From Pseudomonadota bacterium (GTDB taxonomy: Bacteria > Myxococcota_A > UBA796 > GCA-2862545): a stretch of 64,000 bases of DNA. A program made the position numbers and the translations under genes. Under the pieces are notes generated by a model. The model was not told the origin of the DNA, did no database searches, and worked only from the letters and a program-made list of their open reading frames with translations. Below are positions 1 to 64,000 of this stretch, one piece after another. The stretch spans positions 1-64,000 of the forward strand of contig JAGSGY010000022.1 in the NCBI GenBank assembly GCA_023954855.1, written 5' to 3'. Positions within the stretch are counted from its first letter, which is position 1. The number at the start of each line of letters is the position of its first letter.

Positions 1-159
1 GACACCGATGCGGACGCGGACACCGATGCGGACGCAGACACCGATACGGACGCGGACACCGATGCGGACGCAGACACCGATGCCGATGCGGACACGGATG
101 CCGACGCAGACACCGATGCCGACGCAGACACGGATGCAGACACCGACACAGACACCGAC
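1..159 (+). repeat. In-frame D-T-D-A-D-A coding repeat (stalk)
   Basis: An 18-base unit of GAC/GAT, ACC/ACG and GCG/GCC codons is repeated in frame and encodes alternating Asp with Thr or Ala. It continues beyond the left window edge. Related tracts occur in two other genes here, at 7064-7158 and 19269-19418. Confidence 0.9.
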
Positions 160-1743
160 CCCATCCAGTGTGCGACGGTCTCGATTCAGGACCTGCCGCT
201 CATCGCCTCCGGCGACATCTGGACCTGGGACACCGGCACCAACCACGGCACGGGCTGGCGTGCGCTCGGCTTTGACGACTCGGGGTGGTCCACCGGCGCC
301 AGCGAGCTCGGCTACGGCGATTCTGATGAGACCACGCAGCTACCGGCCTCTGTGCGGGGTGAGCCGTCGTACTACTTCCGGCGTGCGGTCTACGTCGACG
401 GAGCCGCAACCTCCGCTTCGCTCGATGTGGTGTTCGATGACGGCATCGCGGTGTGGGTCAACGGAACGCCCGTGCTCGACGCCAATGTGGCGGATGGGCT
501 GGCCTACGCCGACTGGGCTTCGTCGACGTCCAGCGACAATGACACGGCCTCGGTCAATCTCGTGGATGGATTGCTCGTCGACGGCATGAACATCGTCACG
601 GCGATGGTCAAGAACCGAACCGCCGGCTCAAGCGATGTCTCGTTCGATCTGACCCTCACCGCCGATCTCGACACCTGCTCGAATGCCGGCATCACCGGCA
701 CCTACGCTCCGGTGGACTGCCCTGAACCCGGGCCACCCTCCCTCGCGTCCTCCGGTCTTCCGCTTCTACAGAGCAATCCGGGGGCGCCCATCGCCCTGTT
801 CCTCGACTTCGACGGTGGCAGCTACAGCGGAACCACCAACTACACGGGCTACGACACCGACGGTGACCTCACCACGTTCACGACTTCGGAGCAGGCCGAC
901 ATTGAGCGCGCCTGGGAGCACGTCAGTCAGTACTACGCGATGTTCGACGTCAACATCACCACTGATGACGCCGTTCGAGCGGCGTCCAATGGCTGGGCGT
1001 GGATCCTCATCACCGAGGAGGAGAGCGGCGGTCGTGCGTCGCTGTCGAGCGCCGCCGTCGGAACCCCGCCCTACGCCAGGGCCTACGTGGGGTCGAGTAC
1101 GGTTCGAGGCTCGGACCGCAGCCGCCGCATCGCCCATGAGCTCGGCCACAACATGACCCTCGAGCACAACGGTGCCTGGGACGCGGGGACCTTCTACAAG
1201 TGGGAGGACTGGTCGGGCTGGGACGGCGTCTACGGCTCGATCATGGGCGGAGGCGGCGAGGGCCAGCGCAATGGCTGGGCCATCGGCGCGAGCTCGGTGG
1301 GCAGCAGCGAGGTGCAGGACTCCATGGCCGTCATCGAGCGGCGCGTTCGCGATGTCGGTGGTGGCTCGAGTGGCTGGCGCGTGGACGACGTCGACGGATC
1401 CCCGCTGGCGATGTGTGATGACACCCACCAGCTTGTTCGCACGGCGGTGCTCGGGCATCCGCAAGATGTCGATGCGTTTGGCTTCGAGTGGCGCGGAGGC
1501 AGCGCCATGGTCGAGCTGTTCGCTCTCGAGGTGTCCTCGGTTGAAGCCGTCGTCGAGATCATCGACTCCAATCAGGCCGTCATCGGCGGGCCCGGTTTCT
1601 ACGCGGATCTCCCGGCCGGGACCTACCGCGCAAGGGTGTCCACCCGGAGCGGGCTTGCCAATGGCTACGACAAGGCAAACATCGCCCACAACCAGGATGT
1701 CGCTCGCTCGGAGCTCGGTGCCTACCGCCTGGTGATCGACTAG
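1..1743 (+). CDS. Stalked metzincin-type zinc metalloprotease (5' end outside window)
   Basis: The reading frame is open from the first base, so the signal peptide and start lie upstream. Residues 1 to about 53 are an Asp/Thr/Ala stalk. Residues about 60-220 look like a galactose-binding-type beta sandwich, with alternating strands and Trp/Gly turns. The catalytic part carries HELGHNMTLEH from about residue 379, which fits the metzincin zinc motif HExxHxxxxxH with Thr in place of the usual Gly. A Met-turn candidate, SIMGG, follows at about residue 415, a normal distance away. The closest general match I recall is reprolysin/M12-like or M72-like secreted peptidases of myxobacterial type. It is probably anchored on the surface by the stalk, as the other stalked lipoproteins here are. 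The protease class is fairly sure; the substrate is unknown. Confidence 0.8.
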   Translation, partial: DTDADADTDADADTDTDADTDADADTDADADTDADADTDADADTDADTDTDTDPIQCATVSIQDLPLIASGDIWTWDTGTNHGTGWRALGFDDSGWSTGASELGYGDSDETTQLPASVRGEPSYYFRRAVYVDGAATSASLDVVFDDGIAVWVNGTPVLDANVADGLAYADWASSTSSDNDTASVNLVDGLLVDGMNIVTAMVKNRTAGSSDVSFDLTLTADLDTCSNAGITGTYAPVDCPEPGPPSLASSGLPLLQSNPGAPIALFLDFDGGSYSGTTNYTGYDTDGDLTTFTTSEQADIERAWEHVSQYYAMFDVNITTDDAVRAASNGWAWILITEEESGGRASLSSAAVGTPPYARAYVGSSTVRGSDRSRRIAHELGHNMTLEHNGAWDAGTFYKWEDWSGWDGVYGSIMGGGGEGQRNGWAIGASSVGSSEVQDSMAVIERRVRDVGGGSSGWRVDDVDGSPLAMCDDTHQLVRTAVLGHPQDVDAFGFEWRGGSAMVELFALEVSSVEAVVEIIDSNQAVIGGPGFYADLPAGTYRARVSTRSGLANGYDKANIAHNQDVARSELGAYRLVID

Positions 1744-1771
1744 CCGCGGTTCGCCGGGCTACAAAGGCGAC

Positions 1772-2167
1772 ATGGTCAAGATTCAAGCTGCCGCAGCGGT
1801 CTTCTTCTTCGTGTTCGGCTGCATCGTGCAGGTGCTCGGCGTGCTGTGGTTCGAGCAGGTCGACGCCTGGTACGCCGACTGGGCCGTGGGTGCCGTCATC
1901 AGCGTCACCGGTGTGATTCTTGGCATCAACGCCTTTCCACAGCTCATGCAGAAGGAGTACGGATTGCAAGCTCCGGAGCCGCTGACGCTTCCCGCATACC
2001 GAAGTGCCCTCGAATCGGCGGTGCTACCGGTCTGGACCTGCAATCGCTGCAAGCTGGTCGAGTCCGGGGATGGGCTCGGGAGCTGCGTGTACTGCGACTC
2101 GTCCATGGACTTCCTGCAAGTCGACGACGAGACGGTGCGGCAGACGGCGCTGGCCGCCGCGAACTAA
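1772..2167 (+). CDS. Small membrane protein with C-terminal zinc ribbon
   Basis: 131 residues, not assigned to a family. Two hydrophobic segments (about residues 5-27 and 37-55) should form a membrane hairpin. They are followed by a soluble tail with two Cys pairs, CNRC and CVYC, about 16 residues apart, the spacing of a zinc ribbon. The gene sits 28 bases after the protease stop and may be cotranscribed with it. Its TAA stop directly abuts the stop of the converging gene at 2168. Another zinc-ribbon/membrane protein of similar flavour lies at 8088-8654. A role in envelope quality control or sensing is only a guess. Confidence 0.65.
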   Translation: MVKIQAAAAVFFFVFGCIVQVLGVLWFEQVDAWYADWAVGAVISVTGVILGINAFPQLMQKEYGLQAPEPLTLPAYRSALESAVLPVWTCNRCKLVESGDGLGSCVYCDSSMDFLQVDDETVRQTALAAAN

Positions 2168-2704
2168 CTAGGTCGCGGTTCTGCCGGCGCGCAGATGCAA
2201 GGCGAGAGCAGCTGCATCGAGCCGGAGTTGCTGGATGCGGTCAGGGCCTAGGCCAGACTCAGGATTGACGTGCAGAGAGAGGGTCTTGCCCGTGAGGGCG
2301 ACGCCATTTCCCCAGTCATCCGCCCGAAGTCCGGTGAGCAAGCCGAGCAGAGCGATCTGGACGGACTCGGTCAGGACCTTCCGCGCGTGCGCGACGTCGT
2401 TCGTGCGCACGTAGATGTGGCGATCGAAGGTGGGGTCCCCAACTTCGACCTCGTCCACGAGCCACTTCAGAGCCTTGTGGCGCCAGAGCTCAGGAACGCA
2501 CTTCAGCTCGAAGTCGGCGGCCAGACCGGGGACGTGAAGACTCGCGCTCCACGCCATCCGGCCCGCTTCCCACTCGACGGCGAAGCCCCGCTCGATGAGG
2601 GTGTCGCGGGGATCGACCGATGCGCAGTGGTCGCAGATCGACAGCCCAGAGACGCGATTCAAGGCGCCGGAGGGCGTTTCGACTTGGCATAGGGCACAAC
2701 GCAA
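2168..2704 (-). CDS. Hypothetical protein with N-terminal zinc-binding Cys cluster
   Basis: 178 residues starting at a TTG that has GAGGT about 6 bases upstream. The first 30 residues contain CALC and CDHC, a four-Cys zinc knuckle; keeping the first pair requires this TTG start. The rest is a mixed alpha/beta soluble domain with no motif I recognise. No signal peptide or membrane segment is visible. It is the last gene of a minus-strand run and begins 3 bases after the stop of the 904-residue gene, so the two are almost certainly cotranscribed. Function unknown. Confidence 0.6.
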   Translation of the reverse strand: MRCALCQVETPSGALNRVSGLSICDHCASVDPRDTLIERGFAVEWEAGRMAWSASLHVPGLAADFELKCVPELWRHKALKWLVDEVEVGDPTFDRHIYVRTNDVAHARKVLTESVQIALLGLLTGLRADDWGNGVALTGKTLSLHVNPESGLGPDRIQQLRLDAAALALHLRAGRTAT

Positions 2705-2707
2705 TCG

Positions 2708-5422
2708 CTACCTCTTGGAATGGCCGTTGAGCGGCCATTGTGCCGCGAACTCGAGCAGCGCCGAGATCCGTAGGCCCTCATCGGGGCTGAGCGACGCGCG
2801 ACCGAGCAAGGCCACCGCTCCGTCCTCCTCGAAGGTCTTCACTTGCTCAAGGCTCGTGGTCGAGGCTCTCAAGATCGCCGCGATGGCTGCGCGAAGGTCA
2901 CCGACGAGCAAGAGACCGACGCGATCGGCGTGCAAGCGAAACTGGAGAGCGGCACCCTTCAGGCCCTCGCGGCCGATGCCCGAGTCGTCTTCGCTGCCCG
3001 TGCCGAACCAGCCGATCACCGGGGTCGCGACGCTTGTGGCTTTGTCGAGTGTGGAGCGCGCGGTGAACACCTTTCGGGACAGGCGGAGCACGGTCTGCAG
3101 CTTTGCGATCTGGTCCACGCCTGGGACGAGCGTGAGGAGGTCGACCACGTTCTCGGCGGTGCCCGCGTACTCGCCGAAGGCGGCGTAGACAGAGGTACTG
3201 GTACCGACCAGGCTCGAGTCAAACGCGAGGAGCGGGTGGGCGCACTTGAGGTGGACCAGCTCGATGGCCATCGCGATTGCGAGCGCCTCGTCGTCGAGCT
3301 GGCGAGGTCCGTCGCGCAGGTGTTCGACGCCGATCAGCAGCACCGGCGGAGACACCGGCCATGCCGACAGACCCCAGGCGGCATCGCCCCTGTAGATGCG
3401 CGTCTCGGGCACGGCGAGGTCGAGCGCGGCACAGACGCGAGTGAGCACAGCGTGTTCCCGTGGCCATTCCTCCGCGGACATGCGCTCGAGGCCTCGGATG
3501 AGCGTTGTGCGCTCGGGCGGGTCCTTGGTGTCGACGCGCGTGCGGACGTTGTCCAGCCAGCCGACGCCGCCTGGGTGCAGTGCGTCGAGCTCGTCCTCGT
3601 CGAACTGGGTGACCAGGGGGCTGTGGGCGGTGTCGACTTCTGGCGTAAGCACCGTCCACAGATGGGTCCACCAGGTGGCCAGGGCGGGGGGCAGGTCGAC
3701 GCCCGGGCAGTCCAAGGCTTGACGGTAGGCCTCTGGGTGCAAGAAGTCGCCGCGAATGGCTTGGTGTAGGGCCTCGCGCGCCTGTTCTTGGTCGTCTGCG
3801 AGGGCGTAGAGGCGGCCAATGTCAATCCACCGCGGAAAGCGGAGGTCTTCGGAACCCCGTGCATCGTCGAGTTCAGCACCGGTCTCGAGGACCTCAGCGG
3901 CGCGCTTGGGATCGTCGAGCTCATGCTCGAGCAGATGGGCCCAAGCATCGCGTGCGTCTCGGTCTTCGGGGACGAGGGCCAACAGCAACGCGTACAGGCG
4001 CGAGCGCGACTCGCCGGTCGCGAGGGCAACGACCTGGCGGACTGCCGCTGGGGGAAGCGCAATCCAGTCCTGGATCAGCGGATCGACCCCAAGGGCCTCG
4101 GTCCAATGTGCGCTGGCGCCCTCTGGATTGCCGTCGGTCCACGCCCACTCGGCGAGTTGCCAGTGGTCTCGGCCGGAGGCGTCGAGGCTCACCGCGAGCT
4201 TGAGGGCGGCGTTCGCCTCCTCGTTCCTGGAGGCTTCGCGCCAGGACGCGGAACAGGCCCGCCAGGCATCGGCAGCCTTGTCGCTACCCGCCTGGGTCAG
4301 CGCACACGCCCAGACTTCGGAGATGCCGCTGGGGGGCCAGGCAAGTCCGGCCGGAGGGGTCGCATCGTCGAGTGCGGCGAGACGGTCGCGCAGTGCGGCG
4401 CCGACACGCGACCAATCCAGGCTCGCGCGGTTCGCGGCCTTGCGAAGCGGCTGGTTGTGCGCCCGCCAGTGGGCCTGACCGTGGTCGAGTTCGGTATCGG
4501 GGTGCGCCACCAGGTGGGCGGCGAGGGCGCTAACGGCGGACGACGCCTGGTCGGTCGCCAGCAGGAGCTGGGCCACGTCGGCGAGGAACGCGCCAGGACG
4601 GCCGAGGTAGAGGGCTTCGTCCCAGATCAGCAAGGCTCGCTTGGGATCCCCGCGCTCGAGGGCGACAGCCGCGGCGGTTTCCCAACGGGTCTTCGAGGCG
4701 TACAGCCGGTCCAGAGTCGCGAGCTCATCCCCGCTGATGAGGGGCCCCGGCAGGCTTCGGCGGTTGAGCTGCAGCGTGTCCCGACCCGTTCGCCGCGAGG
4801 TCCATGCGAAGGAATCTGCCGGCTCGACGAACAGCTCACCCCACTCTGCGCGCGCGGCGAGCACCAGACGCTGGTCCGAGAGCAACAGCAGCAGCGGCTC
4901 GCGTACCACCGTGCCGTTGCGGTGGTTGAAGGGGTGGGTTGCCGCTGTCTCGAATCCGAAGAGCCAGCGTTCATCGGCCTCAGCGGGAAGCTCGGGCGCG
5001 ACCCAGTCCGGGATGCCCAGGGCTCCGCGGGCGCGGTCCCCACGGGGCTTCCCAAGCGGGACAGACCCAACGACGCGCTCGCCTCCGTCCCCGACGGAAG
5101 CGAAGCGTTCGACCAGAGTGGCCGCGGCCGGTCGTGACCCCGCGCGTAGCGGTAGGTGCCAGGTGCCGACGCGCAGTCCGTCGCGGGTCCAGCCCTTGAG
5201 CAGCTCCACCTCTGTCGGCGAACCCCAGGCTTCATGCCAGGCATGCTCGGTATCGGCCGCCGCGACCCAGCAGCGGCGATCGGTGGCGATGACCCAGATC
5301 GGTCGCTCGACCTCACTTCCATCGGCATCTACGAAGACGTGCACGCCCGAGGTCAGGAGCGTGGTCGCTGGCGTCTCGCCGGCGTCGAGGATGGGCTTGA
5401 GCAGCGCGGGGTCGAGGGCCAT
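2708..5422 (-). CDS. Large TPR-like protein with degenerate M48-type peptidase domain
   Basis: 904 residues, predicted cytoplasmic. Two N-terminal segments (about 35-115 and 150-230) share a pattern resembling bacterial PH-like domains, for example the strands WVIATDRRCWVAA and LLLLLSDQRLVLAA. A long helical middle (about 235-590) has TPR-like spacing of Ala and aromatic residues. The C-terminal third resembles the M48 peptidase core: PVLLIGVEHL precedes IELVHLKCAH at about residues 715-727, where active M48 enzymes have HExxH. The first His is replaced by Ile, so this should be a pseudopeptidase. It sits between a membrane protein upstream and a zinc-knuckle protein downstream on one strand, suggesting a three-gene unit. 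Annotation as an active protease would be wrong. Confidence 0.7.
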   Translation of the reverse strand: MALDPALLKPILDAGETPATTLLTSGVHVFVDADGSEVERPIWVIATDRRCWVAAADTEHAWHEAWGSPTEVELLKGWTRDGLRVGTWHLPLRAGSRPAAATLVERFASVGDGGERVVGSVPLGKPRGDRARGALGIPDWVAPELPAEADERWLFGFETAATHPFNHRNGTVVREPLLLLLSDQRLVLAARAEWGELFVEPADSFAWTSRRTGRDTLQLNRRSLPGPLISGDELATLDRLYASKTRWETAAAVALERGDPKRALLIWDEALYLGRPGAFLADVAQLLLATDQASSAVSALAAHLVAHPDTELDHGQAHWRAHNQPLRKAANRASLDWSRVGAALRDRLAALDDATPPAGLAWPPSGISEVWACALTQAGSDKAADAWRACSASWREASRNEEANAALKLAVSLDASGRDHWQLAEWAWTDGNPEGASAHWTEALGVDPLIQDWIALPPAAVRQVVALATGESRSRLYALLLALVPEDRDARDAWAHLLEHELDDPKRAAEVLETGAELDDARGSEDLRFPRWIDIGRLYALADDQEQAREALHQAIRGDFLHPEAYRQALDCPGVDLPPALATWWTHLWTVLTPEVDTAHSPLVTQFDEDELDALHPGGVGWLDNVRTRVDTKDPPERTTLIRGLERMSAEEWPREHAVLTRVCAALDLAVPETRIYRGDAAWGLSAWPVSPPVLLIGVEHLRDGPRQLDDEALAIAMAIELVHLKCAHPLLAFDSSLVGTSTSVYAAFGEYAGTAENVVDLLTLVPGVDQIAKLQTVLRLSRKVFTARSTLDKATSVATPVIGWFGTGSEDDSGIGREGLKGAALQFRLHADRVGLLLVGDLRAAIAAILRASTTSLEQVKTFEEDGAVALLGRASLSPDEGLRISALLEFAAQWPLNGHSKR

Positions 5423-5447
5423 GTCGGTGTGTAACTAGCGGGTCTGT

Positions 5448-5461
5448 CGGCGCTAGCGCCG
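5448..5461. other. 14-base perfect palindrome at an operon junction
   Basis: CGGCGCTAGCGCCG is perfectly self-complementary and spans the stop codon of the 438-residue membrane gene, just upstream of the 904-residue gene. It could form a short RNA stem that tunes downstream expression, or be incidental to a GC-rich stop region. Confidence 0.35.
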
Positions 5462-6769
5462 GAAGGTGACGTAGACGGTGTAGGCGAGCTGAGTGAGGGT
5501 GAAGAGCACCGTCGGAACGAGCGCGAGGCTTCCGAAGGTGTGGGTCATCCACAACAACAAAAACCCGAGAGCCACCCGCTCGGCTGGGTGGGGTGGAGGC
5601 TCGCTGAGGGTCCAGGTGGCGCCGCTCTGCTCGCCGAACACGGTCAGCTCCTCTCCGCAGGGCTGGGGCCTAAAGCGAACGGTCGCGTCGGGGTCGTCCT
5701 TCAGCTGGGGAGGGGCGATCGCGGGGTAGGGGTCGTCGAGCGGAGTCGTCCCGCCGTCTTCCCAGAGCGCGCCCTTCGTCCAGGTGCCGCTCTCGCTCCA
5801 TGCGTGGGTGGTGAGGTGGGTGAGTCCCTTGCCTTCGAGCTGAAGGGTTGTGGCTCCGTCGACCAAGCGCACGCCATCTGCGAGCTTCACGCGCTTTACC
5901 GGGGTGCGCTCCGGGTCCGTCCACGAGGTCTCGAGCCCCAGGGCGCAGATCGCATCGCCGGTGATGGGGTCGCGCATGGGGGAGTCGGACTGCAGCGTTC
6001 CGGTCACCGAGGCCGCGCGCATATCGGAGGCCAGGCCGGCAGTGGTCACCACGACAGGCAGGGCTTGAAGAGACGCCGCGATCAGGGCGGTGGCGGCCAT
6101 CGACGGCAGCACCCAGCGAATGAAGCGCTTCGAGCCGAAGAGCACGGTGTCGCGGAAGCGGTCAAGGCCGTAGGTCAGCTGTTGGACCGCAGGAAGAGCC
6201 GCGGCCATGGCCTCTTTGCTGACCGGGACGTCCGCGCTCCCCATCGAGCGAACCAGCCGCTGCTCCGCCCAGCTCGCCAGTCCGCTGAACAACGGTGCGA
6301 GCAGCCACGAGAACCAGCCTCCCTGTGCCTGCTCGAGCAGCACCGGTCGAATCGCATCCTCGAACACCGCGTGGACGAGCTCCTCGGGGCTAGGCGGCTC
6401 CTCTTCGCCCGCGGCCATCGCCTCGAGCTCGGGGACGACGTCCGTGCAGAGTTCGAGGATCAACTCGACGACTCGAGTGCCGTGGAACAGCTTCCGGCGT
6501 GCGAGGGTCCAGGTGGCGAGCGTGGATGAGAGCTCCAGCGCGACAAGGCCGACACAGACGAGTGCGCCGACGAGAATCACCGAGGTCGCGCTGTGAAGCA
6601 TGAGCGCGACCATTGCCCAGGCGACGAAGATGGCGCCGCCGACCCACGCGGCGAAGCGGCCGACATCGGAGGGCTCGACGAGAGCCGCGGACAGGTGCTC
6701 TCCAAGCTCAGCGCGTGCCTGCTGCCGGCGTAGGGGGTTGTTCTCCACGGGGCCTTCGCTCAAGTCCAT
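5453..6769 (-). CDS. Membrane protein of unknown function
   Basis: 438 residues starting at an ATG with GGAGG four bases upstream. Two hydrophobic helices near residues 40-85 are followed by an amphipathic helical region (90-205), another hydrophobic helix at about 215-240, a soluble segment of about 130 residues, and two helices at the C-terminus (about 388-430). The soluble part carries few motifs; two Cys residues may pair if it lies outside the cytoplasm. It is the first gene of a minus-strand group with the M48-like pseudopeptidase and the zinc-knuckle protein, which hints at a shared envelope complex. No family recognised. Confidence 0.65.
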   Translation of the reverse strand: MDLSEGPVENNPLRRQQARAELGEHLSAALVEPSDVGRFAAWVGGAIFVAWAMVALMLHSATSVILVGALVCVGLVALELSSTLATWTLARRKLFHGTRVVELILELCTDVVPELEAMAAGEEEPPSPEELVHAVFEDAIRPVLLEQAQGGWFSWLLAPLFSGLASWAEQRLVRSMGSADVPVSKEAMAAALPAVQQLTYGLDRFRDTVLFGSKRFIRWVLPSMAATALIAASLQALPVVVTTAGLASDMRAASVTGTLQSDSPMRDPITGDAICALGLETSWTDPERTPVKRVKLADGVRLVDGATTLQLEGKGLTHLTTHAWSESGTWTKGALWEDGGTTPLDDPYPAIAPPQLKDDPDATVRFRPQPCGEELTVFGEQSGATWTLSEPPPHPAERVALGFLLLWMTHTFGSLALVPTVLFTLTQLAYTVYVTFRR

Positions 6770-6827
6770 CCATCCTCCGGGCTCCTCATAGGCACGAGCT
6801 GTCGCGACTCAAGCGGGCGGGGGTGTT

Positions 6828-6843
6828 TGTGACCCAGGTCACG
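6828..6843. promoter_or_regulatory. CRP/FNR-like operator candidate
   Basis: TGTGA-CCCAGG-TCACG lies in the 130-base divergent gap between the membrane gene starting at 6769 and the lipoprotein starting at 6900. It matches the CRP-family pattern TGTGA-N6-TCACA with one mismatch, and its core GTGACC-CA-GGTCAC is a perfect inverted repeat. No regulator gene is nearby, so the protein that binds it is unknown. Confidence 0.45.
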
Positions 6844-6899
6844 GCTCGGCTGACTCGACGAAGGCTGGAGCCGGCGCGTAGACTGAGACCGGAGGTTGT

Positions 6900-8087
6900 A
6901 TGCGTTGGACCCTTCTGCTCCTGCTTGTCGCGTGCCAGGTCGAATCCGAGAGGGTTGAAGGCGTGTTTCCCGGCGAGTGCACGGACGACGCGGACAATGA
7001 CGCGGACGGGCTGTTCGACTGCAACGACCCGGACTGCTCCGGCTCCATGGCCTGCTCGGAAGCAGATACCGACACGGACACGGACACGGACACGGACACG
7101 GACGCCGACACCGACACCGACACGGACACCGACACCGACACGGACGCCGACGCCGACAGCGGGATGGACCCCTGCGCGCTCAACAGCGTGAACTCGGTGT
7201 TTCCGAGTGATGGAGCGACGGACGTCTACTACCGGACCGCCATCGAAGCGCGGCTCGACGACGACGATGCCACTGCGAGCATCGCTCTGCGAGACCCGAG
7301 CGGCCCGGTGGCCGGCGTGGTGTCCGTCGATGGAGACCGGATCAGCTTTGTGCCCGACGCCGCTCTGGATGCCTCCACCGCCTACGACGTCACCATCACC
7401 TATGCACCGTCGTGTTCCGTGGTGACCGGGTTCACGACCTCTGAGGTCGGTGCCACGACCCAGGCCTCGCGCATCAACGGCCGGGTGTACTCGGTCGACC
7501 TCGAGTCGGGCCGCTTCGTTCGACCGGAGGGAGTGGGGTCGCTGCTTGGCAAGTACCTGGGCGACGCAAATCTCTACCTCTCGGTGCAGTCTGCCACGGC
7601 GAACGAACTCGGACTTCTGCTCGCCAGGGGCGACACGACGGCACCCACCGTACAGGACCACTGTGTGCCGACGACCGACTTCGCCCCGGCGGACTTCTCG
7701 GCCAATCCCTACTTCTCGGCATCGGCGAGCGGACCCGTCCAGCTGTCGATGGAGGGTAGCGATGTGAGCATCGACGACGTCGTGATCTCGGGGGCCTTCA
7801 CGACCGATGGCACTGAGATTGTGGGCGGTGTGTTCTCGGGGACGATCGACACCCGGTCGATGGTTGACCTCATCGAACCTGGAGCAGAGCCCGACGCCAT
7901 CTGCGAGCTCGCGGCGTCCATTGGGGTGAACTGCATCCCTTGCGCAGGCGGGGGCAATTACTGTCTCGACCTGTTCGTCGATAGCCTCACCATGCCTTCG
8001 GTCTCCACCGCGGTCGTGCCGGTGAGCACTTCGGACGTCTGCGCCGTGTACGCGAGCGAGTGCCCGGACGAGTGCACTGCGCGGTAG
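6900..8087 (+). CDS. Stalked lipoprotein with bacterial Ig-like domain
   Basis: 395 residues. A very short signal peptide ends in the lipobox LLVAC, with Cys at residue 12. Next comes an acidic Cys motif (GEC...DGLFDC...DPDC...MAC, about residues 22-50), a calcium- or metal-binding style insert common in myxobacterial lipoproteins. A Thr/Asp stalk follows (about 55-86). Residues about 97-180 look like a Big_5-type Ig fold: it begins with a 'sVfPsdGAtdV' pattern and ends with a 'sTaYdVtItY' strand. The C-terminal 200 residues are unassigned and contain several Cys that may form disulfides. GGAGG lies four bases before the ATG. Its stop directly abuts that of the converging gene at 8088. Likely an exported, lipid-anchored surface protein. 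Confidence 0.75.
   Translation: MRWTLLLLLVACQVESERVEGVFPGECTDDADNDADGLFDCNDPDCSGSMACSEADTDTDTDTDTDTDADTDTDTDTDTDTDADADSGMDPCALNSVNSVFPSDGATDVYYRTAIEARLDDDDATASIALRDPSGPVAGVVSVDGDRISFVPDAALDASTAYDVTITYAPSCSVVTGFTTSEVGATTQASRINGRVYSVDLESGRFVRPEGVGSLLGKYLGDANLYLSVQSATANELGLLLARGDTTAPTVQDHCVPTTDFAPADFSANPYFSASASGPVQLSMEGSDVSIDDVVISGAFTTDGTEIVGGVFSGTIDTRSMVDLIEPGAEPDAICELAASIGVNCIPCAGGGNYCLDLFVDSLTMPSVSTAVVPVSTSDVCAVYASECPDECTAR
7064..7158 (+). repeat. In-frame Asp-Thr/Ala coding repeat (stalk)
   Basis: A six-base GAC-ACN unit, in places GAC-GCC, is repeated about 15 times inside the lipoprotein gene and encodes the stalk between the N-terminal Cys motif and the Ig-like domain. It is the same kind of tract as at 1-159 and 19269-19418. 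Confidence 0.9.
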
Positions 8088-8654
8088 TTAGCCGCCCAGC
8101 GCGAGTGCCATTCCCACTGCGGCTCCCGTGGCCGAGCCCACGCCAGAGAGCATGCCGGCGACGGCCAGCGCCGTGTGGCCGATGGGTGCGGCCTGGACTT
8201 CGGCATCGCTATGGCGCGCCAGGTCGGCATCGAGAGTGATGCCGTTGAGAAAGGTTCCCCACAGACTGAAGGCGAACAGCACGCTCGAGAGCATGAACAG
8301 GGCGATCAGGTACTTCACGCTCCACCCATCCTGACGAACCAATGCGAGTACTCCGGCCACGAGCCCCCAGGTCGGAAGTCCCGACAGCGCCAGCACCATC
8401 CGCTGGACGAGGGTCGCCGGCGCGAGGGCTGCGGAGACCTCGAGCGCACCAAAGCACTGAAAGCACCGGGCCCCGGTCGCTGTCGTGTACGCGTCGATGA
8501 CGCTGTCTCCACAGGCTCCGCACGTCGAGGCGACGCTCGTTGCCCGACGCCATGCTGCCTGCCGCCGTCCCTCCCGGAGGCGCTCGCGCCGCGCGGTCCT
8601 CTGTGCTGCCTCCCGATCGACCCTTCTCGCCGCACGCTCCCAGCCGACGGACAC
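8088..8654 (-). CDS. Zinc-ribbon membrane protein
   Basis: 188 residues from the GTG at 8654, chosen because AAGGAGG lies at ideal distance upstream. An earlier GTG at 8684 lacks such a site. The N-terminus is strongly basic (many Arg), followed by a ribbon with CGAC and CFQC about 16 residues apart, then four hydrophobic segments, the last Gly/Ala-rich. This is the reverse order of the 131-residue protein at 1772, where membrane segments precede the ribbon. Function unknown; I would expect it in the inner membrane with the ribbon in the cytoplasm. Confidence 0.65.
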   Translation of the reverse strand: MSVGWERAARRVDREAAQRTARRERLREGRRQAAWRRATSVASTCGACGDSVIDAYTTATGARCFQCFGALEVSAALAPATLVQRMVLALSGLPTWGLVAGVLALVRQDGWSVKYLIALFMLSSVLFAFSLWGTFLNGITLDADLARHSDAEVQAAPIGHTALAVAGMLSGVGSATGAAVGMALALGG

Positions 8655-8730
8655 CTGACCTCCTTGTCCGAAGAAGGTCGGCACTGGCCCACCGCGGTCA
8701 AGATGAAATCGACTGCGAGAGTACCGATTG

Positions 8731-9642
8731 TCAGTCTTTGCCGGTGTGGACGCCGAGTCCGTGTGCCCTCATGATCGTCGCCAGCTCTGGGAGGTTGCGC
8801 TGCTCGGCTCGGGCCACGATGTCCCCGACGTCGAAGCGGTCCTCGCTCGCGTCTACCCCCGCTGCGAGCAGGGTGCGAAGGACCGACGCGCTCGGGGCTG
8901 GCGAGTCCACGACGTAGCCAACGAGGGACTTCTTCCACGGCCGTATCGAGAGGTTTGCGCCGTCCTCAATCAGCTGGGCGAGCGTGCGTTCGTTGCCCCA
9001 GACCACGGCCATGAGCAGCGGCGTCTGGCCAGTCGTGTCGGGCTCGTTGGCGGCCCCGCGGTCGAGGAGCTCGAGAGCGAAGTCGTCGTGCTGGTTGCAG
9101 AGCGCGTGCTGGAGCACCGTGGCGCCGTCGCCGGTCTTCCGCGCCGTCTCGAGCAGGCTAGGGTCGGCGTCGATCAGCTCTCTGGCGCGGTCCAGGTCGC
9201 CGAGCACCAGCGCGCTGAACACGTCGGAGACCACCGCTCCACGCGAGAGAAGATGCGGTCGCCAGGCCTCGGGTACCGCCTCGAGCATCGGGCTGCCCCA
9301 CATCGGGTGAGGCTCATGAACCCAGTCGGCCTTCGCGTCGAGCTCGGCAAGAAAGGCCGGCTCGTCTTCGAGCCCGATGTACGTCCAGATGTCTGGCTGG
9401 GCCCCTTCGCGAATGAGCCACTCTGCGACGTCTCGGGCGGAGCGATGGTCGTCGAAGTTGGCGAGCCAACTCGCGTAGACGAGGGCACCGTAGGTGTAGC
9501 CGTCGGACCCCTTGCGTAGGCCGTTGAGCAGCTCGTCGCGGTGCTCGGCGTACTTGGTGAGCAGCTTGGACATCGCCCGCAGGTCACCCTTCTCGGGCAA
9601 ACGAACAGCGAAGCGAAAGAAGGTGGCGTTGGAGAGCGGCAT
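8731..9642 (-). CDS. Ankyrin-repeat protein
   Basis: 303 residues with no signal peptide or membrane segment. From about residue 135 onward several ankyrin units can be read, for example the helix-turn pattern with 'ALVLGDLDRARELIDADPSL', then 'GATVLQHALCNQHDDFALELL' and 'TGQTPLLMAVVWGNERTLAQLI'. The N-terminal 130 residues contain weaker, possibly diverged repeats. A cytoplasmic protein-protein interaction role is the usual expectation. It is transcribed divergently from the DUF454 gene at 9761, and the neighbours suggest no partner. Confidence 0.75.
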   Translation of the reverse strand: MPLSNATFFRFAVRLPEKGDLRAMSKLLTKYAEHRDELLNGLRKGSDGYTYGALVYASWLANFDDHRSARDVAEWLIREGAQPDIWTYIGLEDEPAFLAELDAKADWVHEPHPMWGSPMLEAVPEAWRPHLLSRGAVVSDVFSALVLGDLDRARELIDADPSLLETARKTGDGATVLQHALCNQHDDFALELLDRGAANEPDTTGQTPLLMAVVWGNERTLAQLIEDGANLSIRPWKKSLVGYVVDSPAPSASVLRTLLAAGVDASEDRFDVGDIVARAEQRNLPELATIMRAHGLGVHTGKD

Positions 9643-9760
9643 GGTCCGAGCTTAGCCGAGCTTGGGTTGACGGTGTCGGTCCGAGGGCCTACCGAGAGCC
9701 CCCGCGGGAGGGCGCACGTCAGGACCATCGCCATCGGAGCTTCCAGAGTTCGCGCCGGCG

Positions 9761-10159
9761 GTGAGCCCAGTGGTTCGCGGGCTCATGCTGGCTCTCGGAC
9801 TGGTCTTCACGGCCATCGGACTGGTGGGCGTCATCCTGCCAGTGCTGCCGACCACTCCGTTCATGTTGCTCGCCTTGTGGGCGTTCTCCCGAAGCTCGAG
9901 GCGCTTTCATGTCTGGCTCTACACCCACCACCTCTTCGGACCTCCGCTTCAGACCTGGCACCTCTACCGAGTGATTCCGTCGAAGGTGAAGGTCTTCGCG
10001 ATCTCGATCATGAGTGTTTCCTGGCTCTGGCTGGCGTTCGGAGCCGGTCTGGGCCTGGTGCCCCTCGCGGGTGCAGGTTCGGTCATGGCCTTCGGTGCCG
10101 GCTTCATCCTTCACTGCCCGTCGCATCCGCCGCCGGATGGCGACGCGCCAGGCCGCTGA
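9761..10159 (+). CDS. DUF454 (YbaN-like) inner membrane protein
   Basis: 132 residues, GTG start. The family signature is clear: a first helix ending in 'GvIlPvLPTTPFmLLALWAFsRSSrRFHvWL', followed by a lYthhlFGp segment and 'RVIPSKVKVFAI', then two further hydrophobic helices. YbaN-type proteins are small inner membrane proteins of unknown function. The last 20 residues (Pro/Gly/Asp-rich) look unlike the family and are encoded opposite the 3' end of the MATE remnant; they may be an extension acquired when a stop codon was lost. Confidence 0.8.
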   Translation: MSPVVRGLMLALGLVFTAIGLVGVILPVLPTTPFMLLALWAFSRSSRRFHVWLYTHHLFGPPLQTWHLYRVIPSKVKVFAISIMSVSWLWLAFGAGLGLVPLAGAGSVMAFGAGFILHCPSHPPPDGDAPGR

Positions 10160-10595
10160 GTGCGTCCCAGCGTAGCGATACCGCTGCGCCCAGTACGTTC
10201 GAGAGAGCGACGCCTGCGAAGAGGCCTCCAGCCCCGAACTGCGCGCCGGTCCACATCGCTGGAATCGTCAACGCGACCGTCTTGACGAGCAGGAGCATCA
10301 GGCTGCTTCGCGGTTCCTGACGCCCGTTCAGGATGGCCGTCGTCGACATGAGCAGTCCGTAGAAGCCGTACGACCCGCCGATAATCCAGAAGTACTGAAC
10401 GATGTGCGGGGTGACCTCCGCGTCATCGGTAAAGGCTTGCGACAGTGGCCTGGCCCCGGCGATGAGCAACAGGCCCACGACGGTGCCCCAGCCGAAGCTG
10501 GCTCGGTGAGCAAGCGTGCGAATGGCCTCGACCCGCTCTCGGCTCTGGGAGGGGGCGTTCTGCGCCACGAGGGGTACCAGAGCCACACTCACTAC
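10104..10595 (-). pseudogene. MATE-family efflux transporter, C-terminal remnant
   Basis: About 162 residues resemble the C-terminal third of a MATE (multidrug and toxic compound extrusion) transporter: a loop of the 'LVaQN...sR...A' type, then helices around 'GARPLSQAFTDDAEV' and 'YGLLMSTTAILNGRQEPRSS'. A full MATE protein has about 450 residues and 12 helices; only about four remain. Homology ends abruptly near 10595, where the opposite strand becomes recognisable as the end of a LysR regulator. A GTG at 10592 could start translation, but a functional transporter is not expected. The remnant overlaps the 3' end of the DUF454 gene. Confidence 0.7.
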
Positions 10596-10823
10596 CTCGC
10601 TCTGCGCGAAGCTGTGGCGATGGGGGTGGGCGTCGGCATCATCGGCGACGTGCTCGCGGCACCTTGGGTCGACGACGGCCGACTCGTTCGGGTGTGGCCG
10701 CAGTGGCGCTTGCCTCGGGCGCGGCTCTGGGCGGTCTATCCCGCAGGGCGCTCGATTCCGGCACGCCTCCGGCTGCTGCTAGACCTTCTCGTCGCCGGCT
10801 TCAGCGCGCGTGGCGGCACCTGA
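10593..10823 (+). pseudogene. LysR-type regulator, C-terminal remnant
   Basis: In this frame the translation matches the end of a LysR effector domain: 'ALREAVAMGVGVGIIGDVL', 'DDGRLVRVWPQW' and 'LWAVYPAGRSIPARLRLLLDLL'. The helix-turn-helix and most of the effector domain (some 230 residues) are missing. Upstream the same frame is only the antisense of the MATE remnant. LysR genes are often divergent from a transporter they control, so this and the MATE remnant look like the two outer ends of such a pair with the middle lost. The end overlaps the GNAT gene by 45 bases. Confidence 0.7.
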
Positions 10824-11303
10824 CGCCCCCTCGGCTGCAAGCCGCTCCAGAGGGCCACGCGTGAGGCGAAACACCGTCCACTCGCTCATCGGCGCTGCGC
10901 CGAGCGCCTCGTAGAAGCCGATGGCTGGCGTGTTCCAGTCGAGGACGGCCCACTCGAGTCGCGCACAGCCTCGATCCTTGGCGATGGCGGCGAGGTGGGC
11001 GAGCAAGGCCCGCCCATAGCCTTGACCTCGCTGGTCCGGGGTGACGTAGAGGTCCTCGAGGTGCATTCCGACTGCACCGCGCCAGGTCGAGTAGGTCGGG
11101 AAGAACAGCGCAAACCCCACGGGCGCGCCGTCGGCCTCTGCGATGACGCACTCGAAGGGCGGACGCTCTTGAGTGAGTTGGTCGGCGAGCACGGCTGGCG
11201 TGACCTCGACGGCGTCGGGTTCTTTCTCGTACACCGCGAGCTCGACGATGAAGCGGTGGATGGTGGCGGCGTCGGCGGCCGTGGCGTCTCGGATGAACAG
11301 CAT
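10779..11303 (-). CDS. GNAT family N-acetyltransferase
   Basis: 174 residues starting at the ATG at 11303, where the domain begins (LFIRDATAADA). An upstream in-frame start would add a Cys-rich, unlike leader. The acetyl-CoA binding loop reads 'TPDQRGQGYGRALL' (the Q/RxxGxG/A motif A), preceded by 'HLEDLYV'. Motif B is visible as 'LEWAVLDWNTPAIGFYEALGA'. The pattern is closest to the diamine acetyltransferase (SSAT-like) branch; the acceptor is not predictable with confidence. The start lies next to the stop of the TSP3-repeat gene, suggesting translational coupling. The last 15 residues are encoded opposite the LysR remnant and may be a run-on tail. Confidence 0.8.
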   Translation of the reverse strand: MLFIRDATAADAATIHRFIVELAVYEKEPDAVEVTPAVLADQLTQERPPFECVIAEADGAPVGFALFFPTYSTWRGAVGMHLEDLYVTPDQRGQGYGRALLAHLAAIAKDRGCARLEWAVLDWNTPAIGFYEALGAAPMSEWTVFRLTRGPLERLAAEGASGAATRAEAGDEKV

Positions 11304-11304
11304 G

Positions 11305-13203
11305 TCAGCGCCGTCGACGGAGCGCGAGCGGCAGCAGCAGCACCACCGCTCCAAGTTGCAAGGGCGCCTGCGTGCAGCCGCAGCCGGGGTCGTCTAGATC
11401 GGGTGGATCTTGAGTCTCTCCGGGCTCGTAGGGCTCGAGGTAGTTGGGCGTGCCGTCCTGGTTGTCGTCAGCTGCTCCCTCGACCTCGTCGAGCAGTCCG
11501 TCGTCGTCGCTGTCCAGGTCGAGGTAGTCCGGCGTTCCGTCTCCGTCGGTGTCGTGGTCAAGCGTCGGAGGTGCAGCGCTGTTCTCGAGCTCGGTTGCGG
11601 TGAGGATGCCGTCGCCATCGTCGTCCGTGTCGAGGGCGTTCGGTCGACCGTCGGCGTCGGTGTCCGTGAGCTCGACGTCGTCGAGATCCGGGTTGCCGTC
11701 AATGTCGGCGTCCAGGGTAGGGTCCTGGCAGTACTGCATCCCGGTGTCCGAAGCCAGGAAGTCTAGGAGGTCGCTCCCGAGCTCTTCCGCGTCGGGCACA
11801 CCGTCGTCATCGGAGTCCTCACCGTCCTCGTCGAGACCGAAGTAGGCTTCGATGGCGTTCGGAAGACCGTCGTCGTCGCTGTCGCCGCAGGGGCCGTCGT
11901 TGCGCACGTCGAGATAGTCGGGAATGCCGTCGCCATCGCTGTCGTCATCGACCGGGTCGCCATTGTCATTGCTGTCTTCGTCGGCGGTGGCCACCCCGTC
12001 CCCGTCGTCATCGGTGTCGAGGTAGTCGGGCACCAGGTCGATGGTGATAGTGCTATCGGCGTTGGCCGGCTCGAACCGGTCGGTGTTCGGAGGCTCGGGC
12101 GTGCCGGAGGTGGGCCAGACGTATCGGTCTTGGTCCGCACAGTCGCCCCCGACCGACGGAGGCATCGTGCAGAGCTCGATGGAGGTGGGCACGCCGTCGT
12201 CGTCGTCATCTGGATCGCGGATGTCGTAGCAGGGCTGGTTCGACGTGTTCCCGAGCAGGTCGGTGTACGGACACTGGGTGCCGTCGCTATTGGTGGGGTT
12301 GTTGAGTGGGCCCGCCTCGACTGCGTCGGGAATGCCGTCGTTGTCAGTGTCGGCGCTGTAGGGGTTCGAGAAGTAGACGTCGCGCTCGTCGCAGTTGTCG
12401 AGGCCGTCGCCATCGCTGTCCGCGTTGCAGCCGTCGTTGTCCAGGCAGTCGAAGATGTCCGGTACCCCGTCGTTGTCCTGGTCAGCGAACGGCGTCTCCG
12501 AGACGGTGTGGTCGGGGTCCGGGGTCGTGTCGACCCCGCTCTCGCCGTCGAGGTAGCAGTCGCCGTCTGAGTTGGTGTCGATGTAGTTCGGCAGCCCATC
12601 GGGCTGAAAATCGCAACGGATGATCTCGGACACGGAGCAGCCGACCGAGAGGGGGCCATTGGCGCCGATGGCTATGCCGTCGATGTCGTCATCGCCTTCG
12701 TCGAACGTGATGATGCCGTCGTTATCGTCGTCCTCGTCGAGGGCGTCGATCAGGGTGTCGTTGTCGGTGTTCCGCGGCGAGCGGTATTGCGCATCGGAGA
12801 GGGGGTGAACGCAGGGGTGGTCGCACCACTCGTCGCCGTCGCTCACATTGTCCAAGTCCGAGTCGGTGCACAGCGGGTCCGTGTTCGCGAGGACCTCGTA
12901 GAGGGTGGGCACCCCGTCATTGTCGTCGTCGGCGTCGAGGTAGTCCGGGATGGTGTCGCTATCGCGGTCCGTGGTCAGGACGCCGTTGCCGACGGGAAGC
13001 GTGCCCGTGCACTGAAACGCGGCCATGTCCCAGTTCTCGGTGATGGTGGGGATGCCATCCCCGTCGTCGTCCGAGTCGAGGACATCGGGGGTCCCATCGC
13101 CGTCGGTATCGCCGGTCTGCTCTTGGTGATCGAGCACGCTATCGCCATCAGAGTCGGTGGGTCCGGCGAGGGCGAGGCTACAAGCGATCAAGGTCCAAAG
13201 CAT
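11305..13203 (-). CDS. TSP3 calcium-binding repeat protein with MYXO-CTERM-like tail
   Basis: 632 residues. A short signal peptide ends near 'SLALAG'. Nearly the whole body consists of thrombospondin type-3-like repeats, DxDxDGxxD motifs such as 'DTDGDGTPDVLDSDDDGDGI', with occasional Cys insertions. These bind calcium in their known homologues and give a rigid extended rod. The C-terminus has a GCGC motif, a hydrophobic helix of about 15 residues and RRRR, the layout of the MYXO-CTERM sorting signal that is processed for surface display in Myxococcota. It is therefore probably a calcium-stiffened outer-surface protein. The downstream acetyltransferase begins beside its stop. Confidence 0.85.
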   Translation of the reverse strand: MLWTLIACSLALAGPTDSDGDSVLDHQEQTGDTDGDGTPDVLDSDDDGDGIPTITENWDMAAFQCTGTLPVGNGVLTTDRDSDTIPDYLDADDDNDGVPTLYEVLANTDPLCTDSDLDNVSDGDEWCDHPCVHPLSDAQYRSPRNTDNDTLIDALDEDDDNDGIITFDEGDDDIDGIAIGANGPLSVGCSVSEIIRCDFQPDGLPNYIDTNSDGDCYLDGESGVDTTPDPDHTVSETPFADQDNDGVPDIFDCLDNDGCNADSDGDGLDNCDERDVYFSNPYSADTDNDGIPDAVEAGPLNNPTNSDGTQCPYTDLLGNTSNQPCYDIRDPDDDDDGVPTSIELCTMPPSVGGDCADQDRYVWPTSGTPEPPNTDRFEPANADSTITIDLVPDYLDTDDDGDGVATADEDSNDNGDPVDDDSDGDGIPDYLDVRNDGPCGDSDDDGLPNAIEAYFGLDEDGEDSDDDGVPDAEELGSDLLDFLASDTGMQYCQDPTLDADIDGNPDLDDVELTDTDADGRPNALDTDDDGDGILTATELENSAAPPTLDHDTDGDGTPDYLDLDSDDDGLLDEVEGAADDNQDGTPNYLEPYEPGETQDPPDLDDPGCGCTQAPLQLGAVVLLLPLALRRRR

Positions 13204-13317
13204 TCGTTTCTCCGAGTTCGCGCCAGTCTACTCGGGAAGGCTTCCGACGCGAAGGGCCTGCGCCAATAGGGATCTGGCGGCGTCGATGACCGAGAATTTC
13301 GCTTTTTTGTAGGGTGC

Positions 13318-13344
13318 AGTCGATCCCGCCGCTCCCCGTTCGTC
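13318..13344 (+). promoter_or_regulatory. ECF42-type promoter candidate
   Basis: AGTCGA (13318-13323) and CGTC (13341-13344) are separated by 17 bases, upstream of the DGPF gene. The motif I recall for ECF42 sigma factors is TGTCGA in the -35 region and CG(A/T)C in the -10 region, so this would be an autoregulated promoter with one -35 mismatch. The CGTC ends 26 bases before the ATG. Confidence 0.4.
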
Positions 13345-13370
13345 TAGGGGGTGAATCCAAGGAGAGACTC

Positions 13371-13709
13371 ATGCAATACCTCGCACTCATCTACGGCGCC
13401 GAAGGCGGTCCACCACCCACCAAGGCCGAGATGCAGCCCTGGTTCGACTTCGGCAAGAAGCACGGAGAGGTCATCCTCGCCGGTGAGGCTTTGCTGCCGA
13501 CCTCGACCGCGACATCGATTCGCGTCCGGGACGGTCAGGAGCTGATCACCGACGGTCCCTTTGCCGAGACGCAAGAGGCCCTCGGCGGCTTCTACCTGCT
13601 TGAAGCGCGGGACCTCGACCATGCGATTGCCATCGCGAAAGAGATTCCGGCGGCCCTGTACGGCACCGTCGAAGTTCGTCCGATCATGGCGCTACCCCAG
13701 CCCGAATGA
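13371..13709 (+). CDS. DGPF/YCII-family protein, partner of the ECF sigma factor
   Basis: 112 residues starting at an ATG preceded by AAGGAGAG. The family motif 'TDGPFAETQEALGGFYLLEA' is present at about residues 62-81, in a ferredoxin-like YCII fold. Its 3' end overlaps the sigma factor start as ATGA, so the two are translationally coupled. DGPF proteins are the usual genetic partner of ECF42 sigma factors, where they take the place normally held by an anti-sigma gene, although their biochemical role is not established. The upstream promoter candidate suggests positive autoregulation. Confidence 0.9.
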   Translation: MQYLALIYGAEGGPPPTKAEMQPWFDFGKKHGEVILAGEALLPTSTATSIRVRDGQELITDGPFAETQEALGGFYLLEARDLDHAIAIAKEIPAALYGTVEVRPIMALPQPE

Positions 13710-14935
13710 CGGTCGACGCCGCTCTGACCCAGGTGATGCGCAACGACTTCGGTCGGGTGCTTGCGACCCTCGTGCGCATCACCGGTGAGTTCGAACTCGC
13801 CGAGGACTGTGTGCAGGACGCGCTGATCGCGGCGCACCAGTCCTGGGCGGAGCGGGGCATCCCCGATGACCCCCGCGCGTGGGTCATTCGGTCCGCACGC
13901 AATCGCGCGATCGACATCATCCGTCGGCGCCAGCGCTTTCGCGAGAAGGCGCGCGTCATTGGCGAGCTCCAGGAGCTTGCTCCCCACCCGTCGTCCCCGG
14001 AGGCGCGCATGGTCGAGCTTCCAGACGACCGACTTCGCTTGCTGTTTACCTGCTGCCACCCGGCGCTTCGCATGGATGCACGGGTCGCGTTGACCCTGCG
14101 CACCGTCGCCGGGCTCACCACCGACGAGATCGCCAGGGCCTTCTTCGTCGAGCGGCCGACCATGGCCCAGCGCCTGGTTCGCGCCAAGAGGAAGATCACG
14201 CTCGCGGGCATTCCCTACGGTGTGCCGGACCGCAGCGCCGTCGACGAGCGTCTCTCAGGGGTGCTGGCGGTGCTCTACCTGGTCTTCAACGAAGGCTACA
14301 GCCCGACCGAGGGTGAGCAGACCACCCGCGTCGACCTCGCCGAAGAGGCGATTCGTCTGGCTCGCATCGTCGTCGGGCTTCGACCCGATCACCGCGAGTG
14401 CGCCGGCCTGCTCGCGCTGATGCTCATGCACCATGCGCGTCGGGATGCGCGGCAGGTCGATGGCGAGTTGGTCTTGCTCGAGCACCAGGACCGAGGGCGC
14501 TGGGATCGGGCCTGCATCGACGAGGCGAGGCCGCTGGTCGAGGCCGCGCTGCGTGGCGGAGCGGGGCCCTATGCCTTGCAGGCCGCAATTGCTGCGCTGC
14601 ACACCACCTCGGCATCTTGGGAAGAGACCGACTGGCCCCAGATCGAGGCGCTCTATCGGGTTCTTCTCACCCACCAACCCTCTGCGGTCGTCGCGCTCAA
14701 CCACGCCGTCGCCGTGGCCATGGTGCATGGTCCTGCCGCGGGTCTGGAGCTGCTCTCCGGACTCGAGACGGCCCTCTCCGGGCATCACCTGTTTCACGCC
14801 TCGCGCGGGGAGCTGCTTCGTCGCTGTGGGCGTATCGAACCTGCGAGGACGGCATTCGTCGCCGCACTCGAGCGCGTCGGCACCGAACCCGAGCGGCGCT
14901 TCCTCGAGCGCGCATTGGGACGACTCGACGCCTGA
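13706..14935 (+). CDS. ECF42-type RNA polymerase sigma factor with C-terminal TPR-like domain
   Basis: 409 residues, about twice the length of a minimal ECF sigma factor. Region 2 is seen at about residues 8-75 ('EDCVQDALIAAHQSW', 'NRAIDIIRRRQRF'). Region 4 lies at about 110-165 ('LTTDEIARAFFVERPTMAQRL'). After that comes the long helical extension typical of this group, including 'DGELVLLEHQDRGRWDR' and 'VALNHAVAVAMVHGPAAGLELL'. In ECF42 members the extension is thought to control activity in place of an anti-sigma factor. It overlaps the DGPF gene upstream. No obvious target operon besides its own is visible in the window. Confidence 0.9.
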   Translation: MTVDAALTQVMRNDFGRVLATLVRITGEFELAEDCVQDALIAAHQSWAERGIPDDPRAWVIRSARNRAIDIIRRRQRFREKARVIGELQELAPHPSSPEARMVELPDDRLRLLFTCCHPALRMDARVALTLRTVAGLTTDEIARAFFVERPTMAQRLVRAKRKITLAGIPYGVPDRSAVDERLSGVLAVLYLVFNEGYSPTEGEQTTRVDLAEEAIRLARIVVGLRPDHRECAGLLALMLMHHARRDARQVDGELVLLEHQDRGRWDRACIDEARPLVEAALRGGAGPYALQAAIAALHTTSASWEETDWPQIEALYRVLLTHQPSAVVALNHAVAVAMVHGPAAGLELLSGLETALSGHHLFHASRGELLRRCGRIEPARTAFVAALERVGTEPERRFLERALGRLDA

Positions 14936-14989
14936 ATTGCGTCCGACACCTCGCATGTTCCCTAGGGTAGGGTTCTCGCGGAGGCGACC

Positions 14990-15607
14990 TTGTCTGATGT
15001 GTTTGAGCCGCCGAAGGCGGAGTCCCCGCGCTCTGTCGCGCGTTCCCTCGCGGTCATCCTGTGTACGCTCCTCGGCCTGATCGGTGCGGGCTTTAGCTGC
15101 TACTCCGGCGTGTCCATCGGCACCCAGTACGTGCTTGCGGACGCCATGGCGGCCTCGCCCGAGCAAGCCCAAGTGATGCGAGACATCCAAGCCGCCCAAG
15201 GGTGGTGGGTGATGCCGCTCACCGTGCTTCAGCTCCTGGTGAAGCTCGGGCTCTCGCTTGGGATGGCCGTCGGCGGATTCCTGGTGCTCGGACACCCCGC
15301 TGTGCATTCGAGAGCCGCTCTTGGCCCGTCTGTGCTTCGCCCGGTTCTGTTGTTTGGTGTGGTCTTCGAGCTCGTTTCCGCGCTCTACGGGGCGGTATAT
15401 GTCTTCCTTCGGCGGGGCACGTTGCAGACCCAGTTCACCGCGACGATGGCGACCGACCCGAACTTTCCGCAGCACCTCGCCGAGTCGTTTGGATCGGCCT
15501 TCGTCATCGCCATGTCGGTCATGATGGTGGTGATGCTGATCTGGGCAGGCATCAAGTCGGGGCTCTACGCCTTCACGTACCGATCCCTGGGCGTCGCGCG
15601 GGACTAG
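14990..15607 (+). CDS. Four-helix membrane protein, unknown function
   Basis: 205 residues starting at TTG with GGAGG six bases upstream. Hydrophobic segments lie at about residues 20-45, 70-98, 112-138 and 165-190, separated by loops with 'MRDIQAAQGWWVMPL' and a longer polar loop. No family motif recognised. The reading frame ends in the four-base CTAG shared with the converging MAPEG gene, so there is no intergenic terminator between them. Confidence 0.6.
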   Translation: MSDVFEPPKAESPRSVARSLAVILCTLLGLIGAGFSCYSGVSIGTQYVLADAMAASPEQAQVMRDIQAAQGWWVMPLTVLQLLVKLGLSLGMAVGGFLVLGHPAVHSRAALGPSVLRPVLLFGVVFELVSALYGAVYVFLRRGTLQTQFTATMATDPNFPQHLAESFGSAFVIAMSVMMVVMLIWAGIKSGLYAFTYRSLGVARD

Positions 15608-15990
15608 AACATCGCCGAGGCGACCATGGCCATTCCCGCAATCGACACGCCCCAGAGTGCGGTCCGCAGGTAGCTGATGCCCGCGAGGTAAGTTGCAGCG
15701 TGCGCAAGGCGAGCGGCCAGGAAGACCTCGGTCCCGAGTGCTGAGGTGCCATTCGCCTGTCCCGACACGTGCACGATGAGTACGACCGCGGCGAAGATCG
15801 GGAAGTTCTCTTGCATGTTCAGGTTGCAGCGATGAAGTCGTCCGTGCATGCCGACGGGATCCGGCGCTTCCTCTCGATTGCCCGACGCCCAGGAGACCCC
15901 CTTGCCGAGGATGGACGGGGTGGCGTCCGCCATGATCAAGATCCAGGTGAACAGGGCGGTCGCGGCCAAGATCCAGAGGTCGATGGTCAT
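15604..15990 (-). CDS. MAPEG-family membrane protein
   Basis: 128 residues from the ATG at 15990, which has GAGGAG seven bases upstream; an upstream start would add a Cys-rich leader unlike the family. Four helices are visible. The MAPEG signature is the loop 'RLHRCNLNMQENFPIFAAVVL', matching the ExNxxE..P family pattern in which Asn and Glu precede a Phe-Pro helix start, followed by 'AARLAHAATYLAGISYLRT'. Bacterial members are inner membrane proteins with glutathione-transferase-like or unknown activity. Confidence 0.85.
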   Translation of the reverse strand: MTIDLWILAATALFTWILIMADATPSILGKGVSWASGNREEAPDPVGMHGRLHRCNLNMQENFPIFAAVVLIVHVSGQANGTSALGTEVFLAARLAHAATYLAGISYLRTALWGVSIAGMAMVASAMF

Positions 15991-16037
15991 CTGCAGGCTC
16001 CTCGTGCAGCCGCAGTGTGGCACGGAGTGGCCGCGAG

Positions 16038-17513
16038 CTACGGAGCAGGCTCCCAATCACCATGAAAGGCGATGGGCAGCAGCGGGAGTGGAATCCGCGC
16101 GACGGGACCGTCCGCCAGGCGGGTGGCCTCGAAGATGGCCAAGGTGGTGGTCTCAGCCAGCCCATCGGTGAGCAACGCGAGGATGTGGCCGTCGTCCTCG
16201 GCATCGTCGGCGGGTGCGAAGAGGGGCTCGCCCACGAACACGTTGTCGGGCGCCGTCCACAGCTGCTCGGGGAATGCGGGGTCGCGAAGGTCGATGCCGA
16301 TGATCGAGTCGAAGGGGTCGCTGAAGCGCTTGTCCTTGCGGGTGGCGCCGAACAGCCAGGGCGTCTCGCGGCCTTCGTGTTCGGGATGGAAGCGCGGAAA
16401 GTCGACGCCGTGTTCGGTGAGCAACTCCCAGGTCGCGGAGTCCGAGTCCTTCGGGACGGTGATGCGGTAGACCCGCTGTGCGCCCCGCTTCTCGGGCAGT
16501 GTGGGGTCGAAGTTGCCGTGGGGGCCGGTGTACCCGAACTCCTCGCCAAACTCGAAGGAGGTGAAGGCGCACGCGTCGACGATGAGGTCGCCATCCCGCT
16601 CGAAGGCATTGCCGAAGTGCACCACGAAGGCGTGATCGGGAAGGGTCACGGTGCGAACCGGGCCGCCCGCGCGAGGCACGAGATGAAGCACTCCGGTGGC
16701 CGCGCGTATGTCGGGGGCGACGGCGTGGAGCATGGTCCCCACACCGATCAGCGACTTCGCCAAGCTTGCAGGCTTGAGCCGGAGCGGGTTTCCGCCAAGC
16801 ACGAAGTACGTCGGCGAGAGGGCGTAGTCGTGGGTGAACAGCATGCCGTCGATTGGGGCCTCAGTGCTCTGCACTACCTGGTCGTCGGCGTCGATCTCGC
16901 GGAAGGTGAAGGTGGTGTTTCGGCCCATCGCGACACTGCACAGCACCAAGCGTTGCTGCTGAGCGTCCTTGCGCATGTGGGCGAGGGTGGCCGTACCCTC
17001 GAGGATGCCGCCGAAGTGCTCCTCGCCGCGGGTCTCGAGGGACACCGGATCGATGCCATACGGGGCTCCGGCCTCCCAGCCGGCCAGCAGACGGTCGCCC
17101 CAGCGCACGATGGTCGTGTTGGCGACGTTGCGCGGTGGCCCCATGCTCAGGTTCTGCCAGAAATGGTCGCTGGTATTGGTGCCGAGCCCGCGGTGGACGA
17201 GCTTTCCGGCGGCCTGTTCAGCCACGTAAGACGGGGTCTGCACGAAGGCAGCGCGCAGACGAAGGGAGCCGTCGTGTTGGAGCGCGAGGCTGCGGATGTA
17301 GCCATGTCCATCGAAGGGGTGGGCGGTGCGGTCGCCGATGCGCGTCCACCCTGGCCCGTTGGAGAGCATGCGCCCGCCGCGTAGGGCCTGGGGAATCTCG
17401 CCCTCGATCTGTGAGGGGTCGATGGTCAGGTCGAGCGGGCCGGGCGACACGCCCATGGCCACGTTCCACGAACGCGTGCGAGGTGGAAGGTCGGAGAGAG
17501 GAGTGGCGGTCAT
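16038..17513 (-). CDS. Carotenoid oxygenase (RPE65/CCD family)
   Basis: 491 residues from the ATG at 17513, preceded by GAGG; a second ATG six codons earlier lacks a ribosome site. The seven-bladed propeller's four iron-binding His can be placed: His179 in 'ATLAHMRKD', His228 in 'FTHDYA', His299 in 'VVHFGNAF' and His484 in 'FHGDWEP'. An early 'GPGWTRIGDRTAHPFDGHGYI' block is also diagnostic. Such enzymes cleave carotenoids or apocarotenoids at a double bond using non-haem Fe(II) and O2. The exact substrate cannot be read from sequence. It follows the 243-residue gene by 55 bases on the same strand. No carotenoid biosynthesis gene lies in the window. Confidence 0.9.
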   Translation of the reverse strand: MTATPLSDLPPRTRSWNVAMGVSPGPLDLTIDPSQIEGEIPQALRGGRMLSNGPGWTRIGDRTAHPFDGHGYIRSLALQHDGSLRLRAAFVQTPSYVAEQAAGKLVHRGLGTNTSDHFWQNLSMGPPRNVANTTIVRWGDRLLAGWEAGAPYGIDPVSLETRGEEHFGGILEGTATLAHMRKDAQQQRLVLCSVAMGRNTTFTFREIDADDQVVQSTEAPIDGMLFTHDYALSPTYFVLGGNPLRLKPASLAKSLIGVGTMLHAVAPDIRAATGVLHLVPRAGGPVRTVTLPDHAFVVHFGNAFERDGDLIVDACAFTSFEFGEEFGYTGPHGNFDPTLPEKRGAQRVYRITVPKDSDSATWELLTEHGVDFPRFHPEHEGRETPWLFGATRKDKRFSDPFDSIIGIDLRDPAFPEQLWTAPDNVFVGEPLFAPADDAEDDGHILALLTDGLAETTTLAIFEATRLADGPVARIPLPLLPIAFHGDWEPAP

Positions 17514-17586
17514 GGGACCTCGGGCGGGCATGGGCTACGCGAAGAGCGTACACACCCTCGGCCAGGCGTCACCTTGCGATGCGCTG

Positions 17587-18318
17587 TCACGCGTTGCGGT
17601 CGAGCTCGAGGACGATCTCGGGCGCCCCCGGGGGTCCGTACGGCCCCTCGAAGCGAAGCACTTCGTTTGTGTTGGGGTCAAACCACATGTAGTACCGCGG
17701 AAGCAGGGGCTTCGTGAGCTTGGTGAGCAAGCCCCCGAGGGGGACCCAGTCGTTGAAGTCGGGGTACATCTGCACCGCCATGGCCTGTCGCTTCTGGCCG
17801 TGGAGCTTCACCGTGCCAGGCCTTCCCTCAGCGTGAACTCGGGCCACGAAGCGGTCGTTCATCCAGGTGTACAGCGTGTGGCGGCGCGACCAGTCCTGGT
17901 GCGCCAACAGAAACGGAACCATCACCTCGGGGTAGGCATCATTTGGCAGGGGGATGGTCCCGGAACGAAAGTCGACCTCCTCCCGCCGAACTTCCTGATC
18001 GGAGCCGTCCTTGACGACGCGAAGCAAGCGGGCTGAGCGCATGGTGCCGTGAGCGACGTCGAGATCGAGGGTCTCGGAGATGGACCCGGCCTTGAGCGGA
18101 TGGGTCTGACGCACCTGCACGGCTGCGGGGGATGCTTCGAGGTGGACGTGGCTCGTGCCCGAAGGGTCGATGAGCTCGGCGGCGTCGAGCGGCGTCTTGA
18201 AAGCCCGCTTTGAGCGCGCTGACGGGCGGTACGTGAGTTCCCACGACGAGCCGGCGGGGGGTGGGGTGAGCAGCGAGATGGTGTCCTCCGGTGGCCGATG
18301 TATCCGGCGCTCCCGCAC
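17587..18318 (-). CDS. Hypothetical protein upstream of the carotenoid oxygenase
   Basis: 243 residues from a GTG with no convincing ribosome site, so the start is uncertain. No signal peptide or membrane helix. The sequence is mostly beta strands, with motifs such as 'YYMWFDPNTNEVLRFEGPYGPPGAPEIVLEL' broken across the last two strands (only the pattern is diagnostic). It is faintly like DUF3108-type proteins, which share the 'WxDpxTxxvLRfe' style ending. It is flanked on one strand by the stalked hydrolase (12 bases upstream) and the carotenoid oxygenase (55 bases downstream), so all three may be transcribed together. Function unknown. Confidence 0.55.
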   Translation of the reverse strand: MRERRIHRPPEDTISLLTPPPAGSSWELTYRPSARSKRAFKTPLDAAELIDPSGTSHVHLEASPAAVQVRQTHPLKAGSISETLDLDVAHGTMRSARLLRVVKDGSDQEVRREEVDFRSGTIPLPNDAYPEVMVPFLLAHQDWSRRHTLYTWMNDRFVARVHAEGRPGTVKLHGQKRQAMAVQMYPDFNDWVPLGGLLTKLTKPLLPRYYMWFDPNTNEVLRFEGPYGPPGAPEIVLELDRNA

Positions 18319-18330
18319 GCTGCGAGTGTC

Positions 18331-19491
18331 CTAGGGCGACTCGTACGCCAGCCATTGTTCTGCGAAGGACCGGGAGAGAAACCACGTGCCGTCGCGCGCT
18401 TCCCATGCGCCAGCCCCGTAGCTTGCGATGGCGGCGTCATCGATGATCTCTTCGCCGTGCAGGCCGTCGTCGACCCAGTGATACAGCAGCTGCCCGGACC
18501 ATCCGTCCTCTTCGGTGAGTGGGACGAGCCCTGATGCGGGGAGCGTTGCGATTCGCTCGCACACTAAGGCTTCGATGAACGGAACCATCAGATCGTGAGT
18601 GGTGCCGATGCCGGCGTGAATGCCTCCTGGCTCCAGCATGAGGGTCATCAATCCGCCGTGTGCCCTGCCGACATCGTGCAGGTTCAGGCCCGCGGTTCGC
18701 AGCCCACCGGGCTCCTTGGCGCCGACGACAATCAGTCCAGGTACGTCGAGGAACTGCGGCGTGAGCAGGCCGAGGTCGGCGAGGCCCTGCTCGTCTTGAG
18801 TCTTCACGCCGCCTTTGTATGCGATGTAGCCGGCCACCCGGTTCGTCATCCTCGAGGCAACCGGCACCATCAAGTGGCTTCCGCTCGAGTGGCCGAACAA
18901 TGCAATGGGAACGGTGGAGAGCTCTGGACGCCCGCTCTGTTCCGCGGCCGCGGCGAGGATGTCTTCCATGCGGAGCACAACCTGGTCGGGGAAGTTGTAG
19001 GCAACATCTCGGTCATCATCGGCATTCATCTCGACCTGCAGCAGCGCGTAATCGTGGCGGTACGCGGACTCGCGCCAGTCGATGTGGGGGTATTCGACGG
19101 TCCCGGCCACATGCTTCTCGAACACCATCACCATCTTCATAGGCTCGTCGGACGGCACGTAGAGGCTTGAAGGTTCCGCGAGCATGTTCGGGGTGTCGAC
19201 CGCGCTCAGGACGTCCACTGACCAATCTTGGCCGAGGTCGGCGGGCGGGATCTCGCGACCTGCACAGACCGTGTCGCTGTCTGTATCTGTGTCGCTGTCT
19301 GCATCCGTGTCGGCGTCTGCATCCGTGTCGGCGTCTGCGTCCGTGTCGGCGTCTGCATCCGTGTCGGCGTCTGCATCCGTGTCGGCGTCTGCATCCGTGT
19401 CCGTGTCTGACTCGGATGTGCTGGCCGTTTCATAGGTCGCCGGAGGCTGGCAACTCCACAAAAGGAGTGCCTGGAGAGTCAAACTTCGCAT
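18331..19491 (-). CDS. Stalked lipoprotein with alpha/beta-hydrolase domain
   Basis: 386 residues. A short signal peptide ends at 'LLLWSC' (lipobox Cys14). Residues about 27-75 are the Asp/Ala/Thr stalk. The catalytic domain has the nucleophile elbow 'LFGHSSGSH' with Ser at about residue 202. A likely catalytic His lies in 'GGIHAGIGTTHDLMVPF'; the acid residue cannot be fixed by eye. It resembles the PHB-depolymerase/dienelactone-hydrolase end of the fold family. It should be lipid-anchored with the enzyme held away from the membrane by the stalk, like the metzincin at the left edge. The ester or amide substrate is unknown. Confidence 0.75.
   Translation of the reverse strand: MRSLTLQALLLWSCQPPATYETASTSESDTDTDADADTDADADTDADADTDADADTDADADTDADSDTDTDSDTVCAGREIPPADLGQDWSVDVLSAVDTPNMLAEPSSLYVPSDEPMKMVMVFEKHVAGTVEYPHIDWRESAYRHDYALLQVEMNADDDRDVAYNFPDQVVLRMEDILAAAAEQSGRPELSTVPIALFGHSSGSHLMVPVASRMTNRVAGYIAYKGGVKTQDEQGLADLGLLTPQFLDVPGLIVVGAKEPGGLRTAGLNLHDVGRAHGGLMTLMLEPGGIHAGIGTTHDLMVPFIEALVCERIATLPASGLVPLTEEDGWSGQLLYHWVDDGLHGEEIIDDAAIASYGAGAWEARDGTWFLSRSFAEQWLAYESP
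19269..19418 (-). repeat. 18-base in-frame repeat encoding D-A-D-T-D-A stalk
   Basis: The unit GTGTCGGCGTCTGCATCC (plus strand) occurs about six times with small changes. Read on the minus strand it encodes the Asp/Ala/Thr stalk of the hydrolase lipoprotein. The unit is near-identical over several copies, so recent expansion by slippage is likely. Confidence 0.9.
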
Positions 19492-19534
19492 GGCATTATC
19501 GCAGGGAGGAAGCCAGGGTAAAGCTCCTCATCTA

Positions 19535-19667
19535 GCCATGACTGGCATGCGAATGAACTGAGTGGAATGCCTCAGTGTGTTGCGGTTTGCGCTTCACGAG
19601 CCTTGAGGACGCCAGCCACGTCGATCGTGACCTCGAGCCTGCGAACAATCTCCTTGACGTGTCAAGG
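19535..19667. promoter_or_regulatory. Inverted-repeat-rich divergent intergenic region
   Basis: The gap between the divergent genes at 19491 and 19754 is visibly less GC-rich than its surroundings. It holds three inverted repeats: GCCA-TGAC-TGGC (19535-19546), ACTGAG-N8-CTCAGT (19557-19576) and the strong palindrome CCTTGAC-GT-GTCAAGG (19652-19667). The arms of the last recur around another divergent gap at 34871-34900. These may be operators or parts of a small RNA; no gene is visible. Confidence 0.4.
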
Positions 19668-19753
19668 CAGTCCTCTTAAGCCTCATCCCACCAGGAGACC
19701 CGTTGCTCACTCAACCCAACATGACCGGAAGTGAAGTCTAACCCTGGGGATTC

Positions 19754-20695
19754 GTGCGATCCCCCGTGGGGGTCGTGTTGTTGTACGGAAACGAAAAGAC
19801 GAAGGAGATGGCGCGGTCCATTCTGCCTTCGAGGTGGCGGGGTGCGCGGCGGGCGAAGGCTCGCAGCAAGCGCGCGAACCGTCGAGCGGTGCGTCAGGAT
19901 CTGAAGCGCCTGATTCGCGATGATCTGCCTGAGAAGGTGGACTTGCGACGGGAGGACCGAGAGGCCATTCGCCAGGTCGTCTGGCGTCGTCGTGCGGCGG
20001 ACAAGCTGAATCCCTTCATCCGATGGGCCAAGGCGCGAACGGCAAACCTGCCGGTGGAGAGCCGGATCTCGCGCATGCGGTCGGTGCTTCCGGATGGCCT
20101 GATTGGCGAGCACGCCGTGTCTCACCTGGAGTGGGATGCCCACTTTCGTGTGGGCCACGTGCACGAGCGCTTCCCGGTCTACCGGTGGTGGGGTGAGGCC
20201 GTCGTGACCCGACTGCTTCGCGTTGCTCCGCGCTGGCGCGAAGACCTCGCGGTGAGTCGTCTGGTCGAGGCACAGCTGCGCGAGCGTCACCAGCCTGCCG
20301 TTTGGTGGGTCGTGACCGAGCACGGGCTGGTGCGACTTGTGTCCCGGACGGGTCCTCCGAAGCTCACTGCCGACTTTCACGGGTGGGTGGATACGCTCCG
20401 AGAGGCCGCGAGCGTGGGCTGGTCGGTCTACGTCGGCCCCGCCGAGCTTCGCGGCGTCACGCCAGGGGATGTGGTCGGTGCCGCCGGGGCGGTCTTCGAC
20501 GCCGTGGAATCTGTGGAGTTGTCGCGCGCCACTGCCTCCGCACGCCGCGGTTGGCAGCCTCATCCAGGACGTCATCCCGAGTGGTTGAAGACGGCCGGGG
20601 CCATTGCCTGGCTCTATGAGTCGGGCTGGCGCACCACTGAGGCGATTGTGGAGGCCCTGGAGGATGGCACGGTGTTGCCGCACGACCTTCGCTAG
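19754..20695 (+). CDS. Basic protein of unknown family
   Basis: 313 residues from GTG at 19754. An ATG at 19808 (MARSILPSRW...) is an attractive alternative N-terminus, but its GAAGGAG touches the start codon. The N-terminal 100 residues are extremely Arg/Lys-rich ('RGARRAKARSKRANRRAVR'), suggesting nucleic-acid contact. The C-terminal half is neutral, with Trp-rich segments 'WWVVTEHGLVRLVS', 'GWSVYVGPAELRGV' and 'AIAWLYESGWRTTEAIVEAL'. No motif of a transposase, nuclease or known DNA-binding fold is clear. It is preceded by the inverted-repeat-rich gap. I do not recognise it; paralogues elsewhere in the genome would point to a mobile or repeated gene. Confidence 0.55.
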   Translation: MRSPVGVVLLYGNEKTKEMARSILPSRWRGARRAKARSKRANRRAVRQDLKRLIRDDLPEKVDLRREDREAIRQVVWRRRAADKLNPFIRWAKARTANLPVESRISRMRSVLPDGLIGEHAVSHLEWDAHFRVGHVHERFPVYRWWGEAVVTRLLRVAPRWREDLAVSRLVEAQLRERHQPAVWWVVTEHGLVRLVSRTGPPKLTADFHGWVDTLREAASVGWSVYVGPAELRGVTPGDVVGAAGAVFDAVESVELSRATASARRGWQPHPGRHPEWLKTAGAIAWLYESGWRTTEAIVEALEDGTVLPHDLR

Positions 20696-20748
20696 GGGCG
20701 TGGCCGTTGCGCCCGGCGCGATCGGGTTAGCCACGGCCAGGAGCGTGC

Positions 20749-21510
20749 ATGCCCTTGCTGCCTCAGGATGTCCACATCGACTGCGCCAGGCCCGGTGCCG
20801 AGCCCCCCCGGGACATGCTGCCGGCGGCGGCAGCGATCATGGCCGGCGGCTTTCTCGTGGTATCGCTCGCCTGCGGCGCTGAGGTTCCGACGCTCGAGCA
20901 TCCCAGCATCGTGCACGAGGTCGCCACCGAGGCCGAGGAGCCGAGCGAAGAGCCGTCGGCTGGACGGACCCCGGCCGGACTCACCGAGAAGGCCGCGTGC
21001 GCGCCGGGCGGACTGCAGCGCGTGAACTTCTGGGATGGCGAGTATCCGCACCCGGTCATCGATGTCACCGAGGCCGTCACCGTTCCGGCCTATGCCGACC
21101 CCTGCGACGCAAAGAGCTCCACGAAGTGCACCCTCGAAGCCGGCGTTTACCACCCGTGGAGCGCGGGGGAAGCCTTCGTGACGCTGCGGGCTGTCCAGCA
21201 ATTCACGGCCAGCGAGGCCCTGACCGTCGAAGGGCGCGCCATCAAGAAGGGCGAGACGGTTGAGATTCCGTCCTACATGGCTGAGGGCTACTGCAGGTGG
21301 CGCGTGCGCGGCGAGGAGTTCGAGGCGATGTGCCCGGACGTCGCCGGTCTCGCGATGGTCGAGGCTGCCGGCTCTGCGCCTTCCGAAGTGCAGCTGCTCG
21401 ATCCAGGCTGCGGAAAGTGGGTCGAGGTGACTGGACTCCTGGCTCACGACAAGGTCAGAGACGGCGTCATCCTGGGCTACGGCTCGGTGGGGCCCGCCGA
21501 CGCGCATTGA
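20749..21510 (+). CDS. Putative exported (lipo)protein
   Basis: 253 residues from the ATG at 20749, which has AGGAG five bases upstream. The only hydrophobic segment (residues about 23-42, ending 'VVSLACGAE') looks like a lipoprotein signal whose Cys is residue 42, giving an unusually long n-region. Starts at 20815 or 20839 would give a normal signal but have poor ribosome sites. The mature part has six or more Cys and a 'RVNFWDGEYPHPVIDV' beginning that may be an SH3-like beta barrel. The role is unknown. The gene converges on the DUF2157/DUF4401 operon, with six bases between stops. Confidence 0.55.
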   Translation: MPLLPQDVHIDCARPGAEPPRDMLPAAAAIMAGGFLVVSLACGAEVPTLEHPSIVHEVATEAEEPSEEPSAGRTPAGLTEKAACAPGGLQRVNFWDGEYPHPVIDVTEAVTVPAYADPCDAKSSTKCTLEAGVYHPWSAGEAFVTLRAVQQFTASEALTVEGRAIKKGETVEIPSYMAEGYCRWRVRGEEFEAMCPDVAGLAMVEAAGSAPSEVQLLDPGCGKWVEVTGLLAHDKVRDGVILGYGSVGPADAH

Positions 21511-21516
21511 GCGGGG

Positions 21517-21633
21517 CTAGTCTGAGACGGGCGCGGCGGGCGCCACGTCCGAGCTTTCTCCGACGGCGATCCAGCCGAAGGTGACGACGAGCACGAGGAC
21601 GAGTCCCACGGCAATCCACCGCCTGGGCGTCAT
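21517..21633 (-). CDS. 38-residue membrane peptide, possible GDYXXLXY remnant
   Basis: The ATG at 21633 overlaps the DUF4401 stop as ATGA. The product is a single basic-start transmembrane helix ('RRWIAVGLVLVLVVTFGWI') with a short soluble tail. DUF2157 and DUF4401 genes are commonly followed by a GDYXXLXY-type protein whose N-terminus is just such a helix. Here translation stops before any GDYxxLxY motif. It may be a truncated relic or a genuinely minimal form. The tight coupling argues that it is still translated. Confidence 0.5.
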   Translation of the reverse strand: MTPRRWIAVGLVLVLVVTFGWIAVGESSDVAPAAPVSD

Positions 21634-22775
21634 GTTCCCTCCGGCGCCGCGGTCGGGTCGAGCCGGTCGAGCAGCTTCGCCGCAATGAGGAACCCGAGCC
21701 CGAGGCCGAGCAAGATCAGGAAGCGCTCCCGGTGGTTCACGTCCCACACGATGGTGTCGTAGACGCCGTATCCAAGCAGTCCCAGCACAGCACTTCCCTG
21801 AAGCACCACGTCTCTTGCGCGGGCGCCGAGGCCGAGCACGATCAGCGAGAGGATGACCCCAGGCACCGGAGCCGTCAGTGCGGCGGCAGCGACGGCAAGG
21901 ACCACTCCGAGGACTTGTCCGAGTGCACCCACACGCGCCTCATGCAGCAGGGTGCGCACGACGACCACTGCGGCGAGTCCATTGACGAACGGCTGGCTGA
22001 TCATCTCGTTGGCCACCACGTGTCCCAGAAGCACAAACGCGGCGAGACCGTGGCCAATGGGCGCGTGAGCTGCCCAGGCCCGAGTACGCAGCCAGAGGGG
22101 CCGAGCCATCCAGATCGCGACCAGCGCGACCGTGGCGATGGCCATAGTGAGTCCCCGCGTGTCGAAGAGCTCGTCCTCGAGCAGCATGGCCCACATTCCG
22201 ACGCCCGCGGCCGACAAGAAGCGCAGTGCGAAGTGTGGGCTGGTGAGCAAGCACAGCGACTGCGCGATGAGCACGGCGTAGATGAGCTCCTCGTTACGCA
22301 CCACATCGGCGAGGCCGATGGCAAAGCCCCCTTGGCCGGCGAGTACCCCCACCACCCCCATCTGGCCGAGGAAGTCGAGGCCGACGGTGCGGCCAAACAG
22401 GACCATGCGACCGCGTGCAGGGAGGGCATCGTCTTCGTCCGCGAGACGACGCTCGCGACCGAGTCGAACCACCTCGGGCCACCAGGCTGTCCCCATGGAC
22501 AAGGCCAGTGAGCTGATGCCGAGCAGAAACGAGACCACCAGCAGCACGCCGCCATCGTTGAGCCCCGCGAAGCAGACGATGACGAAGCCAATCCAGAACA
22601 GTAAGAAGAACGCGGTCAGCCACGCTCCTGCCCCCACGACAACGCGCAAGTACCAGGGCAGCTCGGCTTCGAGGGGGTCCGCTTCGATGCTACGGCTCGC
22701 GTCGAGCATCTTCGGCACGTCGTCGAGGAGATCGGCCTGTTGGAGGGCTTCACCGAGCTCGCGGAGGGTGCTCAT
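21630..22775 (-). CDS. DUF4401 multi-pass membrane protein
   Basis: 381 residues from the ATG at 22775, which overlaps the DUF2157 stop as ATGA. The frame is open further upstream, but that part is antisense-like Arg-rich sequence inside the DUF2157 gene. After a soluble 55-residue N-terminus there are about ten hydrophobic segments. The start 'LRELGEALQQADLL', the first helix pair and position directly after DUF2157 fit the DUF4401 family. The family forms an inner membrane module with DUF2157 and, usually, a GDYXXLXY protein; the biochemical role is unknown. Confidence 0.75.
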   Translation of the reverse strand: MSTLRELGEALQQADLLDDVPKMLDASRSIEADPLEAELPWYLRVVVGAGAWLTAFFLLFWIGFVIVCFAGLNDGGVLLVVSFLLGISSLALSMGTAWWPEVVRLGRERRLADEDDALPARGRMVLFGRTVGLDFLGQMGVVGVLAGQGGFAIGLADVVRNEELIYAVLIAQSLCLLTSPHFALRFLSAAGVGMWAMLLEDELFDTRGLTMAIATVALVAIWMARPLWLRTRAWAAHAPIGHGLAAFVLLGHVVANEMISQPFVNGLAAVVVVRTLLHEARVGALGQVLGVVLAVAAAALTAPVPGVILSLIVLGLGARARDVVLQGSAVLGLLGYGVYDTIVWDVNHRERFLILLGLGLGFLIAAKLLDRLDPTAAPEGT

Positions 22776-23779
22776 GCATCCCCCTGCGCCAGTGCGTGGC
22801 CGGCGCGAAGCCAGGCGAGCACGGCCACCGTCATTCCGAGCAGCACCATGACGAGAACCGGGGTGCCGACCACCACGAGCAGCATTTTGTCGAAGAGCTC
22901 GATGATGGCGCGGGCACCGGCGTTCGCGATGACCATGATGGCCGCAAGCAATGGGGCGGCCGCGAGGAAGAGGTCCCGCGCGCGCGGCCAGTACAGAGCC
23001 TGCGCGACGACGAGCAGTGCGACCAGAGCGGGAAGTGCGATCAGGCCGGCAGCGTCCACCTCGTCGTAGATCGTGGGGAGCGCCGTCGCGACGAGTGCGG
23101 CAATGCCAGCGGCTCCGAGAACACGCTGTGGCCAGCGGCCGTGCATCCACTCGACCCGCGGTGCGAGAAGCTCCCAGACCGCTAGCCCGCCGAGATTCAC
23201 GGCAGCGAGGGCGAGACCCGGCGCCGACATCGGGAGGTCCCGAAACGCGCGCATGGCCGGCTCAAAGAAGGCGAGAGCGGTGATGTTCAGCACCGCCACC
23301 CATCCCAGCGCCGCCGCAGACAGCCGGGCAGCGAGCACAAACGGGACCATCAGCACCGCCCAGGTCGCGAGCAGCGTCCACCAATCGCCCTCGCTTGGGT
23401 AGACCGCCGCCAGAACGACCAGCAGGGGACCGATCAACCCGCCAGCGACTGTCGTCACCAGCTTGCCGCCCAGTCCATCCGTACCGAGGCGCAGGCCCCC
23501 GACCGCGGCCAAGACAAACGAGCCGAGGGCCAAGCCGATCTGGCCATAGCGGCCCATCTCGGTCCAGTTGACGACCGCGTAGTAGGCGCTGCTTCCAAAC
23601 ACCTGAAGCACGCCGAGCGAGAGGGCGACTGCAGTCAGCCACCGCCGCCAGTCCTTCGCCGCCCGCGTGGCTGTGAGTTGGCGCACGCCCTCGGCAAGGG
23701 CCGCGTCGGACAGCGCGCCAAAGCGGCGTAGTGCGTGTAGGCGAGCGACAGTCGCCTTCGGCTCGGGAGGGGCGGGCAT
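22772..23779 (-). CDS. DUF2157 multi-pass membrane protein
   Basis: 335 residues. A cytoplasmic helical N-terminus ('LHALRRFGALSDAALAEGVRQL') matches the DUF2157 start and is followed by about nine transmembrane helices. It is the first gene of a translationally coupled operon with DUF4401 and a 38-residue membrane peptide. The lipoprotein gene at 23805 ends 25 bases upstream on the same strand and may feed into the same transcript. Function of the family is not known. Confidence 0.75.
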   Translation of the reverse strand: MPAPPEPKATVARLHALRRFGALSDAALAEGVRQLTATRAAKDWRRWLTAVALSLGVLQVFGSSAYYAVVNWTEMGRYGQIGLALGSFVLAAVGGLRLGTDGLGGKLVTTVAGGLIGPLLVVLAAVYPSEGDWWTLLATWAVLMVPFVLAARLSAAALGWVAVLNITALAFFEPAMRAFRDLPMSAPGLALAAVNLGGLAVWELLAPRVEWMHGRWPQRVLGAAGIAALVATALPTIYDEVDAAGLIALPALVALLVVAQALYWPRARDLFLAAAPLLAAIMVIANAGARAIIELFDKMLLVVVGTPVLVMVLLGMTVAVLAWLRAGHALAQGDA

Positions 23780-23804
23780 GGCGGACCTTACCGCGGTCGA
23801 CCCC

Positions 23805-24953
23805 CTACAGCGTGAGCCACTCCGCCTTCAGCCTGAAGTCGGGACTCGGGCCATCCTGGTAGACCACCACCACGTGGCTGTCGTCGATCGCGGTGATGTC
23901 CACGCCGTAGGGTGAGGGTGCTCCTTCGGTGGCGAGCGTGGTCGAGGCCGCGACCGCTCCGTCCGCGCCGATCTTGTACACGTGCAGCCGGTTGAAGACG
24001 CCGGTCACCTGTTCCATGGCGACCAAGAAGGCGCCGTCTCCGGCAGCGACGATGCTCGGGCTGTGAAGCAGGCCGGTCTCGCTCAGGGTCAGCTGTGGCG
24101 CAGAGGGGGGAAGCACGACGACGGAGCCGCTGTCGGTGTCGAAGGTCTGCCACACGCCGCCGGACCCCACCGTGATGTCGGGTCGGGCCCCGGGCGTGGC
24201 GACCTCGGCCCCATCGTTTTCACCCAGCACGCCGGCGGACACGGAGGGTTCGGTGGAGGTCGTCGAGTCTTCTTGCCAGATCAGGTGCGCAGCGCTGCCA
24301 TCGAGCGCAAGCGCGACCTCGGTCTGCCCGAAGGTGGCGTCGAGCTGCGCATCGATCGCCTGTCCTGCCGTGCCGTCGAGGTCGATGGGAATGCCGAAGG
24401 CCTGAAAGCCGGGCGCATCGTCGTGCCCGCGCGATGCGGCCATCAAGAAGCCTGCGCCGTCGGCCTGGACGTCGGGTTGGGTGACATTGCCCACAACGGT
24501 GACGCCTCCGCGGGTGTGCTCCAGCTCGATCACGTCGGTCTGGGGCGCGCCCTCGAGGTCGTAGATGCGGTAGCGCACATCGAGGTTCGCGGATCCTTGG
24601 CCGTTGTCTGAACCCCAGGCGACGAGCACGCCGCTGGGATGGACCGCCAAGACGGGGTCGAGCTCGAGGTTGTCCGTGTCGGTGACCTCGAAGGGGCCGA
24701 GTTCCATGGAGCCGTCGCAGCCGAGGCGGGCCAGCCAGATGTCGAAGCCGCTGGCGGAGTCGCGTCGGTTCCAGGCCATCCAGATGTGCTCGCCGTCAAA
24801 AGCGCTCGTACCGTGGAACTGGGTGTCCGGGCCGTCTGCGTCGGGTGCGGTGACACCGCTCGGCCACTGCTCGGCGCAGGTCAGCGTGCCGGAGTCGTCG
24901 GTAGGCTTTGTGCCCGCGCAGGCGAGCAAGAAGAGAATGGGCAGGTTTCGCAT
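23805..24953 (-). CDS. Lipoprotein, likely beta-propeller
   Basis: 382 residues. The signal peptide 'NLPILFLLACAG' gives a lipobox with Cys12. The mature part is a series of about 45-residue beta blocks with recurring 'AxDG.gfLva' and 'P.iavg..gvwqtf' patterns, as in YncE/WD-like or integrin-alpha-like propellers. No catalytic motif is visible. Unlike the other lipoproteins here it has no long Asp/Thr stalk, only a short 'GTKPTDDSGT' linker. Probably a surface or periplasmic binding or scaffold protein. Confidence 0.65.
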   Translation of the reverse strand: MRNLPILFLLACAGTKPTDDSGTLTCAEQWPSGVTAPDADGPDTQFHGTSAFDGEHIWMAWNRRDSASGFDIWLARLGCDGSMELGPFEVTDTDNLELDPVLAVHPSGVLVAWGSDNGQGSANLDVRYRIYDLEGAPQTDVIELEHTRGGVTVVGNVTQPDVQADGAGFLMAASRGHDDAPGFQAFGIPIDLDGTAGQAIDAQLDATFGQTEVALALDGSAAHLIWQEDSTTSTEPSVSAGVLGENDGAEVATPGARPDITVGSGGVWQTFDTDSGSVVVLPPSAPQLTLSETGLLHSPSIVAAGDGAFLVAMEQVTGVFNRLHVYKIGADGAVAASTTLATEGAPSPYGVDITAIDDSHVVVVYQDGPSPDFRLKAEWLTL

Positions 24954-25000
24954 GGGCCGGATGATAGCGCTCGGTACGCAGATTCCGACAAACGCGGCGA

Positions 25001-25378
25001 CTAGCCGAGTTCAAGCCAGTGGCGCACGATCGCTAGGACGTCGTCGGGGTCGAAGGGCTTGGTCATGTAGTGGTCCGCGCCCACCATCTGCCCCTGCACC
25101 TTGTCGAAGGCTTGTCCTCGCGCAGTGAGCATCATCACTTTGCTCGTGTGCGTGTGGTCATTCTTGATGACCTCGCAGACCTCGTAGCCGTTCATCCCGG
25201 GCATCATCACGTCGAGCAGCACGACGTCGGGGCGGTGCTCGCGAAACTGAGACACCCCCTCGAGGCCGTCGGTGGCGAAGTGCAAGACGACCCCATCGTC
25301 CGCGAGTTCTTCCAGGCTCTGGCCGAGGAGTTCGCGGAGAGTGGGCTCGTCATCAACGATAAGGACGCGCTTGGTCAT
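25001..25378 (-). CDS. Single-domain response regulator (CheY-like receiver)
   Basis: 125 residues, just a receiver domain. The acidic pair is in 'LIVDDEP', the phosphoacceptor Asp is in 'VVLLDVMMPGMNGYE' (about residue 55), and the switch Thr and conserved Lys are in 'MLTAR' and 'YMTKPFDPDDV'. With no output domain it should act by protein contact, in a phosphorelay or on motility machinery. No histidine kinase gene is adjacent. The start 'MTKRVLIVDDE' is typical of the family. Confidence 0.9.
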   Translation of the reverse strand: MTKRVLIVDDEPTLRELLGQSLEELADDGVVLHFATDGLEGVSQFREHRPDVVLLDVMMPGMNGYEVCEVIKNDHTHTSKVMMLTARGQAFDKVQGQMVGADHYMTKPFDPDDVLAIVRHWLELG

Positions 25379-25441
25379 GCGTGCAATGTAGTGCAGATCG
25401 ACTTCCGTCGCAGCGCGAGACTGCTGCTAGGACCGGCAGGA

Positions 25442-25765
25442 CTAGCTGTCGCGGAACTTCTGGTAGCCCTCACGGATGTCGGCAATGGCCTCGTCGAGGG
25501 CTTCACCGAGATCATCGGCCACGACCGAGAGCTGCTTCACCACACCCCATCTCTCTTCGAGGCGCTTCCACTCGTCGTTGGCCTCGCGATGCCCCAGATG
25601 CAGCTGAACGCGCAGCTCGTCGCGTGCCTGGAGCAACATGTCGACTTCGTCGCGGGCCGTATCGTGCTTCAGACTGGGGTTGTTCCACTCTGCCCTCGCG
25701 AGCCATGCCTGTAGCTTGAGTTCATCGGTAAGCCGCTTGAGAATGTCCGTTTGGCCGTTTGCCAT
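25442..25765 (-). CDS. Small helical (coiled-coil) protein
   Basis: 107 residues starting at an ATG with GGAGG six bases upstream. The whole sequence is charged and helical, with heptad-like spacing of Leu/Ala ('LLQARDELRVQLHL', 'WKRLEERWGVVKQL', 'LGEALDEAIADIREGYQKF'). No Cys, signal peptide or known motif. It lies upstream of the receiver gene on the same strand with 63 bases between them, so the two might share a transcript, though functional linkage is speculative. Confidence 0.6.
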   Translation of the reverse strand: MANGQTDILKRLTDELKLQAWLARAEWNNPSLKHDTARDEVDMLLQARDELRVQLHLGHREANDEWKRLEERWGVVKQLSVVADDLGEALDEAIADIREGYQKFRDS

Positions 25766-26114
25766 CGTTGCCTCCAGTTGGGGTCGGGTCCCTCAGAAAC
25801 GTAGAGCCCAGAGGCGGTGAGACAAGGGCCAGTTTGGGGTCTGGGCCCCATGGTTCAAAGCGCGCGTGGCTCCGAGTGCCGCGCGCGTGGGTGCTGGGAT
25901 TGGCAGGGTGAGCGCTGGATTGGCACTTTCGGGAAAGGTGGATACGGCTATCGGGTGCCCGGAGCCGTGAGGTCGGTTCTCATCGTGATCGTAGAACGGT
26001 GTGTGCGACCCGATGCTACCGCTTTTGCGGCGTTCGGACTCGCTGACGCGTGTTCGTTGTTGACATCGCCTCCATAGATCGGGACCATCTGGGGAACTCT
26101 GGAGCTCGATCCGC
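25766..26114. other. 349-base divergent intergenic region
   Basis: This lies between the coiled-coil gene (minus) and the Gly-rich lipoprotein gene (plus) and should hold both promoters. TTGACA occurs at about 26059 on the plus strand, but I see no good -10 at the right spacing. A short hairpin CTTTC-GG-GAAAG lies near 25928-25939. No coding sequence of convincing quality was found. Confidence 0.4.
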
Positions 26115-28328
<2,214 letters not shown>

Positions 28329-28341
28329 TCAGGCGCCTGTG

Positions 28342-28377
28342 GGCCCCGATGCCCGGCGTCTCGCCCACGTCGGGGCC
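28342..28377. terminator. Bidirectional terminator-like hairpin
   Basis: GGCCCCGA (28342-28349) and TCGGGGCC (28370-28377) form a perfect 8-bp stem with a 20-base loop in the 55-base gap between converging genes. No clean U-tract follows on either strand, so termination may be weak. It is one of few convergent gaps here with room for a terminator. Confidence 0.6.
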
Positions 28378-28383
28378 TTCTCG

Positions 28384-29847
28384 TCAGCGGTAACAGCCGT
28401 GCTGCCACATGATGCGCGCGTGGTAGCCCTGCTCCCTTGGATCCGGAACGGGCCGCCACATGAACACGATCTCGAGCTCCTTCAGGCGGTCGTCGCCATC
28501 GCGCTCGGCATTCCATTCGCGGCAGTGGTAGCGCGAGAACTGCAGTGCGGCCTCGGGTGAGGCTTCGTAGGCAATGCGCTTGATGAACTGACGCCAGCGG
28601 CCGTTCGCGTAGATGTTTGAGAGGGTGCGGGTCTCGGACCTCGGCGCCAGTGCGGTGGCCAGCTGCCCGTGTGGAGAGCGGCCCCCTTCGCGCATCAGGT
28701 CGACCACGTCGCCCCCAAAGGTCTCACCTCGAACGGTGACCCATCCGGATTCGGTCGCAGGACTCGCGAACATACGCCAGCCCTGCTGCAAGAAGAGCGC
28801 TTGCCCCAGCCCACGTGCGAAGGTGGGGCCTTCGTAGCTCTTGTCGCGGGCCACGCCGACATTCCACACGAGCACCCACGCCAAGAGCACCCCGGCGACC
28901 GCTTGGGCCCCCGCTTGGGACCAACCCTGCAGCGGCCTCTCTCCCGTTGGCAGCGCGTTGGCGATGCCGGTGAACACGGGTGCGAGCCGGTCCTCGGTGA
29001 GTCCCACGACGTCGAAGAACCAGGCGGGGAGCAGAGCGACGAGCCCGATGGTCGCGATGATGGGAAACAGGTTCACTGACAGGGCGAGCACGAAGGCGAG
29101 GGTGAAGACCCCCATCAGCGTCACGCCTAGGGTGCGCACCGGTCCACGGAAGATGGGCGCCAAGAACACGACGGGCCAGAGCAGCTCGAGCCAGACTGTG
29201 GTGTGGGTGAGCAGCGCGCAGAGCTCGGGAAACGCGGCGAGCTGGTGGCCAAGCCAACGCACGTGAAAGTCGGACTGCAGGTGCAGCGCGAGAGCCCCTC
29301 CGGTACGCCAGGCTTCGACGGTGTACTTGGCGTAGCCGGTGCCGAGGTAGACGACGATGAGCTGTGCGGCGATCGCGAGTGAACCCAGGTCGCGGGCCGG
29401 ACTCAGGTCGGGTGTCTCGGATCGAGCTGCGGCATCCACCGACCACACCCGCCCGACGGGGGCGAAGATGGACCACAAGACCAGCAGTCTCAGCAGTGCA
29501 TCATCTCCGGCGCCGATGTACAGATTTCGAAGCTGTACACCCGCGACCAGTGCGTACAGCGCTATGGCGACCATGCGGCAGCGCCAGCCGACCGCCAAGG
29601 CGAGTCCACCTAGGCCCTGCGCTGCGAGTAGGGCGCCTTGCCACCACACGCTTCCCGAGGCCATGTGAAGGCTGAATGAGGGCAAGAGCAGGAAGCTGTA
29701 CAAGCGAAGGGCCTCGGTACGGGGCAGCACGCCGCCATCCGAGTAGAACGCGTAGACGTCTGGAGCTCGCGTGATGGCGTCGAAGAACACCATCAGGCCG
29801 ATCCCCATGCGAAACAGGGCGAGGGCGCGCGGGTCGAGGCCGAACAT
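28384..29847 (-). CDS. HTTM-domain membrane protein (vitamin K gamma-carboxylase-like)
   Basis: 487 residues. The N-terminus 'LDPRALALFRMGIGLMVFFDAI' and 'YSDGGVLPR' are the standard opening of HTTM (horizontally transferred transmembrane) domains, followed by about eight helices to residue 330. The C-terminal 150 residues are soluble ('RMFASPATESGWVTVRGE', 'WRQFIKRIAYEASPEAALQFSRYHCREWN'), as in family members with a periplasmic extension. HTTM domains are related to the gamma-glutamyl carboxylase membrane region, but bacterial functions are mostly undetermined. The gene converges on the Gly-rich lipoprotein. Confidence 0.85.
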   Translation of the reverse strand: MFGLDPRALALFRMGIGLMVFFDAITRAPDVYAFYSDGGVLPRTEALRLYSFLLLPSFSLHMASGSVWWQGALLAAQGLGGLALAVGWRCRMVAIALYALVAGVQLRNLYIGAGDDALLRLLVLWSIFAPVGRVWSVDAAARSETPDLSPARDLGSLAIAAQLIVVYLGTGYAKYTVEAWRTGGALALHLQSDFHVRWLGHQLAAFPELCALLTHTTVWLELLWPVVFLAPIFRGPVRTLGVTLMGVFTLAFVLALSVNLFPIIATIGLVALLPAWFFDVVGLTEDRLAPVFTGIANALPTGERPLQGWSQAGAQAVAGVLLAWVLVWNVGVARDKSYEGPTFARGLGQALFLQQGWRMFASPATESGWVTVRGETFGGDVVDLMREGGRSPHGQLATALAPRSETRTLSNIYANGRWRQFIKRIAYEASPEAALQFSRYHCREWNAERDGDDRLKELEIVFMWRPVPDPREQGYHARIMWQHGCYR

Positions 29848-29944
29848 CGGTGTCCGGTCCGGCTGAGACAGGCGAGCGCGAAGGCTGGGATTCGGGGAGG
29901 TCAGGGCGGTGTCCGGGTGGCGGTCAAGCTACCTCAGGACCGCT

Positions 29945-30697
29945 TCATGCCGGGCGGAAGCCCACGCGCACACCGAGGTGGTCCGACGGTGGCTGGCCGG
30001 TCGGTGTGACCGGTTCGCGTCCCAAGCAGCGGAAGCCCGAGAAGCGAACCCCATGTCCCCAGATCCGGTCGTAGCGAGCCTTTCGCTGCGTGCGCTCACT
30101 CACGCGGGTCCAGCGCTCGCTGGCCACAGAGCCCGTGGCTTCCCACGCATCGGGCAGTCCGCCGATGGCCTCGGCTTCGGCCACGCGCAGGTTGGTGTCG
30201 CCCCCGAACAGCGCGGGACCCTGCCATGCACGCAGACGGTCGACGATGAACCGGGTCTGGCCCATGCGCAGCCGCTTGCCCTGCTGCATGCTCTCGAGGT
30301 GGGCGGTGCTCAACCGGTAGAGCTTGCCCTCACACTCTGCATCGATCTCGAGCAGCTCGCGCCCTTGGGCGCTGTCGAGCGGGAGGATGCGGGAGTCGAC
30401 GATTGAAAACGGCGCGCGGACGGCGATGAGCTCGTAGTACTCGCGCTGATCCCGGGAGCTGTGCACGAGCGTGTACCCCGCCGCGCTCAAGTGCGGCCGC
30501 AGGTGGGCGTCGAGACTGCGGTCGACCACCTCTTGAAACATCAAGATCTCAGGAGGCGGCGCTGGAGGCTCGGCGCTTGCGAGCACTTGCTCGGGCAGAC
30601 CTCCGAGCATGCTGATGAACAGCGCGGCTTCGGTGCGTTCGTCGAGCTCGGCATCTTCGAGGCCGAACAGATTCCATGAGAGAAGCTGCATGGACAT
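29945..30697 (-). CDS. Endonuclease/exonuclease/phosphatase-family protein
   Basis: 250 residues with no signal peptide. The EEP fold motifs are in order: 'LLSWNLFG' (Asn metal ligand), 'ILMFQEVVDRS' (Glu), 'LSTAHLES' (His), 'LFGGDTNLRVAEAE' (Asp-Asn pair) and 'PPSDHLGVRVGF' (Asp-His). The layout and the GGDTNLR form resemble the TDP2-like branch, which cleaves 5'-tyrosyl-DNA bonds in eukaryotes, though bacterial substrates may be other phosphodiesters. It stands alone between the HTTM gene and a divergent TPR gene. Confidence 0.85.
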   Translation of the reverse strand: MSMQLLSWNLFGLEDAELDERTEAALFISMLGGLPEQVLASAEPPAPPPEILMFQEVVDRSLDAHLRPHLSAAGYTLVHSSRDQREYYELIAVRAPFSIVDSRILPLDSAQGRELLEIDAECEGKLYRLSTAHLESMQQGKRLRMGQTRFIVDRLRAWQGPALFGGDTNLRVAEAEAIGGLPDAWEATGSVASERWTRVSERTQRKARYDRIWGHGVRFSGFRCLGREPVTPTGQPPSDHLGVRVGFRPA

Positions 30698-30770
30698 CGG
30701 CTAACCGATCGCGCCCAGGTCGCAGCCCCGCAGGTTCCGTCGGTGGTCCGCTGGCGGTATCGTCGGCCAC

Positions 30771-31880
30771 ATGCAGTGGCTCGGACGATATGAACTCCGC
30801 GAGCGGTTGGGGGCGGGCGGAGATCTCGCCGTGGCGGAGGCGTACGCGGGCGAAGCCCTCGAGCTGGCGGTGGGCTCCTCCCCGAAGACAAGGGGCGTAG
30901 CCCTGCGACGTGCGGGCGCCGTGGCCAGGCATGCGGGGCGTCTCGAGGACGCCAGGACGCTGTGCGGTGACGCACTGGAGCTTCTCGGCGACGAGGCCGG
31001 CTCCATGCGGCTTCTGGCCCAGTTTTCGTCTGCCAACATCGCCTTAGTCGCTGGGGATGCGGTGCAAGCTGTGGCCCTCTACCGGCGCGTGGTTCTCGAG
31101 GCTGTGGATCTCGGCGATATCCGCGTGGAGGCGATGGCCAACGGCAACCTTGGGTATGGGCTCATGGCGATGGGGCACACCGATGAGGCCATGGCCGTCC
31201 TCGAGCGCGCGCAAGACCTCGATCGGTCGCTGGGCCGCAAGGCTGGCGTGGCGTCCGTGCACGGCAACCTCGGGGTGCTGGGCCTCGAGAGCAATGACTT
31301 CGAGGCTGCCGAAGACCACTTCGAGCAGGCCCTCGCGCTGTATGCGCATCTCGGTGACGCCGGCGGCCAGGGACGGATGCTCGCGAACCTCGGATTCATG
31401 AACCTCGAGCGTGACGAACTCGAGAAAGCCGCAGCGCTGCTCGAACGGGCGGAGGCAGCGGCGACGCGAGCTCGCGACGTCCGAAGTCTCGGCGTAGTGC
31501 GTGGGTTCATGGGCCTGGTTCATCGCGAGCGCGGGGAACGGGCACTTGCCGAAGGAAGACTCGAGCTTGCCCTAGCCTCCGCGCGACAGGTCGGAGACCG
31601 ACGCTACGAGGGGCATTGGCTTGCGGAGCTCGCACGCATCCGCTGTGACGAGCGGTCGATTGCGGCACTCGATCAAGCCGACGCGCTTCTCTCTGAGGCC
31701 GCCGACCCCATGATGATTGCGATTGCCCGTACCGCGCGAGCAGAGGTGCTCTGGCGCCGTGGGATGCCGGCAGATGCGCAAAGCCTGCTCGAGGCGATTG
31801 ACGCTCCCAACGCGGAGGCCTCGCGAGCCATTGCGAGGGTTCGCGCCCTGATGGCATCCGCCCGTCCTTCGGGTCGCTAG
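30771..31880 (+). CDS. TPR protein carrying a truncated Ser/Thr kinase N-terminus
   Basis: 369 residues. The first 17, 'MQWLGRYELRERLGAGG', are the typical start of a myxobacterial Hanks-type kinase (first strand and the first half of the Gly loop). The sequence then jumps directly into TPR-like helices ('LEDARTLCGDALELLGD', 'VASVHGNLGVLGLESNDFEAAEDHFEQAL', and so on). Everything from VAIK through the catalytic and activation loops is absent, so no kinase activity is possible. Such TPR regions normally form the C-terminus of large kinase-ATPase-TPR proteins. An in-frame internal deletion near 30822 is the simplest reading. The frame downstream is intact, so a TPR protein may still be made. 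It shares the CTAG stop with the histone gene. Confidence 0.7.
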   Translation: MQWLGRYELRERLGAGGDLAVAEAYAGEALELAVGSSPKTRGVALRRAGAVARHAGRLEDARTLCGDALELLGDEAGSMRLLAQFSSANIALVAGDAVQAVALYRRVVLEAVDLGDIRVEAMANGNLGYGLMAMGHTDEAMAVLERAQDLDRSLGRKAGVASVHGNLGVLGLESNDFEAAEDHFEQALALYAHLGDAGGQGRMLANLGFMNLERDELEKAAALLERAEAAATRARDVRSLGVVRGFMGLVHRERGERALAEGRLELALASARQVGDRRYEGHWLAELARIRCDERSIAALDQADALLSEAADPMMIAIARTARAEVLWRRGMPADAQSLLEAIDAPNAEASRAIARVRALMASARPSGR

Positions 31881-32077
31881 ACGTCCTGCGCCTTGACCGT
31901 CTTGCGCCCGTTGGCCTTGGCCCGGCGAATCGCGACTTTCACGGATCGCGTCACCTGATGGCCGAGCTCGTTCCAGACCTCTTGGGAGATGCGCATGTCC
32001 GCCTCTGCGAAGAGCTTCTTCACCTTGGACTTCACGATGAGATCAGCGGGGTCGACACGGTCTTCTTCAGTGGGCAT
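31877..32077 (-). CDS. Bacterial histone-fold protein
   Basis: 66 residues. After a short acidic start, 'VKSKVKKLFAEADMRIS' (helix 1 and loop), a long helix 2 ('EVWNELGHQVTRSVKVAIRRAKANG') and 'RKTVKAQDV' (loop 2 and a short helix 3) match a single histone fold. The last block is nearly the archaeal histone signature RKTIKAEDV. Length, the KSKVKK start and the truncated third helix resemble the known bacterial histones such as that of Bdellovibrio. GGAGG lies eight bases before the ATG. Basic residues cluster in helix 1, the end of helix 2 and loop 2, where DNA contacts are expected. It probably dimerises and binds DNA in the nucleoid. It is divergent from the oligopeptidase gene. Confidence 0.85.
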   Translation of the reverse strand: MPTEEDRVDPADLIVKSKVKKLFAEADMRISQEVWNELGHQVTRSVKVAIRRAKANGRKTVKAQDV

Positions 32078-32174
32078 GAGAGCACCTCCGCCGTGACCTT
32101 ACTCTGTCTTGGCAAGCCTGGGATCAGCGGATCGAGCGCCGAGGCCTTATCTTGTCCGACTGCGAGGACTGCTG

Positions 32175-33878
32175 ATGAGCTTTGTGCACCACCCCGAGCG
32201 CCCCGAAACCCTGACTGCCGGCTTTGTCGAGGCCGAGTACGCCAAGCTCATTGGCCGCTGCGCGAGTGCTGAGGCCGCCGAGGACGCGACGCCGTGGCGA
32301 AGCCTGTTTGCGGACTGGAACGCACTCAAGTCGTATGTCTCGAGCGAGGGCAGCCGGCTTCGGTACGCCTACACGAAGGACATGCGGGACGCGGCATCCG
32401 AAGAGGCCGAGCGGACCTTTCGCGAGCAGGTCGTCCCTGCTTCGGAAGACGCGAACGCGGCGCTGATCGAGGCCCTGCTCGCAAGCCAGCACCGCGGCGA
32501 CCTCGCCGAGCACTATGGTGAGCAGCTGGTCCGCGTGCTCGAGGTCAACGAGCCCACGCTAGCTCCGCAGAACAGCGCACTCCGGGTCAAAGCCGGAGAG
32601 CTGGCCAAGCGCTACGACAAGCTGGTCGCCTCAGGCGAGGTGGTCATCGATGGCGAGACGCTGACGCTTCCCAGAGTGCGTGGCCTCACCACCTCGAGTG
32701 ATGCAGCGACGCGGCGCAAGGCCTTCGAGGCCTACTACGGTTGGTACATCGACCACCGCGATGCCATCGCTGCGATCTACGCCGAGCAGGTGGCGGTACG
32801 CGACGAGATGGGACGCAACCTCGGCCACGAGAACCACGTGCGCCTTGGCTATGCCGGTATGGGCCGCGTCGACTACGGCCCTGCCGAGTCCAAGCAGTTC
32901 CGCGATGCCGTGCGAACCTATGCCTCCCCGCTGTTCGCAAAGATTGGCGCCGATCAGGCGAAGGCGCTGGGAGCCGACAGCTTTCGGCCCTGGGACCGCG
33001 GATTCCATCCAGACCTGACCCTCCCGACCGGCGTTGCCGAGCCCATCGATCAGCAGCTCGACAAGGCCGGCCGCGTGTTCGAACGCCTGTCGCCAAAGCT
33101 CGCAGCACACTTCGAGAACATGCGCGCGCAGGGGCTCATCGACCTCGAGAACCGCAAGGGCAAGGCGGCGGGTGCCTACTGCACCTCGTTCCCGGACGAG
33201 GCCAAGGTCGCCATCTTCTGCAACTCGATCGGCGACCAGAGCGATGTTCGCACGCTCACCCACGAGATGGGCCATGCCTTCCAGGGCTGGGAGAGCCAGT
33301 GGATCGAGGCCATCGACCTGCGCTGGCCGAGCCTCGATGCCGCTGAGGTCCACTCCATGGGCATGGAGTACCTGACGCTGCCCTACCTCGATGAGTTCTT
33401 CACCCCGACTCAGCTCGAGCAGTTCACCCGCAGCCGCTGGAAGAAGGCCGTCGAGCTCCTCTGCTACGTGTGTGTGGTCGATGCCTTCCAGCACTGGGTC
33501 TACGAGAATCCCACCGCGACCGCTGATGCCCGAGATGCCCAGTGGACTGTCTTCCAGGACGAGTACATGCCCGGGCTTGATTGGTCCGGCGATGCCGCTC
33601 GCTACGCGTCTTCCCGCTGGTACGCGCAGCTGCACATCTTCCGCTACCCGTTCTACTACATCGACTACGCCATCGCCGAGACGGCCGCGATGCAGCTCGG
33701 TCTGCTCGACGGACAGGACCACGAGGCCTGCCTCGAGACCTATCTCGAGCTGTGTCGACTAGGTGGCACGGGCAGCGTGCTCGAGCTGCTCTCGGGCGCC
33801 GGACTGCGCTCACCCTTCGAGGGCGAGTTGATGCGGGACCTGATGGCCCACGCAGCAAGCGTGCTCGGGCTCGACTAG
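32175..33878 (+). CDS. pepF: M3-family oligoendopeptidase F
   Basis: 567 residues from the ATG at 32175, which has GAGGA six bases upstream; an upstream alternative adds an unlike Arg-rich leader. The zinc site 'HEMGHAFQ' places His363, Glu364 and His367, with the third ligand Glu391 in 'EVHSMGMEYL', as in M3B peptidases. Helical N-terminal and C-terminal lobes ('RYPFYYIDYAIAETAAMQLG') fit the family over its full length. It is a cytoplasmic zinc peptidase trimming short peptides. The stop shares CTAG with the converging methyltransferase gene. Confidence 0.9.
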   Translation: MSFVHHPERPETLTAGFVEAEYAKLIGRCASAEAAEDATPWRSLFADWNALKSYVSSEGSRLRYAYTKDMRDAASEEAERTFREQVVPASEDANAALIEALLASQHRGDLAEHYGEQLVRVLEVNEPTLAPQNSALRVKAGELAKRYDKLVASGEVVIDGETLTLPRVRGLTTSSDAATRRKAFEAYYGWYIDHRDAIAAIYAEQVAVRDEMGRNLGHENHVRLGYAGMGRVDYGPAESKQFRDAVRTYASPLFAKIGADQAKALGADSFRPWDRGFHPDLTLPTGVAEPIDQQLDKAGRVFERLSPKLAAHFENMRAQGLIDLENRKGKAAGAYCTSFPDEAKVAIFCNSIGDQSDVRTLTHEMGHAFQGWESQWIEAIDLRWPSLDAAEVHSMGMEYLTLPYLDEFFTPTQLEQFTRSRWKKAVELLCYVCVVDAFQHWVYENPTATADARDAQWTVFQDEYMPGLDWSGDAARYASSRWYAQLHIFRYPFYYIDYAIAETAAMQLGLLDGQDHEACLETYLELCRLGGTGSVLELLSGAGLRSPFEGELMRDLMAHAASVLGLD

Positions 33879-34843
33879 CAGGTTCCACCGCCGGCGTAGT
33901 GCCAGCTGCGGTCCGTGACGAACAGGTCGGGATGGCCAAGTGCCTCGAGCGCCGCTCCCGTCTTGTCGCACACGCCTAGGGGCACGTCGCGGACGAGGTG
34001 ATGGCCAAGGCCATCGTTGTAGGTCTCGGCATCCCCGGTCCAGATCGCGAACCGGCCCGTGAAGATGCAGGCGCCGTCGGCCGGAACGGGGGTCTTGTAC
34101 GCGACGATCTCAACGCTCTCGAGCAGGATGTTCTCGGGCACGTCGTAGCGCCGCTTGTCGAGCATGCGGTACGGCCGGCGAGCACGCACCTCGATGGTGC
34201 CGAAGCCGGTCTCGACCAACAGGTCTAGGTAGTCCTGGAGCGGAATGGCGCCGCTGATGCACTGGGCGCGCAGGCGCTCGTCGTCCCGCAGGGCGTCGGG
34301 AATCGGCTTGTCGCAGACTGGATCCGAGAGCGACAGGGCCCCGCCGTCGGCCAGTACGCGGTGAGCCTCGGACAGAGCCTTGCGCAGCTCGGCGTCCCGG
34401 AAGACGTTGAACAGGCAGTTCTGGGCGACCAGCGAGACCTCACCGTCGCCGACCGGAAGGTCGAGGGCGTCGCCGTGACGTACATCGATCGAGTCGTCCT
34501 GAAGCCAGGCATTGCTGGCCTTGGCGATGCCGATGTTGCGCTTGCAGATGTCGATCATCTCGAGAACGGTGTCGACGCCGATGACCGCACCTGGACGGCG
34601 GGCGAGCGAGGCAAACTGCAAGAGCTCGAGACCGCCGCCGACGCCGATGTAGAGGATGGGCCCCTCGCGAGGAATGTCGCGCGGCTGGACGGTGGTTCCG
34701 CAGCCGTAGTTCATGTCCCACATGATGCTGGGAACGTCGAGGTCGGGCAGGTTCCACGGCGGGGTCGAGATGCAGCACAGCTGGTTGTCGGGCGTCTCGG
34801 CGGCTTGCTTGTACACATCGTGCACGGTCTCGAGGTAGCTCAT
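33875..34843 (-). CDS. arsM: Arsenosugar-pathway arsenite methyltransferase (ArsM type)
   Basis: 322 residues. The N-terminal 'SYLETVHDVYKQAAE', then 'NQLCCISTPPWNLP' and 'MNYGCGTTV', bring conserved Cys together for As(III) binding. SAM-binding motif I is 'ILYIGVGGGLELLQF', with the acidic residue in 'VIGVDTVLEM'. 'VSLVAQNCLFNVF', 'RARRPYRMLDKRRYDVPENILLESVE', 'CIFTG' and the terminal 'SWHYAGGGTC' are marks of the ArsM branch linked to arsenosugar biosynthesis rather than the shorter detoxification ArsM. Its usual partner, the radical SAM protein ArsS, is not in the window. Regulation may involve the inverted repeat at 34871-34900 in the divergent gap. Confidence 0.8.
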   Translation of the reverse strand: MSYLETVHDVYKQAAETPDNQLCCISTPPWNLPDLDVPSIMWDMNYGCGTTVQPRDIPREGPILYIGVGGGLELLQFASLARRPGAVIGVDTVLEMIDICKRNIGIAKASNAWLQDDSIDVRHGDALDLPVGDGEVSLVAQNCLFNVFRDAELRKALSEAHRVLADGGALSLSDPVCDKPIPDALRDDERLRAQCISGAIPLQDYLDLLVETGFGTIEVRARRPYRMLDKRRYDVPENILLESVEIVAYKTPVPADGACIFTGRFAIWTGDAETYNDGLGHHLVRDVPLGVCDKTGAALEALGHPDLFVTDRSWHYAGGGTC

Positions 34844-34870
34844 CGATGTCCTCCGGAACGAGTCAGAGTC

Positions 34871-34900
34871 CCTTGACGGGCTTTCATTACACGGTCAAGG
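34871..34900. promoter_or_regulatory. Inverted repeat in the arsM divergent gap
   Basis: CCTTGAC (34871-34877) and GTCAAGG (34894-34900) form perfect 7-base arms around 16 bases, centred between arsM and the membrane gene. The same arms, with a two-base centre, form the palindrome at 19652-19667. A shared operator is possible. Each arm also contains a -35-like TTGAC on its own strand. Confidence 0.4.
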
Positions 34901-34917
34901 GGGGTGGGGGAGGCAGC

Positions 34918-35811
34918 ATGAGTGACGACGTATGGGAGGCCGGTGCCGCGGCAATGGATGAAGACTTCGGTCCCGCCGAGCCAGGCAACATCCCGGCGGA
35001 CGAGGTCGTCACCATCGGCAACCTCATCAAGTGGGGCGCGGCCCTGCTTCAAGAGGCCACGGTCCCGTTGATCGGTGGCGGGCTCTTGCTCTGGGGGATT
35101 GGGTTTGCGGCCGCAATCGTCGCTCAGCTCGCCAACTTTGGCGGCTCGATCCTCAGCTCGACGGGAAGCGACCCGGTCATGGCCCAGGTGGCGAGCTCGG
35201 GCATTCAGATGCTCGTCCAGCTCGCGGCCGCTCCGCTGCTCTGGGTGGCGATGGCCGGCATTCTCTCGGCCTCGGCCAAAGCCATCGTTCATGGCGATGT
35301 GCAGCCGGTGAACGCGCTGCCGTCGGCCTCGTCGCTGCTTGCGTTCATCGTCTCGGTGCTGCTCGTCGGGTTCATCCAGGTTCCGTTCCTGTTGTTCGTC
35401 GGTGTGCTGGTGGGCGTCGCGGTCGCCGTCGCGTCCAATGTCGAAGAGCAGCTGATGTACGGTGCGGGCGCCGGACTTGCAGGCTTTGCCATTGTGTTCC
35501 TCCCGCTCTTCTACCTTCAGCTCCGACTGCGGTTTGCGCCGGCCGCGGCGATCGTCGAGGGCAGCGGCATCGAAGGAATCAAGGCCTCTTGGCGGGCCAC
35601 GTCGAGCTTCACGGTGGTGCTCCACCTGTTCCTCTTCGCGCTGGTCGAGGGCGCCATCGCCTTCGTCAACGTGGCGCTGTGCTGCACGCTGGGCCTGCTC
35701 ACGGTGGTCACCGTACCCTTCCTTCAGGGCGCGCTGATGGCCACGTACCTGCGCTACAGCCGGTCCGACGAGGTGCTCGGAGAGAGCGGCTTCTTCGCGA
35801 GGAATGGCTAG
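34918..35811 (+). CDS. Multi-pass membrane protein
   Basis: 297 residues from the ATG at 34918, which follows GGGGGAGG; an upstream in-frame start has no ribosome site. A 45-residue acidic N-terminus precedes about six hydrophobic segments rich in Ala, Val and Gly, with a 'FYLQLRLRFAPAAAIVEGSGIEGIKASWRAT' connection between the fourth and fifth. That connection resembles the conserved loop of DUF975/glycerophosphodiester-phosphodiesterase-like membrane domains ('A..iv.eg.g..eAlkrSw'). The product is an integral inner membrane protein of unknown role, upstream of the tube-OmpA fusion gene on the same strand (92 bases apart). Confidence 0.65.
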   Translation: MSDDVWEAGAAAMDEDFGPAEPGNIPADEVVTIGNLIKWGAALLQEATVPLIGGGLLLWGIGFAAAIVAQLANFGGSILSSTGSDPVMAQVASSGIQMLVQLAAAPLLWVAMAGILSASAKAIVHGDVQPVNALPSASSLLAFIVSVLLVGFIQVPFLLFVGVLVGVAVAVASNVEEQLMYGAGAGLAGFAIVFLPLFYLQLRLRFAPAAAIVEGSGIEGIKASWRATSSFTVVLHLFLFALVEGAIAFVNVALCCTLGLLTVVTVPFLQGALMATYLRYSRSDEVLGESGFFARNG

Positions 35812-35903
35812 GCAAACATCGGCGGTGGATCGTCCGCTGCCGATAGGGCATGATAGGGGTGTTGGGTGACGCGTCCTCCTCTGCGTCCCTGTCGGAGTGC
35901 ACC

Positions 35904-36749
35904 ATGTCTAAGATTCAAGACCCTTGGGGCAACTACATCTTCTCGCTTGAGCTCGATGGCACCGAGGTCGGTCGCTTTACTGAGTGCTCAGGCCTGAAGT
36001 CGAGCGCCGAGGTCTTCGAGATCGAAGAAGGTGGCTACAACAGCGGCACGCGCAAGGTTGTCGGCCGTAGCAAGTGGGACAACATCGTGCTCAAGTACGC
36101 GACCTCTGCGTCGACCGTACTGCTCGAGTGGCGCGACAAGTACCTGCAGGATGGCTTCGACGGTCGCAAGGACACGACGGGTTGCATTGTCATGCGTGAC
36201 AACGCCGGTGCCGAGCTGCGTCGCTTCAACTTCGTCGGCTGCTGGCCCGTGTCCTGGGAAGGCCCAGCCTTCAACGGCGGCGGTTCCGACCTAGCCATCG
36301 AGAGCTTTGAGATCGCCCACGAGGGCATCTACATCGACAACGCCAAGCCGACCCCTCCGCCCACGCCCGAGCCGCTTCCCGACAAGATCGAGACCGAGCC
36401 GATTCAGTTCGAGTTCGACTCCGCCGAGCTCACGCCCGAGGGTGAGGCCACGGTCGACGACCTCGCCGATCAGCTCAAGGAGCACCCCGAGGTCGAGACG
36501 GTCTACATCGAGGGCCACACCTGCGACATGGGTAGCTTCGGCCACAACATGGGCCTGTCGATGCAGCGCGCCGAGTCGGTCAAGGCTCGGCTCAAGCCGC
36601 AGAACCCCGACAAGACCTACATCGCCACCGGCTACGCCTATAAGCATCCCGTGGCGTCGAACTCGTCGCAGGCCGGTCGCGAGAAGAACCGCCGCGTCGA
36701 CTTCTTCCAGTCCGAGCGGGCCGGAAAGCGTCCCGGCGAGCTCGCGTAG
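35904..36749 (+). CDS. Contractile-tail tube protein (gp19-like) fused to an OmpA peptidoglycan-binding domain
   Basis: 281 residues from the ATG at 35904, which has GGAG seven bases upstream. Residues 1 to about 145 match the phage T4 gp19/eCIS tube family: 'WGNYIFSLELDGTEVGRFTECSGL', 'EEGGYNSGTRKVVGRSKWDNIVLK' and 'AIESFEIAHEGI' follow the family order. A Pro/Glu linker (about 146-168) leads to an OmpA C-terminal domain: 'IQFEFDSAELTPEGE', 'IEGHTCDMGSFGHNMGLSMQRAESV' and 'GREKNRRVDFF', keeping the Asp and Arg residues that contact diaminopimelate. There is no signal peptide. No sheath, baseplate, spike or AAA gene is nearby, so it is an orphan. A 130-residue domain on every subunit would probably clash with a normal sheath, so an unsheathed ring or tube is possible. 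Confidence 0.85.
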   Translation: MSKIQDPWGNYIFSLELDGTEVGRFTECSGLKSSAEVFEIEEGGYNSGTRKVVGRSKWDNIVLKYATSASTVLLEWRDKYLQDGFDGRKDTTGCIVMRDNAGAELRRFNFVGCWPVSWEGPAFNGGGSDLAIESFEIAHEGIYIDNAKPTPPPTPEPLPDKIETEPIQFEFDSAELTPEGEATVDDLADQLKEHPEVETVYIEGHTCDMGSFGHNMGLSMQRAESVKARLKPQNPDKTYIATGYAYKHPVASNSSQAGREKNRRVDFFQSERAGKRPGELA

Positions 36750-36773
36750 TTTCGAGCTTCGCTCAGCCCACAG

Positions 36774-37160
36774 TCATGACGCTGACGTGAGCCGAAGCGC
36801 TGCTGCGCCCGCGATGGCGCCCCCGAGTTCGATCGAGAACAGCAGGGGCATCACGATGCCCTCGGTGGGGGCAAGTCCGTAGCTGAGCAGACGTGCGAGT
36901 CCGAGTCCCCCGATCGAGAGGGTCGCGGCGACGAGTCCAATGCGGGTTCGCTCTGGCGTACCCAAGGTCCAGATTAGAAAGGCGCCCATGCCCAGCTGAA
37001 GGCCGCCGTACATCGCGCGGGCTTCGACCATGCCGAGGTCACTCGTTGGAGCCAGGCCTACCGGGTCGAGGGCGGTCACCGGATCGACCAAGCAGAACAG
37101 CCCAATGCCGGCGTACACCAGTGCACTCAGCATCACGAGAATGGAAGGGGCGCGCTGCAT
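36774..37160 (-). CDS. DUF4345-like small membrane protein
   Basis: 128 residues with four helices. 'LVYAGIGLFCLVDPVTALDPVGL' then 'VEARAMYGGLQLGMGAFLIWT' are the characteristic opening and second helix of DUF4345, followed by a 'GLVAATLSIGGLGLARLLSYGL' helix. These are inner membrane proteins of unknown function. The gene is transcribed away from the DUF482 gene and toward the tube-OmpA gene. Confidence 0.75.
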   Translation of the reverse strand: MQRAPSILVMLSALVYAGIGLFCLVDPVTALDPVGLAPTSDLGMVEARAMYGGLQLGMGAFLIWTLGTPERTRIGLVAATLSIGGLGLARLLSYGLAPTEGIVMPLLFSIELGGAIAGAAALRLTSAS

Positions 37161-37253
37161 GGTGAAGACCTCCTGCTCCAGTGTGGCTCAGAGAGGCGAT
37201 TCGCGGGGAAGAATTCGGCGAGTCGTGACCGTGGGCCGGCCGTCGCGCCGACC

Positions 37254-38384
37254 TCAGCTCTCGCTCTTCAACGGGCTCTTGGCACAGAGCTGCGAGGCCT
37301 GGTTCTTGACCTGATGGCACTCCCGCTCGGTGTGCTGATGCAGGGCATCGTGCAGTCCGGGGTGGGTGAGCCTGTGGTTACTGTAGGTAAGCACCGGCAA
37401 GAAGCCGCGGCGGTACTTGTGGCCTCCGCCATGCCCCGGCTCGACCCAGCCGAGGCCGCGCTCGATCGCGATGGCGACGGTGCGGTGGTAGCAGACCTCG
37501 AAGTGCAGGAACTCGACTTGTTCGCGCGCACCCCAGTAGCGGCCGTAGATGCGGTCGCCCTTTGTGGCACAGAAGGCGCCGGCGATGCGTCGGTTTCCGT
37601 CCTTGGCGACGATGCCGAGGATGCGATTCCCCCAGTTGGCTCCGAGCTCTTCGAAGAAGGCGCGGCTCAGGTACTGGCGTCCCCAGGGGTGCTCTTGCAC
37701 GGTGAGTCGGTAGAAGTCGTACAGGTGGTCGAGCTGGGCCGAGTCCGGCGTCTCGATGGTCTCGTACTCGAGGTGGGCGACCCGCTTGCGCTCCCGCTTC
37801 AGGTTCTTCCGGTACTTGCTGCGAAACGCGCCGAGCCACTCGTCAAAGGTCGCGTAGCCCTCGTTCTTCCAATGAAACTGGAACTGAAGCCGCGTAAAGG
37901 CGCCGGCATCAGCCAGAGCCTTGCTCTCGTCTTCGGTGTCGAAGAGCACATGCACCCCGGCGGCGCGCTGACCCAGGGCGAGTAGGGCTTGGCGCAGGGG
38001 AGTCAGGTCGACCCCGGGCTTGGCGAGCAGACGTCGCCCGGTCACAGGGGTGAACGGCACACCGACGATGAGCTTCGGGTAGTACGCGATGCGGTTCCGT
38101 TCGGCGAAGTCGGCCCAGGCGTGGTCGTAGACGAACTCACCCATCGAGTGACTCTTCAGCCAGGCGGGGGCGGCCGCGAGCCAGTTTCCCTGGTCGTCTT
38201 CCATGACGATGGGGTGGGGGACCCAGCCGGTCTCTGCGGTCGCGCAGCCGGTGGTCTCGAGTGCCGCGAGGAAGGCGTGTTCCAAGAACGGCGACGCGTC
38301 ACCGACCAGTGCATCCCAGGATGCTGGATCGAGCTTTGCGTAGGAATCATGGACCACGATGCGCACGCCCAAGACGTATCCCAT
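37254..38384 (-). CDS. FemX/GNAT-like protein (DUF482, COG3146 type)
   Basis: 376 residues from the ATG at 38384; a GTG at 38366 ('RIVVHDSYAKLDPASWDAL') may be the true start, as family members begin just before this block. Family landmarks are 'SPFLEHAFLAALE', 'WKNEGYATFDEWLGAFRSKYRKNLKRERKR', 'FYRLTVQEHPWGRQYLSRAFFEEL' and 'WGAREQVEFLHFEVCYHRTVAIAIERGL'. They form the tandem GNAT fold related to FemAB/peptidoglycan branch enzymes, and the C-terminal 'EPGHGGGHKYRRGFLP' is strongly conserved in this group. The acyl donor and acceptor are not established. It is divergent from bpt with 33 bases between, so promoters must overlap. Confidence 0.85.
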   Translation of the reverse strand: MGYVLGVRIVVHDSYAKLDPASWDALVGDASPFLEHAFLAALETTGCATAETGWVPHPIVMEDDQGNWLAAAPAWLKSHSMGEFVYDHAWADFAERNRIAYYPKLIVGVPFTPVTGRRLLAKPGVDLTPLRQALLALGQRAAGVHVLFDTEDESKALADAGAFTRLQFQFHWKNEGYATFDEWLGAFRSKYRKNLKRERKRVAHLEYETIETPDSAQLDHLYDFYRLTVQEHPWGRQYLSRAFFEELGANWGNRILGIVAKDGNRRIAGAFCATKGDRIYGRYWGAREQVEFLHFEVCYHRTVAIAIERGLGWVEPGHGGGHKYRRGFLPVLTYSNHRLTHPGLHDALHQHTERECHQVKNQASQLCAKSPLKSES

Positions 38385-38417
38385 TCGTCGTTCGGCGGGG
38401 CGGGCTAGACTGGTGCC

Positions 38418-39224
38418 ATGACCAAGAAGGAGCTTCTCGTCTACGACGGCCTGCAGCGCTGTCCCTACCTCCAGGGACAGGTCGCACGCATGCCGCTGTA
38501 TCGGCAGCTTCGCCGCCTCTCTCCCTCCGAGACGGACGAGCGGCTCGCGAATGCCGAGCGCCGTGTGGGCCATGCGCTCTATCGAACGGCCTGTCCGACC
38601 TGCTCTGCGTGCAAGGGCATCCGCGTCCCGGTGGGTGTCTTTCAGCCCACCAAGTCGCAGCGCAGGGTCTGGCGGCGCTGGAATGAGCGGGTGCGCGTCG
38701 AGATTGGGACTCCCAGCTACACCCCCGAGAAGCTCGAACTCTTCAATCGGCACAAGCGAGTCCGTGGGCTCCATGACCCGAACGAGCCCGAGATGACGCC
38801 GGTGGGCTACGTCGGCTGGCTCGTGCATTCGTGCATGGAGACGGTCGAGATGGACTACTACGTCGACGATCGGCTCGTGGCGGTGGGCATTCTCGATGTC
38901 GGTGCTACGTCCGCGTCCTCGGTGTACTTCTTCTTCGATCCGAGTCCCGAGATCTCGAAGCTCTCGCCGGGTGTGTTCAGCGTGCTGCGCGAGGTGGCTT
39001 ACTGCCGCGATACCGGCCGCAACCACCTGTACCTGGGCCTGTGGGTGCGCGACTGCCCGCAGCTCGCGTACAAGTCCCTCTACTTCCCACACGAGCGTCT
39101 CGAGGACGGGGACTGGCGTCGGTTCGAGTCAGCCGACGCCGTAGCGCAGAGCGAGGCCCGGGAAGAACAGCGGGAAGAACAGGTCGCCGTAGAGCACCCA
39201 GAGCATGGCGGCGGGGGCGAGTGA
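38418..39224 (+). CDS. bpt: Aminoacyl-tRNA-protein transferase (Ate/Bpt family)
   Basis: 268 residues. The N-terminal arginyltransferase region has the motifs 'CPYLQGQVARMPLYRQL' and 'CPTCSACKGIRVPV'. The C-terminal region has 'MDYYVDDRLVAVGILDV', 'SSVYFFFDPS' and 'NHLYLGLWVRDCPQLAYKSLYFPHE'. Bacterial members transfer leucine (Bpt) or arginine to N-terminal Asp/Glu, marking proteins for the N-degron pathway through ClpS/ClpAP. Cys residues of the first block are conserved for structure or activity. The last 30 residues, rich in Glu/Gln/Gly, are encoded opposite the prepilin peptidase and are not family-like. Confidence 0.9.
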   Translation: MTKKELLVYDGLQRCPYLQGQVARMPLYRQLRRLSPSETDERLANAERRVGHALYRTACPTCSACKGIRVPVGVFQPTKSQRRVWRRWNERVRVEIGTPSYTPEKLELFNRHKRVRGLHDPNEPEMTPVGYVGWLVHSCMETVEMDYYVDDRLVAVGILDVGATSASSVYFFFDPSPEISKLSPGVFSVLREVAYCRDTGRNHLYLGLWVRDCPQLAYKSLYFPHERLEDGDWRRFESADAVAQSEAREEQREEQVAVEHPEHGGGGE

Positions 39225-39974
39225 GGCTCCAAACGGGAGCAGCGAGCGCCGACGGGTGATGGCGAGATGCGCGAGCCCGGTGACCGAGCCGAGCACGCTG
39301 CCGAGCAGGAGCACTGCGAAGATGACGGGGATGGGTCCCACGAAGGCTCCGATGAGTCCCAGGAGCTTAACGTCGCCCCATCCGAGTCCCTCGCGACGCA
39401 GCAGGAAGGCCGTCACCAGCGCGGCGATCGCCAGGCCAACCCCGCCGACGGTGGCGCCGATCAGCGACTGCTTCAGGCCGATGCCGCCCCAGCCATCGTA
39501 GCCAAGCCACTCGAGGGTTCCCATCATGCCGATGGCCACGGGCGTCGCGTAGATCGTGACCTCGTCCGGGATGATGCGGTGCCGGATGTCGACGTAGATC
39601 GCGATGACCAGCATGCACATGAAGCTGTAGAACACGAGCCAGGCTGCGAAGTGCGGAAGGTCGAGTAGATGAGGAGTGGGCACGAAGCGACGAAAGGTGA
39701 GCAGCGACAGGAACATGCCGAGCAGCTCGATGAGTGCGTACTGCCCCGAGACGGGGGCCTCGCAGTGGCGGCACTTTCCGCGCAGAACCACCCAGGAGAG
39801 CACGGGCACCAGGTCCGCGACGCCGAGGGTCGTGCCGCATCGCGGGCAGTGGGACCGGGGGGCGATGACGGACCGATCCTCGGGCCAGCGCAGGATGCAC
39901 ACGTTCAGAAACGAGCCGATGATCAGCCCGAACAATGCGGCGAAGACGTGGCCGAGGGCCCAGAAGGGATCCAT
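39129..39974 (-). CDS. pilD: Prepilin peptidase (type IV leader peptidase)
   Basis: 281 residues. 'FGLIIGSFLNVCILRWP' is followed by the cytoplasmic zinc cluster CPRC and CRHC (about residues 44-72). Aspartic protease motif 1 is in 'IAIYVDIRHRIIPDEV', and the GxGD-type motif 2 is 'GWGDVKLLGLIGA'. Eight helices fit the family. It cleaves and N-methylates type IV pilin or type II secretion pseudopilin leaders in the inner membrane. Its 3' end overlaps bpt by 96 bases tail to tail. It follows the ABC permease by 52 bases on the same strand. Confidence 0.9.
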   Translation of the reverse strand: MDPFWALGHVFAALFGLIIGSFLNVCILRWPEDRSVIAPRSHCPRCGTTLGVADLVPVLSWVVLRGKCRHCEAPVSGQYALIELLGMFLSLLTFRRFVPTPHLLDLPHFAAWLVFYSFMCMLVIAIYVDIRHRIIPDEVTIYATPVAIGMMGTLEWLGYDGWGGIGLKQSLIGATVGGVGLAIAALVTAFLLRREGLGWGDVKLLGLIGAFVGPIPVIFAVLLLGSVLGSVTGLAHLAITRRRSLLPFGASLAPAAMLWVLYGDLFFPLFFPGLALRYGVG

Positions 39975-40026
39975 CAGCGGGCTCGGGTCGAGGTCGGCAT
40001 GGGTCGCCAGTATCGCCGGAGAGCGC

Positions 40027-40779
40027 TCATGCCAGGTCTCGGTGCGTCAACGCTTGTGCGGCCAGTCCGACCAACAGGGCGGCGGTGCTGACCGCGTAGG
40101 CGGCGCCGAAGCCGAGCACCGACCACTCGATGGGGCTGTCGGTGACCATCGATACGTGCACGTCGAAGAGGTCGAGGTCGGGGAGCACGGTGTAGAGCGC
40201 GCGGGCGGTGACCTCGGGCAGAGGACCCCGCTCGCCGGCGTACAGAAGCACTTCGTCCGCGAAGACGCCGGCGAAGACGAGGGCGCTGGATGCGATGGCG
40301 GCGATGGTCGGGCGGGCCAGGCTTCCGAGAAGCAGCGCCCAGGCGCCGATCAGCCACATCTCGAGAATCAGGGCCGCGAGAACGGCGAACAGGGCGGGCT
40401 GGACGAGTCCCCACCAGGCAGCGACGGGCAGCCAGGACAGCACCACCGCGGCGCACCAAGCGGCAATCCCGAGGGCGGCGCCCAATGCCCTTCCGACGAC
40501 CCAAGTGCGCCGGGTAATCGGGCGCATCAGGACCATCTGAGCCGAGCCATCCGCTACCGCTCCGCCGATGGCCGAGATGCCGATCGACACGCTTCCGACG
40601 AGGGCGGCGAGGGTACAGAGCCAGATTCCCACCGACGCGATGGCGCGGGCTCCGTCTCCGAGCGAGGCGCTGCCGACGGCGGGGGCGAGCAACGCGTGCA
40701 CGACGGCGAGCACGATGACGGCGACGGCCAGCCTGCTGTGCAGCACCTCGGACAGCGCGTCTTCAATCACGACTCTCAT
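40027..40779 (-). CDS. ABC transporter permease (ABC-2 like)
   Basis: 250 residues from the ATG at 40779, which overlaps the ATPase stop as ATGA. The N-terminus 'RVVIEDALSEVLHSRLAVAV' leads into six hydrophobic segments, with the 'GSAQMVLMRPITRRTWVVGRALG' loop after the second or third helix. This is the typical 'lltrPvsR..yllgK' coupling region of ABC-2 permeases of the NosY/GldF type. It works with the upstream ATPase and probably moves a lipid, lipoprotein or small molecule. The substrate is unknown. Confidence 0.8.
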   Translation of the reverse strand: MRVVIEDALSEVLHSRLAVAVIVLAVVHALLAPAVGSASLGDGARAIASVGIWLCTLAALVGSVSIGISAIGGAVADGSAQMVLMRPITRRTWVVGRALGAALGIAAWCAAVVLSWLPVAAWWGLVQPALFAVLAALILEMWLIGAWALLLGSLARPTIAAIASSALVFAGVFADEVLLYAGERGPLPEVTARALYTVLPDLDLFDVHVSMVTDSPIEWSVLGFGAAYAVSTAALLVGLAAQALTHRDLA

Positions 40780-41405
40780 GATGCGCGTCCGTCGACGAGG
40801 GGCACTAGGCGCGCGCCGAGTGCCTCGAGGTCTTCGTGCCGATGCGAGGTGGCGAGCACGGCACACCCGTCTGCGACGCGGCGCTGGACCTCTTTGGCGA
40901 GCGCTTCGCGCGAGTGGCGATCGAGGCCTGAGAACGGTTCATCGAGGAGCAGGAGCCTCGGCTTGTGGACCAGCGCGCAGGCCCAGAGCACGCGCTGTCG
41001 ATACCCCTTGGAGAGCTGTCCAAGCCGCCGGTCTGCAAGCTCGACTAGCCCTGTCTTGTGCAGCACCTCGTCGACATCGCCGCGGCCTGAGAGGGCGGCC
41101 ATGCGAGCGACCAGAGCACGGGGTGAGAGCCGATCCGCGAGTCGTGCCGATTCCGGAACCACGCCGAGATCGACGCGTGCGCGGGGCTCGTGGGCGGGGA
41201 TTCCGAACAGCGCCGCACGACCCTCGCTCGGGAACACCAGGCCCGAGGCAATTCGCATCGCGGTGCTCTTGCCGGCACCGTTGTCGCCGACGAGGCCGAC
41301 CACCTCGCCGGGGGCGATGCTCAGATCGAGGCCACGCAATGCGACAACTCCGCTCGGCCACGTCTTGGTGACTGCGGCGAGCTCAAGAGCTAGTCCGTCT
41401 CGCAG
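40776..41405 (-). CDS. ABC transporter ATP-binding protein (apparent CTG start)
   Basis: Walker A 'GDNGAGKST', signature 'LSKGYRQRV', Walker B 'LLLLDEPFSGLD' and switch His in 'ATSHRHED' are all present; the Q-loop Gln appears replaced ('VVPESARL'). The first canonical in-frame start is TTG at 41339, but the family N-terminus clearly continues upstream ('LALELAAVTKTWPSGVVAL'). No ATG, GTG or TTG exists in frame back to the stop at 41454-41456. A CTG at 41405 has a perfect GGGGAGG five bases upstream and gives a normal 209-residue ATPase. I take CTG as the start; with TTG the protein would lose its first strand. It overlaps the lipoprotein gene upstream and the permease downstream. Confidence 0.75.
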   Translation of the reverse strand: MRDGLALELAAVTKTWPSGVVALRGLDLSIAPGEVVGLVGDNGAGKSTAMRIASGLVFPSEGRAALFGIPAHEPRARVDLGVVPESARLADRLSPRALVARMAALSGRGDVDEVLHKTGLVELADRRLGQLSKGYRQRVLWACALVHKPRLLLLDEPFSGLDRHSREALAKEVQRRVADGCAVLATSHRHEDLEALGARLVPLVDGRAS

Positions 41406-41998
41406 GTCAGCCTCCCCTCGAGCGCGAGAAGGCGGAACAGGGCGTCGTCGGCGTTACATTCGGCGGCTCTGAAGCGCCCAGCGAGTCTTTGGTTCGGCAA
41501 GCTGAACCGGCCGGCGCTCACTCCATCCTCGAAGTCGTCAACCGTCGCCGTCCCGGTGATGATGCCGGGCACGTACTCGTCTTCGGTGACCGAGAACTGC
41601 CGCACGAGACCGTCCTCGACCGACAGCGCAGCTTCGTACACGGCGTAGTAGCTCCCGACGAGCGCCCGGCCGGATCCAGTGGACACGCCGGTCCCGTCGT
41701 AGGTACCAGCCCACTCGAGCCCGGCGTCGCGATGGAGGGTGAGCTTGACGTGCCGGGCGTCCTCGCGGCAAGCCGCAGCGAAGATGGCGGCGCGGGCGGC
41801 CTGGAGCTCGCTTGGGTCTTCGCTCAGCGGGAAGTCGCACGCGAAGGCGCCATTCGAGAGAAGGAGAACCATCTGCGGGTCGCCGTAGGCATCGACGTCG
41901 ATGGCGTAGAGCGCCGTCTGCAGGGCCTGGACGCCTTGGCCGTCGTCGAAGCGGCCCGGTGTTGCGCAGGCGATGAGTAGTAGCGGAGTGAGCCTCAC
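41390..41998 (-). CDS. Small lipoprotein preceding the ABC transporter
   Basis: 202 residues from GTG at 41998, read as 'RLTPLLLIACAT', a very short lipoprotein signal with the Cys at about residue 11. The 76-residue upstream extension of the open frame is Arg/Ser-rich antisense sequence. The mature protein is mostly beta strands with four or five Cys ('GAFACDFP', 'FAAACREDAR', 'AAECNADD', 'RLTCETD'). No family recognised. It is the first gene of a coupled run lipoprotein-ATPase-permease, so a role as partner of the transporter is plausible but unproven. Confidence 0.6.
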   Translation of the reverse strand: MRLTPLLLIACATPGRFDDGQGVQALQTALYAIDVDAYGDPQMVLLLSNGAFACDFPLSEDPSELQAARAAIFAAACREDARHVKLTLHRDAGLEWAGTYDGTGVSTGSGRALVGSYYAVYEAALSVEDGLVRQFSVTEDEYVPGIITGTATVDDFEDGVSAGRFSLPNQRLAGRFRAAECNADDALFRLLALEGRLTCETD

Positions 41999-42105
41999 GT
42001 CGAGAGAATAGCGCTGGCAGACCCTTGGCCCGGCGCACGTTACAACTTTCTTTGAATGGTTTGGCTCGCCGGCACGTCTACGCGATCCGAACGGAGGAGA
42101 CTGTC

Positions 42106-43521
42106 GTGACTGCGCTGTCCGCCTTGATGATTTCTCTCGCACTGACCCTGTCCACCGCGGACGCCAAGCCGCGTGGCAGCTCGCCGGACCGTGGTGGCCA
42201 GACCACCAAGCCGCGCGACTCGGCACCCGCCAAGCCTACTCGGGGAAACCCGGCGCCGAAGCCGGTCCCGACTCGGAATCCCCCGGCGCCGACGCGAAAC
42301 CCACCGACGCCGACGCGAAACCCACCGGCGCCGACGCGGAATCCCCGCACGCCGGGCCAGCCGGTGTACGACAACCCCAGTCCTCGCACCCCGGAGGCGT
42401 CGCGTCCTTCGACCCTGCCTGCTCCGCAAGGTGCCGCGCGCAACCCCGATGCCGGCAGTCCCCGTGATGGCCTTCCGACAGCAGTGGGATCAGACCCGCT
42501 GGGCATCGAGCGCGATGGTCCGGTACGAAACCCCTCTGCTGGCGGGCCGAACGCCTTTCGTCCATCAGGGCCTGCTGCCCCTGGTTTTGTGACCGACCCG
42601 AGCCGGCCCGCCGTGGCGGGAGCCGAGCCGGTGACCCCCGTGCAGCAGGGCTACCAGACGCGGGACCACCGCTACGCCCGCCCGCACTACGCGCACGTGC
42701 ACGACTGCGGCTACGCGACCTACGCCACACCGCATCGCTACACCTACCGGCCCTACTACACGCGCTGGTACGTGCATCCCTACTACCGCTGGCAGTACAG
42801 CACCTACATCATGGTGCACACCGGCTACGGCACCATGGCCTGGGTCGACACCTGGATTCCCCCGCATCGCGCCGGCTGGATCTGGATGCCTGGCTTCTGG
42901 GCCGGAAACTACTGGAACCCCGGCTACTGGGCGCCCGCTGCGCCACCGCCGGTGCACTACGTTTACGTGCCGGGCTACTGGGAACGCGAGGTCTACGTCG
43001 ACGGCTACTACCGCTCGGACGCACGTGAAGACGGCGACTGGGAGTGGATCGAAGGGCTGTACCTCGAGGACGGAAGCTACGTGCCTGGCCATTGGCGTCC
43101 CACCGAGCCCGGGCCCGAGGGCTACACCTGGGAGCCTGGCTTCTGGGACGGCGAGGCCTACATCGATGGCTTCTGGCGGCCGATGTATCGCGACGGCTTC
43201 TCGTGGAGTGGCGCCTACTTTGATGCCAACGGCGTCTACCACTCTGGCTTCTGGGAGCCGCTGGATCCGAAGCAGGATCAGGTCTGGGTGCCCGGCTGGT
43301 TTGACGGAAACGCCTGGCAAGACGGCTACTTCGTTCCGAACGACGTCTACTACGCGGCGAATCCTGAAGAGTTCGATGCCCCCGAGGGCTGGGATGCCGG
43401 CTGGGACGTCGGGAATGGCTGGGGTGACGGCGAGGTCGTCGAGCGACACGGTCCGGACGACCCGGATCCGGTGGTCAACGCCGCTTCCAAGGAGCGTCGG
43501 CTGGGGATCCCGGTCGAGTAG
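42106..43521 (+). CDS. WXXGXW-repeat exported protein with Pro-rich linker
   Basis: 471 residues from GTG at 42106, which has GGAGGAG six bases upstream; the longer frame upstream lacks a signal. A signal peptide ends at 'LTLSTADA'. A Pro/Arg/Asn linker of tandem TRNPPAP units (about residues 55-82) follows. The C-terminal half has about ten W/Y-x-x-G-x-W motifs, for example 'WIWMPGFWAGNYWNPGYW', 'YVYVPGYWEREVYVDGYY', 'YTWEPGFWDGEAYIDGFW' and 'QVWVPGWFDGNAWQDGYF'. This is the YXWGXW/BcpO-like repeat seen in exported proteins of unknown function. The regular aromatic ladder suggests carbohydrate or membrane-surface binding. It is divergent from the lipoprotein-ABC operon. Confidence 0.8.
   Translation: MTALSALMISLALTLSTADAKPRGSSPDRGGQTTKPRDSAPAKPTRGNPAPKPVPTRNPPAPTRNPPTPTRNPPAPTRNPRTPGQPVYDNPSPRTPEASRPSTLPAPQGAARNPDAGSPRDGLPTAVGSDPLGIERDGPVRNPSAGGPNAFRPSGPAAPGFVTDPSRPAVAGAEPVTPVQQGYQTRDHRYARPHYAHVHDCGYATYATPHRYTYRPYYTRWYVHPYYRWQYSTYIMVHTGYGTMAWVDTWIPPHRAGWIWMPGFWAGNYWNPGYWAPAAPPPVHYVYVPGYWEREVYVDGYYRSDAREDGDWEWIEGLYLEDGSYVPGHWRPTEPGPEGYTWEPGFWDGEAYIDGFWRPMYRDGFSWSGAYFDANGVYHSGFWEPLDPKQDQVWVPGWFDGNAWQDGYFVPNDVYYAANPEEFDAPEGWDAGWDVGNGWGDGEVVERHGPDDPDPVVNAASKERRLGIPVE
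42268..42353 (+). repeat. 18-base tandem repeat encoding T-R-N-P-P-A/T
   Basis: Four to five copies of a unit like CCGACGCGAAACCCACCG lie in frame in the Pro-rich linker of the WXXGXW protein. Variation is mostly silent or Ala/Thr. Confidence 0.85.
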
Positions 43522-43536
43522 GGTTAGGCGGGGCGC

Positions 43537-44139
43537 ATGAACGAACGTCGTCAGCGCATCCGCTCTATCCTTCATCAGCGCCTCGGTTCGGTGTCTGTCG
43601 CCATCGAGGCGCTGCACCACCGGCACAACGTCTCGGCGGTGATGCGCACCGCGGATGCGCTGGGCATTCATCGAGTGCACCTGGTCGAGGGCCACTTCAA
43701 GCCGTCGAAGGGCGCGGCTCGGGGTGCAGAGCGGTGGCTCGAGATTCAGCATCATCTCAATGCTGAGGATGCGGTGAAGGCGATTCAGGCCGACGGCTAC
43801 GAGATCTGGTGTGCGGACCTTCGCGACGATGCGGTGGAGGCGCACGCGGTGCCGGTGGACCGGAAGGTCTGTCTGTGGTTCGGTGCTGAGCTCGCCGGCG
43901 TCAATGAGGCTGCGCTCGAGGCGGCCGCGGGGATTGTGACCATCCCCATGCGAGGCTTCGCGCAGTCGCTGAACGTGAGTGTGAGCGCGGGCATGGTGCT
44001 GAGCACGGTGGCCGACCGCGCCCGGGCATTGGGCGAGGGCTCTCTGCTCTCTGATTCGGAGCGCACGTCGCAGCTCGACGCCTGGTTCAAGCGCGAAGAC
44101 GAGGTGATGTACCGACTCGCGGAACGCGCTCGCGGGTGA
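43537..44139 (+). CDS. trmH: tRNA (guanosine-2'-O-)-methyltransferase TrmH
   Basis: 200 residues. SPOUT motif 1 'HHRHNVSAVMRTADALGIHRVHLVE' contains the catalytic Arg, motif 2 'VCLWFGAELAGVNE' and motif 3 'VTIPMRGFAQSLNVSVSAGMVL' complete the knotted SAM site. The short C-terminal extension fits TrmH, which methylates the ribose of G18 in tRNA, rather than the rRNA enzymes, which have an N-terminal RNA-binding domain. Starts 15 bases after the WXXGXW gene and is followed by yhbY, another RNA-related gene on the same strand. Confidence 0.9.
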   Translation: MNERRQRIRSILHQRLGSVSVAIEALHHRHNVSAVMRTADALGIHRVHLVEGHFKPSKGAARGAERWLEIQHHLNAEDAVKAIQADGYEIWCADLRDDAVEAHAVPVDRKVCLWFGAELAGVNEAALEAAAGIVTIPMRGFAQSLNVSVSAGMVLSTVADRARALGEGSLLSDSERTSQLDAWFKREDEVMYRLAERARG

Positions 44140-44182
44140 CGTGAGGGCTCGGTTCGGCTATTTGGCGCGCCGGGAGGCTCGG

Positions 44183-44475
44183 ATGGAGCTTACAGGTAAG
44201 CAAAAGCGTCATCTGCGTGGACTCGCGCATCACCTCAAGCCGGTCGTTCTCGTCGGCAATGCCGGCATCAGCGAGGCCTTGGTCGGCCACGTGAACGCTG
44301 CGCTCGAGGACCATGAGCTGATCAAGATGAAGTGCGGCGAGAACTCGCCCCTGTCGATCAAAGAGGCGGCCGTCGCGGTTGCCGAGGCCACGGGCTGCTC
44401 GGTGGCGGGCACGATCGGTCACACGGCGATTCTCTACAAGCGTCGCCATGAAGAGCCCGAGATCGAGCTGCCGCT

Positions 44476-44479
<4 letters not shown>
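44183..44479 (+). CDS. yhbY: YhbY-like RNA-binding protein (CRM domain)
   Basis: 98 residues from the ATG at 44183, which has GGGAGG five bases upstream. The single CRM domain is clear: '[33 protein letters not shown]' includes the GxxG loop GNAG, followed by '[12 protein letters not shown]' and '[10 protein letters not shown]'. YhbY associates with pre-50S ribosomal particles in E. coli. It shares its last four bases, CTAG, with the giant gene on the opposite strand. The product is likely cotranslated with TrmH from one transcript. Confidence 0.9.
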
Positions 44480-55446
<10,967 letters not shown>

Positions 55447-55508
55447 TCGCTCCCTCTATTCGCCGGAGAGTAGCACTGGTGCTGCCTCAGAGGGGGATTG
55501 ACGCGGTT

Positions 55509-55542
55509 GCCAGCTGGGGGAGCGGACGGCCTGCTAGCTGGC
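55509..55542 (-). promoter_or_regulatory. Hairpin between the TPR gene and the giant gene
   Basis: GCCAGCT (55509-55515) and AGCTGGC (55536-55542) form a 7-bp stem with a 20-base loop that covers the TPR gene's stop codon. With only about 60 bases left before the giant gene's start, it could be a partial terminator limiting expression of the 11-kb gene. No U-tract follows. Confidence 0.4.
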
Positions 55543-56841
55543 GATGGCCAGGTGCGTGTCTAGCTTCGTCGACAGTGGGCCCTCTGGGGTCTGCTCACGC
55601 AGCGCACGAGCGAGCTCTGGAGCCTGCGGATGTCCCTCGGCCTTTGCGGCCAGAGCGAGCATGTAGCCGGATTCCCAGGTCGGCTTGAGACCCTTCGCCT
55701 GGGACTCGCGGACGAGGTCCTGGGCGCGCTCGGCTTCGACGCCCTCCTCGAAGTAGAGGATGGCCAGATCGCGCAGCATCTCGGGCTGAATCGGGACCGT
55801 TCCACATCGGCCGCTGGCGCACTGGTGCACTTTGGCGGCTTCGAGAGCCTGAATGGCGGCCTTGCGGTCCTCGCCGCGCACGCGGACCCGCGCGAGCATG
55901 TGGTAGAGCTGCATGGCCTTCGGGTGGGCCTTGATCTCGGCGCGCAGTAGACCGTCGGCCTCGGAGAGCTCGCCGGTGGCTTCGAGTAGCTGTGCGAGCA
56001 ACACGCCGCCGACCTTGGGCTGCTTGACTCGCAGATTGCGGAGTAGGCGTACAGCCGTGGGAAGGTCTCCGGCCTCGGCGGTGAGCTGGGCGTGGAAGAC
56101 GCCGGAGTGCAGGCGTCCCATCGGGAAGTGGGCACCGGCCAGCTCTGCGAAGGCGCCCACTTCTCGTGCAGCGGCCTTGGCATCGTTCAGGGCGTAGGCG
56201 GCACGCGCGCGTTCCCACCGCACGAGGGCGCGGTCGTCGGGCATGGTCAGCAGCGGGGTGAGTGCGAGGTCAGGGCGGCCGTCCTCGATGTCGAGAATGG
56301 CCTGGCTAAACTCGGCGCCGAGTCCCTCGAGGCCGCTGCGTAGCTCCGCGGGGTAGTTCTCGATGATCAACGCGATGCGCTGGCTGCGCTCTTCGGCATC
56401 TTCGGCCAGCGGATCCATGTTCGGCGGCGGGTCGAGCAGGGACGAGCTGCCGCCGATGCCGAGCGGATCGACTGCGGTCAGGCGGGCTTCGCGGTCCTCT
56501 GCCTGGCGACGCTCCGACTCTTGACGGGCCTGGCGCTGCTCGCGCAGCTGTCGGCGAACATCGCGGAACTGCTCGTCCATTCCAGGCTGCTTGAAGCTGG
56601 TGGCGAGCTCCATGTGCATGTCGACACGACGCGCGTCTCCGGCCTCGCCCCACGACACGGCCTGTTCGAGATTCAGCTCGGCCAGGTGGCGCTCGGCCTC
56701 TGAAACAAGCTCCTTTGCTTCAGGAAGATCGAGGTCCATCGCCTCGAGGCGCGCGTCTGCGAAGCGTCCCTTCTCGATCAGGCCACGAGCCGTGTTGAGG
56801 CGGTCTTCAGGGGACGGAAACAGCCAGGATAGCAGACCCAT
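55534..56841 (-). CDS. TPR-like protein coupled to peptide deformylase
   Basis: 435 residues. The ATG overlaps the def stop by one base (TGATG). The N-terminus 'GLLSWLFPSPEDRLNTARGLIEKGRFADARLEAM' opens a helical repeat protein, and further repeats appear at about 170-400 ('VRWERARAAYALNDAKAAAREV', 'LLAQLLEATGELSEADGLLRAEIKAHP'). A basic/acidic charged helix lies at about 95-125. No signal peptide or membrane segment. It is immediately upstream of the giant pseudokinase gene (87-base gap) on the same strand, so it may be a partner or assembly factor; that link is inferred only from position. Confidence 0.7.
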   Translation of the reverse strand: MGLLSWLFPSPEDRLNTARGLIEKGRFADARLEAMDLDLPEAKELVSEAERHLAELNLEQAVSWGEAGDARRVDMHMELATSFKQPGMDEQFRDVRRQLREQRQARQESERRQAEDREARLTAVDPLGIGGSSSLLDPPPNMDPLAEDAEERSQRIALIIENYPAELRSGLEGLGAEFSQAILDIEDGRPDLALTPLLTMPDDRALVRWERARAAYALNDAKAAAREVGAFAELAGAHFPMGRLHSGVFHAQLTAEAGDLPTAVRLLRNLRVKQPKVGGVLLAQLLEATGELSEADGLLRAEIKAHPKAMQLYHMLARVRVRGEDRKAAIQALEAAKVHQCASGRCGTVPIQPEMLRDLAILYFEEGVEAERAQDLVRESQAKGLKPTWESGYMLALAAKAEGHPQAPELARALREQTPEGPLSTKLDTHLAIAS

Positions 56842-57422
56842 CAGGCCTCCTCGAGTTCGTCAGAGAGGTCGTCGTCTTCCCAGTCTTGATCATCTTCGAT
56901 GTCGCCGTCGACCATCTCGTCGAGCGGTCCCCAGCGGCGGTACTCCTCGAGGAAGGCGAGGGTGGTCGTGTCGCACTTGTCGACGAACAGCACGCCATCC
57001 AGGTGATCGCACTCGTGCTGGGTGACAATCGCCGCAAATCCCTGCAGCTCGTACGCCTTGGGCTGCCCGTCGCGACCGAGTGCTTCGAGGCGGATGTGGG
57101 AGGGCCGGTCCACGGCGGCGCGCATGTCGGTGACCGAGAGACAGCCTTCGTAGTAGCGCTGCGTCTCGTCGGAGAGGACCGTGATCACGGGGTTGATCAG
57201 GAACTCGGGGCCGCGCTCGTCGCTGAGCGTGAGCACACAGACCCGCAGGAGCTCGTGCACCTGGGGAGCGGCGAGGCCGGCCCCATCGTACTCATCCATG
57301 GTCTCGAGCAAGTCGTCGCAGAAGCGCTGAAAGACCTCACTTGGAATGAGCTCCGGCGGAACCTCGACGGCGACTTGGCGGAGCACGGGGTGGCCCATGC
57401 GGGCGACCTTGAGGATGGACAC
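56841..57422 (-). CDS. def: Peptide deformylase with acidic C-terminal tail
   Basis: 193 residues. The three deformylase motifs are present: 'GAGLAAPQV' (about 48-56), 'EGCLSV' (about 92-97, Cys metal ligand) and 'QHECDHLDGVLFVD' (about 134-147, His-Glu-His). It removes the formyl group from nascent proteins at the ribosome exit. Unlike most deformylases it ends with about 30 strongly acidic residues ('DGDIEDDQDWEDDDLSDEL'), which may affect ribosome or partner binding. It heads an operon-like series def, TPR gene, giant gene. Confidence 0.92.
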   Translation of the reverse strand: MSILKVARMGHPVLRQVAVEVPPELIPSEVFQRFCDDLLETMDEYDGAGLAAPQVHELLRVCVLTLSDERGPEFLINPVITVLSDETQRYYEGCLSVTDMRAAVDRPSHIRLEALGRDGQPKAYELQGFAAIVTQHECDHLDGVLFVDKCDTTTLAFLEEYRRWGPLDEMVDGDIEDDQDWEDDDLSDELEEA

Positions 57423-57481
57423 TGGATCTCCGGAGCGAAGCGGGTGAATCTGCCTTCTATCTCACTGGAGGCAACCTGGGT

Positions 57482-58354
57482 GTGCTGCTGCTGTGGACTG
57501 CCTTGGCGATGGCCGGGCCCGAGGTCGTGGCTGACGATCCGTCGGGCACGCTTCGTCGAAGGCTCGTGCATGACGACGCCGACGTGGTGCTGCTCTACGG
57601 GTCCGGGCAGGATGGTGAGGTCGGGCCGTGTGGCTGTGACGCCGTGGAGCGCGGTGGGATGGAGAGGATCCGAGGCTACTCGCGCGCCGTCGAGAAGACC
57701 GGCAGTCCAGTGATTTTGCTCAACGCGGGCGGCTGGCTGGATGCTCGCCCCGGCCAGTCCGAGCGCAATGACGCCATGGTTCAACAGGTCGCCGACTGGG
57801 ATGCGTTGAACGTGGGCTTTCGCGAGCCGGTCGGTCTCGGACGCTACGTCGACAGGGGCACGGCCCTTGCGGCCGACCTGAGGCCTCAAATGCCCACGAG
57901 CTTGGTCTCAGCGAGCGTCCAGGGTCCCGGCACGAGTACCTGGAAGACCGTGATTGCGGGAACGACGACGGTGGCGATCACAGGCGTGTCTCCGACGACC
58001 GCGGCCGACCGCTGGCCGCAGGGCTTCGGGGGTGAAGAGCCTGTCGCGGCCCTTCGCGCGGCACTCGCGAGCGCTCCAGAGGCGGACCTCGTCGTGGTTC
58101 TCGCCTACGAGACCGGAGCCGCAACCGACGAGCTCGCTGCACTACCTGGCGTCGACGTGCTCATCGAGGCGGGTGGCTATACGGCGCGCTGGGACGCATC
58201 CACCGAGCAAGGGGCGCTCTGGGTCCGCTCGACGCAAGGGTCTACGCGGCTCGGTGAGCTGCGGCTCTGGCTCGACGAGGATGCGGTGGTCCGCGCTGTC
58301 GACCGCCAGGTCCCGGTAGACGTGGCGATTCCGAAGCGCAGGCGGAGACCCTAG
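57482..58354 (+). CDS. Degenerate UshA/5'-nucleotidase-like exported protein
   Basis: 290 residues from GTG at 57482, which has GGAGG ten bases upstream. A short signal ('LLLWTALAMAG') is present. The block 'GPCGCDAVERGGMERI' followed by 'VILLNAGGW' and 'WDALNVGFREP' follows UshA-like phosphoesterases of the 'EPCGC..GGLARRA..LLDAGD..NVGE.D' type. The metal-binding Asp of the GD motif is Gly here and the DxH motif is not evident, so it is probably catalytically dead. The CGC motif is retained. The product is likely periplasmic. Its stop directly abuts that of the converging gene. Confidence 0.65.
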   Translation: MLLLWTALAMAGPEVVADDPSGTLRRRLVHDDADVVLLYGSGQDGEVGPCGCDAVERGGMERIRGYSRAVEKTGSPVILLNAGGWLDARPGQSERNDAMVQQVADWDALNVGFREPVGLGRYVDRGTALAADLRPQMPTSLVSASVQGPGTSTWKTVIAGTTTVAITGVSPTTAADRWPQGFGGEEPVAALRAALASAPEADLVVVLAYETGAATDELAALPGVDVLIEAGGYTARWDASTEQGALWVRSTQGSTRLGELRLWLDEDAVVRAVDRQVPVDVAIPKRRRRP

Positions 58355-59293
58355 CTACTCGCGGACGATGTCGATCTGGGTCGCGATGGCGGTGCCGATC
58401 TCCATCGCCTGGCCGGCGGCAGACACGGCCATGCGCATGTCGAGCGCGACCTCGACGGCGCTTGAGGTGGGGCTCACGTGGCCGAGGTCCAGCTGGCTGG
58501 TGCCGGTGCCGGCCGATTCGAAGTGCACGAACTCGGCAGTGGACCCGGGGGGCAGGTTGGGCAGGCTCGCGGTGGTCGACAGCGTCTCCTGTGCGATGGC
58601 GACACGAAGCGTGACGGCGTCGCCATCGAGCTTCAGCAGCTCGAAGGTCGTGACCTGCTTCAGATCAATGCCGTTCTGGTTCATCTCTTCGGTCAGACGC
58701 CACTTTGCGCCGACGCCAACGGCCTTTTCGGGGAGGATGGAGGTCGCGCTGTTCTTGAGTGACTGCTGCATCTGCTCGGTGGCGTCCGGGTCGGCGCCCT
58801 CTGGGATGCGGAGCTCGGTGGACAGCGTCTGCCCGCGCGCGCTGATCGTTGCGACGCCGCCGAGTCCGACCGCGGCCTCAACCGAGCCGCGCATGCTGTC
58901 GATGACTTCCGGCGAGGTCTCGGTGGTCTCGTCGACCTTGGCATCGGCGATCTCGTAGCTGTACACGATGTCGCCGTTCGGCTCGACGCGATCGATGGTG
59001 ACTGCGAGCTTCATGGTCGAGGCGGGGATGGCTGGGGTGGGCATCGCGTTGCCGGCCATGTCCATCGACATCTGCAAGTTGGTCGTCATCGCCATGACTT
59101 CGGTCGTCCCTGGCTCGGGCGCGTAGCGAAGGGTCTGCTTCGGTCCCTTGCCCTTCGAGAGCAGCTCGACCGTAGCGCCATTCGAGAGAGTCTCGGTGGG
59201 CTTCGCGTCGGCGGACATGGGCAATGCGAGGGAGGCATAGACCAGGCCGGCGCCAAGAAGGGTGGCGGCGCGGCGTGCAGATGGGCTGAGCAT
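58355..59293 (-). CDS. Exported protein of unknown function
   Basis: 312 residues from the ATG at 59293, just after GGAGAG. A classical signal peptide ends 'ALPMSADA'. The mature protein alternates beta strands with Thr/Ser/Val-rich repeats ('VEPNGDIVYSYEIADAKVDE', 'GVGAKWRLTEEMNQNGIDL', 'VSPTSSAVEVALDMRMAVS'), without Cys or an enzyme motif. It resembles the DUF6263-like or general 'surface beta-sandwich' exported proteins, but I cannot assign it. It stands apart from the folate operon by 58 bases. Confidence 0.6.
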   Translation of the reverse strand: MLSPSARRAATLLGAGLVYASLALPMSADAKPTETLSNGATVELLSKGKGPKQTLRYAPEPGTTEVMAMTTNLQMSMDMAGNAMPTPAIPASTMKLAVTIDRVEPNGDIVYSYEIADAKVDETTETSPEVIDSMRGSVEAAVGLGGVATISARGQTLSTELRIPEGADPDATEQMQQSLKNSATSILPEKAVGVGAKWRLTEEMNQNGIDLKQVTTFELLKLDGDAVTLRVAIAQETLSTTASLPNLPPGSTAEFVHFESAGTGTSQLDLGHVSPTSSAVEVALDMRMAVSAAGQAMEIGTAIATQIDIVRE

Positions 59294-59351
59294 CAACTCT
59301 CCAATGGATGGACGAGACCATAGCCCACAGGCGGCATTGGCCATTCCACGT

Positions 59352-59978
59352 TTACGCGGCGACGAAGGGACGCTGCCAGACGACGAGCAGGCAAGCGGGG
59401 TCGTCGTGGGTGCGGAGCTCGGTGCCGAAGCGGTGGCGACCGTCCGGCAGGCCGGCCAGCGTGATGGCCTCGGCGTCGTCGGGAATGACGTAGGTCGTGT
59501 GCGGCCGCAGTCGAGCGCGGGCCACATCGCAGAGCTTGGTCTTCGCGATCCAGTCGAGCTCGACGCCTTCGGACACGCGCTCATGCTCGATGCGACACCA
59601 CGGTGTACCTCGGCGCATGCGAATGCCCGGGATGGCGCGGCCGTCGAGGATGGTGGGCTTGCGCAGCCGGACCTCGACCTCTTTGACGTCGGCGCGACCC
59701 TCGCCGGGTGCAGGTGGAATCAGCACGGCGCGGCAGATCGCCTTTGCGAGGGACTCGAGCAGCCACCACCGCCCGGCATCCGCGAGCAGCTCGAGCTGGC
59801 TGGTGATCACCGCGTAGTTGACGGTGTTCGCGACGTCTTCGCTGTCCGCGGCGGGCTCGAGATCGAGCACCATGTCGATCTCGAACTCGAGGGGCTGGGT
59901 TCGCGCCTGCTCGAAGTCGAGAATGCCGATGGTGGCGTCGAGGGTGCAGGCGGTCAGCGTGATGGTGTCTCGATTCAC
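59352..59978 (-). CDS. folB: Dihydroneopterin aldolase FolB with C-terminal extension
   Basis: 208 residues, against about 120 for the family. Residues 1-125 fit FolB: 'DATIGILDFEQARTQPLEFEIDM' carries the catalytic Glu region, 'VANTVNYAVITSQLELL' follows, and 'VEVRLRKPTILDGRAIPGI' carries the catalytic Lys. The remaining about 80 residues ('IEHERVSEGVELDWIAK', 'HTTYVIPDDAEAITLAGLPDG') are an extra, beta-rich domain I do not recognise. FolB makes 6-hydroxymethyl-dihydropterin for folate. It overlaps folM as ATGA, so the two are coupled. Confidence 0.8.
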   Translation of the reverse strand: MNRDTITLTACTLDATIGILDFEQARTQPLEFEIDMVLDLEPAADSEDVANTVNYAVITSQLELLADAGRWWLLESLAKAICRAVLIPPAPGEGRADVKEVEVRLRKPTILDGRAIPGIRMRRGTPWCRIEHERVSEGVELDWIAKTKLCDVARARLRPHTTYVIPDDAEAITLAGLPDGRHRFGTELRTHDDPACLLVVWQRPFVAA

Positions 59979-60706
59979 GGGTACCTCGCGGAGAGTCCGC
60001 CATCAACGGGGAGGATGCAGCCGTTCAAATAGTTCGCCTCGAGCGCGACGAAGCGCACCAGACGCGCGATGTCTTCGGGCTCTCCTGCCCGCTCGAGCGG
60101 GATCTTCTTCGCCAGGCGGGCGCGCTTCTCTTCGGAGTAGCTGGGCGGCCAGGCGACCTGACCCGGGCTGACTCCGACGCAGCGGAGGTCGGGTCCGAGC
60201 TCGACCGCCATGGCGCGAACGAGCATGACCAGCGCGGCCTTGGACACGCTGTAGTGGGCGTAGCCAGGCACGGGACGCTCTGCGCCGATGTCGCAGAGGT
60301 GGATGACCAGCCCGTCCTCGGCCTTTCGCAAGGGCTCGAGCAGCCCCTGGCTCAGCAAGAAGGGTGCGCGGACGTGAAGGGCGTGCATGGTGTCGATCTG
60401 CTCGACGGTGACTTGCTCGAAGGGCACAGGCTCGAACAGGCTCGCGTTGTTGACCAACAGATCGACCGTGTCCCACTGCTCACGTACGGCGCGCACGACT
60501 TCGCGGCAGGCATCGACGTCGGACAGGTCGCCGCGAATGAGGAAGGCGTGGGCTCCAGACTCGCGGCAAGCGCGGGCCACGTCTTCGGCTTCGGTCGCGG
60601 AGCTCCGGTAGTGGATGGCCAGGTCGTAGCCGTTCGCTGCCAGCTCGAGGGCAATCGCGCGGCCCACCCGCTTGGCCGCTCCCGTCACGAGTGCGGTGCG
60701 TCTCAT
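59975..60706 (-). CDS. folM: Pteridine reductase / dihydromonapterin reductase (SDR)
   Basis: 243 residues. The pteridine-reductase form of the nucleotide motif, TGxxxRxG, is present as 'TGAAKRVGRAIA', followed by 'YDLAIHYRSS', which favours NADPH. The structural motif 'LLVNNAS' and the catalytic 'YSVSKAA' (Tyr/Lys) are in place, and 'GVSPGQVAWP' and 'NYLNGCILPVDGG' complete the SDR. Position next to folB supports a role in dihydrofolate or dihydromonapterin reduction. The gene overlaps yhhQ upstream and folB downstream, both as ATGA. Confidence 0.8.
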   Translation of the reverse strand: MRRTALVTGAAKRVGRAIALELAANGYDLAIHYRSSATEAEDVARACRESGAHAFLIRGDLSDVDACREVVRAVREQWDTVDLLVNNASLFEPVPFEQVTVEQIDTMHALHVRAPFLLSQGLLEPLRKAEDGLVIHLCDIGAERPVPGYAHYSVSKAALVMLVRAMAVELGPDLRCVGVSPGQVAWPPSYSEEKRARLAKKIPLERAGEPEDIARLVRFVALEANYLNGCILPVDGGLSARYP

Positions 60707-61449
60707 GTCGTGGCCTCCATGGTGAGGTCTTCATCCCAGCGAAGCCCGAGGGCGCGCTTCACCAGCCAGACGCCGAGGTAGATGAGCGGAGTGTCGAGCA
60801 CGGCCAGGCAGAGCTTGTAGACGTAGATCGTCGCCATGATCTTGAAGCCAGTCGCGAAGTCCATGCCGAAGCCGATGAAAAACAGGATCGAGTTGACGAT
60901 GCCGGTGTCGACGAGCTGGCTGATCGAAGTGCTGCCGTTGTTGCGCAGCCAGAGGTGCTTTCCGTTCGTGACCTTCTTCCAGAAGTGGAACAGGTACACG
61001 TCGACCAGTTGGGCGACGAGGTAGGCGAGCATCGACCCGAAGAGCAGAATGCCGTTGAGTGCGAAGACCGACTGGAATGCGGTCTGGTAGCCGTCGACAT
61101 CGGCGTAGAAGGCACCGTCGGATGGCACCCAGTATGGATGGGGGGGCACGGCCAGGGCGATCTGCACGATCACGAGCATGAGTACGCTCATGAAGAAGCC
61201 GAGCACCACCATGAAGTTCGCGCGCGCCTTGCCGTAGACCTCGCTCACCACGTCGGTCACCAAGAAGGTGATGGGGTAGGTGATGATGCCGGTGGTGAGG
61301 GCGAACTCGGGGTTGAAGGGCGCTCGGAAGAGCTTGATGCCAATCACATTCGTGAGCACTAGCGTGACCACGAAGACACTCGCGAGCACCAGGTAGATGC
61401 GCTCGTAGGTGGGGTACTTCTGGGCGTCGACGTCGAACTTATCGCTCAT
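60703..61449 (-). CDS. yhhQ: Queuosine precursor transporter (YhhQ/QueT type)
   Basis: 248 residues from the ATG at 61449, which overlaps the GT87 stop. Landmarks: 'LVLTNVIGIKLFRAP', 'FALTTGIITYPITFLVTDVVSEVYGKARAN', 'GSMLAYLVAQLVDVYLFHFWKK' and 'WLRNNGSTSISQLVDTGIV'. These mark the VUT/YhhQ family of six-helix importers for queuosine precursors (preQ0/preQ1 or queuine). No queuosine synthesis genes are in view, which suits a salvage role. It lies in a four-gene coupled run. Confidence 0.88.
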   Translation of the reverse strand: MSDKFDVDAQKYPTYERIYLVLASVFVVTLVLTNVIGIKLFRAPFNPEFALTTGIITYPITFLVTDVVSEVYGKARANFMVVLGFFMSVLMLVIVQIALAVPPHPYWVPSDGAFYADVDGYQTAFQSVFALNGILLFGSMLAYLVAQLVDVYLFHFWKKVTNGKHLWLRNNGSTSISQLVDTGIVNSILFFIGFGMDFATGFKIMATIYVYKLCLAVLDTPLIYLGVWLVKRALGLRWDEDLTMEATT

Positions 61450-62708
61450 CACGTGCTCTCGGCCTTTGCGGGGATGTGCAGCGCGGACCCGAGCCACAGG
61501 CTGGCAGCGTAGAACAGGAGGAGCGCGAGGAACTTGCTCTCTTCAATGAGCACGCCGGCGATGCCTCCCAGCGCCATCGCTTGCTGCTTGAAGACGGGGA
61601 GCGGAGCGCACCACAATGCCCAAGCAAGCAGGAGTGTCGGGATCCATCCGCGGTGCAGCCGACCGTGAATGGCGGCGCCGAGGGTGGCCACTGCGGCTGG
61701 GAGCGCGAACACGACGTGATGTTCGTAGGTGTACACGGGGATCAACAGCACGCACACGCACAGCGCGCCCACTTGGCCGGCGGCAGCCCAGGCATCGACG
61801 GGGTCGTCGCGAAGGCGGTAGAGCGTGAGGGCGGGCAACATGAGGGCGGTCACCGTCGACAGCATCTGCGCGTTGCTCGACAGTACGTTTCCGCCTGGTG
61901 AGGGCCACAGCGCGTTGAAGATGTCGGGAATGCTGTGGTTACCGAACAGGCCGATGGGCACGATGAGTCCGTTGTAGTCGCCCGATCCAAAGGTCGGCAG
62001 AACCTCGGTGTAGAAGCGGATCTGCGTCTCGAGCGGCATGACCCAGAGGGTGGCGATGCTCAGCACGATGCCCATGCCGACGGCCCAGATGGCCGAGGTG
62101 GTTCGCCCGCGAAGCAGCCACCACGCCACGAAGAGTGCGGGGCTCATCTTGAGCATGCACGCCACCCCCATCAGGCTTCCGCCCAGCTCACTTCGGCCGT
62201 CCGAGTCTGCCCACAGTCCACCAATGACCAGGGCGAGAACCGGCAGATTGGCCTGGCCCATAGAGTGGTTGTTGGTGATGGCCGTGAGCAGGGCAAGCGC
62301 GAAGGTCACGAGCACGGTGACGCCGATGCCCAGGCGCCGCCACCACCAGCCCAAGGCGAGTGCGACGGCGAGAACGGCGAGCTCGTCGAGCCAGAACCAG
62401 ACGCCGTACGCGGTCTTGATGTCCAACTTGGAGAGCCAGCTGGTGACCAGCAAGAACGGCGGGGGGTAGAAGAACGGGTGCAGGACCTGGCGATAGCCCC
62501 GCGGGCGCGCTTGGCCGGCCAGGCTCTTGACCGTGTACGGGTCCTTGCCCGCGTCTGCGGCGAGATCGGCGTAGTAGTAGGACGCAAAGTCCCGTGCCGC
62601 CGTGCCTTTTCCGCTGTGCTCCCAGGCACGTTGGACATTCGCACCGTGCCAGCCGATGGCGATGGTGGCCAACAGCAGCAGCAGGGCGGTTTTCAGGCGA
62701 GGCGACAT
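61449..62708 (-). CDS. GT87-type (DUF2029) polyprenol-phosphate-dependent glycosyltransferase
   Basis: 419 residues with about ten helices. 'AARDFASYYYA' in the first periplasmic loop contains the conserved Asp, 'VLHPFFYPPPFLLV' and 'NNHSMGQANLPVLAL' are GT87 signatures, and 'LKMSPALFVAWWLLRGR' follows. GT-C enzymes of this family move mannose or arabinose from lipid-linked donors to envelope glycans in actinobacteria; the substrate here is not known. It is the first gene of the run that leads to yhhQ, folM and folB. Confidence 0.82.
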   Translation of the reverse strand: MSPRLKTALLLLLATIAIGWHGANVQRAWEHSGKGTAARDFASYYYADLAADAGKDPYTVKSLAGQARPRGYRQVLHPFFYPPPFLLVTSWLSKLDIKTAYGVWFWLDELAVLAVALALGWWWRRLGIGVTVLVTFALALLTAITNNHSMGQANLPVLALVIGGLWADSDGRSELGGSLMGVACMLKMSPALFVAWWLLRGRTTSAIWAVGMGIVLSIATLWVMPLETQIRFYTEVLPTFGSGDYNGLIVPIGLFGNHSIPDIFNALWPSPGGNVLSSNAQMLSTVTALMLPALTLYRLRDDPVDAWAAAGQVGALCVCVLLIPVYTYEHHVVFALPAAVATLGAAIHGRLHRGWIPTLLLAWALWCAPLPVFKQQAMALGGIAGVLIEESKFLALLLFYAASLWLGSALHIPAKAEST

Positions 62709-62750
62709 CGCCCGGAGCGTATCGCGCTCTGGAGGATTTCGCGCGCGGTG

Positions 62751-63950
62751 CTAGGCGAGTACGCCCAGCTCACGGCCGACTTCGGTGAAAGCGGCGATGG
62801 CCCGGTCGAGGTGCTCGGTGCTGTGACCCGCCGAGATCTGCACGCGAATGCGGGCCGCGCCCTTGGGGACCACCGGGTACGAGAAGCCGATGACGTAGAT
62901 GCCGCGCTCGAGCATGGCGTCGGCCATGCGCCCAGCCAGGGCCGCGTCGCCAAGCATGATCGGCACGATGGGATGCACGCCGGGGCGAATGGCAAAGCCG
63001 GCCTCGGTCATCTTCTCGCGGAAGTACAGCGTGTTTGCCTCGAGCTTGTCGCGCAGCTCGGTCGTCTCGCTGAGCATGTCGAAGGCCTCGATGGCGGCGC
63101 CGACGATGACCGGGGCGACGGTGTTCGAGAACAGGTAGGGGCGCGACTTCTGGCGCAGCATGTCGATGATCTCTTTGCGACCGCTGGTGAAGCCGCCCGA
63201 CGCGCCGCCGAGGGCCTTGCCGAGCGTCGAGGTCACGATGTCGATGCGACCCATCACGCCGCAGTGCTCGATGCTGCCGCGGCCGGTCTTGCCGGTGAAG
63301 CCAGTGGCGTGCGAGTCGTCGACCATCACCATCGCGCCGTACTCGTCAGCCAGATCGCAGACGAGGTCGAGGCGAGCGATGTCGCCGTCCATCGAGAACA
63401 CGCCGTCGGTGGCGATGAGGACGCGGCGGGCACCGGCGTCCTTGGCCGCCTCGAGCTTGGCGCGCAGATCGTCCATGTCGTCGTGCAGGTAGCGAAAGCG
63501 CTTGGCCTTACACAGGCGGATGCCGTCGATGATCGAGGCGTGGTTCAACGCGTCACTGATGATCGCGTCATCTGGGCCGAGGAAGCTCTCGAACAGGCCG
63601 CCGTTTGCGTCGAAGCACGAGCCGTAGAGAATGGTGTCTTCGGTGCCCAGAAAGGCGGTGACCTTCTGCTCGAGCAGCTTGTGGATGTCGAGCGTGCCGC
63701 AGATGAAGCGCACCGAGGACATGCCGAAGCCGTAGGTGTCGAGGGTCTTCTTGGCCGCGGCGATGAGGCGCGGGTTGTCGGCGAGGCCCAGGTAGTTGTT
63801 GGCGCAGAAGTTCAGGACCTCGGCTCCGCCGCGAACCTGGATGTCGGCAGCCTGGGGAGAGACGATGATGCGCTCGTCCTTGAAGGTACCGGCGTCCTTG
63901 ATGGAGGACAGCTCACCGTTCAGCGCGTCAGAGATCGTGTACATGGCCAC
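62751..63950 (-). CDS. kbl: Glycine C-acetyltransferase (2-amino-3-ketobutyrate CoA ligase)
   Basis: 399 residues. This PLP enzyme of the alpha-oxoamine synthase family has '[16 protein letters not shown]' near the N-terminus, '[21 protein letters not shown]' next, '[18 protein letters not shown]' before the Lys region and '[19 protein letters not shown]' with the Schiff-base Lys. The wording of these blocks matches Kbl rather than BioF or HemA. It converts 2-amino-3-ketobutyrate and CoA to glycine and acetyl-CoA after threonine dehydrogenase, whose gene is not in the window. The start is 50 bases from the right edge, so an upstream partner may lie outside. Confidence 0.9.
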
Positions 63951-64000
63951 TCCCGAGTTGGCTGCGCCTCTATCGCGTCACGACCGAGTGTGGTGCTGGC

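Follow-up and report, generated by a model that had tools for sequence, protein, structure and literature searches.

The 66-residue protein encoded on the minus strand at positions 31877-32077 of the window (by which we mean the whole 64,000-nucleotide stretch of contig JAGSGY010000022.1 that was analysed) is, as judged from sequence searches and a predicted structure, a single-domain histone of the α3 family. We consider it likely, with a probability of about 0.7, that it is of the face-to-face (FtF) type. R52 and N56, the length of loop 1 and the profile scores lead to the prediction of a DNA-wrapping tetramer comparable to those of HLp from Leptospira or HTkC from Thermococcus kodakarensis.

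Sequence searches and predicted fold

A phmmer search of the PDB with the single sequence recovered HTkC, a solved archaeal FtF tetramer (9F2C), as the best match (E=1.6e-7), followed by the Bdellovibrio bacteriovorus histone Bd0055/HBb (8FVX, 8CMP; E=9.7e-5), HMfA (E=0.05) and, weakly, HLp (9QT0; E=0.61). With a family profile of 55 sequences, namely the window protein and 54 relatives, HLp 9QT0 became the best match (E=5e-20), followed by Bd0055 (9.6e-16) and HTkC (1.3e-15). The HMM search against histone families suggested in an earlier note on this DNA bore out the assignment in part: the NCBIfam archaeal-histone model was matched with E=2.3e-5, but at 24.7 bits, below its curated cut-off of 50 bits, and the Pfam model CBFD_NFYB_HMF (PF00808) with E=0.025 at 15.3 bits, below its gathering cut-off of 21.4, a cut-off also missed by all four Myxococcota relatives tested.

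The AlphaFold2 monomer model, built from the 55-sequence family alignment (mean pLDDT 85.6, pTM 0.63), shows α1 at about residues 16-25, α2 at 32-55 and a three-residue α3 at 63-65. Foldseek searches with this model placed HTkC first and HLp and HBb thereafter, with HBb giving the higher TM score over the query, and no match reached E=0.001. In VIA-align the seven top rows were all HLp, HTkC and HBb entries, with Z-scores of 7.6-8.1 and rmsd of 0.8-1.4 Å over 55-57 residues, and the next row fell to Z=5.5; the program warns that Z below 8 can be unspecific, but here the gap in Z and the sequence matches concur. α3 histones are marked by a histone fold with a shortened α2 and an α3 cut down to 3-4 residues. 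The model displays this truncated α3, its nearest solved folds are likewise α3 histones, and the protein carries the RxTxxxxD motif of the family, comprising the RD clamp R58/D65 and T60 of loop 2. The single-domain histone with a truncated third helix that the earlier note had read from the letters is therefore supported by both searches and predicted fold. Its label "Bdellovibrio-type", in contrast, is probably wrong, since the truncated α3 is common to the whole family according to the parts of PMC11390915 available to us and hence does not point to Bdellovibrio, and since the residues, loop length and profiles considered below favor the FtF kind.

Placement among the α3 histones

The consulted portions of PMC11390915 define FtF histones by a predicted tetramer and list R48, N52, R54, T56, D61 and a lysine in α1 as conserved, whereas bacterial dimers such as Bd0055 (described in PMC10627809, likewise available in part) are stated there to lack R48 and N52. 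In the window protein the interface arginine and asparagine (HMM positions 48 and 52) are both present, as R52 and N56, and together with R58, T60 and D65 they cover the five FtF positions that section 7 of that paper shows as most strongly conserved; the conserved α1 lysine (HMM position 16, K11 of D4GZE0) corresponds to K20 in an alignment to haloarchaeal rows. HLp relies on R49, N53 and R55 to hold its tetramer together, as given in the portion of PMC12701072 at hand, and R49/N53/R55/D62 of HLp are equivalent to R52/N56/R58/D65 here. The two proteins also agree in the length of loop 1 and in the short α3, and differ in K21 and K54 of HLp, which are replaced by A24 and G57, and in the last residue, which is V66 in the window protein and not the F63 of HLp. 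HTkC shares with it VKSKVK in α1, MR[IV]S in loop 1, GRKT in loop 2, the arginine four residues before the asparagine position and the lack of a long tail; it differs in having two more residues in the α1/loop 1 region, in its archaeal host and in a glutamate at the position of N56. As HTkC is a tetramer despite this glutamate, the asparagine is no strict marker of FtF histones.

A first competitor is a bacterial-dimer histone of the HBb/Bd0055 kind, which would bind as a dimer and bend DNA. Among PDB sequences Bd0055 comes second in the search; it is alike in size and in the motifs SKVKKL and GRKTV, lacks a lysine-rich tail as the window protein does, and has a fold within 0.8-1.1 Å of the model. 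Structure scores do not separate the two classes (Z of 7.6-7.7 for HBb as against 7.8-8.1 for HLp), and a clade uniting the window protein with the dimer/ZZ rows remains acceptable under an AU test (p=0.61). However, the phmmer alignment shows serine and aspartate in Bd0055 at the positions of R52 and N56, and loop 1 of the window protein is one residue shorter than in Bd0055 and in all nine dimer/ZZ rows aligned. Its length equals that of most bacterial FtF rows, and we accordingly abandoned the notion that a shortened loop 1 marks a special subclade. HMM profiles point in the same direction: the window protein scored 74.2 bits with the archaeal FtF profile, 65.6 with the bacterial FtF profile and 55.3 with the dimer/ZZ profile, which thus trails them by 19 and 10 bits over the full core, in a comparison that is biased because the sequence sets were all gathered by likeness to the window protein and with unequal cut-offs. 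Leave-one-out classification with these profiles was correct in 22 of 24 cases. The pattern used to search genome contigs itself held the asparagine and the RKT motif, which renders their conservation in the resulting alignment (A2) circular, and for this reason the profiles were also run with the C-terminal 13 residues removed. The scores were then 49.0 (archaeal FtF), 29.7 (bacterial FtF) and 30.2 bits (dimer/ZZ), so that without the motif the dimer/ZZ and bacterial FtF profiles score alike and the archaeal FtF profile alone is set apart. On balance a dimeric, DNA-bending histone appears unlikely.

A second competitor is suggested by the protein's own order, whose sister families commonly have longer proteins in which a Cys/His-rich N-terminus precedes the histone domain; these are 38-48% identical to it. 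The window protein could be such a ZZ-type histone that shed its N-terminal zinc finger and kept the ZZ role rather than packing DNA, and the ZZ-like stretch AIRRARA.GRKTVKG.D does resemble its C-terminal half. Yet the protein has just 66 residues and its frame closes after 7 codons upstream, with no remnant of a zinc finger there; the aligned ZZ rows have D or E at the position of N56 (L026 excepted) and a longer loop 1, and the full-core profile scores favor FtF. We regard this derivation as very improbable. The FtF reading hence remains the preferred one, with the predicted tetramer resting on two residues and on kinship.

Predicted DNA binding and architectural role

By homology to HLp and HTkC, two chains of the FtF-type histone would form a head-to-tail dimer, and two such dimers would join at both ends of α2 and loop 2 into a ring-shaped tetramer, around which about 50-60 bp of DNA would wrap with no sequence specificity. 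DNA would be contacted by the α1 lysines and by loops 1 and 2. The protein has a pI of 9.8 and lysines K16, K18, K20 and K21 in α1. Of the residues named in the available part of PMC12701072 as the main contributors to the binding energy of HLp (R59, K21, K15, S14 and K17), S14, K15 and K17 are kept as S17, K18 and K20, R59 is replaced by K62 and K21 by A24. Whereas most bacterial FtF histones have a positively charged tail, as the accessible text of PMC11390915 reports, the window protein begins with a short, acidic stretch (MPTEEDRVDPAD).

These residues bear on a further alternative, namely that the protein has a histone fold with a role outside chromatin, as partner in a protein complex in the manner of some eukaryotic TAFs. 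The acidic N-terminus, the presence of the gene in few relatives and the different surroundings of two close homologues could be taken to fit such a role, but the α1 lysines, T60 and K62 of the DNA-facing side are kept and the pI is 9.8, which leaves it hardly probable at all.

Three full-length HU/IHF proteins are encoded in the genome, scoring 114.9, 101 and 81.7 bits, along with a fourth candidate whose match is weak (26 bits). With three such proteins the FtF-type histone is unlikely to be the sole architectural protein, and is probably one among several. This differs from Leptospira perolatii, the source of HLp (9QT0, 9QT1, 9QT2), a bacterial FtF histone wrapping about 60 bp, since that organism is without HU according to the part of PMC12701072 available.

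The gene and its neighborhood

We conclude that 31877-32077 is a real gene. The frame opens with ATG, ends in NGRKTVKAQDV and is preceded by a Shine-Dalgarno sequence GGAGG (32085-32089, minus strand) 7 nt upstream of the start; the ribosome site, the 66-residue length and the C-terminus had been correctly recognized in the earlier note, to which we add the strand. The one other close free-standing copy in the order comes from Deltaproteobacteria bacterium isolate J125 (RFKJ01000629.1), which belongs to a different family and which the tree tool assigns to Myxococcota. This histone also has no basic tail and shares 44 of 63 residues with the window protein in an alignment without gaps. Between the two genes there are 14, 10 and 30 differences at first, second and third codon positions, and dN=0.22 with dS=1.26 indicates that the frame is under protein-level selection. 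The GC content is 60.7% in the histone gene and 67.1% in the window; GC3 is 82% as against 84% in the neighboring peptidase gene.

That neighbor, divergently transcribed as the earlier note had described for pepF, encodes a 567-residue, pepF-like M3-family oligoendopeptidase (32175-33878, plus strand; PF01432, E=4.9e-34), whose likely ATG at 32175 is equivalent to the one at which its homologue from the same genus begins. The 97-nt intergenic region between the two genes (32078-32174) yielded no sigma-70-like promoter that might back the earlier note's suggestion that the gene may be well expressed, and nothing else in a promoter/terminator scan, and an Rfam search of the window gave no match. 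A link between histone and peptidase through genome context was rejected: in the same-genus genome a peptidase of 72% identity is present and the histone absent, and of nine further window genes that were tested not one lies near that peptidase. The J125 histone gene, in turn, is flanked by frames that on reading are peroxiredoxin-like and sensor-kinase-like, so that synteny is not conserved between these two close homologues. The M3 peptidase is thus outside the histone system.

On the other side lies a convergent gene for a MalT-like TPR protein (30771-31880, plus strand), whose stop overlaps that of the histone gene by 4 nt (31877-31880). On reading, its first residues, GRYELRERLGAGG, look like the beginning of a Ser/Thr kinase domain with the TPR region directly after, and it may descend from a kinase-TPR protein whose kinase domain was lost. 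Elsewhere in the window, 35850-36749 (plus strand) encodes a 299-residue fusion of a T4 gp19-like tail-tube domain to an OmpA domain, which may be the tube protein of a contractile-injection-like apparatus and bind peptidoglycan at one end, and 26115-28328 (plus strand) a 737-residue lipoprotein-like protein with a PKD match and a long Gly/Ser-rich C-terminal half.

Phyletic distribution and origin

The histone is patchily distributed and rare in its lineage. Its genome holds one copy, two further matches (E=0.07 and 0.64) not being taken as histones, and within its family it was found in one of 21 genomes (E up to 1e-3) and, with a more sensitive profile, in one of 20 scanned; the family's single match is the free-standing form in the window's own genome. 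Across the order, 2 of 63 genomes match at E up to 1e-7, and a profile search matches 29 of 60, mostly in longer frames, which in the loci read begin with a region rich in Cys and His, the arrangement described for ZZ histones; the ZZ label refers to this Cys/His pattern as set against the description in the available part of PMC11390915, curated Pfam and NCBIfam models scoring below their cut-offs. Such zinc-finger-histone-like proteins (among the loci, L005-L013, L019 and L020) occur in three of the six sampled families of the order (f2, f4 and f6). At the level of the phylum 21 of 377 sampled genomes match (E up to 1e-3), and among the matches read there are ZZ-like, dimer-like and FtF-like proteins. 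A first search of named genome contigs with the single window protein gave no match; a motif-pattern search retrieved 60 loci, spread over numerous bacterial phyla and also present in a few archaea. Carriage by phages or plasmids was dismissed, as there was no phage match and no relative on a viral contig, and the 24 plasmid records matched are all haloarchaeal by genus name.

Alignment A2 comprised the window protein and 54 of the 60 named loci (L035, L057, L061, L062, L084 and L087 were left out), and the fragment L087 was likewise left out of the trees. Both trees placed the window histone within archaeal FtF rows. In the first it grouped with that of Jingweiarchaeum (support 98/86; locus L067, 3944-4123), whose loop 1 is two residues longer, as in HTkC; in the phylum of that archaeon 53 of 279 genomes match at E up to 1e-5. 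For the second tree, 24 of the 29 archaeal loci L106-L134 were included as well (the motif filter missed L113, L114, L119, L120 and L126), and in it the window histone joined four Aenigmatarchaeota/Hadarchaeota rows (97/87). The nearest rows thus change between trees built on 58 columns. Besides the clade with dimer/ZZ rows discussed above, a tree that sets the archaeal rows apart from the window histone is also acceptable under the AU test (p=0.77), and both forced trees have a higher likelihood than the free one. For these reasons a clear archaeal origin was dropped as a claim, while lateral transfer from archaea is possible on the sequence evidence. An empty insertion site was not demonstrable in the same-genus genome, where synteny is lost. 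As a tentative and rather doubtful scenario, a myxococcotal lineage otherwise without histones may have taken up an archaeal FtF histone laterally, whose wrapping tetramer would now act beside three HU/IHF proteins.

Conclusions

The excerpts of PMC11390915 and PMC12701072 available to us already report FtF histones in Myxococcota, and those of the former already propose transfer of α3 histones between archaea and bacteria, so that the present case is a data point and not a new idea. The earlier note's view that such genes are little studied in this lineage accordingly stands as regards experiments, of which these excerpts describe none there, but not as regards their description. Literature searches on the family, which did not extend to the authors' sequence lists, found no paper on the window protein. 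It is an ordinary addition to a described family, Myxococcota included.

Bacterial histones are nonetheless rare, and two have been characterized in detail in the surveyed literature, HBb and HLp. An archaeal-like FtF histone that lacks a basic tail and coexists with HU/IHF would bear on the question of whether HU is displaced or supplemented by histones that wrap DNA. If a transfer from archaea did take place, this organism would amount to a natural experiment on the way in which a nucleosome-like particle from archaea is accommodated in bacterial chromatin built on HU.

What the first reader, a model, noticed from the sequence alone, without database searches (positions are those of the whole stretch)
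35904..36749. Orphan contractile-tail tube protein fused to an OmpA peptidoglycan-binding domain
The N-terminal half is a gp19/eCIS-type tube subunit and the C-terminal half a complete OmpA-like domain, joined by a Pro/Glu linker. No sheath, baseplate, spike, TMP or AAA gene lies within the window. A 130-residue appendage on every subunit would probably clash with a sheath, so this may be a stand-alone ring or tube that binds cell wall. It has no signal peptide, so it would meet peptidoglycan only after export, lysis or delivery. I know of no described system with this architecture.
Basis: partly seen in the sequence, partly recalled or inferred. Interest (0 to 1): 0.82.

Follow-up and report, generated by a model that had tools for sequence, protein, structure and literature searches.

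The report
Injection-system ring protein with OmpA domain
A spare copy of a ring protein from this bacterium's own phage-tail-like injection machine carries a domain of the kind that usually grips the cell wall, and related bacteria show signs that the copy still works with the machine, so it may be an optional part that ties the machine to cell wall.

Summary
The fusion is real: residues 11-142 are a gp19 tube domain and 169-263 an OmpA domain. It is not an assembly error: full-length fusions (48-72% identical) occur in 7 other genomes of one uncultured Myxococcota family, and in none of the other genomes searched.

It is not a protein without a machine. The same genome has an eCIS on contigs C42 and C60. 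The fusion's gp19 domain is a duplicate of that operon's second tube protein, which by sequence is closest to a 6-copy baseplate protein (Cis1b, tube initiator) of the Streptomyces CIS. In two relatives the fusion and the operon's tube protein share a genome-specific N-terminal extension found in no other gene, held by protein-level constraint, not recent copying. In a third relative the orthologous locus supplies the only tube-initiator-type gene found.

Best reading: an unlinked alternative tube-initiator ring that places OmpA domains at the baseplate, parallel to the known LysM on Cis7. Cell-wall binding is inferred; the usual DAP-binding Asp is replaced in 7 of 8 members. New variant of a known kind.

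The parts
35904..36749 (+). gp19-OmpA fusion gene, 281 aa
   Evidence: orthologues in 7 genomes
35894..35897 (+). likely Shine-Dalgarno GGAG, 6 nt before the start codon
   Evidence: sequence read directly; inference
35934..36329 (+). gp19 tube domain (residues 11-142), tube-initiator (Cis1b/Cis5) type
   Evidence: PF06841 E 5.1e-29; best PDB sequence match 9gtp_a, taken as Cis1b; fold match to 7aeb_Y, 9gtp_a, 6j0n_n; tree
36339..36395 (+). Pro/Glu-rich linker (about residues 146-164), variable length among relatives
36408..36692 (+). OmpA-like domain (residues 169-263)
   Evidence: PF00691 E 3.9e-17; AF2 pLDDT about 80-97 over most of it; Foldseek top hit 6jfw PA0833
36522..36524 (+). Cys207 at the position of the usual DAP-binding Asp (Asp271 of A. 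baumannii OmpA)
   Evidence: ungapped alignments to OprF, PA0833, YiaD; Cys in 6 of 8 fusions
36567..36569 (+). Arg222, counterpart of the second DAP-binding residue (Arg286), invariant in the 8 fusions
   Evidence: roles of Asp271/Arg286 from PMC5974059
36714..36746 (+). short C-terminal tail with motif RxGxRxGE[LI], shared by 5 of 8 fusions

Best explanation
It is an unlinked, duplicated tube-initiator ring subunit (Cis1b/Cis5 type) of the cell's own eCIS that has gained a C-terminal OmpA domain. Inferred mechanism: it is made in the cytoplasm without a signal peptide and assembles as a hexameric ring at the base of the tube, in place of or beside the operon's own tube protein. It projects up to six OmpA domains on flexible linkers from the baseplate, where Cis7 already projects LysM domains. 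When the particle meets peptidoglycan (its own wall after lysis, or a target's wall), the OmpA domains dock the baseplate to it. Shown here: the fusion, its conservation, the near-complete eCIS in the genome, descent from that eCIS's tube protein, and genome-specific co-conservation with it in two relatives. Inferred: ring assembly, position, and peptidoglycan binding. My estimates: part of the eCIS about 0.75; OmpA used for wall docking, given that, somewhat likelier than a purely structural bracket.
For: Own genome eCIS: C42 has Pvc16_N terminator, two sheaths, tube1, tube2, eCIS_core; C60 has CIS_tube+LysM, GPD hub, gp25, baseplate J, Tail_P2_I. The fusion's gp19 domain is 64-65% identical to tube2 and all fusions fall inside the family's tube2 clade (91/84), apart from tube1. 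Tube2's best solved relative is 9gtp_a, 6 chains, from the baseplate of the Streptomyces CIS; PMC12237407 deposits 9GTP and names Cis1b and Cis7 as the tube initiators. In G008 the tube2 domain is fused to a GPD hub. N-terminal extensions: in G010 and G013 the only two genes carrying each extension are tube2 and the fusion; in G010 71 of 84 residues match but only 33 of those 71 use the same codon, against 78 of 146 residues in the gp19 domain; in G013 48 of 82 residues, 21 of 48 codons. G011: tube2 is absent between sheath2 and the next operon gene, and its only detected tube2-type gene lies at the orthologous locus. OmpA parts form one clade (100/100) in the set compared.
Against: No structure or expression data. 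The gene is never next to the eCIS operon. Most eCIS-bearing genomes of the family and order lack the fusion. The DAP-binding Asp is Cys in 6 of 8 and Ser in one, while 17 of the 19 other own-genome OmpA domains with a readable motif have Asp. OmpA evolves faster than gp19 (NG86 dN/dS about 0.53 against 0.19). The shared extension exists in only 2 of the 3 fusion genomes whose tube2 has one; G003 lacks it on the fusion. Exact start codons of relatives are assumed.
Confidence: 0.5

Rival explanations
1. The OmpA domain is a structural bracket only. Like the LysM of Cis7/Alg7, it contacts baseplate wedge proteins and stabilises an alternative baseplate; it does not bind cell wall.
For: Alg7 LysM interacts with peripheral wedges (PMC8894135); own Cis7 has LysM; the wall-binding Asp is replaced in 7 of 8 fusions; OmpA evolves faster than gp19.
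Against: Arg222 and the fold core are invariant. Signal-bearing OmpA proteins elsewhere in the phylum also lack the Asp, so its loss does not show loss of wall binding.
Confidence: 0.27
2. Cargo: a tube-like ring that carries its C-terminal domain into the target, as evolved Hcp proteins do in T6SS. The OmpA domain would be the delivered part.
For: Unlinked tube paralogue with a C-terminal extension, an arrangement known from T6SS (own knowledge).
Against: OmpA has no known catalytic activity; no neighbour is conserved across the fusions as an immunity gene would be; one OmpA lineage is kept across the family rather than varied C-termini.
Confidence: 0.1
3. Stand-alone ring or tube that binds wall without an eCIS.
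For: No linked eCIS genes; no tube2 or sheath detected in G019 although it has the fusion.
Against: G019 is 81% complete and still has tube1; the other fusion genomes have sheath genes; extensions shared only with tube2.
Confidence: 0.07

Closest known systems
Cis1b (S. coelicolor CIS, 9GTP chain a) / Cis5, Alg5, Afp5, Pvc5 tube initiator
   Same: gp19 domain along its full length; the best PDB sequence match of the gp19 domain and of tube2
   Different: carries a linker and OmpA domain; encoded away from the operon; exists beside a normal copy
Cis7 / Alg7 / Afp7 (CIS_tube PF19266 + LysM)
   Same: tube-like barrel followed by a C-terminal domain of a type often found in wall-binding proteins
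   Different: another tube family (PF19266, not PF06841), LysM not OmpA, encoded in the operon; own genome has its own Cis7
T6SS TssL/TagL with OmpA-like domain
   Same: OmpA-like domain attached to a contractile machine to hold it to peptidoglycan; TagL domain 5m38 is a sequence and fold match
   Different: TssL/TagL belong to the membrane anchor complex (own knowledge), not to tube rings
Thylakoid-anchored CIS of Anabaena
   Same: eCIS-like machine tethered through baseplate extensions (PMC8894136)
   Different: tethered to membrane by fibre and baseplate proteins, not by a tube ring

Membership tests
Phage_T4_gp19 / TIGR02241 tube family | profile match over curated cut-off | tested here: met
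   101.2 bits vs 28.2; 89.6 vs 62.4
Tube initiator (Cis1b/Cis5) | closer to a 6-copy initiator than to the main tube | tested here: met
   9gtp_a 58.9 bits vs 7adz_1a 53.1 and 7b5h_AN 45.1; groups with tube2, not tube1. The margin over main tubes is small
Tube initiator (Cis1b/Cis5) | over the NCBIfam CIS5_fam equivalog cut-off | tested here: not met
   59.5 bits vs 260; the operon's tube2 (68.2) also fails, so the model is narrow and membership of that curated family is not claimed
Tube initiator (Cis1b/Cis5) | one hexameric layer in the baseplate | not testable with these tools
   no multimer prediction or coordinates
eCIS component | encoded in an eCIS gene cluster | tested here: not met
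   no eCIS gene beside any of the 8 fusions in the stretches read
eCIS component | genome encodes sheath, tube, baseplate and hub | tested here: met
   for the own genome; sheath in all other fusion genomes except incomplete G019
OmpA-like peptidoglycan-binding domain | Pfam OmpA match and fold | tested here: met
OmpA-like peptidoglycan-binding domain | DAP-contacting Asp and Arg | tested here: inconclusive
   Arg invariant; Asp only in the G013 member; Asp-less OmpA domains with signal sequences exist in the phylum

The most novel reading that the evidence does not exclude
Some Myxococcota switch their eCIS between free and wall-tethered forms by swapping in an unlinked tube-initiator ring that carries six OmpA domains, a mode of CIS anchoring not described for T6SS, eCIS or thylakoid CIS.
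Probability: 0.25. Interest if true: 0.75.

Novelty: new variant of a known kind. Interest (0 to 1): 0.52.

Why it matters
How contractile injection systems are held in place decides whether they are released, fired from inside, or kept on the wall. A tube-initiator paralogue with a wall-type domain, encoded away from the operon yet co-conserved with it, would be a modular way to change that. It also shows that eCIS parts in this group can be scattered through the genome, so operon-based surveys will miss some.

Tried and rejected
Assembly error: rejected by 7 independent full-length relatives. Conserved operon partner: neighbours differ between genomes beyond partial vertical synteny. Recent gene conversion as the cause of shared extensions: synonymous codons are as diverged there as in the gp19 domain. 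Phage or plasmid origin: no record covers both domains. OmpA remnant downstream of the G011/G020 gene: none seen by eye in three frames. gp19-only tree to count fusion events: unresolved, 3 changes; the OmpA tree gives one clade, but was compared mainly with own-genome OmpA domains. Literature searches for this pairing found nothing. PADLOC hits are only the OmpA/MotB-like part of ZorB, not a defence system.

Full report
Observation. The ORF at 35904-36749 (+) encodes 281 aa with a gp19 domain at 11-142 and an OmpA domain at 169-263, both well over Pfam cut-offs. AlphaFold2 on the 8-member alignment gives mean pLDDT 76 and pTM 0.49; most of the OmpA domain is confident, and gp19 loops 34-56 are not. 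Foldseek matches the OmpA part to PA0833 and other OmpA domains, and the gp19 part to PVC, AlgoCIS, AFP and Streptomyces tube and initiator proteins.

Conservation. Full-length fusions occur in 8 of 21 family genomes (G000, G001, G003, G006, G010, G013, G015, G019), in none of the 42 other genomes of the order, and in no further genome among 379 of the phylum. A scan of the 84,980-species collection returned the same seven relatives, all metagenome-assembled genomes; that scan used two gp19 peptide patterns, so distant independent fusions could be missed. Phylum Myxococcota is inferred from record titles. G000 and G001 differ with NG86 dN/dS about 0.19 in gp19 and 0.53 in OmpA: both parts appear constrained, OmpA less. 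The eight OmpA parts form one clade (100/100).

The machine. The genome holds an eCIS split over two contigs. C42: Pvc16_N terminator, sheath1, tube1, a small protein, sheath2, tube2, eCIS_core protein. C60: CIS_tube+LysM (Cis7), GPD hub, gp25, baseplate J, Tail_P2_I. Tube2 is closest by sequence to 9gtp_a, a 6-chain protein of the Streptomyces baseplate complex; the paper of that structure describes Cis1b and Cis7 as the two tube-initiator layers (PMC12237407). I infer that chain a is Cis1b from its copy number and gp19 fold. Tube1 is closest to main tube proteins.

Link between fusion and machine. First, descent: fusions lie inside the tube2 clade of the family, so the fusion began as a tube2 duplicate. 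Second, extensions: many tube2 proteins of the order appear to have long N-terminal extensions. Those of G010 and G013 are unrelated to each other (about 22% identity), yet in each genome exactly two genes carry the local version, tube2 and the fusion. In G010, 71 of 84 residues are identical while fewer than half of those residues use the same codon; G013 shows the same pattern more weakly. This fits two proteins held to the same partner in the same cell. It does not fit recent copying. G003 is an exception: its tube2 has an extension and its fusion does not. Third, substitution: in G011 the operon runs from sheath2 to the next gene without tube2, and the only tube2-type gene found lies at the locus orthologous to the G013 fusion, with shared neighbours, and groups with the G003 and G015 fusions (97/84). 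That copy has no OmpA domain. G011 is 80% complete, so this is suggestive only.

Mechanism. A gp19-type initiator forms one hexameric ring at the base of the tube (established for Cis1b/Cis5). Cis7/Alg7 shows that a barrel in this region can carry a C-terminal LysM reaching the wedges (PMC8894135). The fusion could place six OmpA domains there. Whether they bind peptidoglycan is open: the Asp that contacts DAP in A. baumannii OmpA (PMC5974059) is Cys in six members, Ser in one and Asp in one, the Arg is invariant, and Asp-less OmpA domains with apparent signal sequences are common in the phylum.

Verdict. This is a new variant of a known kind: an eCIS tube-initiator paralogue with an OmpA domain, unlinked from its operon, with good comparative evidence for a role in the eCIS and an untested role in wall binding.

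Noticed in passing
L034:1127-2932 (G008:C337): Tube2-type gp19 domain with N-terminal repeats fused to a GPD (VgrG-like) hub domain inside the eCIS locus; another tube fusion in the same family.
   Followed up: partly
L038, L039, L041 against L075, L077, L076: In G003, G013 and G010 the main tube gene (tube1) is missing between sheath1 and the small protein and lies elsewhere in the genome, so even a main eCIS part can be unlinked.
   Followed up: partly
L079:3377-4497 (G006:C178): Two nearly identical tube1 genes close together.
   Followed up: no
L106, L115, L130, L140: Public MAG records titled Klebsiella pneumoniae carry eCIS genes that group with Myxococcota; the titles look wrong.
   Followed up: no
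window 36339-36746 against 35904-36338: Third-position GC is 0.80 in the gp19 part and about 0.9 in the linker, OmpA and tail; the two halves keep different codon habits.
   Followed up: no
window 44476-55446 (-): A 3,656-aa open reading frame on the minus strand, not examined.
   Followed up: no
L004:8492-8854: Small 120-aa protein with a C-terminal CxxC zinc-ribbon-like end (weak matches), present between sheath1/tube1 and sheath2 in the eCIS operons read here.
   Followed up: no
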